64,000 bases of DNA from Ruminococcus sp. Lineage in GTDB: Bacteria; Bacillota; Clostridia; Oscillospirales; Ruminococcaceae. A program made the translations under genes and the position numbers. Each line of letters starts with the position of its first letter. Position 1 is the stretch's first letter. Below, piece by piece: positions 1 to 64,000 of this stretch. Below the pieces are notes generated by a model. It was not told the DNA's origin and did no database searches. It saw nothing but the letters and a program-made list of their open reading frames with translations. Where the stretch lies: contig JAFUQX010000069.1 of assembly GCA_017472145.1 (NCBI GenBank), forward strand, positions 35,231-99,230, read 5' to 3'.

Positions 1-1
1 A

Positions 2-73
2 AATCTCAATGGCAATCTGACTGTAGTTCTGACTCTGTTCCGTTATGATGACAAGGTATATGAGCAGCAGTAA
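2..73 (+). CDS. C-terminal end of an unidentified protein (partial at window edge)
   Basis: An open frame enters from the window edge and ends at a TAA, giving a short tail that finishes in FRYDDKVYEQQ. It is too short to assign to a family. The next gene starts about 40 bases later on the same strand with no terminator in between, so the two are probably co-transcribed. Frame choice rests only on the absence of stops over 23 codons, so this is tentative. Confidence 0.45.
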   Translation, partial: NLNGNLTVVLTLFRYDDKVYEQQ

Positions 74-114
74 GCAGGCTCATTTGACATGATGAAAGAT
101 GGTGTAATAAAATT

Positions 115-1569
115 ATGATGCGATGGGATCGTATGTGCGCCTGTGCAGTTTCATTTGCCCTTATGGCAGGTCTTTGTGCCTGCGGCGGCGGATCTGAGGA
201 AACGGTGGAGGATACAGAAAAGCTCGTAGCACAGGAAATTATGATCGCAACCGGAAGTGACCGTCCGGCGGCTGAGGATTCTGACGAAGATGAAGCGGAA
301 ACAACAAAAACCACCGCAGTATCTGATGTATCTGTAACCACAGCCGTGTCGGTGAAAACAACGGCTGCTGAAAAAACAACGACTGCGGCTGGTACGACCA
401 AGAAAAGCCAGGCTACTACTACCAAGAAAAACAGCAGCGGCAATACAAACTCAAATTCTGGGAATTCCAACAGCTCAGGAAGCAGCAATTCTGGTTCCGG
501 CTCAAATTCCAATGCAAACAGCGGCGGTTCATCTGATACGGGCCACAGCGGCGGTTCTCAGCAGGAGGCTGTCGTAACGACCCATGTAACGACTGCACCT
601 CCGGAGACTACAACGACAACCACAACTACCACCACTGTCTATGTTGCACCAGAGGATGTGGATAAATATGTTGATTTCGGTGTGATCGAAAACGGTGATG
701 GCTATACCTACGATGGCTATACTCTGAATATCTCCACACCGGGAAGCTATCATCTCAGCGGAACACTGAATGGTATGATCTATGTAAATGTCGGAGCTGA
801 GGATAAGGTGAAGCTTCGTCTCAATGGCGTTGGCATCACCAATACCGGGGCCCCTTGCATTCAGGTTGAAAATGCAGATAAGGTAATTGTGAATGTAGTG
901 GACGGCTCCAGCAACTATCTGGAGTGCTACAGTACCAATGCAGAAGGGGATGCGGCTCTGTACAGTAAGGATGACCTGAAGATCAAGGGCTGCGGCTATC
1001 TGTATGTATTCTGTGACAATGAGCACGGCATCGCCTGCAACAATGACCTGGAAATTGAGGAAACAGAGCTTGTGGTAGATGCGGAAAAGACCGGCATCTC
1101 CTCTCATAAGTCCATTCAGATCAATTCGGGCTATATTACAACAAGCGGGGACAACTGCGGTATCCGAAGCTGGGATTCGATTTATATAACCGGCGGTATA
1201 ATTACAGCCTGCGGCGGCAAAAAGGCTGCTGCAGACCGAGGCGGTATCATCTCTGATACAAATAATTTCTATATCGAGGGCGGTACGGTATTTGCTGTAG
1301 GCATGAACCAGACCCTTCCCGGCGGACAGAATTCAGCGCTGGCTGTATTCCCTGGTATTCTGACCAAGGAAAATACGGTTGGTGTATCCATTGACGGTAT
1401 GTCTCTTGCATCGGCTCTGCCGAACAAGAAATACAACTGTATCCTCATCAGCGATCCGAACCTTTATTCAGGCGGCACATGTGATGTATGGCTGAATGAT
1501 GAGTTCTACGATAACTTCGTGCTGAATGACGGCGTTACGCAGGTTACATTGGATGGCGTAACAGAATAA
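115..1569 (+). CDS. Lipoprotein with Cthe_2159-type carbohydrate-binding beta-helix domain
   Basis: This is an exported lipoprotein: a short basic N-terminus and hydrophobic stretch end in a lipobox (LCAC, Cys at about residue 23). Residues 50-180 form a long low-complexity stalk, first Thr/Lys-rich, then Asn/Ser/Gly-rich, then a run of threonines. From about residue 185 to the end is a repetitive, Gly- and Asn-rich domain with the look of the Cthe_2159 polysaccharide-binding beta-helix family (motifs such as LRLNGVGITN and GIISDTNNFYIEGG). Family members bind acidic polysaccharides such as pectin. The stalk would hold the domain away from the membrane at the cell surface. The start is the first of two adjacent ATG codons; the ribosome site is weak. 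No catalytic residues can be claimed. Confidence 0.75.
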   Translation: MMRWDRMCACAVSFALMAGLCACGGGSEETVEDTEKLVAQEIMIATGSDRPAAEDSDEDEAETTKTTAVSDVSVTTAVSVKTTAAEKTTTAAGTTKKSQATTTKKNSSGNTNSNSGNSNSSGSSNSGSGSNSNANSGGSSDTGHSGGSQQEAVVTTHVTTAPPETTTTTTTTTTVYVAPEDVDKYVDFGVIENGDGYTYDGYTLNISTPGSYHLSGTLNGMIYVNVGAEDKVKLRLNGVGITNTGAPCIQVENADKVIVNVVDGSSNYLECYSTNAEGDAALYSKDDLKIKGCGYLYVFCDNEHGIACNNDLEIEETELVVDAEKTGISSHKSIQINSGYITTSGDNCGIRSWDSIYITGGIITACGGKKAAADRGGIISDTNNFYIEGGTVFAVGMNQTLPGGQNSALAVFPGILTKENTVGVSIDGMSLASALPNKKYNCILISDPNLYSGGTCDVWLNDEFYDNFVLNDGVTQVTLDGVTE

Positions 1570-1597
1570 CTTTTGCTTTTTCCTTTCTCACTCTATT

Positions 1598-1648
1598 AAA
1601 ACGTGTATTTGTAAGGTTTTTGCTTTGCGAATGCACGTTTTATTTTTG
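1598..1648 (+). terminator. Intrinsic terminator after the carbohydrate-binding lipoprotein gene
   Basis: An approximately 18-base-pair stem (AAAACGTGTATTTGTAAG pairing with CTTTGCGAATGCACGTTTT through several G-U pairs, one base bulged) closes a short loop and runs into ATTTTTGT. It separates the lipoprotein gene from the next promoter. Confidence 0.7.
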
Positions 1649-1696
1649 TATTCGCTTTTGAAAACAAAAAATCGGTCTTGCTATTATATAAACCTA

Positions 1697-1724
1697 TTGA
1701 CAAATTCTATAAATGTGGTATAAT
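1697..1724 (+). promoter_or_regulatory. Sigma-A-type promoter of the RHH-protein gene
   Basis: TTGACA and TATAAT are separated by 16 bases, followed about 15 bases later by a purine-rich ribosome site (GAGAGGAGAAAGAAGG). Both hexamers are perfect. It probably also drives clpB. Confidence 0.8.
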
Positions 1725-1757
1725 ATTAAATAAAGAGAGGAGAAAGAAGGTGTACCG

Positions 1758-2420
1758 ATGAAGAAAAGTGTATACAGCGTTGTGCTGATGGACCATGTGG
1801 TGGAAGCGATCGATGCGCTGGCGGCCCGTCAGGGGACGAGCCGTTCCAATCTGATCAATCAGATCCTGGCGGAGCACGTCAGCTGCATGACACCGGAAAA
1901 ACGGATGCAGTCTATTTTTTCGGTGATGGAGGAGCAGATGAACCGGATGTTCCGGATTCAGGTACAGGCTTCGGATGCCATGCTGTCTGTGCAGAGTGCT
2001 CTGCGGTATAAGTACAGGCCGACTCTGCAATATCGTGTGGAGCTGATGCGTGAGCCGTCGGAACATCAGATAGGATGGCTGCGGATCTCCTGCCGCACCC
2101 AGAGCAAGGCCTTGCTGGAGGCCATGGAGGATTTCTTCCGGCTGTGGATTCAGCTGGAGGTGAAGCAGAACCCTGTTTACGGGCAGCTGGGCGGAATGTA
2201 TGAGATCGCACCAGGACGGCTGACACGGGCGCTTCTGCGGACAGGAGAGCAGGATTCAGAGGAAACCGGAAATGCCATCAGTCAATATATTCATCAGTTT
2301 GATGAGCTGATACAGGCCTATTTTTCCAGTATGCAGCAGGGATATCCGGCGGAGCTTCTGGGGCAGAGACTGGCCAGGCGATTTGCAGAGATGAAGCAGT
2401 CGCAGGAGGTCTTGATATAA
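1758..2420 (+). CDS. Ribbon-helix-helix domain protein of unknown function
   Basis: The first 45 residues read as a ribbon-helix-helix DNA-binding fold: a beta strand (SVYSVVLMDHVVEAIDALAA) followed by a helix-turn-helix-like RQGTSRSNLINQILAEHV. The remaining 175 residues are mainly helical, rich in Gln, Arg and Glu, and match nothing I recognise; there is no signal peptide or membrane segment. It probably acts as a small cytoplasmic DNA-binding regulator, possibly of its own operon. It lies 88 bases upstream of clpB on the same strand behind a strong promoter. A link to heat-shock control would be inference from position only. The start is set by a strong ribosome site. Confidence 0.65.
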   Translation: MKKSVYSVVLMDHVVEAIDALAARQGTSRSNLINQILAEHVSCMTPEKRMQSIFSVMEEQMNRMFRIQVQASDAMLSVQSALRYKYRPTLQYRVELMREPSEHQIGWLRISCRTQSKALLEAMEDFFRLWIQLEVKQNPVYGQLGGMYEIAPGRLTRALLRTGEQDSEETGNAISQYIHQFDELIQAYFSSMQQGYPAELLGQRLARRFAEMKQSQEVLI

Positions 2421-2427
2421 GGTGACA

Positions 2428-2459
2428 CCGCACAAAGCCCGACGGCCGGCTCTGTGCGG
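2428..2459 (+). other. Hairpin between the RHH gene and clpB
   Basis: CCGCACA pairs with TGTGCGG, with an inner AGCC/GGCT pairing and a small loop. No T-run follows directly (TATTGCCATAAAA), so it is more likely a partial terminator, processing site or mRNA-stability hairpin than a full terminator. Confidence 0.5.
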
Positions 2460-2508
2460 GTATTGCCATAAAAAACAATGAGAAAAAAGAGTCATGGAGG
2501 GTATTGCG

Positions 2509-5106
2509 ATGAATGCACAGAAATTAACAGAAAAATCAATGGAAGCCATCCGCAGTGCAAACCAGATTGCGGTGGAGTATAATCACACAATGATCGGGCA
2601 GGTGCATCTGATGGATGCGCTGCTGGGACAGGACGGCGGTCTGATTCCTCAGCTTTTCCAGAAGATGCAGGTGGAAACGGAAAAGATTCGTCAGATGCTG
2701 CACCAGAAGCTGAAGGCTATGCCATACAGCACAGGCGGCAGCCGTCCGGCAGACAGCGTCTATGTAGCTCAGGACGTGGATCAGGCCTTGAATGAGGCCG
2801 AGAAGCAGGCGGAGCGCATGAAGGATGAATATGTATCCGTAGAGCATCTCATGCTGGGTCTGTTTGAATGTGCCAATAAGGATCTGAGCGAGGTTCTCCG
2901 GACTTTTCATCTGACAAAGGAGGAATTCCTGAAGGCCCTTATGGCTGTGCGGGGCAATCAGCGTGTGACTGGGCAGAATCCGGAGGAGACCTATGACGTG
3001 CTGGCGAAATATGGCCAGGATCTGGTAGAGCTGGCCAGAAAGAACAAGCTGGACCCGGTGATCGGACGGGATAATGAGATCCGGAATGTAATCCGTATTC
3101 TGTCCCGAAAGACGAAGAATAATCCGGTGCTCATCGGTGAACCGGGTGTCGGCAAGACCGCCATTGCAGAGGGACTTGCGCTGAGAATCGTCCGGGGCGA
3201 TGTGCCGGATAATCTGAAGGATCGGAAGCTTTTTTCTCTGGATATGGGTGCGCTGGTGGCCGGCGCAAAGTTCCGGGGGGAGTTTGAGGAACGTCTGAAG
3301 GCTGTTCTCAATGAGGTGAAGAAAAGCGAGGGCGGCATTATCCTCTTTATTGACGAGCTGCATACCATTGTGGGTGCAGGCAAGTCGGATGGTGCAATGG
3401 ATGCCGGAAATCTCCTGAAACCCATGCTGGCCAGGGGCGAGCTGCATTGCATCGGTGCAACGACTCTGAATGAGTATCGACAGTATATCGAAAAGGACGC
3501 CGCTCTGGAACGCCGCTTCCAGCCGGTACTGGTAGATGAGCCTACCGTAGAGGATGCCATTTCCATTCTGCGCGGACTGAAGGAGCGATATGAGGTATTC
3601 CACGGTGTGAAAATCCAGGATCAGGCGCTGATTGCGGCGGTTACGCTGTCAGACCGGTATATTTCTGACCGATTCCTGCCGGATAAGGCCATTGACCTGG
3701 TGGATGAGGCCTGTGCATTGATCCGTACAGAAATGGATTCCATGCCCACAGAGCTGGACGAAATCCAGCGGAAGATCATTCAGCATGAAATCGAGGAGGC
3801 CGCCCTGAAGAAGGAGGAGAGCCAGCTGTCTCAGGAGCATCTGAAGGAGGTGCAGCGTGAGCTTTCCGAAATGCGGGAGCAGTTCCATGAGATGAAGGCC
3901 CGATGGGAAAATGAAAAGTCCGGCATTTCCAAGGTGCAGAAGCTGAGAGAGGAGCTGGAGGCTCTGGGCGGTGAGATCGAGCGTGCGGAGCGTGAGTATG
4001 ACCTTGACCGTGCAGCAGAGCTGAAATACGGCCGCCTGCCTCAGTTGAAAAAGCAGCTGGCGGAGGAGGAGGAAAAGGCAGAACGCCAGAAGACTGAACG
4101 CAGCCTTCTCCGTGATAAGGTGACCGAGGAGGAGATCGCCCGGATCGTGGGACGGTGGACTGGTATCCCTGTAGCCAAGCTCATGGAGGGCGAACGAGAA
4201 AAGCTGCTGCATATGGAGGAGATCCTCCATCGCCGTGTGATCGGCCAGGAGGAGGCTGTAGAGAAGGTCAGCGATGCCATCCTGCGCTCCCGTGCAGGCA
4301 TTCAGGATCCGAATCGTCCATTGGGGTCGTTCCTGTTCCTTGGCCCGACGGGTGTGGGCAAAACAGAGCTTGCAAAGGCTCTGGCCGAGGCGCTCTTTGA
4401 TGACGAGTCCAGCATTGTCCGGATCGATATGAGTGAGTATATGGAGAAATTCAGTGTAAGCCGTCTCATCGGAGCACCTCCCGGATATGTAGGCTATGAG
4501 GAGGGCGGTCAGCTGACAGAGGCGGTACGCCGGAAGCCCTATTCTGTAGTTCTGCTGGATGAGGTGGAAAAGGCCCATCCGGATGTGTTCAACATTCTGC
4601 TTCAGGTACTGGATGACGGACGTATTACCGACTCTCAGGGGCGGACGGTGGACTTTAAGAATACCATCATTATTCTCACCTCCAATCTTGGCTCGTCCTA
4701 TATTCTGGAGGGGCTTGGAGAGGATGGACAGATTTCTGATGCAGCCCGCAGTCAGGTGGATATGCTTTTGAAGAAGTCCTTCCGGCCGGAATTCCTCAAT
4801 CGTCTGGATGAGATCGTATTCTACAAGCCCCTCACAAGGACAGAGATCTACCGTATCGTGGAGCTGATGCTGGAGGGACTGCGCAGACGTCTGGCCGACC
4901 GTCAGCTGGGACTTGAGATAACAGATGCTGCAAAGGATTTTATTGTAGCGCAGGGCTATGATGTGAATTACGGTGCACGTCCTCTGAAGCGGTTTATCCA
5001 GCAGAAGCTGGAGACTTTGGCGGCCCGGATGATCATTGCGGAAGATCCTGCACCAGGTACTGTGATTCGCGTGGATTTTGATGGAAGAGGCCTGATTGCA
5101 CGCTGA
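2509..5106 (+). CDS. clpB: ATP-dependent chaperone ClpB
   Basis: ClpB is the hexameric AAA+ disaggregase that, with DnaK, pulls polypeptides out of aggregates in the cytoplasm. The 865-residue product has the full layout: an N-terminal Clp repeat domain (residues 1-145), a first AAA+ module with Walker A GEPGVGKT near residue 210, a long Glu/Lys-rich coiled-coil middle domain (about 400-520) that separates ClpB from ClpC/ClpA, and a second AAA+ module with GPTGVGKT near residue 612 and a C-terminal D2-small domain. The pore motif [12 protein letters not shown] appears as [12 protein letters not shown]. The longer ATG five codons upstream is rejected because its codons form the GGAGGG ribosome site of this start. 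No CIRCE-like repeat or CtsR operator was seen upstream, which is unusual for a Firmicutes clpB. Confidence 0.97.
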
Positions 5107-5192
5107 CAGGCCAAAATCAAAGTAGTTTTGAATAAAAAATCGATGAAAAAAGGGCGATATTCCGTGCAAACGTTCAGTTTTCTCCGAAAATC

Positions 5193-5221
5193 TTGACAAA
5201 TGAAATAGAATAGTATATAAT
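5193..5221 (+). promoter_or_regulatory. Sigma-A-type promoter of the HU operon
   Basis: TTGACA, 17 bases, TATAAT, with the ribosome site TTTGGAGG about 20 bases beyond. Both hexamers are perfect, as expected for a very highly expressed nucleoid protein. Confidence 0.85.
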
Positions 5222-5253
5222 GCCAGTAGACTATTTTTTTGGAGGAACTCAAG

Positions 5254-5532
5254 ATGACAAAAGCAGATCTGATTCAGAAGATACAGGAAAAGAATAGCTG
5301 CACCAAGAAGGTTGCAGAGAGTGCTGTAAACAGCGTATTTGCTGTAATCACAGAGGCTCTGACCGCTGGTGACAAGGTTACCGTATCCGGCTTCGGTTCT
5401 TTCGAGGTTCGTGACCGCAATGCCAAGGAGTGCAAGAATCCGAGAACAGGTGAGACCATCCAGGTTCCGGCTTCCAAGGCTCCGGTATTCAAGGCCAGCA
5501 AGAATCTGAAGGAAGCTGTAAATCAGGACTAA
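5254..5532 (+). CDS. hup: DNA-binding protein HU
   Basis: HU is the small dimeric histone-like protein that bends DNA non-specifically and compacts the nucleoid. The 92-residue product is of normal length and carries the family hallmarks: N-terminal MTKADLIQKI, the saddle motif GFGSFEVRDR, the DNA-arm tip with KNPRTGE (proline intercalates into the minor groove) and the C-terminal PVFKASKNLK. The ATG was chosen over an upstream in-frame TTG because that TTG overlaps the GGAGG ribosome site. It is followed after only 19 bases by a Lys/Ala-rich DUF6465 protein, so the two are co-expressed. Confidence 0.97.
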   Translation: MTKADLIQKIQEKNSCTKKVAESAVNSVFAVITEALTAGDKVTVSGFGSFEVRDRNAKECKNPRTGETIQVPASKAPVFKASKNLKEAVNQD

Positions 5533-5551
5533 TTTGAAGGAGGAAAAACAA

Positions 5552-5893
5552 ATGGCTGCTGCAAAGAAGAAGGCTGCAACTGCTGCTGTTGAAGAAAAGG
5601 CCGCAGAGACCAAGGCTGTAGAGACTAAGGCTGTAGAAACCAAGGCTGCAAAGACTCCGGCTGCTGAGAAGAAGGCTGCTCCCAAGAGAGTGTGCAAGAA
5701 GGTAAGCATTGAGCTTCAGTACGGCGAAAAGTGCGTGGATGTTGCTTCTCTGGAAGGTCTGGCTGTTGCTGCTTGGGCAGAGGCTACCGGCAAGGCCAAG
5801 ACTGCTGCTAAGAGCATCAATCTGTATGTAAAGCCGGAGGAAAACGCTCTGTACTATGTAATTGAGGGCGAGTCCGGTAAGGTTGAGCTGTAA
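5552..5893 (+). CDS. DUF6465 family protein with Lys/Ala-rich tail
   Basis: The 113-residue product has two parts. Residues 1-50 are a low-complexity tail of Lys, Ala, Glu and Thr with repeats of the type ETKAVETKAVETKAA, resembling the tails of histone H1-like proteins. Residues 52-113 form a compact domain ending YVKPEENALYYVIEG.. that matches the DUF6465 family of Clostridia, whose function is not established. Co-transcription with HU and the basic tail suggest a nucleoid-associated or nucleic-acid-binding role, but this is inference. The ATG sits seven bases after a perfect AAGGAGG; an upstream TTG is rejected. Confidence 0.8.
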   Translation: MAAAKKKAATAAVEEKAAETKAVETKAVETKAAKTPAAEKKAAPKRVCKKVSIELQYGEKCVDVASLEGLAVAAWAEATGKAKTAAKSINLYVKPEENALYYVIEGESGKVEL

Positions 5894-5915
5894 TTCATCC
5901 CTTTTGTAAAAAAAG

Positions 5916-5955
5916 AACACGGTATCATTGCCAAGCGCAGTGATGCCGTGTTTTT
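5916..5955 (+). terminator. Intrinsic terminator of the HU operon
   Basis: AACACGGTATCAT pairs with GTGATGCCGTGTT (13 pairs with G-U wobbles) and is followed by a T-run. It lies 22 bases after the DUF6465 stop codon. Confidence 0.85.
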
Positions 5956-5970
5956 CGTATGCTGGAAGAA

Positions 5971-6012
5971 ATGCAAAGAGCGGGCTCATCAGACGAGTCC
6001 GCTCTTTGCATT
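5971..6012. terminator. Convergent hairpin between the HU operon and the anti-sigma gene
   Basis: A nearly perfect 17-18 base-pair stem (ATGCAAAGAGCGG ... CCGCTCTTTGCAT) around a six-base loop. T-rich sequence follows on the minus-strand reading (ATTTCTT) and weakly on the plus strand, so it can stop the minus-strand sigma/anti-sigma transcript and back up the HU terminator. Confidence 0.7.
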
Positions 6013-6053
6013 AGAGAATTTTTATTAAGAATGTGAGTATGAAAGCATGGGGA

Positions 6054-7847
6054 TCATTCGGCCTGATAGATGACCTCGCCGCCGAATTTGATCTGGTACA
6101 GATCTTCCGGCCAGATATAGGTATCATACATGGAGCAGGCTCTGATGCGGCCGTCTCCGAATATGTGAATATCAGTCGTCAGCGGATATTCAAGTCCGTC
6201 CTTTGTTACAACAGAAAAGTTCAGATCGCCGCCAATACCAGAGAAGGGTTCGTCTGCATTGTAAATATTGTATTTTTTCAGATATTCTTCAAGAAAATCC
6301 GGCATTTCATTGGTATCCCATTCCAGCATCAGGCTTTCATTGGAATGAGTCAGCTGGATCTCCACTCCATTTTCAGTGGTAAAGGTGTCAGTCTCAGATT
6401 CATCGTCCATTTCCCCTGTGATATCGCCCAGGGGAATGCTGAAGCTGATCTCGCCGTCAAACTGACCAGTCGGATCATCCTCTGAGTTGAGTGTAAGCTC
6501 CAGTGTTGGCTTCTTCAGATTCCGCAGGGTCATCTGTATCTCCTGATAGATGCAGGACTGGGGAAGTAGGCCGTCGTCATTATATGTTATTACGTCAAAG
6601 TGATCATCATAATATGAAGTTCCGCCACTCGTTTTGTCATCTGCTGTGTTTGTATAGAACAGATTTGTTGAACCGAAGGAAAGATAACTGATCTCGCTGA
6701 AGCCCTCTTCGATTCCGGTCATCTGCTGGAAGGCATTGGTGAACATGGAGTCAGGCTCTCCTGCTTCATCGCCTGTGACAATATAGCCGTTCTGCGGTGT
6801 ATAACGCAGGAGCACTTTTACAACGTAACCGTCCTTGCGCATGCCTACTACCTCGCCGTCCAGAAGGGTCATGGAATCCTGAACGACCGCATCGGGAATC
6901 TCCTCATAGAGATTCAGATCCAGCGGCTGGGGAAGGCTTTCCTTATCCAGCACCTCATCCGTCAGATCGATGTTGATAACCATGCTTCCTTCTGCGAATA
7001 CATCTTCTCTGCGGTAGCGATATCCGCCGCATTCTGCATATTCCGCATCGATCTGCTGGAGCTGCTCTTCCGTAAAGGCCTTGCCCTGGCTGATTTCTGC
7101 TCCGGTAAAGCCCATGAGATTCTTCAGACCCAGATCGGAGATATGCTCACTGTCCTTGTGTACGATTCCGTCAAAGGCAAAGTGGAAGCTATTTGTTTCC
7201 ACAGGTGCTGTATAGGTACTGATTGTGTATAGATAGTACAGATTCTGACTGTCTGACAGGGACAGGCAGATTTCGGGAGAGAAGCTGATGCAGTTATACA
7301 GAGAAGAAACGCTGCTCTGACTGAATTGTGTATCCAATATAGATGTCTCTGTGTCCTCCCAAGTAAAATGCATCAGGAGCTTCACCTTTCCGTCCTCCAG
7401 CTGCATCTTCACATCTTCAAGATCCAGCTTATCCATTTGATCCTGAACGGAGTAGCTTTCAACCTCTGTAAACTGATTGGGATCGATCGGGTCTGCTATT
7501 GGCAGAGAATAGTCCAGCTCATTTTCCGGATCTGCAAGCATGGTAGACTGGATGTTTTCCCTGTTTGTTTCTTTCGGGCCGGGTGCACCCGCATTGGATA
7601 CGGCATAGGTTCCGACACCGCCGGCCAGAAGGGCGGCGGCAACACCAAAGCCCAGAATGATGCGCTTGATGGAGGGCTTCTTTTCTTCATTGATCTCGAT
7701 GGTTTCCTGAGATGTGATGCGTGAGATTACTTTTTTCTGCACATTGCGGTAGGAAATCTCATCCTTGGTATAGAGCGGCGGAAGCTGTTCCTTGGGCAGA
7801 TCCAGCTGGGAGAACAGCTCAAATAAGTTCCATCTCTTCATATCCAT
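6054..7847 (-). CDS. Membrane anti-sigma-type protein partnered with an ECF sigma factor
   Basis: The 597-residue product starts with about 60 cytoplasmic residues (MKRWNLFELF..., probable sigma-binding segment), has one membrane helix (about 63-84, IILGFGVAAALLAGGVGTYAV) and a large extracytoplasmic part of about 510 residues, acidic and beta-rich, of the kind seen in DUF4179-like regulators. The gene overlaps the 3' end of the ECF sigma gene by 29 bases, the standard arrangement for a sigma/anti-sigma pair, so the cytoplasmic domain probably holds the sigma factor until the outer domain senses a signal. The N-terminal domain lacks an obvious zinc-anti-sigma HxxxCxxC motif. The inducing signal is unknown. 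A second in-frame ATG two codons downstream is an equally good start. Confidence 0.65.
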   Translation of the reverse strand: MDMKRWNLFELFSQLDLPKEQLPPLYTKDEISYRNVQKKVISRITSQETIEINEEKKPSIKRIILGFGVAAALLAGGVGTYAVSNAGAPGPKETNRENIQSTMLADPENELDYSLPIADPIDPNQFTEVESYSVQDQMDKLDLEDVKMQLEDGKVKLLMHFTWEDTETSILDTQFSQSSVSSLYNCISFSPEICLSLSDSQNLYYLYTISTYTAPVETNSFHFAFDGIVHKDSEHISDLGLKNLMGFTGAEISQGKAFTEEQLQQIDAEYAECGGYRYRREDVFAEGSMVINIDLTDEVLDKESLPQPLDLNLYEEIPDAVVQDSMTLLDGEVVGMRKDGYVVKVLLRYTPQNGYIVTGDEAGEPDSMFTNAFQQMTGIEEGFSEISYLSFGSTNLFYTNTADDKTSGGTSYYDDHFDVITYNDDGLLPQSCIYQEIQMTLRNLKKPTLELTLNSEDDPTGQFDGEISFSIPLGDITGEMDDESETDTFTTENGVEIQLTHSNESLMLEWDTNEMPDFLEEYLKKYNIYNADEPFSGIGGDLNFSVVTKDGLEYPLTTDIHIFGDGRIRACSMYDTYIWPEDLYQIKFGGEVIYQAE

Positions 7848-8379
7848 ATCCCCTTTCTATCAGCATTTGTTTGAGCCGCTTCCGGCTCCGGCTGAGTTTG
7901 GTTTTGATTGTGGACAGGTTCATATCCATCTCCTGCGCCACCTCGCTGACGGTCTGCTGGTAATAGTAGTAGCGAATCATGATTTCCCGTTCCTTGTCCG
8001 GAAGCTCCTCCAGAAGCGCTTTCAGAAGCCTTGCCAGCTCCTGCTGGTCAGCTTCCTCCTCGACATTTTCGTCTGATGCGATCACCACGTCCTCCAGAGT
8101 CTCCGTGATGACGATATTTTTTCTCATGTAGTTGCAGGCCTTGGATTTTGCAATAGACGCCAGATATCCGCTGAGGTATTCACTGCGGATCTGCTCTGCA
8201 TGCTCCCATAAAGAGTGGAATACATCGGCGGTCAGCTCCTCCAGGTCCTCGTGAGAGACATAGCCTCGCAGCGTGTTGCGGATAATGGTGCTGACATAAG
8301 GTGTGTACATTTCAATGCATCGTTCCAGTGCTGTTATGTTTTTCTTTTTCAGCTGATGAATCAGCTTGCTCTCTTTCAT
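7819..8379 (-). CDS. RNA polymerase sigma factor, ECF type
   Basis: The 186-residue protein has only the sigma-2 and sigma-4 regions that define ECF factors. Region 2 includes YVSHEDLEELTADVFHSLWEHA and SYLASIAKSKACNYMRKN; region 4 has the helix-turn-helix QQTVSEVAQEMDMNLSTIKTKLSRSRKRLKQ. A short acidic linker (EENVEEEADQQ) joins them. It directs RNA polymerase to a small regulon, normally including its own promoter. The start follows GGAAAGGAGT at proper distance. The downstream overlapping membrane gene is its likely anti-sigma factor. Confidence 0.9.
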   Translation of the reverse strand: MKESKLIHQLKKKNITALERCIEMYTPYVSTIIRNTLRGYVSHEDLEELTADVFHSLWEHAEQIRSEYLSGYLASIAKSKACNYMRKNIVITETLEDVVIASDENVEEEADQQELARLLKALLEELPDKEREIMIRYYYYQQTVSEVAQEMDMNLSTIKTKLSRSRKRLKQMLIERGYGYEEMELI

Positions 8380-8454
8380 ACTGCATGACTCCTTTCCGTA
8401 AAACGGCCGTCACTTATATAGACGCACGCTTTTCCGATTTGGTTTCACTCAGAG

Positions 8455-8489
8455 TGAAAAAAATCTGCTGCTTTTTTCAGGCAGCAGAT
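8455..8489 (-). terminator. Intrinsic terminator of the minus-strand operon 8.5-10.5 kb
   Basis: Read on the minus strand, ATCTGCTGC pairs with GCAGCAGAT around a nine-base loop and is followed by eight T residues. It sits just past the stop of the small membrane protein and before the sigma-factor gene, so the latter needs its own promoter. Confidence 0.85.
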
Positions 8490-8495
8490 CTTTCT

Positions 8496-8975
8496 TTAGT
8501 ATTTTCCCTTCACCACAGGTGCATTCTTTTTGGCAAAGCCATAGAATTCTGCTGACATGGTCATGGAATCTGTCAGAATCACAAAAAAGCCATCTGAAAA
8601 GGTGACATGGTAAAAATACAGAGTGCTGGAAACCTTTTTGATATCGATGATGCTGTAATGCCGCTTTCTCCGCCAGAGCGTGGTGATTTCAATTTCCGTA
8701 TCGCTGTACACAAGACGGAAGCCGGACTGGATCACACCGGCTATGCATATCACAGAGAATATGATGTAGAAGCTGTCCAGCAGAATACACACGATCAGAT
8801 TATCACTCATATCCAGACACAGGCTCAGTACAGCCAGTCCTATGAACGGCGGGGTGAGGACATACCAGAGAATCCGTATAAATTTCGGATATGCAACCAC
8901 CTTTTTGCCATAAGCCAGACGCAGCTCCTCCTTCAGCTTGTCCTCAAGGAATTTTGTGATCATATTTGCCGGCAT
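8496..8975 (-). CDS. Small membrane protein with a possible bacterial PH-like domain
   Basis: The 159-residue product has an amphipathic N-terminal segment, two membrane helices close together (about 33-53 and 60-85) and a C-terminal beta-rich half (YSDTEIEITTLWRRKRHYSIIDIKKVSS...) of the kind seen in bacterial PH-like membrane proteins. I do not recognise a specific family and no function can be given. It is the last gene of a minus-strand operon with the SLC13-type permease, 14 bases downstream of it, with its own GGAGGG ribosome site. Confidence 0.6.
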   Translation of the reverse strand: MPANMITKFLEDKLKEELRLAYGKKVVAYPKFIRILWYVLTPPFIGLAVLSLCLDMSDNLIVCILLDSFYIIFSVICIAGVIQSGFRLVYSDTEIEITTLWRRKRHYSIIDIKKVSSTLYFYHVTFSDGFFVILTDSMTMSAEFYGFAKKNAPVVKGKY

Positions 8976-8989
8976 GCTTCATCCCTCCG

Positions 8990-10105
8990 TTAAAATATAA
9001 GATAAGTAAGAGCCAGCAGGATCACCAGCAGCACCACATTCACGATCAGGAAGCAGCCCATGTAGCGTCCGTTTTCTGCACCCTTTGATTTTGCATACAG
9101 CTGATAGGAGATCAGGCTGGCCAGGGAGGCAATGGGCGTGCCCAGACCGCCGATATTGACACCCTGCAAAAGGGGCTGGACATTCTCTGTAAAGGCCGAC
9201 AGCATCACCGCTGCCGGAACATTGCTGATTCCCTGGGATACAACCGCTGACACCAGCAGCTCCCGTCCCTCCATCAGGGAGGAAAGCAGCTCCCGCACTG
9301 GCTCGATTCGTCCGATGTTGCCCACAAATACAAAAAAGCAGACAAAGGTCAGCAGCAGAGGATAGTCGATATGAAGAAAGAGCTTTGGCTGAATGAGCAT
9401 TCCGGCGCATACCAGTATCAGACACAGGGCGTGGGGTATCACACGGAGCACCGTCAGCAGACAAATCACAAACAGCACCCCGAACACAGTGATCTTCTTC
9501 CAGTCGAGCTTTACAGACGCAGTTTCATGAAGCTGCATTTTTTCGCTTGTGATCAGGAAGCAGGCCGCTGTCAGCAGGATGTAGCTTGCCATTCCCACCG
9601 GGAGCAGAGCGGAGAAAAAATCACCCATGGTGAGATCAAACTGGGTGTAGAGATACAGATTCTGTGGATTGCCGATGGGTGTCATCATGCTTCCCAGATT
9701 GGCTGCTGCCGTTTGCAGGATGATGGTCATGATACAGTTTTTCATCGAGCCTGTATGAGCATACAGCATGAGGGTCAGGGGCACGAAGGTGATCAGAGCT
9801 ACATCGTTGGTAACAAACATGGAGACAAAGAAGCAGACATTCATCAGGATCAGACCCAGCACACGGGCATTGGATGCAAAACGCAGAAGTCCTTGGGTCA
9901 GGTTCTCAAAGACGCCGGCCTTCCGGAAGCCGGCCACCACGCCCATGAGGCAGAACAGCAGAATCAGCACCGGGAAATCCACATAGCCGGCATATTCTGC
10001 ATCCGGCCATACAAACAGCATAGAGAGCAGGGCTGCAATAAGGGACACTGTAAGAACGACCTGTCCACGGAAGAAGGTCCCTGCTTTTTTCAGTATATGG
10101 ATCAT
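8990..10105 (-). CDS. SLC13/CitMHS-type anion or dicarboxylate permease
   Basis: A 371-residue polytopic protein with about ten hydrophobic segments spread evenly over its length. It has the ion-transporter-superfamily pattern of a central re-entrant stretch (MFVTNDVALITFVPL and NLGSMMTPIGNPQNLYLY; the latter resembles the SxGN/TPxGNPQN signatures of SLC13, ArsB and NhaD proteins). Such proteins move anionic substrates (dicarboxylates, citrate, sulfate, arsenite) or exchange Na+/H+; the substrate cannot be told from sequence. The gene overlaps the upstream DUF2809 gene by four bases and is preceded by AAAGGAGA. Confidence 0.8.
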   Translation of the reverse strand: MIHILKKAGTFFRGQVVLTVSLIAALLSMLFVWPDAEYAGYVDFPVLILLFCLMGVVAGFRKAGVFENLTQGLLRFASNARVLGLILMNVCFFVSMFVTNDVALITFVPLTLMLYAHTGSMKNCIMTIILQTAAANLGSMMTPIGNPQNLYLYTQFDLTMGDFFSALLPVGMASYILLTAACFLITSEKMQLHETASVKLDWKKITVFGVLFVICLLTVLRVIPHALCLILVCAGMLIQPKLFLHIDYPLLLTFVCFFVFVGNIGRIEPVRELLSSLMEGRELLVSAVVSQGISNVPAAVMLSAFTENVQPLLQGVNIGGLGTPIASLASLISYQLYAKSKGAENGRYMGCFLIVNVVLLVILLALTYLIF

Positions 10106-10503
10106 GATCGTTTCTCCTTTCTCAGCTGCCGCTCTGCCAGCAGATAGCCAAAGGTCAGAACGGTACCGATCCCATAGCAGAGCAGGTCCATGGGGTCACA
10201 TACAGACCCGATGAGAATCCCCAGAAGGGAGTCTCTTGCAATTCCGAGCCGTCCCGCAAGGCCAAAGGCCTGTACAAGCTCCGCCATAGCGCCCACACCG
10301 AACAGGCCGAGGGGCAGCAATAGACAATTTCCACGGGAGGGCCGTACCCAGAAGATCCGCACCAGGAAATAGAGTACGGGCAATACCAGAATATCACCTA
10401 AGTAGAAACGGATAAATCCGCTGCTGAGAAATGCACCGATACAGATTTCGGTAAGCAGCAGCGCAAGGAAGATCCCTGCATATAGCAAACGCATTTTTTT
10501 CAT
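10102..10503 (-). CDS. DUF2809 family membrane protein
   Basis: The 133-residue protein has four predicted membrane helices and the DUF2809 pattern (FIRFYLGDILVLPVLYFLVR; GVGAMAELVQAFG; IARDSLLGILIGSVCDPMDLLCYGIG). The function of this family is unknown. The annotated start is the ATG following CGGAGG; the longest frame begins 19 codons further upstream but would lie across the promoter. It is first in a three-gene operon with the permease and a small membrane protein. Confidence 0.75.
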   Translation of the reverse strand: MKKMRLLYAGIFLALLLTEICIGAFLSSGFIRFYLGDILVLPVLYFLVRIFWVRPSRGNCLLLPLGLFGVGAMAELVQAFGLAGRLGIARDSLLGILIGSVCDPMDLLCYGIGTVLTFGYLLAERQLRKEKRS

Positions 10504-10530
10504 TGAAAAATCAACCTCCGATCGCTCTCT

Positions 10531-10560
10531 ATTATAACACAGGAGAAATCTGCCTGTCAA
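10531..10560 (-). promoter_or_regulatory. Sigma-A-type promoter of the DUF2809-permease operon
   Basis: On the minus strand TTGACA, 18 bases, TATAAT; the ribosome site of the DUF2809 gene lies about 15 bases downstream. It diverges from the spoIIIA operon. Confidence 0.75.
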
Positions 10561-10576
10561 TCCGGAAAGTGCATAG

Positions 10577-10605
10577 GTCTAAACCCGTCCGCCGCTGCAT
10601 AGGAT
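10577..10605 (+). promoter_or_regulatory. Possible sporulation (sigma-E-like) promoter of the spoIIIA operon
   Basis: GTCTAAA, 14 bases, CATAGGAT lies about 30 bases before the spoIIIAA start. The -10 matches the CATANNNT pattern shared by sigma-E and sigma-K and the 14-base spacing is right; the -35 is a weak match. In Bacillus this operon is transcribed by sigma-E. No sigma-A promoter is visible on this strand here. Confidence 0.4.
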
Positions 10606-10637
10606 GAAGCAAAGGAACACAAAGGAGACAAGGCAGG

Positions 10638-11579
10638 ATGATTGAGATTCAACAGGAAAAAACACCGGAGGAGCAGTGCTTTCCATATCTTGCACCCCGG
10701 ATTCGTGCGGCGGTACAGGCCATTTGTCCCGGTGATCAGAGCCGCTTGCAGGAAATTCGTATGCGGGCCGGGCGGCCTCTGGCGGTGAGCCTTGGCGGAC
10801 GGGAGCACTATGTGATGATCAGCGGCAGCCTCACCGACTATCCCAGACAAGGGGTACAGGTTACACGAGGGGAGGTGGAGGAGACCTTCCGTGCGGTGTG
10901 TGAATATTCGGTTTATCGATATGCGCGGGAGCTGAAGGAGGGCTATATCACCCTTCGGGGCGGTACTCGTGTGGGTATCGCCGGAACGGCCGTTTATGAA
11001 AACGGAGCGCTTTCCCGTATGCGGGATGTGAGCAGCCTGAATTTCCGTATTCCAAGGCAGATGAAAAACTGTGCCGTACAGCTTGCGGAGCAGACCCTGG
11101 CCCATAGCAGAGCCGGCCTTCTCATTGCCGGAGCGGCCGGAGCAGGAAAGACAACCATCCTCCGTGATCTCTGCCGGATTCTGGGCGGAAGCGCCAGAGT
11201 TTCCCTTATTGATACCCGTGGAGAGATCGCCGGGATCCTGCATGGAATCCCTCAGTATGATGTAGGCTTTCACACGGATATTTTTGACGGCTTTCCTCGG
11301 AGTGAAGGGGCTTATACGGCTCTGCGTGTTATGACGCCGGACTATATTATCTGCGATGAGATCGGTACACCGGAGGATGCAGAGGCTCTCCTTCAGCTTC
11401 ACGGATGCGGCGTACATATCATTGCCTCAGCCCATGCCGGAAGCATGGAGGATGCAGTGCAGCGTCCCGTCCTGCGCGCCCTCATCGAAGCCGGAGTATT
11501 TGATTATATAGCCATGCTGGGAAGCGGCTCCGATCAGGGGAAGATTCAGAAGATACGGCGGGTGAAGGAGTCATGCTGA
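10638..11579 (+). CDS. spoIIIAA: Stage III sporulation protein AA (secretion-type ATPase)
   Basis: SpoIIIAA is the mother-cell ATPase that energises the SpoIIIA-SpoIIQ channel linking mother cell and engulfed forespore; it is related to type II/IV secretion ATPases. The 313-residue product shows a Walker A loop (GAAGAGKTT, about residue 170), a Walker B-like acidic segment (DYIICDEIG) and the AHAGSMEDAVQRP region typical of the family. It is first of eight consecutive genes in the conserved order AA to AH. Its stop overlaps the start of spoIIIAB. Confidence 0.95.
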   Translation: MIEIQQEKTPEEQCFPYLAPRIRAAVQAICPGDQSRLQEIRMRAGRPLAVSLGGREHYVMISGSLTDYPRQGVQVTRGEVEETFRAVCEYSVYRYARELKEGYITLRGGTRVGIAGTAVYENGALSRMRDVSSLNFRIPRQMKNCAVQLAEQTLAHSRAGLLIAGAAGAGKTTILRDLCRILGGSARVSLIDTRGEIAGILHGIPQYDVGFHTDIFDGFPRSEGAYTALRVMTPDYIICDEIGTPEDAEALLQLHGCGVHIIASAHAGSMEDAVQRPVLRALIEAGVFDYIAMLGSGSDQGKIQKIRRVKESC

Positions 11580-12070
11580 AGCTGACAGGCCTTTTGTGTA
11601 TTGTGCTTTGCGGTGCTGGCTGCGGAATGGCTGCGGCCTCTGCGCTGAAGCGTCAGGCGGTTTTCTGTAAGACCCTGTGTCTGTTTCTGGAGGAGCTGGA
11701 GATTCTCATGCGCTGGAACGGCGATACGCTGCCTGTGCTTGTGGATATGCTTTCGCAGAAGCCGGGCTATGCACCGCTCCGGTTTCTGAAGGAGATACGC
11801 TTCAGTGAAAGTGAGCCTTTTTCCGATGCATGGCGCAGAGCAATTCTGGAGGAGCACGGGCTGCCGGAGGAGCTGAGTCAGCTGCTTTTGTCGCTGGGGG
11901 ATTCTCTTGGGACAAGCGACCTGGAGGGGCAGATGAAAACGCTGGAGGGCTACCAGCTGCAGGCACGCCATATCAGCCGGAATGCAGAGGAGCAATACCG
12001 TACAAAGGGGAAGCTGTACCGCAGCATGGGAATATTAGGAGGCATGTCAGCAGCCCTTCTGCTCTGCTGA
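11573..12070 (+). CDS. spoIIIAB: Stage III sporulation protein AB
   Basis: A 165-residue protein with an N-terminal hydrophobic segment and a C-terminal one, with a helical middle (SALKRQAVFCKTLCLFLEELEILMRW...) typical of SpoIIIAB, which is related to GspF-type secretion membrane proteins. It takes part in the mother-cell side of the feeding-tube channel. It overlaps spoIIIAA by seven bases and precedes spoIIIAC. Confidence 0.9.
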   Translation: MLKLTGLLCIVLCGAGCGMAAASALKRQAVFCKTLCLFLEELEILMRWNGDTLPVLVDMLSQKPGYAPLRFLKEIRFSESEPFSDAWRRAILEEHGLPEELSQLLLSLGDSLGTSDLEGQMKTLEGYQLQARHISRNAEEQYRTKGKLYRSMGILGGMSAALLLC

Positions 12071-12086
12071 CAGAAAGGACAGAATC

Positions 12087-12281
12087 GTGGAAATTGACTT
12101 GGTTTTTAAAATTGCCGGAGCAGGCATTATCGTTGCGGTGCTGAACCTGGTGCTGCGCCGTGCCGAGCGTGAGGAGCAGGCCATGATGACCACTCTGGCC
12201 GGGCTGATCGTAGTGCTGATGCTTCTGGTGGACGAGATCGGTGCGCTTTTTGAGAAGATCAAATCGGTGTTTGGCTTATGA
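12087..12281 (+). CDS. spoIIIAC: Stage III sporulation protein AC
   Basis: A 64-residue protein made of two membrane helices with a basic loop between (LNLVLRRAEREEQAMMTTLAGL), the usual length and pattern of SpoIIIAC. It begins with GTG after GAAAGGA; no ATG fits. Its end overlaps spoIIIAD by four bases. Confidence 0.92.
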   Translation: MEIDLVFKIAGAGIIVAVLNLVLRRAEREEQAMMTTLAGLIVVLMLLVDEIGALFEKIKSVFGL

Positions 12282-12670
12282 TTACAGAAACAGGAAGTGC
12301 AGCTGCGCTCTGCATCATCGGTGCTGTGATCGCCACCTTGCTCAAGAGATACTGCCGGGAGCAGGCGGTGTTTGCATCCATAGCCGTTTGTGTGATCGTG
12401 GTTCTGGCCGTGATCACTTCCATTGTGCCCATAGCGGAAAAGATGGAGCTGCTCTTTGAGCAGACACAGTTGGATACAAGCTATCTGAAAGCGCTCTGGA
12501 AGGCGGTGGGTATCTGTTATATGACCGGCCTTGCAGCGGATGTATGCAGAGACAGCGGCGAACAGGCGCTGGCTTCGGTTGCAGAGCTTTGGGGGAGGGT
12601 CTCTCTGCTCCTTCTGTCTCTTCCCATGATCGAAGAGCTGCTCCGGCTGATGACAGGAGTGCTTGAATGA
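12278..12670 (+). CDS. spoIIIAD: Stage III sporulation protein AD
   Basis: A 130-residue integral membrane protein with three to four hydrophobic segments, of normal size for SpoIIIAD. The motif YLKALWKAVGICYMTGLAADVCRDSGEQALA is characteristic of the family. It overlaps its neighbours by four bases on both sides, so the genes are translationally coupled. Confidence 0.92.
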   Translation: MITETGSAAALCIIGAVIATLLKRYCREQAVFASIAVCVIVVLAVITSIVPIAEKMELLFEQTQLDTSYLKALWKAVGICYMTGLAADVCRDSGEQALASVAELWGRVSLLLLSLPMIEELLRLMTGVLE

Positions 12671-13818
12671 AACGGATGATAAAGCTTGCAATATGGATGC
12701 TTTCGGTCCTGCTGCTCTTATTTCTTACAGGCTATTCTGTATCAGCGGAGCAAGCGTCCGTCCCGGAGGAGCTGATATCTGCCAGCGGCGCAGAGGAGCT
12801 GACGGAGGTGCTTGAGCCGGATATACAGGATGTGCTGGACAAATATGGAATTGAGGCCGGGAACCCGGATGCGGTAGACGGACTGGGCGTGGGGGAGGTG
12901 CTGGAAGGACTCTGGCAAACAGCCATGCAGCAGATGAAATCACCTTTGCAGGTATTCTTTCTTCTGATTGCCGTTGTCATCTGTACATCCCTTCTGCAAG
13001 GAATGCAGGGCGGACTTCAGGGCGGCCTGCAGCAGATGAGCGATCTCATCGTTGTTATGGCCGCTTCTGCTGCGGCCGTCCCGCCAGTGTGTGACTGCTT
13101 TTTGCGTGTAAAGGAAACCCTGACACAGTGTGCAGATTTTATGTCAGCATTCACTCCGGTTTTTGCCGGGATCCTCATTACCAGCGGCAGTCCGGGTGCA
13201 GGGCTGGGCTATCAGACGGCGGTATATGCCCTTGTCAGCATGATCATGCAGATCATCGGATCGGTACTGCTCCCGGTGCTGAGCATGTGTGCGGCGCTGG
13301 CCATTGCCGATGCAGTCAGTTCCCATGTATCTCTTGGCGGCCTTCTACGCTTTACAAGAACCTGCGTAACGTGGCTTCTGGGGCTTCTGATGACGGTATT
13401 TCTGGGAGTATTGTCCATTCAGGGGATCGTCCGAGGTGCAACGGATTCCTTCGCTTCCAAAACGGCACGCTATGTGGTGTCTAATTTCGTACCCTTCATC
13501 GGCGGAGCGGTTTCGGATGCCTACAGCACCGTTCTGGGCAGCCTGAAAATTCTCCGGAGCAGTACAGGCCTTGTAGGGATCGTTACCCTGTGTATTCTGT
13601 TTCTGCCGGTACTGGTTCAGCTTGTGCTGTACCGCTTTGCCGTAAGCGGAGCGGCTGCTGTATCGGAGCTTTTTTCAGCAGGAGCCTTAACAAAGCTCCT
13701 GCGGGGTCTGGAGCAGGTTCTGCAAATGACGCTGGCCGTTCTGATATGCTTTTCCGTTATGTTTCTGGTGGCCATTGCGCTGGTCCTGCTTCTGAGCAGT
13801 GGCAGTGCGGCCGGATAA
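12667..13818 (+). CDS. spoIIIAE: Stage III sporulation protein AE
   Basis: A 383-residue protein with a signal-peptide-like N-terminus, a short acidic extracytoplasmic region (residues 25-75) and then about seven to eight membrane helices, the layout of SpoIIIAE, a permease-like part of the mother-cell channel. Motifs such as FTPVFAGILITSG and SNFVPFIGGAVSDAYSTVLGSL match the family. It is coupled to spoIIIAD by a four-base overlap. Confidence 0.93.
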   Translation: MKRMIKLAIWMLSVLLLLFLTGYSVSAEQASVPEELISASGAEELTEVLEPDIQDVLDKYGIEAGNPDAVDGLGVGEVLEGLWQTAMQQMKSPLQVFFLLIAVVICTSLLQGMQGGLQGGLQQMSDLIVVMAASAAAVPPVCDCFLRVKETLTQCADFMSAFTPVFAGILITSGSPGAGLGYQTAVYALVSMIMQIIGSVLLPVLSMCAALAIADAVSSHVSLGGLLRFTRTCVTWLLGLLMTVFLGVLSIQGIVRGATDSFASKTARYVVSNFVPFIGGAVSDAYSTVLGSLKILRSSTGLVGIVTLCILFLPVLVQLVLYRFAVSGAAAVSELFSAGALTKLLRGLEQVLQMTLAVLICFSVMFLVAIALVLLLSSGSAAG

Positions 13819-13833
13819 AAAGGGAGGGAGGAA

Positions 13834-14301
13834 ATGGAGTCCTTGAAAATGGTCGTGCTGTCTGCCAGCGCTCTGAGTCTGATGATCGGTATGGTTCAGG
13901 CCATCAAGCCCAGCGGAAAATATGACCGTCAGCTCCGGTTGTTCACCGCTGGTCTTATGCTGCTGGGCGTTCTTGCGCCCCTTCTGGAAGGTGTGCAGGA
14001 GATCTCACCGGATTGGGAGGATGCTTCTGCTGCTGCGGAGCAGGCTCAGGAGCTGGAAGAAGAATCAGAGGAGCAGATGCTCCTGCTTGCTCAGGAGGAG
14101 GTTGCACAGGTGCTTCAGCAGGAGCTTGCACAGCAGGCTGTTCCATGCAGCCGTTTGTCCGTGGAGATGCATATTGAGGAGACGGGCCGCATAAGTATTA
14201 GCAGTGTAAGCGTAGTCAGCACAAAGCCGGAGGAGGCCGAGGCCGCCATCCGGCAGTATTTCGGAAAGGATGTGGAAATTCATGCCGGCAGCCATTCTTG
14301 A
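13834..14301 (+). CDS. spoIIIAF: Stage III sporulation protein AF
   Basis: A 155-residue protein with two N-terminal membrane helices (about 5-22 and 33-52) and a soluble C-terminal region containing a Glu/Gln-rich helical stretch (EQAQELEEESEEQMLLLAQEE) and a small alpha/beta end domain. This matches SpoIIIAF, whose soluble part has the ring-building fold of secretion systems. It follows spoIIIAE after 15 bases with GGGAGGGAGG. Confidence 0.88.
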   Translation: MESLKMVVLSASALSLMIGMVQAIKPSGKYDRQLRLFTAGLMLLGVLAPLLEGVQEISPDWEDASAAAEQAQELEEESEEQMLLLAQEEVAQVLQQELAQQAVPCSRLSVEMHIEETGRISISSVSVVSTKPEEAEAAIRQYFGKDVEIHAGSHS

Positions 14302-14848
14302 ACGTCTGAAAAAGTGGATGCAGGGGGAAAACTCTGTGCGTCTGATCGTTCTGGCCGGACTGGCCGGGCTTGTATGTATTCTGCTTTCCTCTTTTTTTCC
14401 GGAGGAGAAGGAGGATCCCGCCGGGACTGGTGCGGAACCGGTACAGACCGCAGAGCCGGTGCAGTCTGCTGAGCGCTATGCACAAGGGCTGGAAGCACGT
14501 CTGGAGGAAATACTCATGCAGATCGAAGGCGTGGGAAAATGCCGGGTGATGATCACCGTATCCGGCAGCGAGTCCTATTCCTATGCACAGGATACGCAGC
14601 AGCATGCGCAGGAGGATTCTCAGGAGCTCCAGCGTGAGCATGTGATCATAGATGAAGGGGAGGGTGATGCGGCCCTTGTGGAGCATATTGCAAATCCGGA
14701 GGTCATCGGCGTGATCATCGCCTGTGAAGGAGGTCAGAACCATGTGGTAAGAGAACAGATTTATGAAGCGGCCTCGGCCGTTCTGGATGTTCCGTCCAAT
14801 CGTATATGCGTAACTCAACGAATCAACGAAAGCGAGGAAAGCTCATGA
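14282..14848 (+). CDS. spoIIIAG: Stage III sporulation protein AG
   Basis: The 188-residue protein has a short cytoplasmic start, one membrane helix (about 23-40) and an extracytoplasmic ring-building domain (LEEILMQIEGVGKCRVMITVSGSE..., QREHVIID), as in SpoIIIAG, which forms the large ring in the intermembrane space. The ATG at this position is preferred over one four codons upstream that directly abuts its ribosome site. The gene overlaps both spoIIIAF and spoIIIAH. Confidence 0.9.
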   Translation: MPAAILERLKKWMQGENSVRLIVLAGLAGLVCILLSSFFPEEKEDPAGTGAEPVQTAEPVQSAERYAQGLEARLEEILMQIEGVGKCRVMITVSGSESYSYAQDTQQHAQEDSQELQREHVIIDEGEGDAALVEHIANPEVIGVIIACEGGQNHVVREQIYEAASAVLDVPSNRICVTQRINESEESS

Positions 14849-15516
14849 AAAAGCCGTCATTTATCATTGGAAAGAAACAGATCATCCTGTCCTGTCTCAC
14901 GCTGATGCTGGCTGTGGCCGTCTATGTCAATTACGCCATCACCACCAAGAGCGACAGTGTGACCGAGCCGTCTGAAACGGCGGACCTGAAGGGCGATGTA
15001 TCCTATGGGGATACAGAATTTGTCAGTGCCGGAACGGCGCAGAATCCAACAGAGGCCGCAAGCGAGACGGATACAGCAGAGGAGACATCGGATGCACTGT
15101 CGGAGGAGACCGCTGCTGAGGAAAGCGGCAGCTTTGAGCTGTCTGCTCAGGAAGAGGGGCAGTCCGCAGAGGACTATTTTGCACAGGCCAGACTGGAGCG
15201 TACAGCCAGCCGGGACGAGAGCGTGGCCACACTCCAATCCATTATGGGCGGCGGAGACCGTACAGAGGATGAGCTGATCACAGATGCCATTGCAGCGGTG
15301 GAGACCTCCCAGCTCATCGAGAGCGAAAGCAACATCGAATCCATTGTGAAATCCATGGGCTATACAGACTGCATTGTGTATCTGGATACAGACAGTGCCA
15401 AGGTCGTAGTCCAGACGGAGGGGCTGGATTCTGCTCAGGCGGCGGCCATTAAGGATGTGATCCTGGGAGAGGTTACAATTCCCGCAGAAAATATTCGACT
15501 TTTTGAGGTTAAGTAG
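14845..15516 (+). CDS. spoIIIAH: Stage III sporulation protein AH
   Basis: SpoIIIAH is the mother-cell membrane protein that meets SpoIIQ of the forespore to form the intercellular channel. The 223-residue product has one N-terminal membrane helix (about 10-27), a long acidic, Glu/Ala/Thr-rich linker (35-110) and a C-terminal YscJ/FliF-like ring domain (EDYFAQARLERTASRDE, then IESIVKSMGYTDCIVYL). It starts four bases inside spoIIIAG (ATGA overlap). The linker is longer than in Bacillus. It is last in the spoIIIA operon. Confidence 0.93.
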   Translation: MKKPSFIIGKKQIILSCLTLMLAVAVYVNYAITTKSDSVTEPSETADLKGDVSYGDTEFVSAGTAQNPTEAASETDTAEETSDALSEETAAEESGSFELSAQEEGQSAEDYFAQARLERTASRDESVATLQSIMGGGDRTEDELITDAIAAVETSQLIESESNIESIVKSMGYTDCIVYLDTDSAKVVVQTEGLDSAQAAAIKDVILGEVTIPAENIRLFEVK

Positions 15517-15545
15517 TTGTAATATCCGAATTTTTTTGGTATAAT
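15517..15545 (+). promoter_or_regulatory. Promoter candidate for the nusB-recN operon
   Basis: TTGTAA, 17 bases, TATAAT immediately after the spoIIIAH stop. It would give a leader of about 105 bases that contains a small CCGGGAAG/CTGATTTTTCCGG hairpin. This provides vegetative expression for housekeeping genes located behind a sporulation operon. Confidence 0.65.
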
Positions 15546-15657
15546 AGAGGTATGTAACGCTGCTCAGGCGGCTTTTGTTTATAACAGTCGGTGCAGGGAG
15601 CCGGGAAGTCCTGATTTTTCCGGTTTCTCTGCCAGATGTGAATTTTTGGAGGTATAT

Positions 15658-16098
15658 ATGACAAGTAACGGAGCAATGACAAGGCACGAGGTACGTGAGT
15701 GCGCATTTCTGATTTTGTTTGAAATGACATTCCGTGAGGACGATTCTGCACAGGAGCTGTATGAGCTGGCTGAGGAGGTGCAGGATCTGACAGTGACAGA
15801 TTCTGTCAAGGCGATGGTAGAGGGCGTACTGTTACATAAGGAGGCGCTGGATGAGATCATTGCGCAGTACAGCAAGAAGCGCAGTCTCAGCCGTCTGCCC
15901 AAGCTCAATCTGACCATTCTGCGTCTGGCCTTGTTTGAGATCCTCTATGATGATACCATGCCGGATAATGCAGCCATTTCCGAGGCCATTACCCTGGCCG
16001 GCACATACACCTATCAGGAGGATACTGCATTTATCAATGGTGTTCTGGGCAATTATGTCCGTGAGAACCGTAATGCAGAAGCAGCTGAAAATGCCTGA
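15658..16098 (+). CDS. nusB: Transcription antitermination protein NusB
   Basis: NusB binds NusE (S10) and boxA RNA to keep RNA polymerase processive on rRNA operons. The 146-residue protein is all-helical and has the family pattern (TRHEVRECAFLILFEMTF; LNLTILRLALFEILYDDTMPDNAAISEAITLAGTY; FINGVLGNY). The ATG follows TTGGAGG by five bases; an in-frame TTG inside the ribosome site was rejected. It begins a long housekeeping operon. Confidence 0.95.
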   Translation: MTSNGAMTRHEVRECAFLILFEMTFREDDSAQELYELAEEVQDLTVTDSVKAMVEGVLLHKEALDEIIAQYSKKRSLSRLPKLNLTILRLALFEILYDDTMPDNAAISEAITLAGTYTYQEDTAFINGVLGNYVRENRNAEAAENA

Positions 16099-17029
16099 GT
16101 ATCTGGGGCTGGACACCAGCAATTATACAACCTCCTGTGCGGTATGGAACATGTCCTCCGGGGAGCTGCGTCAACAGAAGCAGCTTCTTCCTGTAAAGGC
16201 CGGAGAGGCCGGTCTGCGGCAGAGTGACGCTGTATTTCATCATACAAAGCAGCTTCCGGAGCTGATGGAGCGGCTTCTTCCGGAGTCACTCACGCAGCTG
16301 AGTGCGATCGGGGTATCTGTTCGTCCAAGAAATGCAGAAGGCTCTTACATGCCCTGCTTTTTGTGCGGACAGACTCTGGCCCGGAGCATCGGTGCTGTAA
16401 CGGGCGCAAGGGTATATGAAACCTCTCACCAGATCGGTCATATTCTGGCCGCTCTCTATTCAGCCGGTCAGCTGGCTCTGCTGGACAGGCCTTTTCTGGC
16501 CTTCCATGTCAGCGGCGGTACAACAGACTGCCTGCTGTGTGAGCCGGATTCCCGGCAGCTTCTGAAGATTACCCAGCTGGGTACATCCCTTGATTTAAAG
16601 GCCGGACAGGCTGTGGATCGTGTGGGGCTGATGATGGGTTTGCAGTTTCCCTGTGGAAAGGCGCTGGAGGAGCTGGCCATGCAGAGCAGCCGCAGATGGA
16701 AGCTCCGTCCGGTGCTCAAGGGCGGTGACTGCTGTCTTTCGGGACTTCAGAATCAGTGTGAGAAGCTTCTGCGGGAGGGAACACCTCATCCGGATGTGGC
16801 AAGGTACTGCCTGAAGGCCGTGGAGGAAACGGTTTCTGCTATGACTGCGGCAGCTCTGGAAAAAACAGGCCGCATTCCTGTGGTTTATGCCGGGGGCGTT
16901 ATGTCCAATAAGCTGATCCGCAGCGTATTGGAGGAGCGGTTTGGTGCGTATTTTGCCGAGCCGGCCTTCTCCTGTGACAATGCAGCTGGAACGGCTGTGT
17001 ATGCAGCCATCCGGGATGGAGGAATGTGA
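16091..17029 (+). CDS. TsaD/Kae1-like (peptidase M22 family) protein
   Basis: The 312-residue product belongs to the Kae1/TsaD ASKHA-ATPase family (LGLDTSNYTTSCAVW at the N-terminus; the metal-binding histidines in ETSHQIGHILAAL; FHVSGGTTDCLL; VVYAGGVMSNKLIR near the end). TsaD makes the universal t6A37 modification of ANN-decoding tRNAs. This copy sits in the nusB-xseA operon rather than next to tsaB/tsaE and is somewhat shorter than typical TsaD, so it may be the clostridial paralogue often annotated as an M22 peptidase rather than the true tsaD. The start overlaps nusB by eight bases; an ATG six codons upstream is possible. Confidence 0.75.
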   Translation: MPEYLGLDTSNYTTSCAVWNMSSGELRQQKQLLPVKAGEAGLRQSDAVFHHTKQLPELMERLLPESLTQLSAIGVSVRPRNAEGSYMPCFLCGQTLARSIGAVTGARVYETSHQIGHILAALYSAGQLALLDRPFLAFHVSGGTTDCLLCEPDSRQLLKITQLGTSLDLKAGQAVDRVGLMMGLQFPCGKALEELAMQSSRRWKLRPVLKGGDCCLSGLQNQCEKLLREGTPHPDVARYCLKAVEETVSAMTAAALEKTGRIPVVYAGGVMSNKLIRSVLEERFGAYFAEPAFSCDNAAGTAVYAAIRDGGM

Positions 17030-17030
17030 T

Positions 17031-18239
17031 ATGCCGATTTTAACGATATCTCAGCTGAACCGATATGTTGCATTCAAGCTGAAGGAGGACAAGGCTCTGA
17101 GCAGCCTTCTGGTGCGTGGGGAAATTTCCAATTTCACCTGCCACACTCGTTCGGGGCATTGCTATTTTACATTGAAGGACGGAGAAGCAGCCGTAAAGGC
17201 TGTTATGTTCCGTTCTATGGCCCAGCGTCTGCGGTTCAGACCGGCTGACGGCATGCATGTGATCGCAGCAGCGTCTGCATCCCTTTATGAAAGGGACGGA
17301 AGCTTTCAGCTGTATGTCACCGATATGCAGCAGGATGGTGTGGGGGCACAGCAGATCGCCTTTGAGCAGCTGAAGCAGAAGCTCAAAGAGATGGGCGTCT
17401 TTGACGCAGCGGCCAAGCGGCCCATTCCGCCCCATCCGAAGAAAATCGGTGTGGTCACCTCAGCCACAGGGGCCGCAGTGCATGATGTCATGCAGGTTAT
17501 TGGCCGGCGCTATCCTCTGGGCACGCTGGAAATTTTCCCGGCTCAGGTTCAGGGTGAGGCTGCACCAGCTTCGATCTGCAAGGCCATCCGCCAGGCGGAA
17601 AGGGCCGGATGTGATGTGCTCATCGTAGGGCGGGGCGGAGGCTCCGCTGAGGATCTCAGTGCCTTTAATACAGAATCTGTGGTTATGGCTGTATACCAGT
17701 GCAGCGTACCGATCATATCCGCAGTGGGTCATGAAACAGATGTGACGCTGACCGATGCCGCTGCCGATCTGCGTGCTCCGACGCCCTCTGCGGCGGCCGA
17801 GCTGGCTGTGCCCTCTGCGGAGGAAATGAAACAGCTTTTGCAGCAGAAGACAAGACAGCTTCAGCAAGCATTTATGATGAATATGGAGCAGCGGAAAAAC
17901 CGCCTGCAAAGACTGAGTGAACGTCTCTATGCAGCATCCCCTCAGCAGAAGCGTGTTCTGGCAGAGCAGCAGCTGAAAATGCTGGAAGGCCGCCTGGAAC
18001 AGGCCATCAGGCTGCAAATGCAGGAGAGGGAAGCCGCCTTGCAGAAGGAAATCGCACGGCTGGACACGCTCAGCCCTCTGAAAATATTGTCACGGGGCTA
18101 TGCGCTGGTATATCAGGAGGATATGCTGGTGCGGTCGGCCAGAGACGTGCAGCCGGACGAACATCTGAAGGTTCGTCTGAGTAAAGGGCAGCTGCTTGTT
18201 AAAGTATTGGAAAGAAAGGATGATCAGGATGACATTTGA
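17031..18239 (+). CDS. xseA: Exodeoxyribonuclease VII large subunit
   Basis: XseA is the catalytic subunit of exonuclease VII, which degrades single-stranded DNA from both ends. The 402-residue protein has an N-terminal OB-fold (SQLNRYVAFKLKEDKALSSLLVRGEISNF), the conserved nuclease core (IGVVTSATGAAVHDV; RGGGSAEDLSAFN; SAVGHETDVTLTDAAADLRAPTPSAAAEL), and a C-terminal coiled-coil that binds XseB. It begins after GGATGGAGG one base past the previous stop, and its end overlaps xseB. Confidence 0.97.
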   Translation: MPILTISQLNRYVAFKLKEDKALSSLLVRGEISNFTCHTRSGHCYFTLKDGEAAVKAVMFRSMAQRLRFRPADGMHVIAAASASLYERDGSFQLYVTDMQQDGVGAQQIAFEQLKQKLKEMGVFDAAAKRPIPPHPKKIGVVTSATGAAVHDVMQVIGRRYPLGTLEIFPAQVQGEAAPASICKAIRQAERAGCDVLIVGRGGGSAEDLSAFNTESVVMAVYQCSVPIISAVGHETDVTLTDAAADLRAPTPSAAAELAVPSAEEMKQLLQQKTRQLQQAFMMNMEQRKNRLQRLSERLYAASPQQKRVLAEQQLKMLEGRLEQAIRLQMQEREAALQKEIARLDTLSPLKILSRGYALVYQEDMLVRSARDVQPDEHLKVRLSKGQLLVKVLERKDDQDDI

Positions 18240-18417
18240 GGAAAATCTCAGTGCGCTTTCTGAGATTACAAAGAAACTGGAGGAGGGTACGCTCTCTCTG
18301 GAGGAGTCAGTGGAGCTGTATCAGAAGGGTGTAGCACTTTCTGCTCAGTGCAGTCAGCAGCTGGAGCAGGCTCGCCTGAAGATTCAGGAGCATCCGGAAA
18401 AGGAGGAACAGGCATGA
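18229..18417 (+). CDS. xseB: Exodeoxyribonuclease VII small subunit
   Basis: A 62-residue helical protein of the usual XseB size (TFEENLSALSEITKKLEEGTLSLEESVELYQKG). Several copies wrap the coiled-coil of XseA and activate it. The start overlaps xseA by 11 bases, and the stop overlaps ispA in an ATGA arrangement, so all three are translationally coupled. An ATG three codons upstream is an alternative start. Confidence 0.93.
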   Translation: MTFEENLSALSEITKKLEEGTLSLEESVELYQKGVALSAQCSQQLEQARLKIQEHPEKEEQA

Positions 18418-19307
18418 ACGCAGTACATACAGAGCAGATGAAGGAAGACATTGCTTTGGTGGAGAATGCACTGAAGAACCTGCTTTCCTATGGAGCGGAT
18501 GTACAGCGCCAGGCCAGAGTCATCGATGCCATGCGCTACTCTCTGGAGGCTGGCGGCAAGCGGATCCGTCCGGTGATGGTGCTGGAATTCTGCCGCCTGT
18601 GCGGCGGCGATGTGCAAAAGGCCCTTGCGCCTGCGGCTGCACTGGAGATGATCCACACCTTCTCTCTGATTCACGATGATCTTCCGGCGATGGATGATGA
18701 TGATTACCGCCGCGGACGGAAATCCTGCCACAAGGCGTTTGACGAGGCCACAGCGATTCTGGCCGGGGACGCTCTGTCTATTCATGCCTTTTCTGTGATT
18801 GCGGAGGATGCTTCTCTTTGTGCAGAGCAGAAGGTTCAGCTGATGCAGGTGCTGGCGGAAATGTCCGGCTACAAGGGCATGATCGGCGGTCAGATTATAG
18901 ATATGGAAAATGAACAGCGTGATGATGTGGATCTGGACAATCTCCGTGCCATGTGCGCCGGAAAGACAGGTGCGCTGATTCGCAGTGCCTGCCGCATGGG
19001 CTGTATCGCCGGCGGCGGCTCGGAGGAAATGCAGGCTCTGGCCGATCGGTATGGCGCTTGTGTGGGTCTGGCCTTCCAGATCGTAGATGATATTCTGGAT
19101 GTAACCAGCACAACAGAGGTACTGGGCAAGCCTGTAGGCAGTGATGAGGCCTCCAACAAGACGACCTTTGTTACGCTCATGGGCATTGAAAAGGCGCAGG
19201 AGCTGGCTGGTGCGCTGACGGAGGAAGCGATTCAGATCCTGAAGCAGTTCAGCGGGCATGAATTTTTAACAGATTTGACGCACGATTTGCTGGTGCGAGT
19301 AAAATAA
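18414..19307 (+). CDS. ispA: Farnesyl/geranyl diphosphate synthase (polyprenyl synthetase)
   Basis: IspA condenses isopentenyl diphosphate with allylic diphosphates to make farnesyl diphosphate for undecaprenol and other isoprenoids. The 297-residue protein has both aspartate-rich motifs: DDLPAMDDDD around residue 87 and DDILD around residue 228, plus GGKRIRP near residue 45 that binds the diphosphate. The start lies in an ATGA overlap with xseB behind AGGAGG. It is followed directly by dxs, placing two isoprenoid steps together. Confidence 0.95.
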   Translation: MNAVHTEQMKEDIALVENALKNLLSYGADVQRQARVIDAMRYSLEAGGKRIRPVMVLEFCRLCGGDVQKALAPAAALEMIHTFSLIHDDLPAMDDDDYRRGRKSCHKAFDEATAILAGDALSIHAFSVIAEDASLCAEQKVQLMQVLAEMSGYKGMIGGQIIDMENEQRDDVDLDNLRAMCAGKTGALIRSACRMGCIAGGGSEEMQALADRYGACVGLAFQIVDDILDVTSTTEVLGKPVGSDEASNKTTFVTLMGIEKAQELAGALTEEAIQILKQFSGHEFLTDLTHDLLVRVK

Positions 19308-19343
19308 GGGGAAAGCGGCTGTTTTGCCGTTAAAAGAAAGAGT

Positions 19344-21260
19344 ATGAAAACAACAGATGGGAAAAAGTCCCTTCCAAACAGAACGGGTCTGCTGGAAACG
19401 CTGCATCTGCCGGGGGATGTAAAAAAGCTCAGCCCTCAGCAGTGTCAGGTACTGTGTCAGGAGATCCGCAATAAGCTGATTTCCACAGTATCCAGGACAG
19501 GCGGCCATCTGGCTTCCAATCTGGGCGTGGTGGAGCTGACAGTGTCGCTGCACCGTATATTTGATTCGCCCAAGGACCAGTTTGTCTGGGATGTAGGACA
19601 TCAATGCTATACACATAAATTGCTGACGGGACGTCTGGCAAGTTTTGACACGCTGCGGCAGGAGGGCGGTATTTCCGGTTTCCCCAAGCCCACAGAGTCG
19701 GAGCACGACTCTTTTATCAGCGGTCACAGCAGCACAGCCATTTCCGTTGCGGCCGGTATTGCAGAAGCCAACCGGCTCAGAGGCAGCCAGCATCACACCA
19801 TTGCCATTGTCGGAGATGGTGCGATGACAGGCGGTCTTACTTATGAGGGGTTGAACAATGCCGGCAAGGTAAAGGACAGCCGGCTTATTGTCATCCTCAA
19901 TGATAATGAAATGTCCATTTCAAAGAATGTAGGCGCTCTGGCCAAATATCTCGGCTCGATCCGCGGGTCGGAGAACTATGTCAAAACGAAAAAGCGTGTG
20001 GAGCGAAAGCTCAACAGCAGTGCCATCGGTGTGCCGGTAGCCAGGTTTATCAAAAGCTCCAAGGATGTTCTGCGTGAAACCGTATTTCGTGCGGCTACCA
20101 TGTTTGAGGATCTGGGCTTTGTGTATCTCGGTCCGGTGGATGGTCACAATGTAGAGGAGCTGGACGAGGTTCTGCTGGCCGCCAAGAGCTATGAATGTCC
20201 GGTTCTGATCCATGTGAATACAGTAAAGGGACGGGGCTATAAGCCTTCGGAGAACAATCCGGGCGAGTACCACGGTGTATCCCGGTTTAATATAGAGACA
20301 GGCAATCCGGAGGTTTCCGGCAAGGATACCTTCTCGGATGTATTTGGAAAATATCTGGTGCAGGCGGCCAAAAAGGATGAGACCGTCTGTGCGATTACCG
20401 CAGCCATGGAGCATGGAACGGGGCTGCATCATTTTGCACGGGCCTTCCCCAAGCGGTATTATGACGTGGGAATCGCAGAGCAGCATGCTGTGACCTATGC
20501 AGCTGCTCTGGCCAAGCAGGGATTTCTGCCTGTATTTGCTGTGTATTCCTCCTTCCTTCAGCGTGCCTATGATCAGCTTATACATGACGTGGCGATCAGC
20601 CGTGCGCATGTGGTATTGGGAATCGACCGGGCCGGCGTTGTAGGCGAGGACGGCGAGACACATCATGGATTATTTGACGTTTCCTTCCTGAGTAGCGTGC
20701 CCAACACGACGATCTATGCGCCATCCTGCTATGATGAGCTGCACCTGTGCATGAACCGGGCTATGTATGAGGATACAGGCCTGGCCTGTGTGCGTTATCC
20801 CAGAGGTGCAGACCGGACGAAATTTGACAAGACCGCTCTGAATGCGGACTATACCCATATTGCAGGAAAGAAGACAGATACGCTGCTCATTTCCTATGGA
20901 CGGATCTATGATCACCTGTATCAGGCGCACAGCAGGGCAGAGCAGGAGGAGATGCATTGTGATATGCTGAAGCTGACACGGATTTTCCCCATTGACCAGA
21001 TGATCGTATCTATTGCTCAGTCTTATGCGAATATTATCTTCTTTGAGGAAGCATACTATCATGGCAGTATTTCCCAGCAGCTGGGAGCCCTTTTGCTGGA
21101 AAGCGGCTATCAGGGCCGGTACAGATCCATCGCCCCGAAAACGTTTATTGCACAGGCCTCTATGGATTCCCAGTTTGAGCAGATCGGCCTGAGTGTAAAT
21201 GCCATGCTGAAAACCATCCGTGCGGTATGCGGAAAGGATAAAGAAAATGGCACGGCTTGA
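19344..21260 (+). CDS. dxs: 1-deoxy-D-xylulose-5-phosphate synthase
   Basis: Dxs joins pyruvate and glyceraldehyde 3-phosphate, the first step of the MEP isoprenoid pathway. The 638-residue protein has the thiamine diphosphate site GDGAMTGGLTYEGLNNAG, the DVGHQCYTHKLLTGR segment, the catalytic DVGIAEQHAVTYAAALA and the transketolase C-terminal domain. Length is normal. It lies 36 bases after ispA and overlaps tlyA. Its presence shows that the organism makes isoprenoids through the MEP route. Confidence 0.97.
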   Translation: MKTTDGKKSLPNRTGLLETLHLPGDVKKLSPQQCQVLCQEIRNKLISTVSRTGGHLASNLGVVELTVSLHRIFDSPKDQFVWDVGHQCYTHKLLTGRLASFDTLRQEGGISGFPKPTESEHDSFISGHSSTAISVAAGIAEANRLRGSQHHTIAIVGDGAMTGGLTYEGLNNAGKVKDSRLIVILNDNEMSISKNVGALAKYLGSIRGSENYVKTKKRVERKLNSSAIGVPVARFIKSSKDVLRETVFRAATMFEDLGFVYLGPVDGHNVEELDEVLLAAKSYECPVLIHVNTVKGRGYKPSENNPGEYHGVSRFNIETGNPEVSGKDTFSDVFGKYLVQAAKKDETVCAITAAMEHGTGLHHFARAFPKRYYDVGIAEQHAVTYAAALAKQGFLPVFAVYSSFLQRAYDQLIHDVAISRAHVVLGIDRAGVVGEDGETHHGLFDVSFLSSVPNTTIYAPSCYDELHLCMNRAMYEDTGLACVRYPRGADRTKFDKTALNADYTHIAGKKTDTLLISYGRIYDHLYQAHSRAEQEEMHCDMLKLTRIFPIDQMIVSIAQSYANIIFFEEAYYHGSISQQLGALLLESGYQGRYRSIAPKTFIAQASMDSQFEQIGLSVNAMLKTIRAVCGKDKENGTA

Positions 21261-22035
21261 TGTTGCGCTGATCGAAAGAGGACTTGCGCCCAGTCGGGCC
21301 CGGGCCCAGGAGCTGATTGCCGGAGAGCAGATCTATGTAGACGGTCAGGTCTGCACCAAGGCCTCAAAGCAGGTAAGTGAGGACATGGAGATCACCATGA
21401 TCGGCAGCGGTCTTGCCTATGTAGGGCGGGGCGGTCTGAAGCTGGAAAAGGCACTGACGCTGTGCGGCATTCCGCTTAACGGCTGTGTGTGCATGGACAT
21501 TGGTGCGTCTACAGGCGGTTTTACGGACTGCATGCTCCAGCGTGGGGCGTCCAGGGTCTATGCGGTGGATGTGGGACACGATCAGCTGGCGCAGTCTCTC
21601 CGGGAAAATCCAAGTGTAGTGAATCTGGAGGGAACGGATATCCGCACGCTTCCGGAGGAGAGGATCACAGAGCCGATTGATTTTATATCTGTGGATGTTT
21701 CCTTTATTTCCCTGCGGCTGATCCTGCCTCATGTGGTGCGGTTTCTCCGGGAAGACGGAACAGCGGCTCTGCTCATCAAGCCCCAGTTTGAAGCCGGAAA
21801 AGAGAATATCGGCAAGCATGGTCTTGTAAAATCCCAGAAGGCGCACATCCGTGTACTGGAATCGCTTTTGCAGGCGTTTTCGTCAAGCGGTCTTTCTCTG
21901 CGGTATCTGTGTCCATCTCCCATCCGGGGCGGTACAGGGAATATCGAGTATCTGGCTGTGGTGAAGCGAAGCGGAGAGCAGCCTATAGCAGCAGATATCC
22001 ACAGGATCACAATGGAGGCCTTTGCACAGAAATAG
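21247..22035 (+). CDS. tlyA: TlyA family rRNA (cytidine-2'-O)-methyltransferase
   Basis: The 262-residue protein has an N-terminal S4 RNA-binding domain (ARLDVALIERGLAPSRARAQELI) and a FtsJ-like SAM-dependent methyltransferase domain (CMDIGASTGGFTDCMLQRGA; DFISVDVSFISLRLILP; LIKPQFEAGKENIGKHG). Such enzymes methylate rRNA ribose at the subunit interface. The start overlaps dxs by 14 bases; a longer frame upstream lacks a ribosome site. The position between dxs and nadK is conserved in Firmicutes. Confidence 0.92.
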   Translation: MARLDVALIERGLAPSRARAQELIAGEQIYVDGQVCTKASKQVSEDMEITMIGSGLAYVGRGGLKLEKALTLCGIPLNGCVCMDIGASTGGFTDCMLQRGASRVYAVDVGHDQLAQSLRENPSVVNLEGTDIRTLPEERITEPIDFISVDVSFISLRLILPHVVRFLREDGTAALLIKPQFEAGKENIGKHGLVKSQKAHIRVLESLLQAFSSSGLSLRYLCPSPIRGGTGNIEYLAVVKRSGEQPIAADIHRITMEAFAQK

Positions 22036-22054
22036 CAGATGAAGGAGCATACAG

Positions 22055-22951
22055 ATGAAGGCGGTTATATTCCCGAATTTACAGAAGGTCAATGCGCTTT
22101 CCTGTGCACGGAGCGTGTGCGATCTATTATATCAGAATGAGTTTGAGGTCATTGCCGATCCTCAGCATCAGGCCTTGTTTTATGATAAGTCCTTTGTGCA
22201 GTATATGCCCTTTGAGCAGGCGGCCAAGGAGGCTGATTTTGCCTTTGCTATCGGCGGAGACGGTACGATCCTGCGCTGTGCCAAGGAGCTGATCGGCTCG
22301 GAGACAAAGCTTCTGGGTATCAATACAGGGCATCTGGGCTTCATGGCCTCTATGGAGCCTGTGCAGCTGCATGAGATTTCCCGTCTGCGGACAGGGGACT
22401 ATCGTGTTTCCAGACGAATGATGCTCTGCGGCGATCTGACAGATGAAAAGGGCTATGTTTTCCAGCATTTTACCGCTTTGAATGATATCGTGATGGCACG
22501 GCAGTTTGCCCGTGTGATCGACTTTTCCGTATACCGGAATGAGGTCTTGCTTGGACAATATCGTGCAGATGGTGCGATTTTCAGCACGCCTACAGGCTCT
22601 ACCGCCTATGCGCTTTCCGCAGGCGGTTCGGTCATCGAGCCGGAGTTTTCCTGTATCGGGTTTACGCTGGTGTGTCCGCATTCTCTGGCTACACGGCCTA
22701 TATTATTTTCGCCGGAAAGCCGTCTTTGTGTACGCCTGGCCGGACAGGATGCCCACGAGGTCTATATTTCCTCCGACGGCGAAACACCTGTGCCCTTCGA
22801 CCCGCACCAGCAGCTGACGATCTATCGTTCCGAGCATACCATTCAGCTGGTGGATCTGAGCGGGAATACCTTCTTTGATTCGCTCAACCGGAAAATGACT
22901 CATTCCCTGAAGGGAAACGGAGGCTTTGAAAACAGCGGAGGTTGTTTATGA
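22055..22951 (+). CDS. nadK: NAD kinase
   Basis: NadK phosphorylates NAD to NADP. The 298-residue protein shows the catalytic GGDGTILRCAKEL motif (about residue 67), LGINTGHLGFMAS, and the substrate-binding TGSTAYALSAGGSVIEP. These match the family without gaps. It begins after AAGGAG and ends in an ATGA overlap with argR. Confidence 0.96.
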   Translation: MKAVIFPNLQKVNALSCARSVCDLLYQNEFEVIADPQHQALFYDKSFVQYMPFEQAAKEADFAFAIGGDGTILRCAKELIGSETKLLGINTGHLGFMASMEPVQLHEISRLRTGDYRVSRRMMLCGDLTDEKGYVFQHFTALNDIVMARQFARVIDFSVYRNEVLLGQYRADGAIFSTPTGSTAYALSAGGSVIEPEFSCIGFTLVCPHSLATRPILFSPESRLCVRLAGQDAHEVYISSDGETPVPFDPHQQLTIYRSEHTIQLVDLSGNTFFDSLNRKMTHSLKGNGGFENSGGCL

Positions 22952-23397
22952 AAAAAGATCGACACGCACTGATTCTGCGGCTGATTGCCGAAAATGAGGT
23001 GCGTACACAGGATGATTTACAGAAGCTCCTTCTGATGCAGGGGGTGGAGGTCACACAGGCCACCCTGTCCCGTGATATTCATGAGCTGAAGCTGACCAAG
23101 CAGCATATCGGCGGAAAATTCCGCTATGTCCGGCCGGGAGCGCCTGCGGTTACTGACGGAATTATCCGTGAGGCCGTGCTAGATGCGGATCATGCCGGTC
23201 ATATGGCGGTGATCCATTGCCGTCCGGGTATGGCGCAGGCGGCCTGTGCGGCGCTGGATGCCATGCGTAAAAGTGAGATCGTGGGGACGATCGCAGGAGA
23301 TGATACGATATTTGTCCTCATGCGGGCCGAGCAGCAGGCTGCGGACCTGGCCGCACAGTTCAAGGCGGGAAGTCCTGGTGAGATGGAGAGAGATTGA
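22948..23397 (+). CDS. argR: Arginine repressor ArgR
   Basis: ArgR is a hexameric regulator that binds ARG boxes when arginine is abundant. The 149-residue product has the N-terminal winged helix (TQDDLQKLLLMQGVEVTQATLSRDIHELKL) and a C-terminal oligomerisation and arginine-binding domain ending with GTIAGDDTIFVLMR (the GDD motif that contacts arginine). Length is normal. It lies between nadK and recN, as in many Firmicutes. Confidence 0.95.
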   Translation: MKKDRHALILRLIAENEVRTQDDLQKLLLMQGVEVTQATLSRDIHELKLTKQHIGGKFRYVRPGAPAVTDGIIREAVLDADHAGHMAVIHCRPGMAQAACAALDAMRKSEIVGTIAGDDTIFVLMRAEQQAADLAAQFKAGSPGEMERD

Positions 23398-23408
23398 GGC
23401 GATTTTCT

Positions 23409-25079
23409 ATGTTGACTGAATTGTATATTGAAAATCTGGCTGTTATAGAAAAGGCACGGATTCCCTTTTCCGGACGATTCAATGTATTCACCGGTGAGAC
23501 GGGTGCCGGTAAGTCGATTCTGATCCACGGAATCAATGCGGTTCTGGGACAGCGAGTGACAAAGGATGTGGTTCGAACCGGATGCAGTAAGGCTGTGGTT
23601 TCTGCATTGTTTCAGAATATCAGTCCCAATGTAAAGCAGGTGCTGGAGGAGCTGGGAATGGAAGCAGAGGACGAGCTGCTCCTGACCCGTGAGATATTTG
23701 CTGACGGCGGCAGCAGCGCACGCATCAATCACAAGACGGCTACGGTCAGTGCCATGCGCCGGCTGGGTGAGCTGCTCATTGACATTCACGGACAGCATGA
23801 CACGCAGATCCTCATGTCCTCTGACCAGCATATGCAGATGATCGACCGGTTCGGAGGAGACGATTCCCTTTTGCTTTCCTATCAGGAGAGCTTTCGTACA
23901 TTGCAGAAAAAGGCAAAGCGTCTGAGTGTTCTTGTAAAGCAGGCGCAGGAGCAGCAGCAGAAAGCGGAGTATCTGAAAACGCTTGTGGCTGACGTGGAGC
24001 GAGTTGGCCTGAAGATGGGCGAGGAGGATGCCATTGCCAGCGCACTGGAGCGTCTGGAACAGTCGGAGAGTATTGTTTCGGCCATCCGCAGTGCTGCTGC
24101 GGCCCTGGATAATGAAAACGGTCTGAATGCAGTCACGCTTATCCGGGAGGCCCAGGATGAGCTGGATCGTCACATGGAGCTTTTGCCGGAAGCAGAAAAT
24201 GTCTGCCAGCGGCTGAAAACGGCAGAGCTGGAGATCATGGATATTTCCGATACACTTCGTGCACTTTCAGAGGAGATGGAGCTGGATGAGATGAAGCTGG
24301 CCAGGCTTCAGAGCCGGAGTGCGGCCATCCGGGAGCTGACCCGTTCCTATGTCTGCACCGGAGATGAGCTGGTGCAGAGATGTGCCGAGGCAAAGGACGC
24401 TCTGCGCAGTCTTCAGAATCATACAGAGGAGATCGAGCAGCTGCGCCGGGAAAAGAGTCGGCTTCTGACAGAGGTTTCCGATCGGGCCAAGGCTCTGAGC
24501 AGCTGGCGTCTGGAGACAGCAGAGCGGTTTACCGCATCGGTCTGCGAGCAGCTTCAGTTTCTGGATATGCCTGGTGTGCGTCTTGCGGTGTCCCACAGCG
24601 TGGGGAAGCTGACGATTCAGGGTATGGATCGGATGGAGCTGATGATCTCCGCCAACCGGGGAGAATCCCTGAAGCCCCTGGCCAGGATCGCATCCGGCGG
24701 TGAGCTTTCCCGAATTATGCTTGCACTGAAATGTGTCATTGCCGATCTGGACAGCATTCCAACCATGATATTTGATGAAATTGATACGGGTGTCAGCGGA
24801 CGTGCAGCCCAGAAGATCGGCATCAAGCTGGAGGAGCTGGGGCGTGTGCGGCAGGTTCTGTGTGTGACCCATCTTTCCCAGATCGCACTGATGGCGGACC
24901 ATCATCTGATGATTGAGAAGACGGTAGAAAATGACCGCACCTCTACCAAGGTGATGCCGCTGGATTTCGAGGGCCGTGCCAGGGAAATTGCCCGCATTAT
25001 GTGCGGGGAGCCGCCCAGTGATCTGATTCTGGCTAGTGCAAGGGATGAACTGCGCAAGCAGCATCCGGATTTAAAGTGA
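23409..25079 (+). CDS. recN: DNA repair protein RecN
   Basis: RecN is an SMC-like ATPase that acts at double-strand breaks. The 556-residue protein has an N-terminal Walker A (FTGETGAGKSILIHG), two coiled-coil arms with LDNENGLNAVTLIREAQDEL between them, and a C-terminal ABC signature and Walker B (ARIASGGELSRIMLALK; MIFDEIDTGVSG). It is last in the nusB operon. The ATG was preferred to a TTG five codons upstream; the ribosome site (GAGGCG) is weak, which is consistent with low expression. Confidence 0.95.
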   Translation: MLTELYIENLAVIEKARIPFSGRFNVFTGETGAGKSILIHGINAVLGQRVTKDVVRTGCSKAVVSALFQNISPNVKQVLEELGMEAEDELLLTREIFADGGSSARINHKTATVSAMRRLGELLIDIHGQHDTQILMSSDQHMQMIDRFGGDDSLLLSYQESFRTLQKKAKRLSVLVKQAQEQQQKAEYLKTLVADVERVGLKMGEEDAIASALERLEQSESIVSAIRSAAAALDNENGLNAVTLIREAQDELDRHMELLPEAENVCQRLKTAELEIMDISDTLRALSEEMELDEMKLARLQSRSAAIRELTRSYVCTGDELVQRCAEAKDALRSLQNHTEEIEQLRREKSRLLTEVSDRAKALSSWRLETAERFTASVCEQLQFLDMPGVRLAVSHSVGKLTIQGMDRMELMISANRGESLKPLARIASGGELSRIMLALKCVIADLDSIPTMIFDEIDTGVSGRAAQKIGIKLEELGRVRQVLCVTHLSQIALMADHHLMIEKTVENDRTSTKVMPLDFEGRAREIARIMCGEPPSDLILASARDELRKQHPDLK

Positions 25080-25103
25080 TTGGAAAAGATCATAAACAGA
25101 AAC

Positions 25104-25141
25104 AACCATTTCTTCCCAGGAAGAGGTGGTTGCTTTGATTT
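25104..25141 (+). terminator. Intrinsic terminator of the nusB-recN operon
   Basis: AACCATTTCTTCC pairs with GGAAGAGGTGGTT (G-U wobbles allowed) with a very tight loop, followed by GCTTTGATTTTC. It sits between recN and azlC and partly overlaps the region just before the azlC ribosome site. Confidence 0.65.
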
Positions 25142-25161
25142 TCAGAAAGAGGTGTTTTCAT

Positions 25162-25875
25162 ATGAGATTGTGCTTTCGGAGAGGATTGATTCACGGCGTA
25201 CCCATTGCGCTGGGATATTTTTCGGTCTCCTTTGGCTTTGGAATTATGGCTGTGCGGGCCGGACTATCGATATTTGAGGCTGTATGTATCTCCATGACCA
25301 ATCTGACATCGGCCGGACAAGCAGCTGGTGTGTCTATCATAGCGGCCTGCGGAAGCTATCTGGAAATGGCCATTACCCAACTTGTCATCAATATCCGTTA
25401 TGCGCTCATGGGGCTGTCTCTTTCTCAGAAGCTGGATCGCTCCTTCAATACACCCAGGCGGCTGATCGTATCCTTTGGTATAACAGATGAGATTTTCGCC
25501 ATGGCTGCTGCTCAGCCGGTAAAGCTGACGCCGCGCTATATGTATGGTCTGATCGTCATTGCCTTCCTGGGATGGAGCGGCGGAACACTTCTGGGAGCAG
25601 TGGCTGGTGATATCCTGCCGGAGAACATAACCGATGCAATGGGCATTGTGCTGTACGGCATGTTCCTGGCGATCATCATTCCGGCGGCCAGGCAGGAGCG
25701 CAGTGTGCTGGCGGTCATCCTGATTGCAGCCTTTTGCAGCATTGTGCTTTATTATGCGGTTCCGGCCCTCAGCGGTGGATTTGCTGTGATTATCAGTGCC
25801 GTGATTGCGGCGGCCATTGCAGCGGTGCTGTTTCCTGTACCGGATGAAGAAGAAGGGGAGGCAGTCAAGTCATGA
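25162..25875 (+). CDS. azlC: AzlC-type branched-chain amino acid exporter, large subunit
   Basis: AzlC and AzlD form a two-part exporter of branched-chain amino acids (and their analogues such as azaleucine). The 237-residue protein is hydrophobic with seven to eight helices and the family's opening (GLIHGVPIALGYFSVSFGFGIMA) and the MTNLTSAGQAAGVSI and ELVINIRYALMGLSL-like segments. The start follows GAGGTG; a longer reading upstream would run through the recN terminator. Its end overlaps azlD. Confidence 0.88.
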   Translation: MRLCFRRGLIHGVPIALGYFSVSFGFGIMAVRAGLSIFEAVCISMTNLTSAGQAAGVSIIAACGSYLEMAITQLVINIRYALMGLSLSQKLDRSFNTPRRLIVSFGITDEIFAMAAAQPVKLTPRYMYGLIVIAFLGWSGGTLLGAVAGDILPENITDAMGIVLYGMFLAIIIPAARQERSVLAVILIAAFCSIVLYYAVPALSGGFAVIISAVIAAAIAAVLFPVPDEEEGEAVKS

Positions 25876-26171
25876 GTGTTGCGATCTACATAGCAATTAT
25901 GGCAGGCGTGACCTATCTGGTGCGCATGATTCCTTTCACGCTGATGCGAAAAAAAATCCAGTCCCGTTTCCTGCGCAGCTTTCTGCATTACATTCCCTAT
26001 GCAGTGCTGAGTGCCATGACCCTTCCGGCGATTTTCTACTCCACAGGGAACATGATCACCTCCATTGCAGGAACGATTGTGGCGGTCGTGCTGGCTTACC
26101 TGAATCTGCCGCTGATCGTGGTAGCCCTGGCGGCCTCGGGTGCAGCATTTCTGACCGGACTCTTTCTATAG
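25872..26171 (+). CDS. azlD: AzlD-type branched-chain amino acid exporter, small subunit
   Basis: A 99-residue protein with three to four membrane helices (VAIYIAIMAGVTYLVRMIPF; SFLHYIPYAVLSAMTLPAIF) matching AzlD. It begins in an ATGA overlap with azlC, so the two subunits are translationally coupled and made in similar amounts. Confidence 0.9.
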   Translation: MSVAIYIAIMAGVTYLVRMIPFTLMRKKIQSRFLRSFLHYIPYAVLSAMTLPAIFYSTGNMITSIAGTIVAVVLAYLNLPLIVVALAASGAAFLTGLFL

Positions 26172-26176
26172 TACAA

Positions 26177-26212
26177 CAAAAGGTCTGACTCCGTTTGGAA
26201 TCAGACCTTTTT
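26177..26212. terminator. Bidirectional terminator between azlD and the dockerin island
   Basis: AAAAGGTCTGACTCC / GGAATCAGACCTTTT form a 15-base-pair stem with a four-base loop (a short internal stretch is imperfect) and T-runs on both strands. The inner stem CTGACTCC...GGAATCAG recurs in the terminator at 29484, at the other end of the island. Confidence 0.88.
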
Positions 26213-26221
26213 GCATTTCAT

Positions 26222-28015
26222 TTAAATCAGACCTGCGCCGGACTTAGCGTAGATAGTGAGAACCTCAGTAGCGTCGGATATATCAACCGTGCCATTGCCG
26301 TCATAATCGTAATTCTCATCGTATTCAGCAAGGCCCGCTCCGATCTGAGCATATTTCAGCAGGATATCAGAGGCGTCGCTGATCTCCACGATCCCATTCT
26401 GATCCACATCGCCTTTGAGATATTCAGAAGCGCCGTCGATGACTGCGCCTGTCAGCAGGTCGATGGTGGGCGTTGTTATGGAAGGCAGTGCCAAATCGAG
26501 CACCGTGCATTCAGGCTTTGCACCGCAGTCCGGATACTGAGCCAGAATTTCATCAGTCAGCTCCAGGGCTGTGTCAAAGCTGCCGGAATTCAGCTGGATC
26601 TGAGTAACCTGCCCCAGTGAATTGGTGCTGTATTCTGCATCGTATTTCTGGACAAGGCTGTCGATTTCATCAGCAGCAAGCAGCTGAGTATCATCGAAGC
26701 AGATCCTTCCATTCCATCCGCCGTCTGAGACCTCGGCTATGCAGTAATTATAGGTTGCAGAGGAAATCGCCCCTAGTTCTTTCAGTTCAGAGCTCATTTT
26801 CTGCAAGGCATCCAGCTGTACAGGGTAGTCCTCCGGATTGAAGGTCCAGTTTCCTTCTGCATTCTTCTGCGTACATACTTGAGCGTAGTTTACACCGTTC
26901 TCATTATAGAACCAGAGAGAATCGAAGCCCAGCTCTTCCTCGTAGAAGGACGTATAATATTCATTGAAGATGTCCTTGTCTTTCAGCTCAAACACGGTGA
27001 GGTTGTACAGAGGCTGAAACATGATCTTAAAAGACCCGCTGTCTTCCTGACGATACAGAATATATTCAGATTTGAATGTCGTACCCACATAATCGTACAT
27101 CTCATATATATCCTCAAATCTTGTCAGCCCCTCCAGGCTTTCCAGATCGAATTTGGTGATGTCGATGGGGTAGAATTGTTCTGAATCAGAAGATGAAATA
27201 TCGCCAGTCAACAAATTGACAATGGGTGTTTGAAAGGTTTCAACACCCCCGCCCTCCTGTATTCCAAGCATAGGTGTTACCTTGCTGTCTGGATACAGCT
27301 CAAGAATCTCCTCAGTCAGAGCCAGTGTTGTTTCAAAGGATGCATTCATATGGCTGATGTAGCGTTTGTCCTGGACATAAGGCGTGTAGCCATAAGCATC
27401 AACAAGTTCCTTTACGCCTTCAGAATCGTAAGTAATTGTTTCCCCAAGATCAATACTCATCATGTCCGTTCCGCCAGAGCCATTTGTGGTGCGGCAATAA
27501 ATATATTCACCAGAAAAAATCGCATCAGCCGCTTGCATCTCATTACACATTTCCTGAATCAAATCCAGCTTAACGGGATTTGCGGCTTTATCAAAGGATC
27601 TGCTGCCGTTTTCATCGTATATATCATACATATACGATGAAATTCCATTTTCATCTTGAGATACATTAAAAGAATCAAATCCGAGTTCATCTTCGTATTC
27701 GGCATATATTGAATTGAATTTTTCCAGATCGGATATCTGAAGAGACGTGCAGTTGTAAATCGGGTCGAAAGTAATGAGAAAGCCTGTGTAATCTATGTTG
27801 CGGTATACCTTATATACATCACCCCATGTTCCAAGGGTAAAATCATATGAGCCATATTTATCATCATATTGAAACCATCTGACTGGCTCTCTTTTGTTTA
27901 CAATAAGCTGAGTGATGTCAATATAGCGGTAGGCTTCAGTCTGAAGCGGCGAGATCATCCCAGTGGCTATTGTTCCGGCCATCAAAGCGGCGAAAAATTT
28001 CTTCAACGTGATCAT
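26222..28015 (-). CDS. Secreted protein with two related domains and a C-terminal dockerin
   Basis: The 597-residue product has a signal peptide (cleavage near TEA, about residue 28), two related regions of about 240 residues (about 30-280 and 285-525), and a C-terminal dockerin. The two halves share landmarks in the same order: DITQL/DITKF, LQISDLEKFNSIY / FELKDKDIFNEYY, ELGFDSF / ELGFDSLW, PVKLDLIQEM / PVQLDALQKM, ALTEEILELYPD / ELTDEILAQYPD. The dockerin has two Ca-binding loops (DVDQNGIVEISDAS and DYDGNGTVDISDAT). The duplicated domain is not one I recognise, with no visible catalytic motif. It is third in an operon behind a secreted protease. The dockerin implies attachment to a cohesin on a scaffold or the cell surface. 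Confidence 0.75.
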   Translation of the reverse strand: MITLKKFFAALMAGTIATGMISPLQTEAYRYIDITQLIVNKREPVRWFQYDDKYGSYDFTLGTWGDVYKVYRNIDYTGFLITFDPIYNCTSLQISDLEKFNSIYAEYEDELGFDSFNVSQDENGISSYMYDIYDENGSRSFDKAANPVKLDLIQEMCNEMQAADAIFSGEYIYCRTTNGSGGTDMMSIDLGETITYDSEGVKELVDAYGYTPYVQDKRYISHMNASFETTLALTEEILELYPDSKVTPMLGIQEGGGVETFQTPIVNLLTGDISSSDSEQFYPIDITKFDLESLEGLTRFEDIYEMYDYVGTTFKSEYILYRQEDSGSFKIMFQPLYNLTVFELKDKDIFNEYYTSFYEEELGFDSLWFYNENGVNYAQVCTQKNAEGNWTFNPEDYPVQLDALQKMSSELKELGAISSATYNYCIAEVSDGGWNGRICFDDTQLLAADEIDSLVQKYDAEYSTNSLGQVTQIQLNSGSFDTALELTDEILAQYPDCGAKPECTVLDLALPSITTPTIDLLTGAVIDGASEYLKGDVDQNGIVEISDASDILLKYAQIGAGLAEYDENYDYDGNGTVDISDATEVLTIYAKSGAGLI

Positions 28016-28027
28016 AGAAAAACCTCC

Positions 28028-28951
28028 TTATGAAATATTGGGGTTATTTTTATAAAAGTGAAGTAAATTGGTTGTGATTCTTGTCCCTCTGTTTTGATTC
28101 CCGCCACCACTTGTTAGGATGGCAATAACACTGTAATATGTTTTATTTTGGAAGGTGGTAGAAAGATAAATTGGACCGCCACTATTTCCTCCGGTTGAAT
28201 CTGCTGCATGGATTATAGAAGTTTCAGTTATATTAAGAATAGCTCCGGATCCAGTATACATAGTATGTTTTGTATCAGTATTCACCTCGTAAATGTCGTT
28301 ATATTTTTGGGGGAAACCAGTTACATAAACCGTTGCAGAAGAGTTTGTAATTGAATCAAGCGGAAAACCTAAATTGAACATTTCATAATCGGTTAAATCT
28401 TCCTCTACTGTGATAAGTGCATAATCGCAGGACGAATTACCGTCAACAGCATACGATCTTGGAATGTGAATTTCTTTTATATTGTTAATAGTTATTTCTA
28501 CATCACCATTACCGTTGAATACGAAGACAGTTGTTATCTGAGGTTCGCAATTAAGGAATGGGTCTGCTGGTTCACGTGCCATTACACAATGAGCTGCTGT
28601 AGCAATTGTATGAGAATCCACAACAAAACCACTTCCAACAGCTGGATCGAGTTCATCTGTGTATCCAAGTAACTTAACAACGCCATTTTTTGTAAAGTCA
28701 ACTTCTCTAGTGTCTGTATCAATTATGACTTTACTTGAGTTAGCTGTTATTGTTTCCACAGCATTTAATGTGTAGTAGGATTTGAAATCACCGGTTTCGC
28801 CATCATAAACAAAGTAGGTTTGCGATGTATTCGCTTCCTTAATACTCGAAGCCAATACACGATTTACAGGCAGGAAAGGAGAAAGTAATAAAATCAGCAA
28901 AGAAAGAAAAGCTGACGTCACCCTGTTTCGCTTATTAGTCAAAATATTCAT
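28028..28951 (-). CDS. Secreted trypsin-like serine protease
   Basis: The 308-residue protein has a signal peptide (FLSLLILLLSPFLPVNRVLAS) and a chymotrypsin-fold (S1/V8-like) protease domain with all three catalytic residues visible: His in TIATAAHCV, Asp in SSCDYALITV and Ser in STGGNSGGPIYL. It resembles glutamyl endopeptidase-type secreted proteases. The coding sequence is visibly more AT-rich than the flanking housekeeping genes. It lies between a dockerin-only protein and a dockerin protein with the same orientation and short gaps. Substrates are unknown. The start is the ATG after AAGGAGG; the longer frame is not supported. Confidence 0.85.
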   Translation of the reverse strand: MNILTNKRNRVTSAFLSLLILLLSPFLPVNRVLASSIKEANTSQTYFVYDGETGDFKSYYTLNAVETITANSSKVIIDTDTREVDFTKNGVVKLLGYTDELDPAVGSGFVVDSHTIATAAHCVMAREPADPFLNCEPQITTVFVFNGNGDVEITINNIKEIHIPRSYAVDGNSSCDYALITVEEDLTDYEMFNLGFPLDSITNSSATVYVTGFPQKYNDIYEVNTDTKHTMYTGSGAILNITETSIIHAADSTGGNSGGPIYLSTTFQNKTYYSVIAILTSGGGNQNRGTRITTNLLHFYKNNPNIS

Positions 28952-28964
28952 ACATTCAACCTCC

Positions 28965-29261
28965 TTATGATGTGTACGGCAGGGAGTCGATAGTCTCGAT
29001 GATATAGGCCAACAGTATCTGGCCATCAACAACATCGATTGCCCCATTTACATTAAGGTCAGCAATCGTATAATCCTGTAAAACGCCTTGTCCAAATAAG
29101 AATTTATTGAGAGCTATTCTATCGCTCAGATTAATGATACCATCACCATTGATGTCCCCATAATCCAAAGCGTTTGTAGTTATTGAACTACATAAACCAA
29201 TTGTTACTATACTGCATATTAAAGCAGTCAGCGTGGAAAATAACTTAAACTTCCTTTTCAT
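28965..29261 (-). CDS. Small secreted free-standing dockerin protein
   Basis: The 98-residue product consists of a signal peptide (to about residue 32) and a single type I-like dockerin: first loop DINGDGIINLSDRIALNKFL, second loop DLNVNGAIDVVDGQILLAYI. There is no catalytic or binding module. A dockerin alone can only occupy a cohesin, or bridge one if other surfaces bind the protease encoded next to it. It is first in a three-gene operon driven by a strong promoter. The second loop has Asn-Gly-Ala at the second position rather than the usual Asp-Gly, so calcium binding there may be weaker. Confidence 0.8.
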   Translation of the reverse strand: MKRKFKLFSTLTALICSIVTIGLCSSITTNALDYGDINGDGIINLSDRIALNKFLFGQGVLQDYTIADLNVNGAIDVVDGQILLAYIIETIDSLPYTS

Positions 29262-29400
29262 TATACAAACTCCTTTCAATTATAACAATATCATACAATG
29301 TATAGATTAAATATAATGAAAATACACCTCCTTAAAATTGTAGAAAGGGAAAAGCCTAAAAAAGCAACTAATATAGAATATATATTCATATTTTAATTGT

Positions 29401-29429
29401 ATTATATCACATAATCCTATAGTTGTCAA
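29401..29429 (-). promoter_or_regulatory. Sigma-A-type promoter of the dockerin-protease island
   Basis: On the minus strand TTGACA, 17 bases, TATAAT, all perfect. It leaves a leader of about 130 bases, AT-rich, that holds a well-formed AAGGAGG not followed by a start codon. Confidence 0.85.
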
Positions 29430-29483
29430 TAGAGTTTCATTATTTTTCCGAAATGTAGAAAATTTTGTAAGTTATGCACAAAA

Positions 29484-29513
29484 AAGACCTGACTCCAAAA
29501 GGAATCAGGCCTT
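29484..29513 (-). terminator. Intrinsic terminator of pnp
   Basis: On the minus strand AAGGCCTGATTCC / GGAGTCAGGTCTT form a 13-base-pair stem with a four-base loop followed by a T-run. It lies 25 bases past the pnp stop and shares the CTGACTCC/GGAATCAG core with the hairpin at 26177. Confidence 0.88.
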
Positions 29514-29537
29514 GTATTTTGTATAAATTATACAGAC

Positions 29538-31655
29538 TTACTGATTTTCAGCCTTGCGCTGTTCCAGCTCCAGCAGAGCATCCTTACGGGACAGGCTGAT
29601 CTTGCCGTCCTTGATTTCCATTACCTTCACGATGATCTCATCGCCAACGGAAACCACATCCTCCACATTTTCCACACGCTGCTTGTCCAGCTTGGAAACG
29701 TGAACCAGACCATCCTTACCCGGAGCGATCTCAACGAATGCACCGAACTGCTTGATGGATACAACCTTACCCCGATACAGCGCACCAACCTCCGGGTCGA
29801 GTGCAATGGTGTGTACGATCTGGAGGGCCTTCTGGCAGCCGTCCATATTCATACCGCTGATGAATACACTTCCGTCCTCGTTGATGTCGATCTTAACGTC
29901 GCATTCAGCAGAAATCTTCTGAATCACCTTGCCGCCCTGACCGATCACCTCACGGATCTTGTCCACCGGGATCTTGGTCTGGAACATCTTCGGAGCATAC
30001 TCGTTTACAGTCTCTCTCGGCTCCGGAATGGCCTTCAGCATGATTTCATCCAGAATATACAGACGAGCCTTTCTTGTCTTTTCAAAGGCTTCCTTGATGA
30101 TCGCCGGAGTCAGACCGTCTACCTTGATGTCTACCTGAATGGCGGTGATACCCTTGTGTGTACCGCCTACCTTGAAGTCCATATCGCCGTAGAAGTCCTC
30201 CAGACCCTGGATATCCACCATGGTCATGAATTCATCGCTGTCCGGCAGAGTGATCAGGCCGCAGGAGATACCGGCAACCGGAGCCTTCAGCGGAACGCCG
30301 GCATCCATCAGAGCCAGAGTAGAGCCGCAGATAGAGCCCTGAGAGGTAGAACCATTGGAGGACAGAACCTCGGAAACCAGACGCATTGCATACGGGAATT
30401 CCTCAACAGACGGCAGAACCGGTACCAGAGCACGTTCAGCCAGTGCACCATGGCCGATCTCACGGCGTCCCGGACCTCTGCTGGGCTTGGTTTCACCAAC
30501 AGAATAGGACGGGAAGTTGTACTGGTGCATATAGCGCTTGGAGGTCTCCTCGTCCAGACCATCCAGCTTCTGAGCCTCGCTTACCGGGCCCAGTGTAGCA
30601 ATTGTCAGAACCTGTGTCTGACCTCTTGTGAACAGACCGGAGCCGTGCACACGGGGAAGCAGACCCACCTCAGCAGCCAGCGGGCGGATCTCATCGATAC
30701 CACGGCCGTCTACACGCTTGCCTTCGTACAGCCAGTTCCGTACGATCTTCTTCTGGAGCTTGTACAGACACTCATCGATCATTGCGCCCTGCTCCGGATA
30801 GGCCTCATCGAACTTCTCGTGAATTGCATCAGAAATGGGCTGGAGACGAGCATCTCTTTCATTTTTATCATCTGTATCCAGAGCGATCTTTACCTGCTCT
30901 GCAAATTCAGCTTCGATGGCATCAAACAGATCGTGATCCACGTCCATAGACTGGAACTCAAACTTCGGCTTGCCGATCTCTGCACGGATCTCATTGACAA
31001 AGGCCACCATCTTCTTGATTTCCTCATGACCAGCCAGAATTGCCTCCAGCATCAGGTCATCCGGAACTTCGTTTGCGCCGGCTTCGATCATAACGATCTT
31101 TTCCATAGAACCGGCAACAGTCAGCTGCAGGTCATTGTTTGCACGCTGCTCCAGCGTCGGGTTCAGAACGATCTGACCGTCTACCAGACCTACGCTTACA
31201 CCTGCGATCGGGCCATTCCACGGAATATCGGAAATGGAGATGGCAATGGAGGTGGCCAGCATACCAGCGATTTCCGGTGAGCAGTCCGGATCTACTGCCA
31301 GAACCGTCATGACAACAGAAACATCATTACGCATATCCTTCGGGAACAGCGGACGGATCGGACGGTCCACCATACGGGAGGTCAGAATCGCCTTTTCGGA
31401 GGGCTTACCCTCTCTCTTTGTGAAAGAGCCGGGGATACGGCCGACAGCATACATACGCTCTTCATAGTCTACGGACAGCGGGAAGAAATCCACGCCCTCT
31501 CTCGGCTTTGCGCTTGCAGTAACATTGGCCATAACAACGGTATCGCCATAGTGAACCCAGCAGGAGCCGTTGGACAGCTCACAGGTTTTTCCTGTTTCTA
31601 CAACGACCGGCCGGCCGGCAAAGGTCGTTTCAAATTTTTTGTAATTTTCAAACAT
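29538..31655 (-). CDS. pnp: Polyribonucleotide nucleotidyltransferase (PNPase)
   Basis: PNPase degrades RNA 3' to 5' by phosphorolysis and is a key mRNA-decay and small-RNA enzyme. The 705-residue protein has two RNase PH domains (first near GRPVVVETGKTCELSNGS; second RGIDEIRPLAAEVGLLPRVHGSGLFTRGQTQ), the all-helical linker, a KH domain (TKIPVDKIREVIGQGGKVIQKI) and a C-terminal S1 domain (GALYRGKVVSIKQFGAFVEIAPGKDGLVHVSKL). Length is normal. The start follows AAAGGA. It lies downstream of rpsO, the usual pair. Confidence 0.97.
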   Translation of the reverse strand: MFENYKKFETTFAGRPVVVETGKTCELSNGSCWVHYGDTVVMANVTASAKPREGVDFFPLSVDYEERMYAVGRIPGSFTKREGKPSEKAILTSRMVDRPIRPLFPKDMRNDVSVVMTVLAVDPDCSPEIAGMLATSIAISISDIPWNGPIAGVSVGLVDGQIVLNPTLEQRANNDLQLTVAGSMEKIVMIEAGANEVPDDLMLEAILAGHEEIKKMVAFVNEIRAEIGKPKFEFQSMDVDHDLFDAIEAEFAEQVKIALDTDDKNERDARLQPISDAIHEKFDEAYPEQGAMIDECLYKLQKKIVRNWLYEGKRVDGRGIDEIRPLAAEVGLLPRVHGSGLFTRGQTQVLTIATLGPVSEAQKLDGLDEETSKRYMHQYNFPSYSVGETKPSRGPGRREIGHGALAERALVPVLPSVEEFPYAMRLVSEVLSSNGSTSQGSICGSTLALMDAGVPLKAPVAGISCGLITLPDSDEFMTMVDIQGLEDFYGDMDFKVGGTHKGITAIQVDIKVDGLTPAIIKEAFEKTRKARLYILDEIMLKAIPEPRETVNEYAPKMFQTKIPVDKIREVIGQGGKVIQKISAECDVKIDINEDGSVFISGMNMDGCQKALQIVHTIALDPEVGALYRGKVVSIKQFGAFVEIAPGKDGLVHVSKLDKQRVENVEDVVSVGDEIIVKVMEIKDGKISLSRKDALLELEQRKAENQ

Positions 31656-31783
31656 GTTTTATAGTCCTTTCTCACAACGTTTTGATACAGCGACAGTTTA
31701 GCAGAAAACCCTGCACCCCTTCCGCTGAGATGTACGGTTTCATGCTAAAGCGCCGCCGCTGCATACAGCTTATGCAAACACGG

Positions 31784-31811
31784 AAAGGCAGAGGGATCCC
31801 CATCTGCCTTT
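31784..31811 (-). terminator. Terminator or attenuating hairpin between rpsO and pnp
   Basis: On the minus strand AAAGGCAGA pairs with TCTGCCTTT around a ten-base loop. Only a short T-run follows, so read-through into pnp is likely. In other bacteria this interval holds an RNase III/PNPase autoregulation site; I cannot tell which applies. Confidence 0.55.
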
Positions 31812-31831
31812 TTGCCGTATTTGTTCGTGAA

Positions 31832-32098
31832 TTACTTACGGATACCCAGCTTTTCGATGCATGCACGATAGCGGTTGATATCCTTCTTCTTCATGTAAGC
31901 CAGCAGGTTTCTTCTGTGACCTACCATCTTCAGCAGACCGCGTCTGGAGTGATGATCCTTCTTATGGGTCTTCAGGTGTTCAGTCAGGTCGTTGATTCTC
32001 TTGGTCAGGATCGCAACCTGAACCTCAGGAGAACCTGTGTCTGTGTCGTGCAGACGGTTCTGCTCGATTACGCTTGTCTTTTCTTCTTTCAGCATCAT
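31832..32098 (-). CDS. rpsO: Ribosomal protein S15
   Basis: S15 binds 16S rRNA early in 30S assembly. The 88-residue product has the family features ([54 protein letters not shown]). Length is normal. The start is the first of two adjacent ATG codons after GAGGTG. A roughly 100-base leader precedes it; S15 often represses its own translation through such a leader. Confidence 0.97.
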
Positions 32099-32198
32099 GG
32101 TAAATTCACCTCATTTAAAATTTCATCATGAACATAGAAATGGGCTGGTGATGCTCCGCTTTGCGGCTAAGTCCCATATCCAAGTACATGACCCTCTT

Positions 32199-32227
32199 AT
32201 TATACCACATCTTATCCCGTTTGTAAA
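32199..32227 (-). promoter_or_regulatory. Promoter of rpsO-pnp
   Basis: On the minus strand TTTACA, 17 bases, TATAAT. The transcribed leader (about 32190 down to 32099) has complementary segments GCCGCAAAGCGG and GGGAC/GCCC that could fold into a structured S15 control region, but no defined riboregulator is recognised. Confidence 0.7.
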
Positions 32228-32263
32228 GTTACAATTCTGTGAACTTTGCATGGGAGCGCATTC

Positions 32264-33259
32264 TCAGGAAATAATTTTCCCCTTATGACCACCGGACTTT
32301 CCGCTGCCTCCGTTTTTTCTGCCCTTGGATGCCTTTTTCTTGACGATAGGAGCTTCCTGGCCGCCCATATCCTCAAATACGATTTCCTCCGGATTGGATT
32401 CAGCCGTTTCGACCAGCAGCTCCGGATTGATCTCGCCGCGCTGTTCATAATAAGGATTGATGATGTACTTCTGGATGATGGGATAGCTGTTGAAGCAGAT
32501 CACCAGACCGATCCAGGAGGCCGGGATAAAGGGGAGCAGGGACAGAGCGACAAAGGATACACTCAGATCTGCATAGAGAATGATCAGCACGAAAATACCC
32601 ACAAAGGCTGCAAATACAAGAAGTGTGATGACATTCTTCTTCAGAGCGATGATAGCCAGGGAGAGAGAATTCTTGAACACATTCTTCAGGGAGAGTGTTG
32701 TGGAGATCATCATGAGGAACATATAAAAATTCATCATCAGAACGATCAGACCCACACTGAGCACAATGGCAAAGAATACATAGAAAATTTTATTGCCCGT
32801 CTGCTCAATGAGAATGGGGTAAACATAGGCGGCCGCACCGATGCAGCAGGCGATAAGGCAGTCCAGCAGGCCCACGATACAGGAATTCTTGAATTCCGAC
32901 CGGAAAGTCTTGAAGAAATCATGTACCATAAACACCGGCTTTTCCATGACATAGCAGCGCAGAATCTTTGTGTGGCCTGCGGTAGCCGGGCCGAAAAGCA
33001 CAGCAAATAGAATCACCAGCGCCGCAATGATCAGTGTCGTGGGCAGTCCGGCCGGAAATTTTCCTTGCAGAGAGAGAAAGTATAGGGTGACTGCGCCTAT
33101 CAGCGGCAGGAAAAAAGCAGAATACAGCAGATTGAGACCGATCATTTTCCAGAACTTTCTTCCAAAGATCTCCATAAACCGGAAGAAGCCCTTTTTCTTT
33201 GGTGCGTTTTTGGCAATGCCCACACCGGCATTTTCATAATTCTGTCCGAACAGACCCAT
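32264..33259 (-). CDS. DUF624/YesL-like membrane protein
   Basis: The 331-residue protein has a basic N-terminus (KNAPKKKGFFRFMEIFGRKFWKM), about five to six membrane helices up to residue 255, then a cytoplasmic tail ending in a Lys/Gly-rich segment (KKKASKGRKNGGSGKSGGHKGK). The pattern FFRFMEIFGRKFWKMIGLNLLYSAFFLP followed by GPATAGHTKILR fits the YesL/DUF624 family, whose function is unknown. A basic tail of this kind could contact nucleic acid or lipids. It is 46 bases after the SpoIIM-like gene on the same strand. Confidence 0.65.
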   Translation of the reverse strand: MGLFGQNYENAGVGIAKNAPKKKGFFRFMEIFGRKFWKMIGLNLLYSAFFLPLIGAVTLYFLSLQGKFPAGLPTTLIIAALVILFAVLFGPATAGHTKILRCYVMEKPVFMVHDFFKTFRSEFKNSCIVGLLDCLIACCIGAAAYVYPILIEQTGNKIFYVFFAIVLSVGLIVLMMNFYMFLMMISTTLSLKNVFKNSLSLAIIALKKNVITLLVFAAFVGIFVLIILYADLSVSFVALSLLPFIPASWIGLVICFNSYPIIQKYIINPYYEQRGEINPELLVETAESNPEEIVFEDMGGQEAPIVKKKASKGRKNGGSGKSGGHKGKIIS

Positions 33260-33305
33260 TTTTTAAATTCCTTTCTGTGGCAGCCTTTTGCCGCCGGATT
33301 ACATA

Positions 33306-33896
33306 TTATAATAGTATAGAATAAAGAAGCAGGAAGATCCCGGTGAAGGCCAGCATCAGAATCAGCAGTACGCCATAGCGCAGGCTGTAGAGCCGGAGTC
33401 TGTGAGACATTTCCGGTGCATCGGCTCCTTGTGTGCAGATTCCGGCATATACCCGGGACAGGCGTGTGGATTCCCGTACACTCAGCAGCAGAATGAAGGA
33501 AACAGCCAGCTCATAGGCCGCAGTCAGCAGATATTGCAGAAGCTGCATCTGTCCGGTCATTCCATGGGTCATTTCTGTCAGGAGACAGCCCATGGAGAAG
33601 CCCTGCACAGCAAGGAGAAGTCCCGTAAGGGGCTGTCCGATTGCACAGAAGCCCAGAAAAAAGCTGAGCAGCAGCAGGCCGCCGTTCCACCGGAGGGCCG
33701 ACAGAAGCAGCGGCCCTTCTCCTGAGATAGAAAGGCCCAGCTTCAGACACAGGCTGCAAAGGCGATCCAGTTTACCGGCCAGCATACAGATCGTCCCTGC
33801 GGCACATCCTGCGATCAGCAGCAGCATATAGCAGGAGATGCCAAGGGTTCTTCTTTGAGAGGCTGTCAGCCATATCCGTATATTCATCCTGTTCAT
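33306..33896 (-). CDS. spoIIM: SpoIIM-like sporulation membrane protein
   Basis: The 196-residue protein has five to six membrane helices and the central SpoIIM pattern (LLLLSFFLGFCAIGQPLTGLLLAVQGFSMGCLLTEM), which corresponds to the LMWILGISIIGLPIIFLLLFLKGLVVG stretch of Bacillus SpoIIM as I remember it. SpoIIM, with SpoIID and SpoIIP, drives peptidoglycan-dependent forespore engulfment. The upstream region has a CATANNNT-type box. The match outside the central motif is weak, so the call is moderate. The start lies seven bases after AAGGAGG. Confidence 0.55.
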   Translation of the reverse strand: MNRMNIRIWLTASQRRTLGISCYMLLLIAGCAAGTICMLAGKLDRLCSLCLKLGLSISGEGPLLLSALRWNGGLLLLSFFLGFCAIGQPLTGLLLAVQGFSMGCLLTEMTHGMTGQMQLLQYLLTAAYELAVSFILLLSVRESTRLSRVYAGICTQGADAPEMSHRLRLYSLRYGVLLILMLAFTGIFLLLYSILL

Positions 33897-33928
33897 GTAA
33901 ATTCCTCCTTGAAAGGCCTTTTTACTAA

Positions 33929-33957
33929 AGCCTATGCAGAGGAATTGTTTTTCAGAA
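33929..33957 (-). promoter_or_regulatory. Possible sporulation promoter of the SpoIIM-like gene
   Basis: On the minus strand TTCTGAA, 14 bases, CATAGGCT. The -10 and spacing match those before spoIIIAA and sigK, and the -35 resembles the spoIIIAA element (GTCTAAA). The site lies between proC and this gene with no sigma-A box. Confidence 0.35.
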
Positions 33958-33965
33958 CTCAGAAT

Positions 33966-34763
33966 TTACTTGGAAAGCTCATAGGCCCGCTTGGTACAGC
34001 GTGTGCAGGCTTCATCCGTGATCTCAGTCAGCTTGCCTTCGTAGTATGCATCCAGACCAGCCAGAGTCGTACCGCCCGGAGAGGAAACCATCCGGATCAG
34101 CTCGTCAACGGTCATACCGGAGTCGGTGAGCATTTTTGCAGAGCCAATGAGTGACTGTGCAAAGAGCGGAAGTGCCACATCCTCGGAAATGCCCTCCTTT
34201 TTGGCATAGTCCACAAAGCCCTTTGCAAAGAGGTAGATGAATGCCGGACTGCTTCCGTTGATGGCGATGATCTCCTTCATTTTATCCGGGGAAATGACGG
34301 CAGTGATGCCGCATGCGTCAAAAATCTTCTGCACTACAGCGAATTCCTCTGCTGTAGTCGGCTGGCAGCAGGCCAGAGCCGTTGCACCAGCGCCCAGAAG
34401 CAGGGGTGTATTGGGCATAACGAGTACCACCTTGGCCTCCGGAATGGTCTGGGAGCGGATGTATTCGGCGGTAATGCCGGCTGCAATAGAAACGATAACG
34501 GTATCCTCTGTAACAGAGCTGCGGATCTCCGGCAGGAGCGTATCGAACTGCTGGGGCTTTATTGCAAGGAAAACAAACTTGCAGCTGGCTGCGACTTCCG
34601 CTGCACTGCTCAGGGGCTTTACGCCGAAGCATTCCAGCTCCTTTGTCTTTTCTGTAAAGCTGTCAAAAGCAAAAAGCTCTGTCTCAGCGGCCATTGCACT
34701 GCCTGCAATTCCCTTTAAAATGGCAGAGCCCATGTTGCCTGCACCAATAAAGCCGATTTTCAT
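33966..34763 (-). CDS. proC: Pyrroline-5-carboxylate reductase
   Basis: ProC reduces pyrroline-5-carboxylate to proline with NAD(P)H. The 265-residue protein has the N-terminal Rossmann motif MKIGFIGAGNMGSAI and the C-terminal signature (VSSPGGTTLAGLDAY) near the end. Length is normal. The ATG before the Rossmann motif was chosen; an in-frame TTG eight codons upstream is possible but adds residues not seen in the family. Confidence 0.93.
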   Translation of the reverse strand: MKIGFIGAGNMGSAILKGIAGSAMAAETELFAFDSFTEKTKELECFGVKPLSSAAEVAASCKFVFLAIKPQQFDTLLPEIRSSVTEDTVIVSIAAGITAEYIRSQTIPEAKVVLVMPNTPLLLGAGATALACCQPTTAEEFAVVQKIFDACGITAVISPDKMKEIIAINGSSPAFIYLFAKGFVDYAKKEGISEDVALPLFAQSLIGSAKMLTDSGMTVDELIRMVSSPGGTTLAGLDAYYEGKLTEITDEACTRCTKRAYELSK

Positions 34764-34824
34764 TTTACTTTCCGATTTTCTTTCCAAAGTAAACCCTCAT
34801 TTCATAAAAAGAATCAATATTACT

Positions 34825-34853
34825 ATTATACAGCAAACGGCGCAGAATTGCAA
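34825..34853 (-). promoter_or_regulatory. Promoter of proC
   Basis: On the minus strand TTGCAA, 17 bases, TATAAT; about 60 bases from the proC start. Confidence 0.7.
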
Positions 34854-34916
34854 GTGATAGTTTTGTGATAGATTGGCCGGAAACGCTCCATTCATTTTAT
34901 TGTTATATACAATGGG

Positions 34917-34945
34917 TTGACACCGGATGCGGGATGAGCTATAAT
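34917..34945 (+). promoter_or_regulatory. Promoter of the oxidoreductase-GH1-GH13 operon
   Basis: TTGACA, 17 bases, TATAAT, about 60 bases before the FAD oxidoreductase start. It diverges from proC. Confidence 0.8.
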
Positions 34946-35007
34946 CAAAGATGTATATATATATTGTGCATGCTGTACAGGCGATGGCTTGAAAATTCAG
35001 GAAAGTG

Positions 35008-36594
35008 ATGGCAAAAGCTATGAAGAAAAATGTGATTATCATTGGTGCAGGCCCGGCAGGTCTGACCGCAGCCTACGAGCTGCTGAAGGCGGCCTCCGGG
35101 CAGTATGAGGTTACGATTCTGGAGGAAAGCGGAGAGATCGGCGGAATTTCCAGGACGGTCTGTTATAACGGAAACCGCATGGACATCGGAGGACATCGTT
35201 TTTTCTCCAAGGATGACCGTGTTATGAACTGGTGGGATGAGCTGATGCCCCGACAGGGTGCGCCGTCCTTTGATGACAAGCTTCTGGGACGTGAAAAGAA
35301 GCTTCGGGCCGGCGGTCCGGACCCGGAAAAAACAGACCGTGTTATGCTGGTGCGCAGCCGTGTGTCCCGTATTTATTACCGCAAGAAGTTTTTTGACTAT
35401 CCGGTAACGATGAAACCGGAAACCATCAGGAATATGGGCTTCGGCACAACGGTGAAGGCCGGATGCAGCTATCTGAAATCTGCCGTGCACAAGCTCCCGG
35501 AGGATTCTCTGGAAAATTTCTACATCAACCGGTTTGGCCGGAAGCTGTACTCCATGTTTTTTGAGGGATATACGGAGAAGCTCTGGGGCCGTCATCCCCG
35601 TGAGATTTCCGCCGACTGGGGCTCTCAGCGTGTAAAGGGCCTGTCTATTCGTGCGGTTCTGAAGGATATGTGGAGCAAGGCCTTCAAAAAGAAGGAGAAT
35701 ACCAGGACAGAGACCTCTCTCATCGAGGAATTCTACTATCCGAAATATGGCCCGGGTCAGCTGTGGGAAACGGCTGCTTCTGAGATCGAGCGGATGGGCG
35801 GGAAGATCCTCATGCGCACAAAGGCGGTGCAGATCCGGACAAACGGAAAGGATCGGGTGCAGTCTGTTCTCTGTGAGCAGAACGGACAGAAGCAGACCTT
35901 TGACTGCGACATTCTGATCTCCTCTATGCCGGTGAAGGATCTGGTGGCTGGCATGAATGAGGTTCCGGCGCAGTATCAGGCGATCGCACAGGGGCTGCCG
36001 TACCGTGACTTTGTGACAGTCGGCTTGTTGGTGGACAAGCTGAACCTGAAGAACGAAACAGCCATCCGGACGCTGGGAAATATTGTTCCGGACTGCTGGA
36101 TCTATGTTCAGGATGTAGGCGTAAAGCTGGGGCGTATCCAGATCTTCAACAACTGGTCGCCCTACATGGTAACCGATCCGGAGCATCAGGTGTGGATCGG
36201 TCTGGAATATTTCTGTGCCGAGGGTGACGCCTTCTGGAATATGACCGATGAAGAATGCATCCGCATGGCAGTCCGTGAGCTGGTATCCATGGGTGTGATC
36301 AACCGTGCGGAGGACGTAAAGGACAGTCATCGTGAAAAGGTGAAGAAGGCCTATCCGGCTTACTTTGATACATATGCACAGATGGGTGAGCTGACGGAAT
36401 ATCTCAGCGGCTTTGAGAATCTCTACTGTGTAGGCCGCAACGGCCAGCATCGCTATAACAATATGGATCACTCCATGGTCACGTCCTTTGAGACGGTGAA
36501 GAATATCCTCAGCGGAGAGACCACCAAGGAAAATATCTGGAATGTGAATACCGAGCAGGAGTATCATGAGGAAAAGTCAGGAGGGAATGCATAA
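35008..36594 (+). CDS. FAD-dependent oxidoreductase of the Glf/protoporphyrinogen-oxidase-like type
   Basis: A 528-residue flavoprotein with a Rossmann FAD-binding start ([18 protein letters not shown]), the second FAD contact region EEIGGISRT-like ([26 protein letters not shown]) and a C-terminal FAD motif ([21 protein letters not shown]). The arrangement resembles UDP-galactopyranose mutase and related membrane-associated sugar-lipid oxidoreductases more than true HemG. Together with the downstream multi-helix protein it may modify a lipid-linked sugar, but this is inference. Start: ATG after AGGAAAG; a GTG one codon upstream or ATG four codons later are possible. Its stop overlaps the next gene by one base. 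Confidence 0.75.
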
Positions 36595-38300
36595 TGGAGC
36601 AGAATCAGACTGAAAATCCGATGAAGCCTTTACAGGAAACAGCACCGGAGACAGCGGCTGCCGCTTCTGATGCTGTAAAGAAGAAGCATTCCCTGGACTG
36701 GCCGGATGTGAGAAAGTGGATCACATTGATGGCCTGCACCTTTGTCTTTATATTGGGCATCCTTCTTGTATTTTACTATATCTGGGGGCCGGGCTATGCC
36801 GAATTCCACGCAGACTGCTCCGATACGCTCTACTGGGCAGAAGCGGCCATGCAGGGAAAGGGCCTGATCAACCCGGATTTCAATTACGCTGCGGTCATGC
36901 CTCTGGGCGGCAATCTTTTTATGCAGCTGTGGTATCCCTTTTTCGGAATGTCCATGACGACCCATTCGCTGGGCATGACGACTTTCTTTATCGTATTTAC
37001 CGCTGCACTGTTCTGGCTGCTTCGTGAGATGAAGTGGAGTCTCAACTGGACATTGGCCGGCGCGGGCGGACTTCTGACCGCTTTGCTTTGCAGTGCAAAG
37101 GTACGGGAGATTTTCTGGGGACATATTATATATTACAGTCTGGGCCTGCTGTTTCTGCTGATCGGCCTTGCGCTGGTGCTGCACATTTACAATCTCCATG
37201 AAAAGGAGCAGACACGCAGTGTGCGTATTCAGAAGGGACTATTCCTTGCGCTGCTGCTGGTGATGTTTCTTCTCAGCTGTACCAATTCTACCACGGCGAT
37301 TGCCTTGTTTGCACTGCCGGTCGCAGCGGCGCTGTTCTGCGAACGCTTTCTGGATCACACAGTTCCACTGACCGATAAAAAGAACATTCTCGGCGGGATC
37401 ATGCTGGTGATTTGCCTGATCGGTATATTGGGCGGTCTGAAGCTGGGGGATTGGATCGCCGGAGGTGTGCAGGGCTTATATGCCAATGCCCATTCTGATT
37501 TTACAGCGGAAAGCAGCTGGTGGGAGCATGTAGAGAAGCTTCCCTTGGAATTTCTGTATTTGCTGGGTCTGGAGGTAGATACAGATACAGCGCTCGCATC
37601 GCTGAATGGTGCAAAGATCATCCTGCTGCTATTCTATGCGGCTTTGATCGTAATCCTGCCGCTGGCTGCGCTGCTTTCCTATCGGAAGATCGAAGAAAAG
37701 GGTCTGCGTATGCTGATATGGGCACATTTTACCTCCTCTGCATTCATTCTGATCGGCTATATCTGCGGTATGCTGTCTACGGCCAACTGGAGAATGTCTC
37801 CGATTCTTGTAACTTCATTCCTGGTGAGTCTTTCTTATCTGCGCTGGCTGTATGCAAAGGCCGATTCCAGACGGCTTAGTGTACTCCTGCTTATTCCCTT
37901 TATCTGGAACAGTGCGCAGGGCGTGCTGAATGTATTTGATATGGCGCCGAAGGCTCATCTGACCAGTGCAAACTACCAGCTCATTGCGTTTCTGAAGGAA
38001 AAGGGGCTGGACTATGGTTATGCGACCTTCTGGAATTCTCATTCTTTGACCGTTCAGTCCAATTCCGAGTGTGTTGTCCGTGCGGTCCATATCAATGCGG
38101 AGGGGCTGCAAATGAATCCCTATCAGGGAAATGCGGAATGGTATGAGGATCAGCCGGGGCAGGAGGAATATTTCCTGCTGATGTCTGCTGGTGAACGAGA
38201 TGCTTTGATCGCTTCCGGAAGCCCTGTTGCGGAAGAAGAATACACACAATATGAGTACCTGGATTTTATTATCTGGGTGTTTGAAGAAAATCTGTTTTGA
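36594..38300 (+). CDS. Polytopic membrane protein, possible GT-C-type glycosyltransferase
   Basis: The 568-residue protein has a cytoplasmic start, about eleven membrane helices and a C-terminal extracytoplasmic region of roughly 110 residues. The first external loop has an acidic start (FHADCSDTLYWAEAAMQGK), in the place where GT-C glycosyltransferases carry a catalytic Asp. I do not recognise a named family. It is translationally coupled to the FAD oxidoreductase (one-base overlap) and followed by GH1 and GH13 genes, so a role in making or exporting a glycan or glycolipid is plausible. No ORF break is seen. Confidence 0.6.
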   Translation: MEQNQTENPMKPLQETAPETAAAASDAVKKKHSLDWPDVRKWITLMACTFVFILGILLVFYYIWGPGYAEFHADCSDTLYWAEAAMQGKGLINPDFNYAAVMPLGGNLFMQLWYPFFGMSMTTHSLGMTTFFIVFTAALFWLLREMKWSLNWTLAGAGGLLTALLCSAKVREIFWGHIIYYSLGLLFLLIGLALVLHIYNLHEKEQTRSVRIQKGLFLALLLVMFLLSCTNSTTAIALFALPVAAALFCERFLDHTVPLTDKKNILGGIMLVICLIGILGGLKLGDWIAGGVQGLYANAHSDFTAESSWWEHVEKLPLEFLYLLGLEVDTDTALASLNGAKIILLLFYAALIVILPLAALLSYRKIEEKGLRMLIWAHFTSSAFILIGYICGMLSTANWRMSPILVTSFLVSLSYLRWLYAKADSRRLSVLLLIPFIWNSAQGVLNVFDMAPKAHLTSANYQLIAFLKEKGLDYGYATFWNSHSLTVQSNSECVVRAVHINAEGLQMNPYQGNAEWYEDQPGQEEYFLLMSAGERDALIASGSPVAEEEYTQYEYLDFIIWVFEENLF

Positions 38301-38317
38301 CTGAGGAGAGAAAGAAT

Positions 38318-39685
38318 ATGAAATTTTCAAAGGATTTTATCTGGGGCACGGCTTCGGCTGCATACCAGATCGAAGGAGCGTATCAAGAGGACGGCAAGGG
38401 GCTGAATATCTGGGACGCCTACTGTCAGGAGGGCGGCCATGTGGCCCACGGCGAAAATGGAAACGTGGCCTGCGATCACTATCACCGCTTCCGTGAGGAT
38501 GTGCAGCTCATGCGGGAGCTGGGCGTGAAGCACTACCGCCTTTCTCTGAGCTGGAGCCGGATTCTGCCGGAGGGCACAGGCCGTGTGAATGAGCAGGGAC
38601 TGAAGTTCTATTCGGAGCTGATCGATACGCTTCTGGAAAACGGCATCGAGCCGATGGTGACCCTGTTCCACTGGGACTATCCTCTGGCGCTGCATCAGAA
38701 GGGCGGCTGGCTGAATCCGGAGTCCCCGGATTGGTTTGCGGAATACGCAAAAGTGGCTGTAGAGGCCTTGTCTGATCGTGTGTCTTGCTGGATGACCATC
38801 AATGAGCCGCAGGTTTTTATCGGATGCGGCTATGATATCGGGAAGTTTGCGCCGTTCCAGACCCTTCCGGCCCGGGATCTGGCGCAGATGTCCCATCATG
38901 TACTGCTGTCCCATGGAAAGGCCGTACAGGTGATCCGCACCTATGCAAAGAAAAAGCCGACCATTGGCTTTGCCTATGCAACGCCCTGCTGGACGCCGGA
39001 GAATACCTTGCCGGAATCCATTGAGGAGGCCCGCCGCAGGAGCTTTGCCTTTTCCAGAAAGGGCTTTGCCTTTGAGACAGCCTGGTGGGCCGATCCCATT
39101 CTGCTGGGAGACTATCCCAAGGAAGCCTATGAGATCCTGGGGGAGGACATGCCCCGGATCGCTGAAGGGGATATGGAGATCATTTCACAGCCGGTGGATT
39201 TCTACGGTGTGAATATCTATGAGAGCAAGGCGGTCCCGAAGGCGGACGGCTATGCAGAAAATGCGTCCATGGGCTGTGCCAGAACTCAGATGGGCTGGCC
39301 GGTGACACCGGATGCGCTGTACTGGGGCCCCAGATTTCTCTATGAGCGCTACGGCAAACCGATCCTCATCAGTGAAAACGGCATGGCCGGACACGACTGG
39401 ATTCATCTGGACGGAAAGGTGCACGACCCGTACCGCATCGACTATATGAAGCGGTATCTGCGGGAGCTGTGCCGTGCGGCTGAGGACGGCACAGAGGTTA
39501 TGGGGTATCTGTATTGGTCGATTCTCGATAATTTTGAATGGGCCGATGGCTATGACAAGCGGTTCGGTCTGGTATATGTAGACTACGCCACACAAAAGCG
39601 CACCATCAAGGATTCCGGCTATTTCTACCGGGATGTGATCGCAACGGGCGGCGAGGCTGTATTTTCTGACACGTGGGAGGGCTGA
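38318..39685 (+). CDS. bglA: GH1 family beta-glucosidase
   Basis: Cytoplasmic GH1 enzymes hydrolyse cellobiose and other beta-glucosides (or the 6-phospho forms). The 455-residue protein opens with FSKDFIWGTASAAYQIEGA, has the acid/base Glu163 in TINEPQ and the nucleophile Glu353 in ISENGM, and ends near LDNFEWADGYDKRFGLVYVD, all family signatures. No signal peptide is present. No phosphate-binding Ser-Lys-Tyr motif was noticed, which favours unphosphorylated glucosides. The ATG follows GAGGAGA. It would finish off cellobiose produced outside by cellulases such as the GH9 enzyme of this window. Confidence 0.93.
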   Translation: MKFSKDFIWGTASAAYQIEGAYQEDGKGLNIWDAYCQEGGHVAHGENGNVACDHYHRFREDVQLMRELGVKHYRLSLSWSRILPEGTGRVNEQGLKFYSELIDTLLENGIEPMVTLFHWDYPLALHQKGGWLNPESPDWFAEYAKVAVEALSDRVSCWMTINEPQVFIGCGYDIGKFAPFQTLPARDLAQMSHHVLLSHGKAVQVIRTYAKKKPTIGFAYATPCWTPENTLPESIEEARRRSFAFSRKGFAFETAWWADPILLGDYPKEAYEILGEDMPRIAEGDMEIISQPVDFYGVNIYESKAVPKADGYAENASMGCARTQMGWPVTPDALYWGPRFLYERYGKPILISENGMAGHDWIHLDGKVHDPYRIDYMKRYLRELCRAAEDGTEVMGYLYWSILDNFEWADGYDKRFGLVYVDYATQKRTIKDSGYFYRDVIATGGEAVFSDTWEG

Positions 39686-39687
39686 AT

Positions 39688-41256
39688 ATGAGCAGAAATC
39701 ATCCGCAGTGGCTGGAAGATGCCGTGTTTTATGAGATCTATCCGCAGAGCTTTCAGGATACAAATTCAGACGGTATCGGCGACTTTGCCGGTATGATACG
39801 CCGTCTGCCTTATATTAAAAGTACAGGCTGCAATGCGATCTGGGTGAATCCCTGCTATGAGTCTCCCTTTTATGATGCAGGCTATGATATTTCTGACTAT
39901 AAAAAGGCAGCGCCCCGTTATGGTACAAATGACGAGCTGAAGGCCTTCTTTGAGGAAGCGCACAGACTGGGTCTTCATGTAATTCTGGATTTAGTGCCGG
40001 GGCATACGTCTATAGAGCACCCTTGGTTCAGGGAATCCATGAAGGCTGAGCGAAACGAATACACAGACCGTTATATCTGGACAAACTCCATCTGGGAGGA
40101 CTGCGCCGGTATTCACAATATTACCGGCTCTATCCGTGGGGTCTCCGACAGAGACGGCTCCTGCGGTGCGAATTTCTATACGGTACAGCCGGCGCTCAAC
40201 TATGGCTTTGTGGGCGGAGACCGTGACTGGATGCAGAGTCCGGATGCGCCCGGGCCTGCGGCCACCAAGGAGGCCATGAAGGATATCATGCGCTTCTGGC
40301 TGCAGATGGGCTGTGACGGCTTCCGTGTGGATATGGCCGGCTCTCTGGTAAAGGGCGATACCGACGGCAAGGCGACGATCGCCTTGTGGCAGGAGTTCCG
40401 TGCCTTTCTGGATGAAGAATTCCCGGAGGCGGTGATGATTTCCGAATGGGGTGAGCCGGACAAATCTCTGGCCGGCGGCTTCCATATGGACTTCCTGCTA
40501 CATTTTGGCCCTTCTCACTACAATGACCTTTTTCGTGTGGAAAAGCCCTATTTCTCCCGTGAAGGACAGGGCGATATTTCTGAATTTGTAAAGACCTATG
40601 AGCGGAACTACAGCCACACAGCCGGGGAGGGACTGATCTGCATTCCTTCGGGTAATCATGACATGTCCCGTATCTCCGAACGATTGGATGAGGAGGAGGT
40701 AAAGATTGCCTTTGCTTTTCTGCTGACCATGCCGGGTGCGCCGTTTATTTATTATGGTGACGAGATCGGTATGCGTCATCTGCATGGCCTGAAGTCCGTG
40801 GAGGGCGGCTTTGGCCGTACCTGTGCCCGTTCTCCCATGCAGTGGGATGCTTCAGTAAATGCCGGCTTTTCCTGTGCCGCTCCCGAGAAGCTGTATATTC
40901 CTATTGACCCGGACAAGAATCGTCCCACAGCGGAAAAGGCGATAGCCGAGCCGGATTCGATCTATCATGTTGTACAGGAGCTGATCGCCCTGCGCCGGGC
41001 GCATGGTGCTTTGTGCAGCAGCGGCAGGATCGAATTCCTCTATGCAGAAAGGAAGGCCTATCCTCTGGTGTACAGGCGATTTGACGAGAATGAGGAGCTG
41101 CTGGTAGTGCTGAACCCGTCAGGTACAGAAGTAAGCTGCGAAATCAAAGCAGGCGATCCGGCGGAGGTGCTTTATCAGAGAGGAAAGGCTGCTGTACTTA
41201 CAGGCGGAAGGCTGACCGCTCCGGCTGCAAGTGCAAGCGTGCTTCGTATGAGATAA
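39688..41256 (+). CDS. GH13 family alpha-glucosidase/alpha-amylase-like enzyme
   Basis: The 522-residue cytoplasmic protein has a GH13 barrel with the full catalytic triad: Asp215 in GFRVDMAGS, Glu253 in MISEWGEP and Asp325 in SGNHDMSR. The start FYEIYPQSFQDTNSDGIGDFAGM is typical of the alpha-glucosidase/oligo-1,6-glucosidase branch, but region IV (GNHD) and the spacing differ from standard maltose-active members, so the exact linkage is open. It overlaps no gene but follows GH1 by two bases with GGAGGG, so both are made together. A terminator lies just downstream. Confidence 0.88.
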   Translation: MSRNHPQWLEDAVFYEIYPQSFQDTNSDGIGDFAGMIRRLPYIKSTGCNAIWVNPCYESPFYDAGYDISDYKKAAPRYGTNDELKAFFEEAHRLGLHVILDLVPGHTSIEHPWFRESMKAERNEYTDRYIWTNSIWEDCAGIHNITGSIRGVSDRDGSCGANFYTVQPALNYGFVGGDRDWMQSPDAPGPAATKEAMKDIMRFWLQMGCDGFRVDMAGSLVKGDTDGKATIALWQEFRAFLDEEFPEAVMISEWGEPDKSLAGGFHMDFLLHFGPSHYNDLFRVEKPYFSREGQGDISEFVKTYERNYSHTAGEGLICIPSGNHDMSRISERLDEEEVKIAFAFLLTMPGAPFIYYGDEIGMRHLHGLKSVEGGFGRTCARSPMQWDASVNAGFSCAAPEKLYIPIDPDKNRPTAEKAIAEPDSIYHVVQELIALRRAHGALCSSGRIEFLYAERKAYPLVYRRFDENEELLVVLNPSGTEVSCEIKAGDPAEVLYQRGKAAVLTGGRLTAPAASASVLRMR

Positions 41257-41273
41257 AAGAATCAAGCGGAATG

Positions 41274-41309
41274 GGCTGCTGTATCAATGGGTGATACAGC
41301 AGCCTTTTT
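41274..41309 (+). terminator. Intrinsic terminator after the GH13 gene
   Basis: GGCTGCTGTATCA / TGATACAGCAGCC, a perfect 13-base-pair stem with a five-base loop and a TTTTT tail. Confidence 0.93.
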
Positions 41310-41341
41310 ATGCAGTGTTTTATATTTTTATTGGGGCCCTC

Positions 41342-41370
41342 TTGACAACAGGGTCTGGTGTGTGTATAAT
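41342..41370 (+). promoter_or_regulatory. Sigma-A-type promoter of the znuACB operon
   Basis: TTGACA, 17 bases, TATAAT, all perfect, just upstream of the Fur-family operator. Confidence 0.85.
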
Positions 41371-41374
41371 AATA

Positions 41375-41389
41375 TGAGAATCATTTTCA
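41375..41389 (+). promoter_or_regulatory. Fur-family (Zur-like) operator
   Basis: TGAGAATCATTTTCA is a 7-1-7 palindrome matching the TGATAATNATTATCA-type boxes of the Fur/Zur/PerR family. It lies four bases downstream of the -10 box, covering the start of transcription, so binding would block initiation. Given the metal-transport operon behind it, Zur is the likely ligand-responsive repressor. Confidence 0.7.
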
Positions 41390-41408
41390 AATTCGATGGA
41401 GGTTATCT

Positions 41409-42389
41409 ATGCAAATCCGTAAAATTCTTTCCGTGCTGCTGGGGCTGACTCTGACAGCCGTTTTTACAGCAGGCTGTACCAGCGCCCCCGAGTCCCTTCC
41501 GGACTCCGGAAAAATCAGCGTGGTCTGCACCATTTTTCCTCAGTATGACTGGGCTGAGAATATCATCGGAGATACAGAAAATGCGGAGCTTACGCTTCTC
41601 TGTGACAATGGCGCTGATTTTCACAGCTACCAGCCGGGAACGGATGATATCGTTACGATCTCCACCTGTGATATACTGATTTATGTAGGCGGCGAAGCGG
41701 ACAGCTGGATCGAGGATGCTCTGGAAGGGGCTGTGAATCCGGATATGATCCCACTTTGTCTGACGGATATTATGGGCGGCTCTCTGAAGACAGAGGAATG
41801 CGAGGCCATTCTTGGAGAGCATGACCATGAACATGATCATGCGGAAGGCGAGTCCTTTGATGAGCATGTGTGGCTTTCCCTGAAGAATGCCATGCTGTTC
41901 AGCAATGCCATCAGCTCGGCCCTCTGCACACTGGATGCAGAGCATGCGGCGGAATATCAGACCAATGCAGAGGCGTACTTTTCCCTGCTTTCAGACATGG
42001 ATGCGGACTTCCAGGCTGAGGTTGATTCCTCTCAGCGAAAGACGCTGCTTTTTGCCGACCGCTATCCCTTCCGCTATCTGACAGAGGACTACGGCCTGAC
42101 GAGCTATGCGGCCTTTCCCGGATGCTCCTCAGAAACCGATGCCAGCTTTGAGACGATCGTGGAGCTGGCCAAGGCGGCTGACGAGCATCAGCTTCCGGCG
42201 GTGCTGACCATTGACGGCTCGAACAGCAGCATTGCAGATGCTGTGATTTCCAATACAGCGGAGAAGGATCAGAAGATTCTGACACTGAATTCCATGCAGT
42301 CCGTGCGCCGTGAGGATATGGACAGCGGTGTGACCTATTTATCCATAATGGAGGAAAATCTTGCTGTGCTCAGGGAGGCATTGAACTGA
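41409..42389 (+). CDS. znuA: Zinc/metal ABC transporter substrate-binding lipoprotein
   Basis: The 326-residue protein is a cluster A-I (ZnuA/AdcA/TroA) solute-binding lipoprotein: a signal peptide with lipobox ending at Cys23 (FTAGC), the VVCTIFPQYDWAENI start, a His-rich loop typical of zinc carriers (HDHEHDHAEGESFDEHVW), and candidate metal ligands in HSYQPG and DEHVW. It captures metal at the cell surface and delivers it to the ZnuB permease. The operon is znuA-znuC-znuB with its own Fur-box promoter. Confidence 0.88.
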   Translation: MQIRKILSVLLGLTLTAVFTAGCTSAPESLPDSGKISVVCTIFPQYDWAENIIGDTENAELTLLCDNGADFHSYQPGTDDIVTISTCDILIYVGGEADSWIEDALEGAVNPDMIPLCLTDIMGGSLKTEECEAILGEHDHEHDHAEGESFDEHVWLSLKNAMLFSNAISSALCTLDAEHAAEYQTNAEAYFSLLSDMDADFQAEVDSSQRKTLLFADRYPFRYLTEDYGLTSYAAFPGCSSETDASFETIVELAKAADEHQLPAVLTIDGSNSSIADAVISNTAEKDQKILTLNSMQSVRREDMDSGVTYLSIMEENLAVLREALN

Positions 42390-42390
42390 T

Positions 42391-43113
42391 ATGAGTATGC
42401 AATTATCCTGTGAAAATGTCACCCTCGGATATGAGGGAACGGTCGTTACGCAGAATCTTTCCTTCTCTGTAGACAGCGGCAGCTATCTGTGTATCGTGGG
42501 CGAAAACGGCAGCGGCAAGAGCACGCTGATCAAAGCCCTTCTTCATCTGAAAGCACCTGTCAGCGGGAAGATCACCCTGGGAGACGGGCTGAAGCAGAAG
42601 GAGATCGGCTATCTGCCCCAGCAGACCATTGTCCAGAGAGATTTCCCGGCTTCGGTACAGGAGATCGTTCTGTCCGGATGCCTGAACCGCTGCGGACTGC
42701 GTCCCTTCTACAGCCGTGCGGAGAAGAAGCTGGCGGAGAAAAATATGGAAAAGCTGCGGATTTCGGAGCTGAGGAATGCGTGCTATCGCTTCCTGTCCGG
42801 CGGCCAGCAGCAGCGTGTGCTTCTGGCACGTGCGCTCTGCGCTACCCAGAAGATGCTTCTTCTGGACGAGCCTGTGACAGGACTTGACCCCAAGGCGGCT
42901 TCGGAAATGTATGAGCTTGTGGCAAAAATCAACCGGGAGGATGGGATCACGGTGATCATGGTATCTCATGACATCGGGGCTGCTGTCCGCTATGCCACTC
43001 ATATCCTGCATCTGGGGCAGGAGCCTTTGTTCTTCGGCACAAAGGAGGACTACCTGAAAAGCGATATCGGACGGGCCTTTATTACCACATCGGGAGGGGA
43101 CAGGCATGAGTGA
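42391..43113 (+). CDS. znuC: Zinc/metal ABC transporter ATPase
   Basis: A 240-residue ABC ATPase with Walker A GENGSGKST (about residue 36), Q-loop LPQQ, signature LSGGQQQRVLLARAL and Walker B LLLDEPVTGLDP. It lies one base after znuA and overlaps the permease gene. The order substrate-binding protein, ATPase, permease is typical of zinc and manganese importers. Confidence 0.93.
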   Translation: MSMQLSCENVTLGYEGTVVTQNLSFSVDSGSYLCIVGENGSGKSTLIKALLHLKAPVSGKITLGDGLKQKEIGYLPQQTIVQRDFPASVQEIVLSGCLNRCGLRPFYSRAEKKLAEKNMEKLRISELRNACYRFLSGGQQQRVLLARALCATQKMLLLDEPVTGLDPKAASEMYELVAKINREDGITVIMVSHDIGAAVRYATHILHLGQEPLFFGTKEDYLKSDIGRAFITTSGGDRHE

Positions 43114-43960
43114 GATTTTGGAAACGCTGACATATTATTTTTCTTTTCCCTTTGTAAGGTATACCCTTCTGGTGGGCGTGCTGATCGCGCTTTGTTCTTC
43201 TCTGCTGGGCGTAACGCTGGTGCTCAAGCGCTTTTCCTTTATCGGGGATGGCTTGTCTCATGTGGCCTTTGGTGCGATCGCCATTGCCAGCGTGATGAAT
43301 CTGACCAATGAGATGCTGATCGTGCTTCCGGTAACGGTGGTGAGTGCCATTCTTCTGCTGATGACAGGGCAGAATACAAAAATCAAGGGAGATGCAGCCG
43401 TTGCGCTGATTTCGGTAGGCGCACTGGCGCTGGGCTATCTGCTGATGAATCTGTTTTCCACTTCCTCCAATGTATCAGGCGATGTGTGCAGCACGCTGTT
43501 CGGCTCGACCTCCATTCTGACTCTCACTGAGTCGGATGTATGGCTGTGTCTGGTGCTTTCTGTCCTGGTGATCAGTGTGTTCCTGCTGTTCTATCACAAG
43601 ATCTTCTCCGTGACCTTTGACGAAACCTTTGCATCCGCTACAGGTGTGCGTGCGCAGCTTTATAATCTGATGATCGCCGTGATCACAGCGATGATCATCG
43701 TACTGGCTATGAATCTGGTCGGTTCTTTGCTGATCTCCGCGCTGATCATCTGCCCGGCTCTGGCGGCCATGCGGATGTTCCATAGCTTCCGTGCGGTAAT
43801 TCTCAGCTCGGCGGTGATATCGGTGGTATGTGCGGTGGCCGGCATTCTGATCTCCATTCTGTTTTCTACACCGGTGGGTTCGACGATCGTGGCCGCAGAC
43901 ATTGCAGTATTTCTCGTGTTCTGGATTCTGGGAAGGGTCACAGGCCGCTCAAAGGCCTGA
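43106..43960 (+). CDS. znuB: Zinc/metal ABC transporter permease
   Basis: A 284-residue ABC-3 family permease with about eight membrane helices (RYTLLVGVLIALCSSLLGVTLVLKRFSFIGDGLSHVAFGAIA start; NLVGSLLISALIICPALAAMRMF near the end). It forms the membrane channel of the ZnuABC importer. It overlaps znuC by eight bases. Confidence 0.93.
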   Translation: MSEILETLTYYFSFPFVRYTLLVGVLIALCSSLLGVTLVLKRFSFIGDGLSHVAFGAIAIASVMNLTNEMLIVLPVTVVSAILLLMTGQNTKIKGDAAVALISVGALALGYLLMNLFSTSSNVSGDVCSTLFGSTSILTLTESDVWLCLVLSVLVISVFLLFYHKIFSVTFDETFASATGVRAQLYNLMIAVITAMIIVLAMNLVGSLLISALIICPALAAMRMFHSFRAVILSSAVISVVCAVAGILISILFSTPVGSTIVAADIAVFLVFWILGRVTGRSKA

Positions 43961-43993
43961 GATCGTAAAAAACAGTTTGTTGAAAAAAACTCT

Positions 43994-44143
43994 GAAAGCC
44001 TCCCCTTAGTAAGGGGAGGTGGCACGCCGAAGGCGTGACGGAGGGGATTGTAAGACATGAGAAAACTTACGATTTTGCGTACTTTTTACAATCCCCTCAG
44101 TCGTCCCTTTGTGCCGACAGCTCCCCTTACTAAGGAGAGCCTT
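43994..44143. repeat. Foldback (MITE-like) repeat element
   Basis: A roughly 150-base unit whose two arms are imperfect inverted copies. The left arm begins AAAGCCTCCCCTTAGTAAGG and passes GGAGGGGATTGTAA; the right arm, read in reverse, begins AAGGCTCTCCTTAGTAAGGG and passes GAGGGGATTGTAAA. There is no ORF inside. A partial copy of the terminal arm recurs at 57684. Such non-coding inverted repeats are common in gut Oscillospiraceae and are probably mobilised in trans or act as mRNA hairpins. Confidence 0.8.
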
Positions 44144-44177
44144 GTGCGGAAAATCTGACTTTCTTGATAATCTGAGA

Positions 44178-44227
44178 AAAGTCTTTCTGGCTTCATTCCT
44201 CTGAGGAACAGAAGCCAGAAAGACTTT
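44178..44227. terminator. Bidirectional terminator between the foldback repeat and cls
   Basis: AAAGTCTTTCTGGCTTC / GAAGCCAGAAAGACTTT, a perfect 17-base-pair stem with a 16-base loop; minus-strand reading continues into TTTTCT. It ends the cls transcript. Confidence 0.88.
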
Positions 44228-44232
44228 GTTGT

Positions 44233-45774
44233 TTATAACAGCGGTGCAAACAGCCGGAGAATCTGGCTTTTCAGCCGCTTCAGGCCGGAAGGGTCTTTTT
44301 TATACTGCTGGGTGACCTCACAGCAGCGAGGGAGCGTCTGAAGAAAGTCCTCCTTGACATCGGCTACCGCAGGACAGTCTGCAAAAAAGACCGCATTTTC
44401 AAAGTGAAAGTACAAGCTGCGGTAGTCCAGATTGATCGTTCCCACCACCGCTGTCCGATCATCACAGACGCACTGCTTTGCATGAAGGAAGCCCGGTGTG
44501 AACTCATAGATCCGGATGCCGCTTTCTATCAGCTGATGATAGTAGGAGCGTGTCAGCTGATAGATGATCTTCTTGTCCGGAATGCCCGGTGTCAGGATCC
44601 GCACATCCACACCTCTCCGGGCTGCCAGAGTCAGCTCCCGGCTCATCTCATCGTCGATAATGAGATAGGGCGTCATGAACCAGATGTATTCCTGGGCATT
44701 CTTTACCATGTTCATGTACACGTTTTCGCCGAGATACACATCATCCAGCGGACAGTCTCCATAGGGCTGAACATATCCCGATGCTTTTTTATAAGGCTGC
44801 ACCTCCGGAAAATAAGGCGCAAAATTCCTGTCTGTTTCCCGGATGGTGTTCCACATTTCCAGAAACTGTACGGTCAGACTCTGTACCGCCTGTCCCTCCA
44901 GGCGCAGTCCCGTATCCTTCCACTCGCCATAGGGCTGTACGATGTTGAAATACTCATCTGCCAGATTATATCCGCCCGTAAAGCCTATCTGTCCGTCGAT
45001 GACGGTGATTTTCCGGTGATCCCGGTTATTCATGAATACATTGATCACCGGAACCAGGGGATTGAACACCCGGCACTGGATGCCGCTTTTTTCCATGCGT
45101 TTGATGAATTCCGGACTGATAAAGCCTACACTGCCCACATCGTCATAGATAATGCGCACCTCCACCCCGCTGGCCGCACGCTCCGACAGGATCTCCCGGA
45201 TCCGTCCAAAGGCCTTTGCGTCCTCAATGGCATGATATTCCATGAAAATGAAGGATCGTGCCTTTGAAAGTGCATCGGTCAGCGCATCCAGCGCCTTACA
45301 GGTATCTCCATAGAAGCATACTTCTGTATTGTCATAGGCCGGATACTGGCTGTCGTTCCGGATATAACGCATCTGTCCGGCCAGAGGGCGGCTCTGCTTT
45401 GCGGCCTGTTCAAGAATGGGCTCGCTGTCCGGCAGCCGCTTTCGGAGTGTGTCACCAATTCGTTCCAGCTGCTTCTGCTTGCGCTTGGTAATGGAGGAAT
45501 TGCCGGTCATCAGATACAGTACCAATCCAACCAGAGGAAAGGCCAGAATTGCAATGACCCAGGGCAGCTTGAAGGCCGCATTGTTATGCTTATGGATGAT
45601 CTCCAGAACCACCAGAATGGCAATTATATTTGTAATGGTGGATATCCAGGCACTGGACTGGTTGAATTTAAAGATAAGCAGCATCATCCATACCAGCTGG
45701 ATCAGCAGAAAAATCGCCACAAAAATGAGCCGGCTGATGCTGTTTTTTGTTGAATGGTCATATTTTCGTCCCAT
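44233..45774 (-). CDS. cls: Cardiolipin synthase
   Basis: The 513-residue membrane enzyme joins two phosphatidylglycerols into cardiolipin. It has two N-terminal membrane helices (about 15-60), a PLD-like body, and both HKD motifs: HRKITVIDGQIGFTGGYNLADEY and HAKQCVCDDRTAVVGTINLDYRSLY. Length is normal for the Cls family. The start is the ATG after AAAGGAAG. Transcribed alone from a promoter opposite to the NifU-like/GGGtGRT pair. Confidence 0.93.
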   Translation of the reverse strand: MGRKYDHSTKNSISRLIFVAIFLLIQLVWMMLLIFKFNQSSAWISTITNIIAILVVLEIIHKHNNAAFKLPWVIAILAFPLVGLVLYLMTGNSSITKRKQKQLERIGDTLRKRLPDSEPILEQAAKQSRPLAGQMRYIRNDSQYPAYDNTEVCFYGDTCKALDALTDALSKARSFIFMEYHAIEDAKAFGRIREILSERAASGVEVRIIYDDVGSVGFISPEFIKRMEKSGIQCRVFNPLVPVINVFMNNRDHRKITVIDGQIGFTGGYNLADEYFNIVQPYGEWKDTGLRLEGQAVQSLTVQFLEMWNTIRETDRNFAPYFPEVQPYKKASGYVQPYGDCPLDDVYLGENVYMNMVKNAQEYIWFMTPYLIIDDEMSRELTLAARRGVDVRILTPGIPDKKIIYQLTRSYYHQLIESGIRIYEFTPGFLHAKQCVCDDRTAVVGTINLDYRSLYFHFENAVFFADCPAVADVKEDFLQTLPRCCEVTQQYKKDPSGLKRLKSQILRLFAPLL

Positions 45775-45815
45775 GGAAATTCTTCCTTTCAGAATGATAG
45801 ATCGATATAGTAGAT

Positions 45816-45844
45816 ATTATAGCACATTTTTCCGGCGGGTTCAA
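45816..45844 (-). promoter_or_regulatory. Promoter of cls
   Basis: On the minus strand TTGAAC, 17 bases, TATAAT, some 40 bases from the cls start. It diverges from the promoter at 45890. Confidence 0.75.
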
Positions 45845-45889
45845 CACCCTGTTATTTTTTAAAGAAAGGAAAAGTTTTTGAAAAAATGC

Positions 45890-45918
45890 TTGATTCCAAA
45901 GAGGAAATGTAGTATAAT
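45890..45918 (+). promoter_or_regulatory. Promoter of the NifU-like/GGGtGRT operon
   Basis: TTGATT, 17 bases, TATAAT. The short leader contains an ACTGTG...CACAGT hairpin before the ribosome site AAAGGAG. Confidence 0.75.
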
Positions 45919-45971
45919 GAAACTGTGTGCTGAAACTGCACAGTATGTCCTATTACGAAAGGAGTATAAAA

Positions 45972-46664
45972 ATGATTTATTCAAACGAAGTAAATGAAAT
46001 GTGCTGCGTAAAACAAGGCGTAAACCATGGTGCCGCTCCGATCCCGGAGGAAGCAAAGTGGGTAAAGGCTAAGGAAATCAGCGATATTTCCGGCTTCACA
46101 CACGGTGTGGGCTGGTGTGCACCGCAGCAGGGTACATGTAAGCTGTCCCTGAACGTAAAGGAAGGCGTGATCCAGGAGTGTCTGGTTGAGACCATCGGAT
46201 GTTCCGGTATGACACATTCCGCTGCCATGGCTTCTGAGATCCTGCCGGGCCGTACCATTCTGGAAGCACTGAACACAGACCTGGTTTGTGATGCGATCAA
46301 CACTGCTATGAGAGAGCTGTTCCTGCAGATCGTATATGGCCGTACACAGAGCGCATTCTCCGAGGGCGGTCTGGTGATCGGCGCTGGCCTGGAGGATCTG
46401 GGTAAGGGCAACCGTTCTCAGGTTGGTACAATGTATGGTACTCTGGCCAAGGGCCCTCGCTATCTGGAGATGACAGACGGTTATGTAACTGCTCTGGCTC
46501 TGAATGAAGATGATGAGATCATCGGCTACAAGTTTGTAAACTTCGGCAAGATGATGGACTTCATCAAGGCTGGCGACGATGCGAACACTGCATATGAAAA
46601 GGCACAGGGTCAGTATGGCCGTGTTGCTGATGCTGTGAAGCTCATTGACCCGAGAAAAGAATAA
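45972..46664 (+). CDS. NifU-like iron-sulfur scaffold-type protein, partner of GGGtGRT
   Basis: The 230-residue protein resembles the N-terminal IscU/NifU scaffold fold. Cysteines at 11, 12, 49 (GWCAPQQGTC), 56, 70 and 77 (ETIGCSGMTHSAAMA) could hold a cluster or metal; the GCSGMTHSAAMASEILPG stretch is close to the GCAISIASSSMMTE region of IscU. The C-terminal half is extra and not recognised. It lies 23 bases upstream of the GGGtGRT gene and has the same strong codon use (frequent CTG, GGT, ATC), which suggests high expression. It is usually annotated as an iron-sulfur cluster assembly scaffold protein. Its biochemical role is not established. Confidence 0.75.
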   Translation: MIYSNEVNEMCCVKQGVNHGAAPIPEEAKWVKAKEISDISGFTHGVGWCAPQQGTCKLSLNVKEGVIQECLVETIGCSGMTHSAAMASEILPGRTILEALNTDLVCDAINTAMRELFLQIVYGRTQSAFSEGGLVIGAGLEDLGKGNRSQVGTMYGTLAKGPRYLEMTDGYVTALALNEDDEIIGYKFVNFGKMMDFIKAGDDANTAYEKAQGQYGRVADAVKLIDPRKE

Positions 46665-46687
46665 GAAATCGAAGGAGGACGAACATC

Positions 46688-47698
46688 ATGGCATTGTTTG
46701 AATCTTATGAGAGAAGAGAAAAGCAGATTCTGGAAGTTCTGAACAGCTACGGCATCAGCACGATCGAAGAAGCTGCTGAAATTACAAAGGCTGCTGGTCT
46801 GGATGTATATACAATGGTAGAAGGCATTCAGCCGATCTGCTTTGAGAACGCAAAGTGGGCCTATACAGTAGGCGCAGCGATCGCAATCAAGAAGGGCTGC
46901 CGCAGAGCTGCTGACGCTGCTGCTGCGATCGGTGAGGGCCTTCAGGCTTTCTGCATTCCGGGTTCTGTAGCAGATCAGCGTAAGGTTGGTCTGGGTCATG
47001 GTAACCTGGGCAAGATGCTGCTGGAGGAGGAGACCAAGTGCTTTGCATTCCTGGCTGGTCACGAATCCTTCGCTGCTGCTGAGGGTGCGATCGGTATTGC
47101 TGAGAAGGCCAACAAGGTTCGTCAGGAGCCGCTGAGAGTTATCCTGAACGGCCTGGGCAAGGATGCTGCACAGATCATCGCAAGAATCAATGGCTTTACA
47201 TATGTTGAGACTGAGATGGACTACTACACCGGCGAGGTTAAGGAAGTATTCCGCAAGGCTTATTCTGAGGGCCTGCGTGCAAAGGTTAACTGCTACGGTG
47301 CAAACGATGTAACCGAGGGCGTTGCGATCATGTGGAAGGAAGGCGTAGACGTTTCCATCACAGGCAACTCCACCAACCCGACCCGTTTCCAGTACCCGGT
47401 AGCTGGTACTTATAAGAAGGAATGCCTGGATAAGGGCAAGAAGTACTTCTCTGTAGCATCCGGCGGCGGTACTGGACGTACACTGCATCCGGATAACATG
47501 GCTGCTGGTCCGGCTTCTTATGGTATGACCGATACACTGGGCCGTATGCACTCCGATGCTCAGTTCGCAGGTTCTTCTTCCGTTCCGGCTCACGTTGAGA
47601 TGATGGGCCTGATCGGCATGGGCAACAACCCCATGGTAGGCGCAACAGTTGCTGTTGCCGTATCCGTTGAGGAAGCTGCTAAGGCTGGCAAGTTCTAA
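46688..47698 (+). CDS. GGGtGRT family protein
   Basis: The 336-residue cytoplasmic protein carries the eponymous motif in VASGGGTGRTLHPDN at about residue 258. Other recognisable stretches are YERREKQILEVLNSYGI at the N-terminus, GEGLQAFCIPGSVADQRKVGLGHGNLG and SVPAHVEMMGLIGMGNNPMVGATVAVAV near the end. There are few cysteines, no signal peptide and no membrane helix. The family is named for the motif and has no firmly established activity to my knowledge. It is always interesting when it sits, as here, with a NifU-like gene; that suggests metallo-cofactor or small-molecule handling. It is preceded by GGAGGACG and followed by a strong terminator, so the pair forms a two-gene transcript. Confidence 0.88.
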   Translation: MALFESYERREKQILEVLNSYGISTIEEAAEITKAAGLDVYTMVEGIQPICFENAKWAYTVGAAIAIKKGCRRAADAAAAIGEGLQAFCIPGSVADQRKVGLGHGNLGKMLLEEETKCFAFLAGHESFAAAEGAIGIAEKANKVRQEPLRVILNGLGKDAAQIIARINGFTYVETEMDYYTGEVKEVFRKAYSEGLRAKVNCYGANDVTEGVAIMWKEGVDVSITGNSTNPTRFQYPVAGTYKKECLDKGKKYFSVASGGGTGRTLHPDNMAAGPASYGMTDTLGRMHSDAQFAGSSSVPAHVEMMGLIGMGNNPMVGATVAVAVSVEEAAKAGKF

Positions 47699-47737
47699 GG
47701 AAAATGCGTGATATTTCACATGTAATATAAATGCATG

Positions 47738-47772
47738 GAGCACCGTGGCTGTTTGGCTGCGGTGCTCTTTTT
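47738..47772 (+). terminator. Intrinsic terminator of the GGGtGRT operon
   Basis: GAGCACCG / CGGTGCTC stem with a loop of about 14 bases and a TTTTT tail. Confidence 0.85.
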
Positions 47773-47817
47773 GGTTCTGTTCTGAAAATTTTGGGGGATA
47801 AATTGTAGTTTCCTTTT

Positions 47818-48423
47818 TTAATATCCTAATTTTTCATCAATAAGGATCACTTCAAATTCACCTGTCATCGGCTTCTCCCACAGCACGGACAGGCCGCGGC
47901 AGATTCTGTCAGGGCTCTTGCAATCATAGCAGCGGTCTGCACGGACTGCACAAGGCGTTTTCATACCGAGCCTTTTGGCATTGAGCGGCGCAGCAATATT
48001 TCTTGCACGCCAAAGTGCGCTGTCATAGTCCTTTTCAATTTTGTTCGCACCGGCAATCAGGTATACCTTTTCATGTCCGTAAAAAATGGCGGCAACACGG
48101 TTGCAGTTTCCATCGATGTTAATGATTTCCCCCGTTTCTGCAATGCCATTGACGGAGGAAATATAGATGTCCGATGCATTTGCTGCAAGGCGTACTTCTT
48201 TGCTGTTTCGGCCCTGTGGAATCCGCTGATGCCAGTGTACCGTATTATGCGATGCAAGCATGTCATAAAGCCCCATTTCTTCAACCGTCATGGAGCCTCC
48301 GATGCCAATGCTCTTTCCATCGATCTGAGCATTCAGATATGCTGCGGCTTCTTCCTTTGTGTCAAAACAGGATACCTTATATCCGCATTCTTCCAGTTTT
48401 TTTCTTAAAGCTTCATAATTCAT
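47818..48423 (-). CDS. LUD domain protein (lactate-utilisation type)
   Basis: The 201-residue protein has the LUD (DUF162) pattern: SIGIGGSMTVEEMGLYDML, then ANASDIYISSVNGIAETGEIINIDGNCNRVAAIFYGHEKVYLIAGANKI and a Cys-containing end (DRCYDCKSPDRICRG). LUD proteins occur in LutC and the LutB N-terminus of lactate oxidation, but single-domain copies like this are widespread in Clostridia and of uncertain role. The C-terminal cysteines might bind a metal. It is monocistronic, with TACAGGAGG before the start. Confidence 0.88.
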   Translation of the reverse strand: MNYEALRKKLEECGYKVSCFDTKEEAAAYLNAQIDGKSIGIGGSMTVEEMGLYDMLASHNTVHWHQRIPQGRNSKEVRLAANASDIYISSVNGIAETGEIINIDGNCNRVAAIFYGHEKVYLIAGANKIEKDYDSALWRARNIAAPLNAKRLGMKTPCAVRADRCYDCKSPDRICRGLSVLWEKPMTGEFEVILIDEKLGY

Positions 48424-48529
48424 ATTGATCTCAGTCCTCCTGTAATATTTCAGATGCTCTCCTGATGCTTGAGGAATGCTTCCATTCCTTCATCCGCTTT
48501 CCTGCTGCAATGAAATATTCCTCGCAGCT

Positions 48530-48558
48530 ATTTTAACACATTTTCCTGACAAATGCAA
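48530..48558 (-). promoter_or_regulatory. Promoter candidate for the LUD gene
   Basis: On the minus strand TTGCAT, 17 bases, TAAAAT, leaving a leader of about 100 bases. No other better match was seen in this gap. Confidence 0.5.
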
Positions 48559-48620
48559 GTGTGGCCGACCGGCTAGATGGTGCTTACAGCGCTACAGTTG
48601 GATGATTTCTGATTTGCATG

Positions 48621-48649
48621 TTGAAATTTGGAAAAGAATGTGATATAAT
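48621..48649 (+). promoter_or_regulatory. Promoter of the alpha/beta hydrolase gene
   Basis: TTGAAA, 17 bases, TATAAT, about 35 bases before the ATG. Confidence 0.75.
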
Positions 48650-48686
48650 AAGCACACTGATAAATTGGAATTCAGAGGAGATAAAA

Positions 48687-49553
48687 ATGATTGATTATGG
48701 TAGAAAAATTAAGGTTGGAAGCGGTCAGCTCAATGTCTATACGGAGGGACAGGGGAACAAAACCATTGTGTTCATGGCCGGGCAGTTTGTTACCTCGCCA
48801 GTGCTTGAGTACAGACCTCTTTACAGGAAGTTATCCGACAAATGCAGAATCGTTGTGATTGAAAAGTCCGGATACGGTGAAAGCACAGACACCGGGACGC
48901 CAAGAACTGTTGAAAACATGGTGAATGAGAGCCGATATGTACTTGAGCAGGCCGGATTGAAACCTCCATATGTGCTTGTTCCCCATTCTTATTCGGGATT
49001 TGAAGCGATATACTGGGCCAATACCTTTCCGGATGAGGTCGAGGCGGTGTTCAGCATAGATATGGGAATTCCCGGAACAGCAATAAAAATGGAGAAGGAG
49101 CTTCCTCAGGATAAGAAATCGGCTTTGAACGAGAAAAACAGAAGGTTCTATCAAAAAATTCAAAAGCGAGGGGTGCTTGCAAGGATCGTAAGAAAATGGA
49201 CGGTCGATGCTACAGGCCTGATGTCATCCGATCATCTGACAGCAGAAGAAAAGGAGCTTTATTCTGAGCTTTTTTATAAAAATCTATCCAACGATGCATT
49301 TTTTGAAGAAGCGATGAAAATGACCGAGAACGCAAAAGCAGCAGAAGCAACAGGAAAACTGCGTGTTCCTGCGTTTTTCTATATCAGCGATATGAAAATT
49401 CGTATCACTGGCACAACATGGCGTGAGGAAGCAATAAAATATGCTGAAAGTATCGGCGCAAAGTATCAGCTTACAGACCAGGGCCATAATATGCATTCCC
49501 GGATCTCCCATCAGATAGTAGAGGATCTTCTGTTCTTTCTCGGAACGATTTAA
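48687..49553 (+). CDS. Alpha/beta hydrolase
   Basis: The 288-residue protein has the alpha/beta-hydrolase order: an oxyanion-side loop FMAGQFVTSP, the KSGYGESTD turn, the nucleophile elbow HSYSG (Ser103, non-canonical His for the first Gly), and a His near the end in DQGHNMHSR. No signal peptide is present. Substrate cannot be predicted (an esterase, lactonase or haloalkane-type hydrolase are all possible). It stands alone between a LUD gene and the ABC-F leader. The codon use is more AT-rich than in the surrounding core genes. Confidence 0.8.
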   Translation: MIDYGRKIKVGSGQLNVYTEGQGNKTIVFMAGQFVTSPVLEYRPLYRKLSDKCRIVVIEKSGYGESTDTGTPRTVENMVNESRYVLEQAGLKPPYVLVPHSYSGFEAIYWANTFPDEVEAVFSIDMGIPGTAIKMEKELPQDKKSALNEKNRRFYQKIQKRGVLARIVRKWTVDATGLMSSDHLTAEEKELYSELFYKNLSNDAFFEEAMKMTENAKAAEATGKLRVPAFFYISDMKIRITGTTWREEAIKYAESIGAKYQLTDQGHNMHSRISHQIVEDLLFFLGTI

Positions 49554-49586
49554 CCGGAAATCTCATCAGTCCATAAAATGAAAAAC

Positions 49587-49615
49587 TTGACAAAAGCTCT
49601 GTTTCATGATATAAT
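49587..49615 (+). promoter_or_regulatory. Sigma-A-type promoter of the ABC-F gene and its leader
   Basis: TTGACA, 17 bases, TATAAT, all perfect. The expected start near 49622 gives a leader of about 240 bases before the ABC-F start codon, far longer than usual. Confidence 0.85.
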
Positions 49616-49646
49616 AGATTGAAACTACAAGAACTGAGGTGGAAAA

Positions 49647-49667
49647 ATGCGTAAAATTTCCTGCTGA
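49647..49667 (+). CDS. Six-residue leader peptide of the ABC-F attenuator
   Basis: ATG CGT AAA ATT TCC TGC TGA encodes MRKISC, set just after a strong GAGGTGG ribosome site, about 25 bases from the predicted transcription start. Short leader peptides of this sort, where an antibiotic stalls the ribosome and changes folding downstream, precede many ABC-F and erm genes. This is too short for normal gene calling. Confidence 0.65.
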   Translation: MRKISC

Positions 49668-49812
49668 TTTTGATTGGGTACAGAAAACGATGGCGGAAGT
49701 ACCGTCTGTTTTGTTGTGCCCTGCGGGAAATATTACGGTTTTTTCACATAGCATATCCAGCTCCTGAGACGGGTGCATTTTATGTGTTGTCTTATGGAGC
49801 CGCCTGATTGTG

Positions 49813-49841
49813 AGCCGCAGTATATTCCTGCGGCTATTTTT
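49813..49841 (+). terminator. Attenuator terminator just before the ABC-F gene
   Basis: AGCCGCAG / CTGCGGCT, a perfect eight-base-pair stem with a seven-base loop followed by ATTTTTATT, ending about 20 bases before the ABC-F start. An upstream CTGCGG (49721-49726) can pair with the CCGCAG arm (49815-49820), a possible antiterminator. Confidence 0.75.
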
Positions 49842-49860
49842 ATTGTTCAGGAGGAGTGCT

Positions 49861-51339
49861 ATGTCTGTAATTCATGTTGAAAATCTGACCTTTTCCTATG
49901 AGGGAAGCCCGGATCACATTTTTGAAAATGTCAGCTTCCGTATAGATACGGACTGGAAGCTGGGGCTTATCGGCCGAAATGGCCGCGGTAAAACGACCCT
50001 TATGAAGCTGCTTATGGGAGAATACGAATACAGCGGAAGGATCACATCAAGTGTGGCATTTGAATACTTTCCCTTTGCTGTTTCTGATGAAAATATGCTG
50101 GTGATGTTTCTTGCAGAGGAGATTTGTCCCAATGCCGAAAGCTGGGAGCTTGTCCGTGAGCTTTCTCTTTTGCAGGTTGGGGAGGATGTGCTGTACCGTC
50201 CGTTTTCTACGCTTTCAGGCGGAGAGAAAACAAAGGTCATGCTTGCGATGCTGTTTCTGCGGGAGAATTGTTTTCTTCTGATCGACGAGCCAACCAATCA
50301 CCTGGACTGGAACGGACGCGAAATCGTCAGCCGCTATCTGAAGCGAAAAAAAGGCTTCATCCTCATTTCTCATGATCGAGCGGTGCTGGATGCGTGCATT
50401 GATCATGTACTTTCTATTAACAGAACCAATATCGAAATTGAACACGGAAACTACTCCTCATGGGAGAAAAACAAGCGGGCCAGGGAGAATTTTGAGACTG
50501 TGCAGAATGAAAGACTGAAAAAAGAAATAAACAGACTTTCTGAAGCCGCTAAGCGTTCTTCGTCGTGGTCTGAAAAGGCGGAGAAAAGTAAATTCGGAAA
50601 AGGGGATTCAGGGCTGAAGCCGGACAGAGGCTATGTGGGTCATAAAGCTGCAAAAATGATGAGCTGTGCCAAAAATCATGAAAATCGTATGAGGATGGCC
50701 ATCACAGAAAAGTCGAAGCTTCTGCGTAACACAGAGCAGACTGAAAGCCTGAAGCTTCCGGCTCTGAGGTTTCACAGTCCAAGGCTGCTGAGTGTGCGTA
50801 ATCTTTCGGTTTTCTACGACGAAAGAATGGTTTGCAGTGATGTTTCCTTTGATATAAGCGAGGGAGATATAATTGCACTGGCCGGCAGAAATGGATGCGG
50901 AAAGACCAGCGTTATCAGGCTGATATGCGGGGAAGAGATCCCCCATACAGGAGAAATCATCATGAACCGTCAACTGAAAATTTCACGGATCTCTCAGGAC
51001 TTTTCAGGACTTTCAGGGGGGCTCTCTGATTATGCGGTGTCTCACGGATTGGAGGAGAGTCTGTTCAAGGCGATCCTGCGCAAGCTTGATTTTTCAAGGG
51101 AGCAGTTTGAAAAGGATATTTCTAATTTCAGCGATGGTCAGAAAAAGAAGGTCATGATCGCTGCAAGCCTGTGCACACCTGCACATCTGTATATCTGGGA
51201 TGAGCCGCTGAACTATCTTGATGTATATTCACGCAGACAGCTTGAAGAATTAATCATCAGCTGCAAGCCGTCCATGCTGATCGTGGAGCATGACAAAACC
51301 TTCTGTGAAGCTGTAAATGCACAATATTGTCAATTCTGA
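49861..51339 (+). CDS. ABC-F ribosomal protection protein, Lsa-like
   Basis: ABC-F proteins bind the ribosomal E site and push lincosamides, pleuromutilins, streptogramin A or macrolides from the peptidyl-transferase centre. The 492-residue protein has no membrane part and two ATPase cassettes: Walker A1 IGRNGRGKTT, signature LSGGEKTK, Walker B LLIDEPTNHLD; Walker A2 AGRNGCGKTS, signature FSDGQKKK and Walker B YIWDEPLNYLD. Between them (about 190-310) is the charged linker that reaches the antibiotic site in resistance members. The opening IDTDWKLGLIGRNGRGKTT is like Lsa/CplR proteins. Attenuator control upstream supports a resistance role. The drug spectrum cannot be read from the sequence. 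Confidence 0.85.
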   Translation: MSVIHVENLTFSYEGSPDHIFENVSFRIDTDWKLGLIGRNGRGKTTLMKLLMGEYEYSGRITSSVAFEYFPFAVSDENMLVMFLAEEICPNAESWELVRELSLLQVGEDVLYRPFSTLSGGEKTKVMLAMLFLRENCFLLIDEPTNHLDWNGREIVSRYLKRKKGFILISHDRAVLDACIDHVLSINRTNIEIEHGNYSSWEKNKRARENFETVQNERLKKEINRLSEAAKRSSSWSEKAEKSKFGKGDSGLKPDRGYVGHKAAKMMSCAKNHENRMRMAITEKSKLLRNTEQTESLKLPALRFHSPRLLSVRNLSVFYDERMVCSDVSFDISEGDIIALAGRNGCGKTSVIRLICGEEIPHTGEIIMNRQLKISRISQDFSGLSGGLSDYAVSHGLEESLFKAILRKLDFSREQFEKDISNFSDGQKKKVMIAASLCTPAHLYIWDEPLNYLDVYSRRQLEELIISCKPSMLIVEHDKTFCEAVNAQYCQF

Positions 51340-51512
51340 ATGACCGGTGTGCTTTCGGACTGTTTTGAGAGTCTTGAATACGTATATGAATATATGCTTC
51401 AATACGACTGGCTATATCTGTAAACGCACTCTGGTTGTCTTCGGAGCGCTGGGGTGTGGTACGCTTGAATTGTGTATCGTCTGTTTCGACAGGCGAACTT
51501 TTGCCATAAAAC

Positions 51513-51555
51513 AAAAACCACGCAGCCGAGAATTGTTCGCAGCTGCGTGGTTTTT
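51513..51555. terminator. Terminator of tRNA-Pro (and of the ABC-F transcript)
   Basis: AAAAACCACGCAGC / GCTGCGTGGTTTTT, a perfect 14-base-pair stem with T-runs both ways. It immediately follows the tRNA CCA end on the minus strand and faces the ABC-F gene on the plus strand. The 170 bases between the ABC-F stop and this hairpin hold no gene I can see. Confidence 0.88.
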
Positions 51556-51557
51556 AC

Positions 51558-51633
51558 TGGTCTGAGTGACCCGACTTGAACGGGCGGCCTCTACCACCCC
51601 AAGGTAGCGCGCTACCAACTGCGCCACACCCAG
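51558..51633 (-). tRNA. tRNA-Pro (anticodon GGG), CCA encoded
   Basis: Read on the minus strand, the acceptor CTGGGTG pairs with CACTCAG (one G-U), the D arm is GCGC AGTTGGTA GCGC, the anticodon arm CTACC TTGGGGT GGTAG gives anticodon GGG (reads CCC and CCU), the variable loop is AGGCC, and the T arm is GCCCG TTCAAGT CGGGT. The discriminator A is followed by an encoded CCA. The tRNA has its own promoter and terminator, so it is an independent unit. Confidence 0.97.
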
Positions 51634-51692
51634 ACATGGAATAAAGGGGTGAATCGTTCTGGAATGAGAGAACACCACCAGAACCGTTTTAT

Positions 51693-51721
51693 ATTATAGC
51701 ACAGAAAAACGGAGTTGTCAA
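51693..51721 (-). promoter_or_regulatory. Promoter of tRNA-Pro
   Basis: On the minus strand TTGACA, 17 bases, TATAAT, about 60 bases from the tRNA 5' end. All positions match the consensus. Confidence 0.85.
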
Positions 51722-51819
51722 GTGGTTTTGAAAAAATATATATCAGAGTCCGGAAAAAATTACTTTTGGCATATTCTTCTCCACGGACGATGAGAAACTG
51801 AGTCTGAATAAGCTTTATA

Positions 51820-51950
51820 ATTGACAATTGATAATGTACAATTGATGATTAAGGTGTCGCCTGCGGCGACGAATTTTTATATATGTGAGCGAAGCTCACA
51901 CCGCAATTATCCATTATCCATTGTAGTTTAGCTTCGCTAAACTACAATTT
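51820..51950. repeat. Non-coding multi-hairpin repeat (MITE-like)
   Basis: An approximately 130-base stretch with three perfect short hairpins: GTCGCC tgc GGCGAC, GTGAGC gaa GCTCAC and GTAGTTTAGC ttc GCTAAACTAC. The outer parts form imperfect inverted copies (ACAATTGATAATGTACAATTG on the left; rc of CAATTATCCATTATCCATTG on the right). There is no coding frame. The AT-rich ends and tight hairpins suggest a miniature mobile element. The space from the tRNA to the MBOAT promoter (about 51720-51990) holds nothing else I recognise. Confidence 0.7.
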
Positions 51951-51995
51951 ACCCCAATATCTGAAAGAGAACCAATAAAATTACAGTGTTCCCTG

Positions 51996-52024
51996 TTGCA
52001 ATTCTGAAGAAATTGTTGTATAAT
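51996..52024 (+). promoter_or_regulatory. Promoter of the MBOAT-DHHW operon
   Basis: TTGCAA, 17 bases, TATAAT. The leader holds a TTCTTCC...GGAAGAA hairpin near the ribosome site. Confidence 0.7.
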
Positions 52025-52113
52025 AAACAATATACGTATGCAGAGAAGGGCTGGAGGGACTGGAGTTTCTTCTTCCCGGAGGTGCAGCACCGGAAGAAAG
52101 GGTACGGTATTTC

Positions 52114-53514
52114 ATGATTTTTTCGGATTTGATTTACATATATTTATTTTTGCCGCTATGCATCGGAGTCTATTTTCTTGCAAAGACCCGGTGGCGCAAT
52201 GGGGTTCTGATCGCTTTTTCACTGTTTTTCTATGCCTGGGGTGAACCGGTTTATTTGTGGCTCATGCTGCTGAGTACATGCATGAACTATCTGTTCGGAC
52301 GGATGATCTCCTACGGGGCCGGCCGTGCTTCAAAGCTGGGCTTCGTTCTGGGGCTGGTGATGAATCTGGGACTGCTTGCGGGCGTGAAGTATACAGACAT
52401 CCTTGTGAAAGGGCTGAATACCCTCCTGGGAACGGAGCTTCCTGTGCCAGGGCTTATTCTGCCGATGGGACTGAGCTTCTTTACGCTTCGGGCCATTTCC
52501 TATATCGTTGACTGCTACTGGGGTCGGGTAGAGGCCGAAAACAAATTCAGCTGCTTTCTGCTTTATATGACCCTGTTTCCGATCACAGCGGCCGGCCCTG
52601 TCGTCCGGTACGAGTCCATTCAGGAGGAGCTTGTGTCCCGGACTGTATCTGTGCAGGATCTTAGTGATGGCATGGGACGGATCGTCATCGGTCTTGCGAA
52701 AAAGGTGCTTCTGGCCGATTCGCTTGCGGCGATCACAGGATCCTTTCTGGGAGGCCAGGCGATCGGGACACAAACAGCTCTGGGCACATGGTATGGTGTG
52801 CTTCTCTTTGCTCTTCAGGTCTATTTCGATTTCTCCGGCTATTCGGATATAGCCATTGGAACAGGGCGTCTCTTCGGATTCCGTCTGGAAGAAAATTTCC
52901 GCAGCCCCTTCTCCGGCCGGAGCATAACGGATTTCTGGCAGAGATGGCACATCTCTCTGGGGGCTTTTTTCCGGGACTATGTGCTGGATGTATCGCTTTA
53001 TGGAAGACTTGGGAAGAGCGGCGGAATTCTGCTGTGCGGTCTTCTGGCTGGTTTGTGGCATGGAGGCGGCTGGAATTTTGTCATCTGGGGTTTGTTTATC
53101 AGTCTGCTGATCCTGCTGGAGGGTCTTCTGCGTAAGGAGACCCTGGAAAAAATCCCTCTGCTGCTGCGTCATTTATATACCAAGATTTTAGTTGGGATCA
53201 ACTTTGCTGTTTTCTTCTTTACAGATCCGGATGAGCTGCTGGCTTGCCTGAAAAATCTGTTTTTCCTGGGCGGAAACGGTCTTGGCAATGCCCTTCTTGC
53301 AGAATCTGTAAAAAATAACTTATTTGTGATACTGGCCGCTGTACTCTGCTGCAGTCCGCTGCTGGAGCTTCCTAAAAGGTATATGAAGCAAAGTCCCCGG
53401 GCCTATATGGTGATTCAGACGACGGGGACCGTTCTTATGGCGGCCCTGTTGATCGTCAGCAGCATTTTCATGATAAGAGATGGAAGCCGCCCGTTTGTAT
53501 ATCTGCAATTCTAA
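52114..53514 (+). CDS. MBOAT family O-acyltransferase (AlgI/DltB-like)
   Basis: The 466-residue protein has about eleven membrane helices and the MBOAT signatures: FFSDLIYIYLFLPLCIGVYF-type start, YFDFSGYSDIAIGTGRLFGFRLEENFRSPF in the middle and the catalytic His in GLLAGLWHGGGWNFVIWG. AlgI/DltB-type enzymes pass acetyl or D-alanyl groups across the membrane to extracellular glycans or teichoic acids. Its partner protein is the next gene, 19 bases downstream. No dltA/dltC genes are near, so O-acetylation of a cell-surface polysaccharide is the likeliest job. The start is weakly supported (AAGAAAGGG ribosome site). Confidence 0.9.
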   Translation: MIFSDLIYIYLFLPLCIGVYFLAKTRWRNGVLIAFSLFFYAWGEPVYLWLMLLSTCMNYLFGRMISYGAGRASKLGFVLGLVMNLGLLAGVKYTDILVKGLNTLLGTELPVPGLILPMGLSFFTLRAISYIVDCYWGRVEAENKFSCFLLYMTLFPITAAGPVVRYESIQEELVSRTVSVQDLSDGMGRIVIGLAKKVLLADSLAAITGSFLGGQAIGTQTALGTWYGVLLFALQVYFDFSGYSDIAIGTGRLFGFRLEENFRSPFSGRSITDFWQRWHISLGAFFRDYVLDVSLYGRLGKSGGILLCGLLAGLWHGGGWNFVIWGLFISLLILLEGLLRKETLEKIPLLLRHLYTKILVGINFAVFFFTDPDELLACLKNLFFLGGNGLGNALLAESVKNNLFVILAAVLCCSPLLELPKRYMKQSPRAYMVIQTTGTVLMAALLIVSSIFMIRDGSRPFVYLQF

Positions 53515-53533
53515 AGGAAGGAGACAAGCAGTC

Positions 53534-54547
53534 ATGTTTGAAAAGAAAAAGAACTATGCGCAGGGTGAAATGCGTCCCCTTTCGGCGCTTTCCCAGAAGA
53601 AACCGGAGGAAGCCGTTTCGAAAAGGACTGTGCCGGCCCGGGTTCCTGTCTCTCCTCAGGTGCAGAATACCGTTTCGGCCTTGTCCGGCCAGAACAAAAT
53701 TACAGAGGGCGATACCGCACAGCGTACCCCCATCCGAGCGGCCGCAGGAAATCAGCCGGCGGTATCCGCTGGAGAAAGAAAGACGGAAGCACAGGAGCAT
53801 TATACAAGTCCGGATGTGCAGTCTCCGCCGCCTGCACGGAATCCGATGCTGCGGTCGGATCCCAGGCGCTGGTCACGCTCAGAGCGGGGCGAGCGGGAGC
53901 CTGATCTTTCCAGGTGGGAGGAGAGAGAGGCTTTTTTCTCTCAATGTCTGTCAGAGGAGACATGCCGCAGTTCCCCTGCATCTTCAGCGGCCGGACCTGC
54001 TCAGAAGGAGGAGACGCAGAGCTTATCATTTGCCTCTTCATGGAGTACCAATCCTTTCCGGAATCGTCCGGCTGACCGTCCGGTCATTTCTCACGCCAAG
54101 GAAGAGCCGGAGCCGGTGCCTGCTGCATCTGACCAGCCCCTGGCTGAGGAGCAGCAGCCTGTCGATGCACCTCCTGCGGATATGGCTATGAGTATCGAGC
54201 AGGCGTTCAGTGCCAAACGCAGACGGGATGAAAAAAACAACACGCCGGCGCCGCCCTCTCCGGAGGAAACGCAGGCCCGTCGCCGCAGCGCCTATATCCG
54301 TGCGATCGTCCTTATGGGGATTCTGGCGGTAGGCGGACTGTTCCTGCTTCTGGGAAACCGGTCTGTATTTTCTGACGAGGGGAATGGGGAGACGGCCTGC
54401 TGGCCGGAGTTTACCGTACAGTCCTGTCTGAATGGCGAATATACATCCAGCCTGTCGGATTATTACTATAATACGCTTCCTATGCGCAGTCACTTTGAAA
54501 ATGCTGCGGATGCACTGGATGGCCTGAAAGGAATCGGGGCTGAGTGA
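53534..54547 (+). CDS. Membrane-anchored partner protein with truncated DHHW/AlgX-like domain
   Basis: The 337-residue protein has three parts. Residues 1-255 are a disordered, Pro/Ser/Ala/Arg/Glu-rich cytoplasmic region. Residues about 256-280 (RAIVLMGILAVGGLFLLLGN) form one membrane helix. The last 50 residues (WPEFTVQSCLNGEYTSSLSDYYYNTLPMRSHFENAADAL) resemble the beginning of DHHW/AlgX/DltD-like domains (FxxxxxxxGxYxxxxxxYxxDxxPxRxxF), but the protein stops there, without the catalytic Asp-His-His-Trp part. It starts after AAGGAAGGAG next to the MBOAT gene, its probable partner. No frameshift is visible that would restore the rest; a terminator follows the stop. Confidence 0.6.
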   Translation: MFEKKKNYAQGEMRPLSALSQKKPEEAVSKRTVPARVPVSPQVQNTVSALSGQNKITEGDTAQRTPIRAAAGNQPAVSAGERKTEAQEHYTSPDVQSPPPARNPMLRSDPRRWSRSERGEREPDLSRWEEREAFFSQCLSEETCRSSPASSAAGPAQKEETQSLSFASSWSTNPFRNRPADRPVISHAKEEPEPVPAASDQPLAEEQQPVDAPPADMAMSIEQAFSAKRRRDEKNNTPAPPSPEETQARRRSAYIRAIVLMGILAVGGLFLLLGNRSVFSDEGNGETACWPEFTVQSCLNGEYTSSLSDYYYNTLPMRSHFENAADALDGLKGIGAE

Positions 54548-54589
54548 GAGACAGTCATAGGGAAGGGCGTTCTGTCCGGGGTACTTTTT

Positions 54590-54624
54590 AAGCAGGGATG
54601 CCATTGCGGCATCACTGCTTTTTT
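54590..54624 (+). terminator. Intrinsic terminator of the MBOAT operon
   Basis: AAGCAGGGATGCC / GGCATCACTGCTT stem (one mismatch) with a small loop and a T-run. Confidence 0.85.
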
Positions 54625-54716
54625 GTTTACTTCTGGATATATCGTGAAAAAACTGCGCTGAGACGAGCGACAGTGTAAAGAAATGTGCAGAAAAGTATCC
54701 GGATTTCACATAACGC

Positions 54717-54745
54717 TTGACAGAATAGAGGAAATATGGTACAAT
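54717..54745 (+). promoter_or_regulatory. Promoter of the GH9 cellulase gene
   Basis: TTGACA, 17 bases, TACAAT, about 30 bases before the ATG. The ribosome site is TGGAGG. Confidence 0.75.
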
Positions 54746-54776
54746 AATTACAAATATTGTTACTGTGGAGGTAATT

Positions 54777-57608
54777 ATGAGAAAATTAAGAAAACGGATT
54801 ACATCGGCTGTTACGGCTGCTGTGATCGGCGTAACCAGTGCTGTGGCAGCCATGTCAACAGCATCCATCAGCGTAAACGCAGCTGATGAAAACTATGTAG
54901 AAGCGTTACAGATGTCCCTGTACTTCTACGATGCAAACCATTGCGGCGGCGATGTTGGCGAGAATCCGCTGACATGGAGAGATGACTGCCACATGCAGGA
55001 TGCTACAGCATCTCTGGATAATGCGCAGGGCCTGTCCGCAGCATCCAAGAGTGCGATCATGGAGCAGAACGGCGGTTCTTCTACTGTAGATGTATCCGGC
55101 GGCTACCATGACGCAGGTGATCACATCAAGTTCTCTATGACGATCGGCTTCAGTATAACAAGCCTTGCCTGGTCTTATTTCTCCTATCCCGAGGCGTACG
55201 AGGCCGCAGGCTGTACAGATCATCTGCTGTATATCCTGAAGAATGCCTGCGATTACTTTATGAAGGTTACCTATCTGGACAGCAGTGATGACGTTATCGC
55301 ATTCTGCTATCAGGTAGCATCTGAAGGCGAGGACCACAACGGCTCTAACAGCTGGAGTGCACCTGAGGTTCAGGACTGGACACGTACAACCTTCTGGGCA
55401 GATTCCTCTCATCCGTCCGGTGATGCATCCGGTCAGATGGCAGCCGCTCTGGCGGCCTCTTCTCTGGCTTTCAGAAATAACGGCAATACTGCATATGCAG
55501 ATGAGTGCCTGAAGTATGCACAGGCTCTGGAGGAATTCACAAAGAAGTATCCGGCTGCTACATATGACGGCGTTGGTTCTATGTATGCTTCCGGCCAGAC
55601 GGTTGATGATGTAGCGTGGTCTGAGGTATGGTGTCAGCTGGCTGCAAACAACGGCAAGCTCCCTTCTTCCTACACACCTTCCTACGTTCTGACAGGTGAC
55701 AAGTGCTATACAGGCAATAACTATGACGGCTATATGTACTGTTGGGACAAGGTTTGGAGCGGCTACGCTGCACTTCTGGCAGAGGTCGGCTATAACACGA
55801 ATACATATGTAAATGAAATGAAGACTGAGCTGAACGGTCAGGGCGGCCTGTCCACAAGCTCTTATAATGCAGCCGGCTGGGGTGCATCCCGTTACAACTG
55901 CGCACTGCAGATGCTGGCTCATCACATTGCTGACGCGACCGGTGATGATTCCTATGCAGCAGCTGCAAAGTATCAGATGGATGTAATCCTGGGCAACAAC
56001 TCCACTGGCTACAGCTTCCTGCTGGGTTATGGTGACAAGTGGGCTACAAGAGTTCACCACCGTGCAGCAAATCCGGGTACAGGCAATCCGGCGGATAATA
56101 CAGAGGCTCTGTATACAGCATATGGCACGCTGGTAGGCGGTATGGATTCCAGCGGTAACTATGAGGATCACCAGAATTCCTATCAGTTTACTGAGCCGGC
56201 TCTGGACTACAACGGCTGCTTTGCACTGGCGATCGCTCCGCTGGTTGTAAAATACGGCGGCGATGCAACCACATTCCCGGCTAAGCTGGCCTCTATTGCA
56301 GAAATTGAAGCAAATTATGATTTCAGCAGCGGCAGCGGCACAGTAACTACTACTGAGACCACCACCACCACCACTACCACAACAACCACCACCACAGAAA
56401 CTACCACTACCACTACAACCACCGAGCTGGTTACAACAACAGAGACAGAACCAACTACAACGACAATTGAAACCACCACTACAAAGGAAGCAGATACAAC
56501 AACGGAAACACAGCCGACTGAAACAACGACTACAGAGACTCAGCCTACAGAAACAACGACTACAGAGACCTCAGCCACCACCACAGAATCCACACCGTCC
56601 GGTGAGGTCGTTGGTAATGTATGGCTGGCCGGTCAGGCCGGCGGCGTAGGCTTCTGGAATCTGGAGGCAGCAGGACAGAATCCGGCTGCGGTCACAGGCA
56701 ATGGCCAGTATAAGGCTTCCTGGGAGTTCCAGGGCGATGGTACAGACAACATCGAGTGTCTGATTCTTCAGTCTGATTTCAACATCTATGCATATGCGCC
56801 GGAAGGCACAACGAATCCGCTGGATGAGTGCAGCGTGAAGCTGACAATAGACAAGATCACATTGGATGGCGTTGAGATTGCATACACAGGCCCGACAGAC
56901 GGCTGTGTTACAACAGGTGATGATGGTGTAAGCCTTCGTGTGAATATCCTGAATACATGGGGCAATGCCAATATCAAGGATATCGTTGGTTCCGGCGTTT
57001 CTCTGACCGATGTTATGGAGGTTACCTTCACTGTATCCGGTCTGCCGGGTGGCGATGTAACTACTGAGTCTACAACGGAAACAACAACAACGACAACAAC
57101 AACTTCTCTCACAACGACTACCACAACAACCACAACCACGACCCCGCAGCAGACAACAGTAACAACCACATCCGATTCTGATCTGATCGGCCCGACCAAT
57201 ACTACATCCACTACTACTACTACTACTTCCACGACCACCACTACAACTACAGCTACCACTACTACAAAGGCTCCGGATAAGACCACTACAGCTACCACTA
57301 CTACAAAGGCTCCGGATAAGACTACCACAGCTACTACTACTACAAAGGCTCCGGATACAACTACAAGCACAACTGCTACAACTCTGGATCCGAATGTAGA
57401 GGTCACCATTGGTGATGTAAATATGGATGGCAAGATCTCCATTAAGGATATCATTCTGCTGAACAAGTATGTTGTTCAGATGGTTGACCTGAATGAGCAT
57501 CAGCTGAAGGCTGCTGCTTGTAAGGAGGACGGCACGATCAACAGTGAAGACGTAGTGGCTCTCATGAGCTATATCGTTGAGCTGGTAGAGACTCTGCCGA
57601 CAAAGTAA
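54777..57608 (+). CDS. Secreted GH9 cellulase with Thr-rich linkers, unnamed domain and dockerin
   Basis: The 943-residue enzyme hydrolyses cellulose outside the cell. Order: signal peptide (to about 35); GH9 catalytic (alpha/alpha)6 barrel (about 40-500) with the base pair Asp112/Asp115 in HDAGDH, His427/428 in VHHRAANP and the acid Glu473 in EPALDYN; a Thr/Glu linker (about 515-607); a beta-sandwich-like domain (about 609-758, GNVWLAGQAGGVGFWNLEAAG) that may be a carbohydrate-binding module of the type found in ruminococcal cellulases; a second Thr linker with 13-residue repeats; and a type I dockerin (about 876-943) with DVNMDGKISIKDI and a second, partly degenerate loop (KEDGTINSEDV). It would dock on a cellulosome scaffoldin. 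Ribosome site and start are clear. Confidence 0.95.
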   Translation: MRKLRKRITSAVTAAVIGVTSAVAAMSTASISVNAADENYVEALQMSLYFYDANHCGGDVGENPLTWRDDCHMQDATASLDNAQGLSAASKSAIMEQNGGSSTVDVSGGYHDAGDHIKFSMTIGFSITSLAWSYFSYPEAYEAAGCTDHLLYILKNACDYFMKVTYLDSSDDVIAFCYQVASEGEDHNGSNSWSAPEVQDWTRTTFWADSSHPSGDASGQMAAALAASSLAFRNNGNTAYADECLKYAQALEEFTKKYPAATYDGVGSMYASGQTVDDVAWSEVWCQLAANNGKLPSSYTPSYVLTGDKCYTGNNYDGYMYCWDKVWSGYAALLAEVGYNTNTYVNEMKTELNGQGGLSTSSYNAAGWGASRYNCALQMLAHHIADATGDDSYAAAAKYQMDVILGNNSTGYSFLLGYGDKWATRVHHRAANPGTGNPADNTEALYTAYGTLVGGMDSSGNYEDHQNSYQFTEPALDYNGCFALAIAPLVVKYGGDATTFPAKLASIAEIEANYDFSSGSGTVTTTETTTTTTTTTTTTTETTTTTTTTELVTTTETEPTTTTIETTTTKEADTTTETQPTETTTTETQPTETTTTETSATTTESTPSGEVVGNVWLAGQAGGVGFWNLEAAGQNPAAVTGNGQYKASWEFQGDGTDNIECLILQSDFNIYAYAPEGTTNPLDECSVKLTIDKITLDGVEIAYTGPTDGCVTTGDDGVSLRVNILNTWGNANIKDIVGSGVSLTDVMEVTFTVSGLPGGDVTTESTTETTTTTTTTSLTTTTTTTTTTTPQQTTVTTTSDSDLIGPTNTTSTTTTTTSTTTTTTTATTTTKAPDKTTTATTTTKAPDKTTTATTTTKAPDTTTSTTATTLDPNVEVTIGDVNMDGKISIKDIILLNKYVVQMVDLNEHQLKAAACKEDGTINSEDVVALMSYIVELVETLPTK
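57252..57368 (+). repeat. Three tandem 39-base repeats in the GH9 linker
   Basis: The unit begins GCTACCACTACTACAAAGGC and recurs at 57252, 57291 and 57330 with few changes, encoding A-T-T-T-T-K-A-P-D-K-T-T-T. The repeat lies in the Thr-rich linker before the dockerin. Copy number may vary between strains by slippage, changing linker length. Confidence 0.9.
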
Positions 57609-57625
57609 GCATAAACGAAACGATA

Positions 57626-57666
57626 AAAAGGACTGCATGGCCGGAAGACCGTGCAGTCCTTTTGCA
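57626..57666 (+). terminator. Intrinsic terminator of the GH9 gene
   Basis: AAAAGGACTGCA / TGCAGTCCTTTT, with an inner GG/CC pairing and a T-rich end. It lies 17 bases past the stop codon. Confidence 0.9.
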
Positions 57667-57683
57667 TATATATGGAGACAAAT

Positions 57684-57717
57684 GAAAGGCTCCCCTTATT
57701 AAGGAGAGACTTTCAAA
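57684..57717. repeat. Partial copy of the foldback repeat arm
   Basis: GAAAGGCTCCCCTTATTAAG followed by GAGAGACTTTC resembles the terminal arm of the 150-base element at 43994. Only the outer palindrome remains, so it is a decayed or solo copy. Confidence 0.6.
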
Positions 57718-57762
57718 GGTTTTTCGACAGTCTGGCCGCTTGCGCAGTGCAGGCTGGATCTG

Positions 57763-58428
57763 TTACTGCTTGGGAACGATGATCCCCGGGCCTTTGTAAA
57801 TGCTTCTGGCCGGGACAAAGCCGCGCACGCTGCTGAGCGGATACACATTGGATTCAGCACCGATGACCGTGCCGGGATTGAGCACGCTGTTGCAGCCTAT
57901 CTCCACGCAGTCTCCCAGCATAGCACCCATTTTCCGCAGTCCGGTTTCGATCTGGCCGCTTTCATCCCGGATGATGACCGGTGTCTTGTCGGATTTGACA
58001 TTGGATGTGATCGAGCCGGCACCCATATGAGATTTATATCCCAGAATGCTGTCGCCCACATAGTTATAGTGAGGGGTCTGAACACAGTCAAAGAGAATGA
58101 CATTCTTCAGCTCCACGGAATTGCCTACCACGCAGCCATCTCCCACAAGGGCACTGCCGCGGATAAAGGCGCAATGACGCACCTCGGTATAGGCTCCGAT
58201 GATACAGGGCGCCCCCAGATAGGCCGAGGGGAAAACCACAGCGGTCTTGTGGATCCATACATTTTCAGAGGGGTTGTCATATTCATCCGGGGAGAGGGTC
58301 TGACCCAGTGCGATGATCATGTCGCTGATGCCTCCCAGGGCCTCCCAGGGGTATGTAAACTGAGAGAGATACTCCTTGGCAAGAGTATGCTCCAATGAAT
58401 AAAGGTTCAAAATTTTCGCTTGTTCCAT
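57763..58428 (-). CDS. Left-handed beta-helix (hexapeptide) protein, GlmU C-terminal-like
   Basis: The 221-residue protein is built of hexapeptide repeats (for example VWIHKTAVVFPSAYLGAPCIIGAYTEVRHCAFIRG and VIGAESNVYPLSSVRGFVPA), the left-handed beta-helix of acyl- and nucleotidyltransferase C-terminal domains. It is like the uridylyltransferase-related LbH proteins of Clostridia, and has no nucleotidyltransferase domain of its own. Such proteins may acetylate sugars or bind sugar nucleotides; the substrate is unknown. The start follows GGAGAAAC. Confidence 0.75.
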   Translation of the reverse strand: MEQAKILNLYSLEHTLAKEYLSQFTYPWEALGGISDMIIALGQTLSPDEYDNPSENVWIHKTAVVFPSAYLGAPCIIGAYTEVRHCAFIRGSALVGDGCVVGNSVELKNVILFDCVQTPHYNYVGDSILGYKSHMGAGSITSNVKSDKTPVIIRDESGQIETGLRKMGAMLGDCVEIGCNSVLNPGTVIGAESNVYPLSSVRGFVPARSIYKGPGIIVPKQ

Positions 58429-58479
58429 ATCGTTTCTCCTTTTATAGCACCGAATGTTTCCGGTCGTATTGCTATTACA

Positions 58480-58508
58480 AGGATACCATATTTTTGGGGG
58501 TTCGTCAA
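58480..58508 (-). promoter_or_regulatory. Promoter candidate for the hexapeptide-repeat gene
   Basis: On the minus strand TTGACG, 17 bases, TATCCT. A moderate match, the best in this gap. Confidence 0.45.
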
Positions 58509-58546
58509 GTACGGGATTTTTGTTTTACAAGCCGGGTGTACATAGA

Positions 58547-58586
58547 AAAAGGACTGCTGCAAATGGGAGGGTGCAGCAGTCCTTTT
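58547..58586. terminator. Intrinsic terminator of glgP
   Basis: AAAAGGACTGCTGCA / TGCAGCAGTCCTTTT, a perfect 15-base-pair stem with a ten-base loop and T-runs both ways, 55 bases past the glgP stop. Confidence 0.9.
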
Positions 58587-58640
58587 CGGTTTATTTAAGG
58601 AGATTTGATAGAGGGGTCGTTCTTTCTTTCAGGGGGATCC

Positions 58641-60896
58641 TTAGCTTAACTGCCAGATATCCTCATTGTACTCTGCAATGGTTCTGTCGGAGGAGAAGTA
58701 GCCAGCCTGGCTGATGTTGATGAGCATCTTCTTAGCCCAGGCCATTCTGTCCTCATAATCCTTGAAGGCCAGTTCCTTCTTTTCGATATAATCCTGGAAA
58801 TCCGGGAAGGTCATGAACCAGTCCTTGCCGATCAGCTCCTTCTGAAGACGAGTGAGGTGTTCCTCGCTTCCCACAGCCAGCAGCTGCTCGCTCGTGATGA
58901 AGTCCACTGCGGCCTTGATGTCCTTATCCTTCTTATAGTAAGCAGATGCATCATAGCTGCCCTCTGCATAACGCTCTACAACGGTTTCGCTGGAATCGCC
59001 GAAGATATAGATGTTCTCGTCACCTACCAGCTCATGGATCTCGACATTTGCGCCGTCCTCTGTACCCAGAGTAACTGCACCATTGAGCATGAATTTCATG
59101 TTGCCTGTGCCGCTGGCCTCCTTGGAAGCCAGGGAGATCTGTTCAGAAATATCACACGCCGGAATCAGGTGCTCTGCATAGGTCACATTGTAATTCTCCA
59201 CCATGACCACCTTCAGGTAGGGGCTTACCTCCGGATCGTTGTTGATGACCTCCTGGAGACACAGGATCAGGTGAATGATATCCTGTGCGATCACATAGGC
59301 CGGGGCGGCCTTTGCACCGAAGATTGCTGTGATCGGACGGGCGGGCTTTTTGCCTGCCTTGATTTCCAGATACTTGTGAATGATATACAGAGCATTCAGC
59401 TGCTGGCGCTTGTATTCATGCAGTCTCTTGATCTGAATGTCAAAGATGGAATCTGCATCTACGTCCACGCCCTCTGTCTGCTTGAGGTAAGCACGCAGCT
59501 CCTGCTTGCGGCTTTGCTTGATGGCAAGCAGCTGCTCCAGAACCTTCGGGTCTTCTGCATATTCAGCCAGCTTTGTCAGCTCTGCGGCATCCTTCTTGTA
59601 GTCGTCGCCGATCAGCGAGGTGATGAACGCAGCCAGCTCCGGATTGCAGTGCAGCAGCCAGCGGCGGAAGGTAATGCCGTTGGTCTTGTTGTTGAACTTT
59701 TCCGGGTAGATTTCATAGAAGGCATGCAGCTCATTTTCCTTCAGAATATCGGTGTGCAGGGACGCAACACCATTTACGCTGTAGGAATAGTGAATGCAGA
59801 TGTGCGCCATGTGTACACGGTCATCCTTGTCAATGATATATACCTTTTCGTTGTCATACTTTCTGCGCACCTTGTCATCCAGCACCTCGATGATCGGAAC
59901 AAGCTGGGGTACGGCCTTCTTGAGGTAGGCGATGGGCCACTTTTCAAGCGCCTCGGCCAGAATGGTGTGGTTGGTATAGGCACAGGTGCGGGTTACGATG
60001 TCGATGGCGTCATCCATTTCAATGCCGCGCTCGCAGAGCAGACGGATCAGCTCCGGAATGACCATGGTGGGGTGGGTGTCGTTGATCTGAATGGCTGCAT
60101 AGTCCGGCAGATCATACAGATTACAGCCCTTAGCCACGCACTCGTCCAGAATGAGCTGTGCACCGTTGCTGACCATGAAATACTGCTGGTAGATACGCAG
60201 CAGCCGGCCGGCCTCGTCGCTGTCATCCGGATACAGGAACAGAGTCAGGTTCTTTTCGATGTCGCTCTTGTCGAAATCAATGCCGTCCTCTACGATGGAC
60301 TCATCGACTGTTTCGATATCAAACAGATGCAGCTTGTTGGTGCGGTTGTCATAACCAGTCACATTGATGTCATACAGTCTGGATGTCACAGTCAGACCTC
60401 TGAAGGAAACCGAATAGGAAACATCGGTCTTGGTGAGCCAGCTCTGATCTTCGATCCATGCGTTGGGCTGCTCTGTCTGGAGATTCTTTGCAAACTTCTG
60501 CTTAAACAGGCCATAGTGGTAGTTGAGACCCACGCCGTCGCCGTTGAGACCCAATGTTGCGATGGAATCCAGGAAGCAGGCAGCCAGTCGGCCCAGACCG
60601 CCGTTGCCCAGAGACGGCTCCGGTTCGATCTCCTCCACAGCGCAGATGTCCTTTTCGTTCTCGGCCAGCAGCTCCTTTACTTCGTCATAAATGCCAAGGT
60701 TGATCAGATTATTGGAGAGCAGCTTGCCGATGAGAAATTCAGCGGAGATGTAGTAGAGCTTCTTTTTGCCCTGAGCGGACTCCTTTTCAGCGGCCATCTG
60801 CTGAACCATCTCCAGCAGGCCAAAGTAGATCTCCTCATTTGTGCAGTCCGCAATGGACTTGCCGTATTTTGTATTCAGAATTGCAGTTAAATTCAT
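58641..60896 (-). CDS. glgP: Glycogen/maltodextrin phosphorylase
   Basis: The enzyme releases glucose-1-phosphate from alpha-1,4-glucans. The 751-residue protein is of the shorter bacterial GT35 type and shows the active-site start ([21 protein letters not shown]), the catalytic core, and the PLP lysine in [16 protein letters not shown]. No regulatory N-terminal phosphorylation site is expected. The ATG at this position follows GAAAGGAAC; the longest frame adds 51 unsupported residues. A TATAAT lies at 60957-60962 on the minus strand without a good -35. Confidence 0.93.
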
Positions 60897-61058
60897 ATAA
60901 ACGTTCCTTTCTTCTATCACAGCCGGAGCTGTGCGGTGTTTTAAGCTGTTGATATTATTATACTCTTTTACCGCCTGGATTTCTTGCAATATTCGGCGCA
61001 AAACATGCACAATACTATCATTTTTGCAAAAAATTCCTGCTGCTTTCACAAAAAGAGC

Positions 61059-61087
61059 TTGAAGGAAGACTGATACTGTAGTATAAT
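61059..61087 (+). promoter_or_regulatory. Promoter of the AraC-type regulator gene
   Basis: TTGAAG, 17 bases, TATAAT, some 30 bases before the ATG and diverging from glgP. Confidence 0.65.
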
Positions 61088-61119
61088 GCAGGTGATATAT
61101 CTGTCAAAGGAGGCCTCTC

Positions 61120-61998
61120 ATGGATCGGATCCAGTACGAAACCTATCACGAAAACAAGGCGCACACCACCCCGGACTTTCCCTATAATACGTATATCTGC
61201 TCTATTCCGCTGGATTTTCCGGAGGTATCTGCCCACTGGCACAGCGAGGCGGAGCTGATCGTCATCAAGAAAGGGCAGGGAACAGTGGCTGTAGACCTGA
61301 TATCCTATGATGTTACGGAGGGAAATATGATCCTCATTCTGCCGGGACAGCTTCATTCCATCCATCAGAGGGCCTTCTGCGAAATGGAGTATGAGAATAT
61401 TCTGTTTGATCCGGCCTTGCTGGGAGCAGGGGATGGCGATCTGTGCGGGCGTCTTTTACAGCCCTTGTTTACAGGCCAGCTCCGGCACCCGGTGCGGATG
61501 GATGAGCAGCTGCCTTATTACAAGGAGGCCTGTGCCTGTATTGAAAGGATCGACCGTCTGTGCAGTGAAAGAAAACATGGCTACCAGCTGGCGGTGAAGG
61601 GGAATCTGTTCTCATTGATGTATCTTCTGGTGACCCATCATGGGCGGTGCACGGAGAAGTCCAGGAAAAAGCGCTCTATTGAGAAGGTCAAGCTTATTCT
61701 GTCATATATCAGTGAGAATTATGCACAGCGAATCACCATTGAGGATGCGGCGGGTGTCTGCTATTACAGCAAGTCTCATTTTATGAAGTTTTTCAAGGAC
61801 ACCATGGGAGAGGGTTTCATTCAGTATCTCAATGGCTATCGGCTGCGGATCGCGGCTCAGCTTCTGCTTTCTACAGGGGATACGATTCTGGACATAGCCG
61901 AAAAAACCGGATTTGAGAATCTGTCTTATTTCAATCGGGCATTTAAAAGCCGATATGGCTTGTCTCCGGGGCAGTATCGGAAGCAGCATCTATCATAA
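61120..61998 (+). CDS. AraC family transcriptional regulator
   Basis: The 292-residue protein has an N-terminal cupin-like sensor (SAHWHSEAELIVIKKGQGTVAVD; LPGQLHSIHQ) and a C-terminal double helix-turn-helix (ISENYAQRITIEDAAGVCYYSKSHFMKFFKDTMGEGFIQYLNGYRLRIAAQLL... ENLSYFNRAFKSRYGLSPGQYRK), the AraC/XylS signature. Such regulators usually sense a sugar. It is divergently placed from glgP, so control of the phosphorylase or a nearby uptake system is possible but not shown. The start follows AAAGGAGG. Confidence 0.9.
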   Translation: MDRIQYETYHENKAHTTPDFPYNTYICSIPLDFPEVSAHWHSEAELIVIKKGQGTVAVDLISYDVTEGNMILILPGQLHSIHQRAFCEMEYENILFDPALLGAGDGDLCGRLLQPLFTGQLRHPVRMDEQLPYYKEACACIERIDRLCSERKHGYQLAVKGNLFSLMYLLVTHHGRCTEKSRKKRSIEKVKLILSYISENYAQRITIEDAAGVCYYSKSHFMKFFKDTMGEGFIQYLNGYRLRIAAQLLLSTGDTILDIAEKTGFENLSYFNRAFKSRYGLSPGQYRKQHLS

Positions 61999-62003
61999 GT
62001 ACG

Positions 62004-62032
62004 AACGGGGCTGGTAAGACCGCCCCGTTTTT
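62004..62032. terminator. Bidirectional terminator between the AraC gene and sigK
   Basis: AACGGGGC / GCCCCGTT stem with a ten-base loop and TTTTT on the plus strand. It serves the converging AraC and sigK transcripts. Confidence 0.8.
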
Positions 62033-62702
62033 ACTGATATCGTTTTCTCAGAGCATCCAGCGCACGCTTTTCGAGACGGGACACATAGGAACGGGATATC
62101 CCCATTTTATCAGCGATCTCACGCTGCGTCAGAGGTCTTGTGCCATAGAGTCCATAGCGTGCAATGAGGATCTCCTTTTCCCGCGGCTCATCCAGCTCAG
62201 AGAGAAACTGATAAAGCTGTCGGGTCTGCATTCGCTGCTCTACCAGTTCATCCAGATTGCTCCCGTCATCGATCAGATCCATCAGCGTCAGCTGATTGCC
62301 GTCCTTGTCAGTCTCAATGGGGTCTCCCATGTAGACGGTGTCGGCCTGCTTCTTGTGCGCTCGGAAGCTCATGAGGATCTCATTTTCGATACACCTGCTT
62401 GCATAGGTAGCAAACCGGATGCCTTTGCTGTGGTCGAAGGTAGAGACGGCCTTGATCAGTCCGACCGTACCGATGGAAATGAGATCCTCCTGATCACCGG
62501 TAGCCGCATAATATTTTTTGATGATATGAGCTACCAGCCGCATATTGTGGAGAATAAGCTTGTTTTTGGCTTCCTTGTCACCCAGGGCCATCTGCTCAAA
62601 GCATTTCTGCTCCTCGGCTCTGGACAGGGGTTTGCGGAAGGACCCGACCTCCTCCACATGGAGAAAGCACATGAAAATATGCTGCACGAAATCCAGAAAC
62701 AC
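62031..62702 (-). CDS. sigK: RNA polymerase sporulation sigma factor SigK
   Basis: Sigma-K drives late mother-cell transcription (coat and cortex genes). The 223-residue protein has a hydrophobic pro-sequence (FLDFVQHIFMCFLHV), the SigK opening FRKPLSRAEEQKCFEQMALGD, region 2 (LILHNMRLVAHIIKKYY; DLISIGTVGLIKAVSTFDHSKGIRFATYASRCIENEI) and region 4 (QREIADKMGISRSYVSRLEKRALDALRKR). The gene is continuous, with no skin-type insertion. It begins with GTG after a perfect GAGGTGATG ribosome site. A CATANNNT promoter lies upstream. Confidence 0.93.
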   Translation of the reverse strand: MFLDFVQHIFMCFLHVEEVGSFRKPLSRAEEQKCFEQMALGDKEAKNKLILHNMRLVAHIIKKYYAATGDQEDLISIGTVGLIKAVSTFDHSKGIRFATYASRCIENEILMSFRAHKKQADTVYMGDPIETDKDGNQLTLMDLIDDGSNLDELVEQRMQTRQLYQFLSELDEPREKEILIARYGLYGTRPLTQREIADKMGISRSYVSRLEKRALDALRKRYQ

Positions 62703-62721
62703 GTCACATCACCTCACATTT

Positions 62722-62750
62722 ACTCTATGCAGAGGGAGAGTTGTCTTATG
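62722..62750 (-). promoter_or_regulatory. Possible sporulation promoter of sigK
   Basis: On the minus strand CATAAGA, 14 bases, CATAGAGT. The -10 is of the sigma-E/sigma-K CATANNNT type and spacing is right; the -35 is poor. In Bacillus sigK is transcribed by sigma-E and sigma-K. Confidence 0.4.
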
Positions 62751-62779
62751 CAGGCCATTGCGGCCGGTTCAGCTCTGTC

Positions 62780-62808
62780 TTGAAACCAGCAGGATTTTAT
62801 GGTATAAT
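62780..62808 (+). promoter_or_regulatory. Promoter of the PNPOx-VOC gene pair
   Basis: TTGAAA, 17 bases, TATAAT. It leaves an unusually long leader of about 130 bases before the flavoprotein start; no riboswitch or attenuator is recognised in it. Confidence 0.7.
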
Positions 62809-62943
62809 GAAATACACAGCGAATGAAGCGTGCGAATGCATTTCCGGACAGGGACAGGCGCTTTGCACCGATTTCTTTTGATCCGGATGATACATGAAAA
62901 GAGGGAGTCTTAAAACTCCGGACGATATCTTAGGAGGATTGCT

Positions 62944-63420
62944 ATGTTCAGAGAACTCACGAGAAAAAAGAAGGAGCTTCCGGCAGAGGAATGCATCCGG
63001 ATACTCAAGGAGGAGACCCGGGGTGTTCTGTCGGTGCTGGGAGATGAGGATTACCCCTACGGCACACCGATGAATCACTGGTACAACGAAGCAGACGGAA
63101 AGATCTATTTCCACTGCGGTAAAGCAGGTCACAGGCTGGATGCATTGAAAAGACATGACAAGGTGTCCTTCTGCGTGTGGGATAAAGGCAGCCGCAGTGA
63201 AGGTCAATGGGCCTGGAATGTGAAAAGTGTCATTGTTTTCGGCAGAATGGAGATCATTGACGACATGGAGCAGATCATAGATATTATGGTGAAGCTTAGC
63301 CGTAAATTCACCCAGGATGAGGCGTATATCCAGAAAGAAATTGAAGTCTACGGTCACGAGACACTGCTTTTGCAGCTTAGTCCGGAGCATATCTGCTGCA
63401 AGCTGGTGACGGAGTCCTGA
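62944..63420 (+). CDS. Pyridoxamine 5'-phosphate oxidase-like flavin-binding protein
   Basis: The 158-residue protein has a split-barrel FMN-binding fold: ETRGVLSVLGDEDYPYGTPMNHWYNEADGKIYFHCGKAGHRLDALKRHDKVSFCVWD is the usual PNPOx-like pattern, as in nitroimidazole-resistance NimA-like proteins. It may reduce an electrophilic compound, bind FMN or F420-like cofactors; the substrate is unknown. The start follows TTAGGAGG. Confidence 0.82.
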   Translation: MFRELTRKKKELPAEECIRILKEETRGVLSVLGDEDYPYGTPMNHWYNEADGKIYFHCGKAGHRLDALKRHDKVSFCVWDKGSRSEGQWAWNVKSVIVFGRMEIIDDMEQIIDIMVKLSRKFTQDEAYIQKEIEVYGHETLLLQLSPEHICCKLVTES

Positions 63421-63455
63421 CTCTGTGGCTGTGAACATATGAGAGGAGCTTTTTC

Positions 63456-63839
63456 ATGAAAATCAACCATATTGCTATGTATGTATGCGATCTGGAGCGC
63501 AGTAAGGCCTTTTATGAGGTTTACTTCGGCGGTGTGCCGAATAGTAAGTATCACAATCCGAAAACAGGCTTGCAAACATATTTCCTGACCTTTGAGGATG
63601 GAGCACGGCTGGAGTTGATGTCACGCCCTGAATGTACAGATACGGTCAGACACGAATTTGCATTGGGACTGATCCATCTGGCCTTCAGTACAGGCAGCCG
63701 GGAGACTGTGGATTCACTTACAGCAAAGCTTGCAGCGGATGGGTATACCGTTGCAGGACAGCCAAGAACTACTGGCGATGGTTATTATGAGAGTGTGATC
63801 CTTGATCCCGATGGAAACCGGATCGAGATTACGGAATAG
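63456..63839 (+). CDS. VOC/glyoxalase family protein
   Basis: The 127-residue protein has the vicinal-oxygen-chelate fold: KINHIAMYVCDLERSKAFYEVYFGG with the first metal-binding His, a middle YFLTFEDGARLELMS, and VILDPDGNRIEITE with the last Glu. Such small proteins act as glyoxalases, dioxygenases or antibiotic-binding proteins. It shares a transcript with the PNPOx-like gene 35 bases upstream. The start follows GAGGAG. Confidence 0.88.
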   Translation: MKINHIAMYVCDLERSKAFYEVYFGGVPNSKYHNPKTGLQTYFLTFEDGARLELMSRPECTDTVRHEFALGLIHLAFSTGSRETVDSLTAKLAADGYTVAGQPRTTGDGYYESVILDPDGNRIEITE

Positions 63840-63868
63840 GATATTTCCACGCCGGATTTTGATATAAT

Positions 63869-63919
63869 CCCCTTAGAGTAGACACACTAAAAAACAAAGA
63901 GTGTGAAAACTCTAAGGGG
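63869..63919. mobile_element. Left-end region of an insertion sequence with transposase-blocking hairpin
   Basis: CCCCTTAGAGT and ACTCTAAGGGG are perfect 11-base inverted repeats around the motif GTAGACACACTAAAAAACAA, just ahead of the transposase start. The position and hairpin suggest the IS end, where such hairpins limit read-through into the transposase. The true border and target duplication cannot be seen here because the other end lies outside the window. Confidence 0.55.
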
Positions 63920-63927
63920 GTTATTTC

Positions 63928-64000
63928 ATGTCAAGACAAAAGAAATTGACAGACGAAGAAAGAATAGAAGCCGTGCGAGAATATCTTGCAGGAAAAGGAA
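63928..64000 (+). CDS. Transposase OrfA, N-terminal part (cut by window edge)
   Basis: The first 24 codons read MSRQKKLTDEERIEAVREYLAGKG, a Lys/Arg/Glu-rich helix-turn-helix start like the small OrfA of IS3-group elements. The frame remains open at the window edge. The ribosome site is AAGGGGG. Family identity would need the rest of the gene. Confidence 0.6.
   Translation, partial: MSRQKKLTDEERIEAVREYLAGKG

What the first reader, a model, noticed from the sequence alone, without database searches (positions are those of the whole stretch)
45890..47772. Two-gene NifU-like / GGGtGRT operon of unknown chemistry
A self-contained transcript (promoter at 45890, leader hairpin, two genes, terminator at 47738) encodes a NifU/IscU-like protein with cysteines at 11, 12, 49, 56, 70 and 77 and a GGGtGRT protein with its eponymous motif near residue 258. 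Codon use is that of highly expressed genes. The pair is not near any known Fe-S assembly, nif or suf genes. Inference: the scaffold-like protein supplies or holds a metal cluster used with the GGGtGRT protein, forming a dedicated enzyme or cofactor system.
Basis: partly seen in the sequence, partly recalled or inferred. Interest (0 to 1): 0.8.

Follow-up and report, generated by a model that had tools for sequence, protein, structure and literature searches.

The report
Inseparable NifU-like/GGGtGRT iron-linked gene pair
Two neighbouring genes that stay together across distant bacteria, and are abundant in gut anaerobes, probably make one two-part iron-dependent protein whose chemistry nobody has worked out; the sequences now say which residues to test.

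Summary
A self-contained unit (promoter-like 45890, terminator 47737-47768, strong codon bias) encodes a divergent IscU/NifU-like protein (45972-46664) and a PF14057 GGGtGRT protein (46688-47698). Co-occurrence: the same 19 of 299 phylum genomes carry each family; among 99 relatives, 71 of 71 GGGtGRT-positive genomes have the partner, adjacent in 70, the 71st being split by contig ends. The same order was seen in four phyla. GGGtGRT has no invariant cysteine. CGD, LPP and HC motifs of true scaffolds are absent (0 of 113). Two published datasets show both members lower under iron limitation. Best reading (0.45): a two-subunit, probably Fe-S, enzyme whose cluster sits on the IscU-like subunit; a dedicated carrier, a Zn/persulfide protein or an iron store are not excluded. 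Side finding: the 3' end of the GGGtGRT gene appears to be an integration site for tyrosine-integrase elements.

The parts
45890..45918 (+). sigma-70-type promoter-like site TTGATT-17-TATAAT
   Evidence: 10 of 12 matches; similar boxes in four relatives by eye
45926..45942 (+). weak 5-pair leader hairpin
   Evidence: z -2.0 for the leader, no conservation seen
45972..46664 (+). NifU/IscU-like gene, 230 aa, divergent U-type domain plus a C-terminal part that matches nothing
46116..46118 (+). codon of Cys49, invariant
   Evidence: 113 of 113 sequences
46200..46202 (+). codon of Cys77, invariant, aligned with the second cysteine of canonical NifU
   Evidence: 113 of 113 sequences
46688..47698 (+). 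GGGtGRT gene (PF14057), 336 aa
   Evidence: E 2.1e-189, positions 1-327 of 327
47462..47482 (+). GGGTGRT motif, residues 259-265
   Evidence: exact motif in 112 of 113 sequences
47737..47768 (+). intrinsic-terminator-like hairpin
   Evidence: 14 pairs, -24.5 kcal/mol, z -4.8

Best explanation
The two genes encode the two subunits of one iron-dependent protein, most likely an Fe-S enzyme of mainly anaerobic bacteria. The IscU-type domain, which elsewhere builds and passes on clusters, here keeps a cluster as a fixed cofactor held by Cys49, Cys77 and Cys106, which would leave one iron open. GGGtGRT, which has no invariant cysteine but many invariant polar residues (His104, His125, Glu126, Lys158, Asp159, Arg264, Asp269, Asp282, Arg286, Asp290, His302), supplies the substrate pocket. 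Shown here: obligate pairing, three invariant cysteines, a partial but real IscU relationship. Taken from papers: joint fall under iron limitation, high abundance. Inferred: the complex, the cluster, the open iron, catalysis. The substrate is unknown.
For: Same 19 of 299 genomes carry both; 71 of 71 and adjacent in 70 of 71; 124 of 127 fetched loci, the other three starting at the GGGtGRT gene or inside it. Profile relation to canonical NifU, hhalign 94% and PDB profile E 2.5e-5. Cys49/77/106 in 113 of 113, GGGtGRT cysteines all variable. Both proteins higher in iron excess in C. pasteurianum, both genes 11- to 12.8-fold down in iron-depleted B. thetaiotaomicron. 18 of 19 pair genomes also have a canonical U-type gene, so the pair is not the ordinary scaffold.
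Against: No metal, complex or activity has been shown. The three cysteines were not shown to be close in space (structure prediction off). GGGtGRT has no detectable relative that is an enzyme. In the C. pasteurianum table iron excess also raises proteins without iron such as ribosomal proteins, EF-Tu and GAPDH, so the response may partly follow growth. Invariant cysteines could bind zinc.
Confidence: 0.45

Rival explanations
1. Dedicated Fe-S carrier or assembly factor: the NifU-like protein builds or carries a cluster and hands it on; GGGtGRT is its client, release factor or chaperone.
For: IscU-type core with the second cysteine kept; in one Collinsella record the pair follows a SufD-SufS-SufU stretch, with a transposase gene between.
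Against: CGD, LPP and HC motifs absent in 113 of 113. Coexists with different housekeeping sets: SufBD in 12 of 19, none in 7. Falls, not rises, in iron shortage. High abundance in gut proteomes is unusual for a helper.
Confidence: 0.25
2. SufU-like zinc or persulfide protein: the cysteines bind zinc or carry sulfur, and GGGtGRT accepts the sulfur.
For: Profile match to SufU-type proteins of related genomes, hhalign 90% over 48 columns.
Against: CGD and WHT, present in 7 of 7 SufU-type sequences of pair-bearing genomes, are absent in 113 of 113; expression follows iron.
Confidence: 0.12
3. Iron-sulfur store or buffer, functionally like IssA, filled when iron is plentiful.
For: Abundant and higher with iron; precedent for Fe-S storage as thioferrate (PMC5524996, start of abstract only).
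Against: A store would not need the near-invariant GGGtGRT sequence (A6 mean column identity 78% across four phyla). No resemblance to IssA was tested.
Confidence: 0.1
4. Fold relic without metal: the U-type domain is only a structural partner of GGGtGRT and the cysteines serve another purpose.
For: Canonical first and third ligand sites lost.
Against: Three cysteines invariant in 113 of 113; joint iron response in two phyla.
Confidence: 0.08

Closest known systems
IscU / NifU N-terminal domain (PF01592, TIGR03419)
   Same: Related core over residues about 34-104, GC at the second cysteine.
   Different: No CGD, LPP or HC in 113 of 113 against 8 of 8 in canonical NifU of pair-bearing genomes (LPxxK for LPP); Cys49 three to four residues before the canonical site; Cys106 without counterpart; C-terminal part of about 100 residues that matches nothing; always beside GGGtGRT.
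SufU (TIGR01994)
   Same: Related core over 48 columns.
   Different: No CGD or WHT.
PF14057 GGGtGRT protein
   Same: Full-length member.
   Different: Nothing. The family has a name but I found no described function: 17 papers hold the word, and passages of 8 of them give none beyond abundance lists, iron response and a software label as putative virulence factor in C. innocuum (PMC9942572, passage).

Membership tests
IscU/NifU scaffold | sequence relation of the U-type core | tested here: met
   hhalign 94% with A7 over columns 34-104; PDB profile E 2.5e-5; below Pfam and NCBIfam cut-offs for the window protein
IscU/NifU scaffold | CGD first ligand motif | tested here: not met
   0 of 113, against 8 of 8 canonical
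IscU/NifU scaffold | second cysteine in GC | tested here: met
   113 of 113
IscU/NifU scaffold | third cysteine in HC, after LPxxK | tested here: not met
   HC and LPP 0 of 113; forced alignment puts the site in a gap. A plain GLP is present in 64 of 113
IscU/NifU scaffold | assembles and transfers Fe-S clusters | not testable with these tools
   needs protein
SufU | CGD and WHT stretches of SufU-type genes in pair-bearing genomes | tested here: not met
   0 of 113 against 7 of 7
SufU | zinc binding | not testable with these tools
   needs protein
PF14057 GGGtGRT | full-length profile match above the cut-off | tested here: met
   628.8 bits, cut-off 27, positions 1-327 of 327
IssA-like store | sequence relation to IssA | not tested
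   no IssA sequence was compared

The most novel reading that the evidence does not exclude
An IscU scaffold has been permanently captured as the cluster-bearing subunit of an unrecognised two-subunit Fe-S enzyme with a new GGGtGRT catalytic partner, an abundant uncharacterised activity of gut anaerobes.
Probability: 0.4. Interest if true: 0.85.

Novelty: new variant of a known kind. Interest (0 to 1): 0.62.

Why it matters
GGGtGRT keeps appearing in rumen, chicken and human gut proteome lists without a function. Tying it to one IscU-like partner, three named cysteines and an iron response turns an unknown into an experiment: purify the pair without oxygen, count iron and sulfide, change three residues. 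If the partner keeps its cluster, it would show how a scaffold can become an enzyme subunit.

Tried and rejected
Remote relatives of GGGtGRT were sought by PDB profile (one hit, E 0.093), PHROGs (best E 0.045) and Pfam over 31 members (all 31 match PF14057; besides it eight families in one or two members each, best E 0.0049); I take these as chance. The two partners are not alike (hhalign 0.1%). No third gene goes with the pair: in the neighbour scan of 94 loci the commonest other families occur in 26 and 23 loci, with median distances of about 2.0 and 1.6 kb and nearly always upstream (by recall the first is a type IA topoisomerase). One short cluster of antisense ORFs was ignored. One Rfam match in 45700-47900, E 3.8, well below its gathering score. 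All 19 pair genomes have FeFe-hydrogenase, but so have 237 of 299 (chance about 0.01), so within this phylum the link to anaerobic iron metabolism is weak. Literature searches for the B. thetaiotaomicron locus tags, NifU plus abundance terms, NifU-related in clostridia and NifU in Bacteroides stress papers added no further paper that I recognised as about this pair; a search of full text for PF14057 and related terms and one on minimal Fe-S systems were seen as listings only. Of the 17 papers holding GGGtGRT, nine were judged by title only, several looking like DNA primer matches. In one search four loci (L058, L093, L117, L120) showed a stop inside my extended GGGtGRT frame; I dropped them without looking into why. 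The counts of 113 are the window plus 112 loci (73 named genomes, 28 unnamed, 3 viral, 8 plasmid records); window duplicates (L001, L011, L024) and cut or flagged loci were left out, and many of the rest are close relatives. The alternative that the third ligand is acidic (positions 141-142 are E/D in 113 of 113) was noted but cannot be decided. A census in other phyla was not possible; the four-phylum statement rests on eight of ten plasmid-collection hits, several being fragments of assemblies labelled plasmid.

Full report
What is there. The unit reads promoter-like site (45890-45918), weak leader hairpin (45926-45942), NifU-like gene (45972-46664), GGGtGRT gene (46688-47698), terminator-like hairpin (47737-47768). 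Around it lie a ZnuA/ABC/ABC-3 metal-uptake operon (41409-43960), a PLD-family gene (44233-45774, other strand), a LUD-domain gene (47818-48423, other strand) and an alpha/beta hydrolase (48618-49553). Codon adaptation to the genome's EF-Tu is 0.595 and 0.650, against a median of 0.26 over 55 mechanical ORFs, best other ORF 0.549.

The pair is inseparable in what I could see. PF14057 occurs in 19 of 299 genomes sampled across the phylum; the partner profile, at E 1e-12, occurs in 19 of 299, the same handles. Among 99 relatives GGGtGRT is in 71 and the partner in 74. The two samples overlap (G000, G069 and G270 are in both). All 71 have the partner; in 70 it lies upstream on the same strand with 17-141 nt between the matched stretches, and the 71st (G368) has its pieces at two contig ends. 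The three partner-only genomes have a partial gene at a contig end, one of them (G307) with a stop inside. Of 127 fetched loci with GGGtGRT, 124 show the partner directly upstream; the other three (L059, L109, L110) begin at or inside the GGGtGRT gene; three of the 127 are the window itself. Ten plasmid-collection records hold GGGtGRT; the eight I fetched all have the partner next to it: five Bacteroidota, one Actinomycetota, one Pseudomonadota, one Bacillota. Trees of the two proteins correlate (r 0.81 over 47 taxa; 1000 permutations at most 0.26), though common descent alone gives part of this.

The NifU-like protein is a real but off-pattern relative of IscU. For the window protein the family matches are below cut-offs. 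Profiles are firmer: hhalign 94% with eight canonical NifU of pair-bearing genomes over columns 34-104, 90% with seven SufU-type proteins, PDB profile E 2.5e-5. All 32 members of A5 match PF01592 under a loose limit of E 10, best 7.2e-6. Cys77 aligns with the canonical second cysteine. The canonical first site (CGD) falls in a gap, Cys49 standing three to four residues earlier, and a forced, low-confidence alignment puts the canonical third site in a gap too. CGD, LPP and HC occur in 0 of 113. Cys49, Cys77 and Cys106 are in 113 of 113; Cys56 in 110, Cys11 in 100, Cys12 in 14, Cys70 in 3.

GGGtGRT has no other recognisable relative. All its six window cysteines vary, while His104, His125, Glu126, Lys158, Asp159, Arg264, Asp269, Asp282, Arg286, Asp290 and His302 are in 113 of 113. 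The name-giving motif is exact in 112 of 113.

Published expression. C. pasteurianum (PMC5395762, passage and one section): F502_05017 (NifU-related) and F502_05012 (GGGtGRT) are both higher in iron excess, 2.4- and 3.7-fold (two spots) and 7.1-fold early, 1.6-, 2.9- and 2.2-fold late, as I read the flattened table. PFOR, hydrogenase, aconitase and rubrerythrin behave alike there, but so do several proteins without iron (ribosomal proteins, EF-Tu, GAPDH). B. thetaiotaomicron (PMC10434189, passages): BT0173-BT0174 fall 11- to 12.8-fold in iron depletion. The chicken caecum paper (PMC11204068, passages) calls GGGtGRT highly expressed in vivo in distant taxa. A rumen paper (PMC7035244, passages) and a colorectal cancer paper (PMC13041051, passage) list GGGtGRT and a NifU protein together; whether that NifU is this partner I did not check.

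Housekeeping machinery. SufBD matches occur in 12 of 19; the window's own genome has none and has two canonical NifU genes. The pair therefore coexists with different machines.

Reading. Two subunits, one function, iron-linked, not the housekeeping scaffold. Invariant cysteines on one partner and an enzyme-like invariant set on the other favour a two-subunit Fe-S enzyme (0.45) over a dedicated carrier (0.25), a Zn or persulfide protein (0.12), a store (0.1) or a fold relic (0.08). That iron shortage lowers the pair speaks against an emergency scaffold.

Side finding. Short extra copies of only the 3' end of GGGtGRT (28-54 codons) occur in six unnamed relatives and in L130. In L131 the copy lies 8.4 kb from the gene, with 27 identical nt ending at the stop codon. 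Among 81 loci with at least 1.5 kb downstream, 11 have a match to one of nine integrase queries starting within 1.5 kb: 6 of 68 named-genome loci, 4 of 5 viral, 1 of 8 plasmid records; eight of the 11 are the source of a query. Pfam finds Phage_integrase in 8 of 10 ORFs tested, an arm-binding domain in one (L130), nothing in one (L131). Several of these integrases share under 30% identity, so different elements seem to use the same site. No paper on this was sought beyond the GGGtGRT listing.

Noticed in passing
3' end of the GGGtGRT gene in L030, L036, L066, L078, L089, L099, L106-L109, L130, L131, L132: Likely integration site: integrase ORFs within 1.5 kb downstream in 11 of 81 loci and displaced copies of the last 28-54 codons beyond inserted elements. 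L131 has the displaced copy but no recognised integrase.
   Followed up: partly
window 41409-43960: ZnuA-type binding protein, ABC ATPase and ABC-3 permease, a metal-uptake operon about 2 kb upstream of the pair; no sign that it belongs to it.
   Followed up: no
G207:C211 and G207:C94 (L015, L021): One genome holds two copies of the whole pair; the second GGGtGRT is the most divergent in the phylum sample and reads GGGIGRT.
   Followed up: no
L125, Collinsella aerofaciens NZ_OY725717.1: The pair lies downstream of SufD, SufS and SufU genes with a transposase gene between.
   Followed up: no
L123, Parabacteroides distasonis NZ_OY725823.1, 4800-4991: A small annotated ORF sits between the two genes, with TlpA, OsmC and nitroreductase genes around.
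   Followed up: no
G270: A genome rated 100% complete with no canonical NifU/SufU-type match, only the pair's own NifU-like gene and one weak SufBD match.
   Followed up: no
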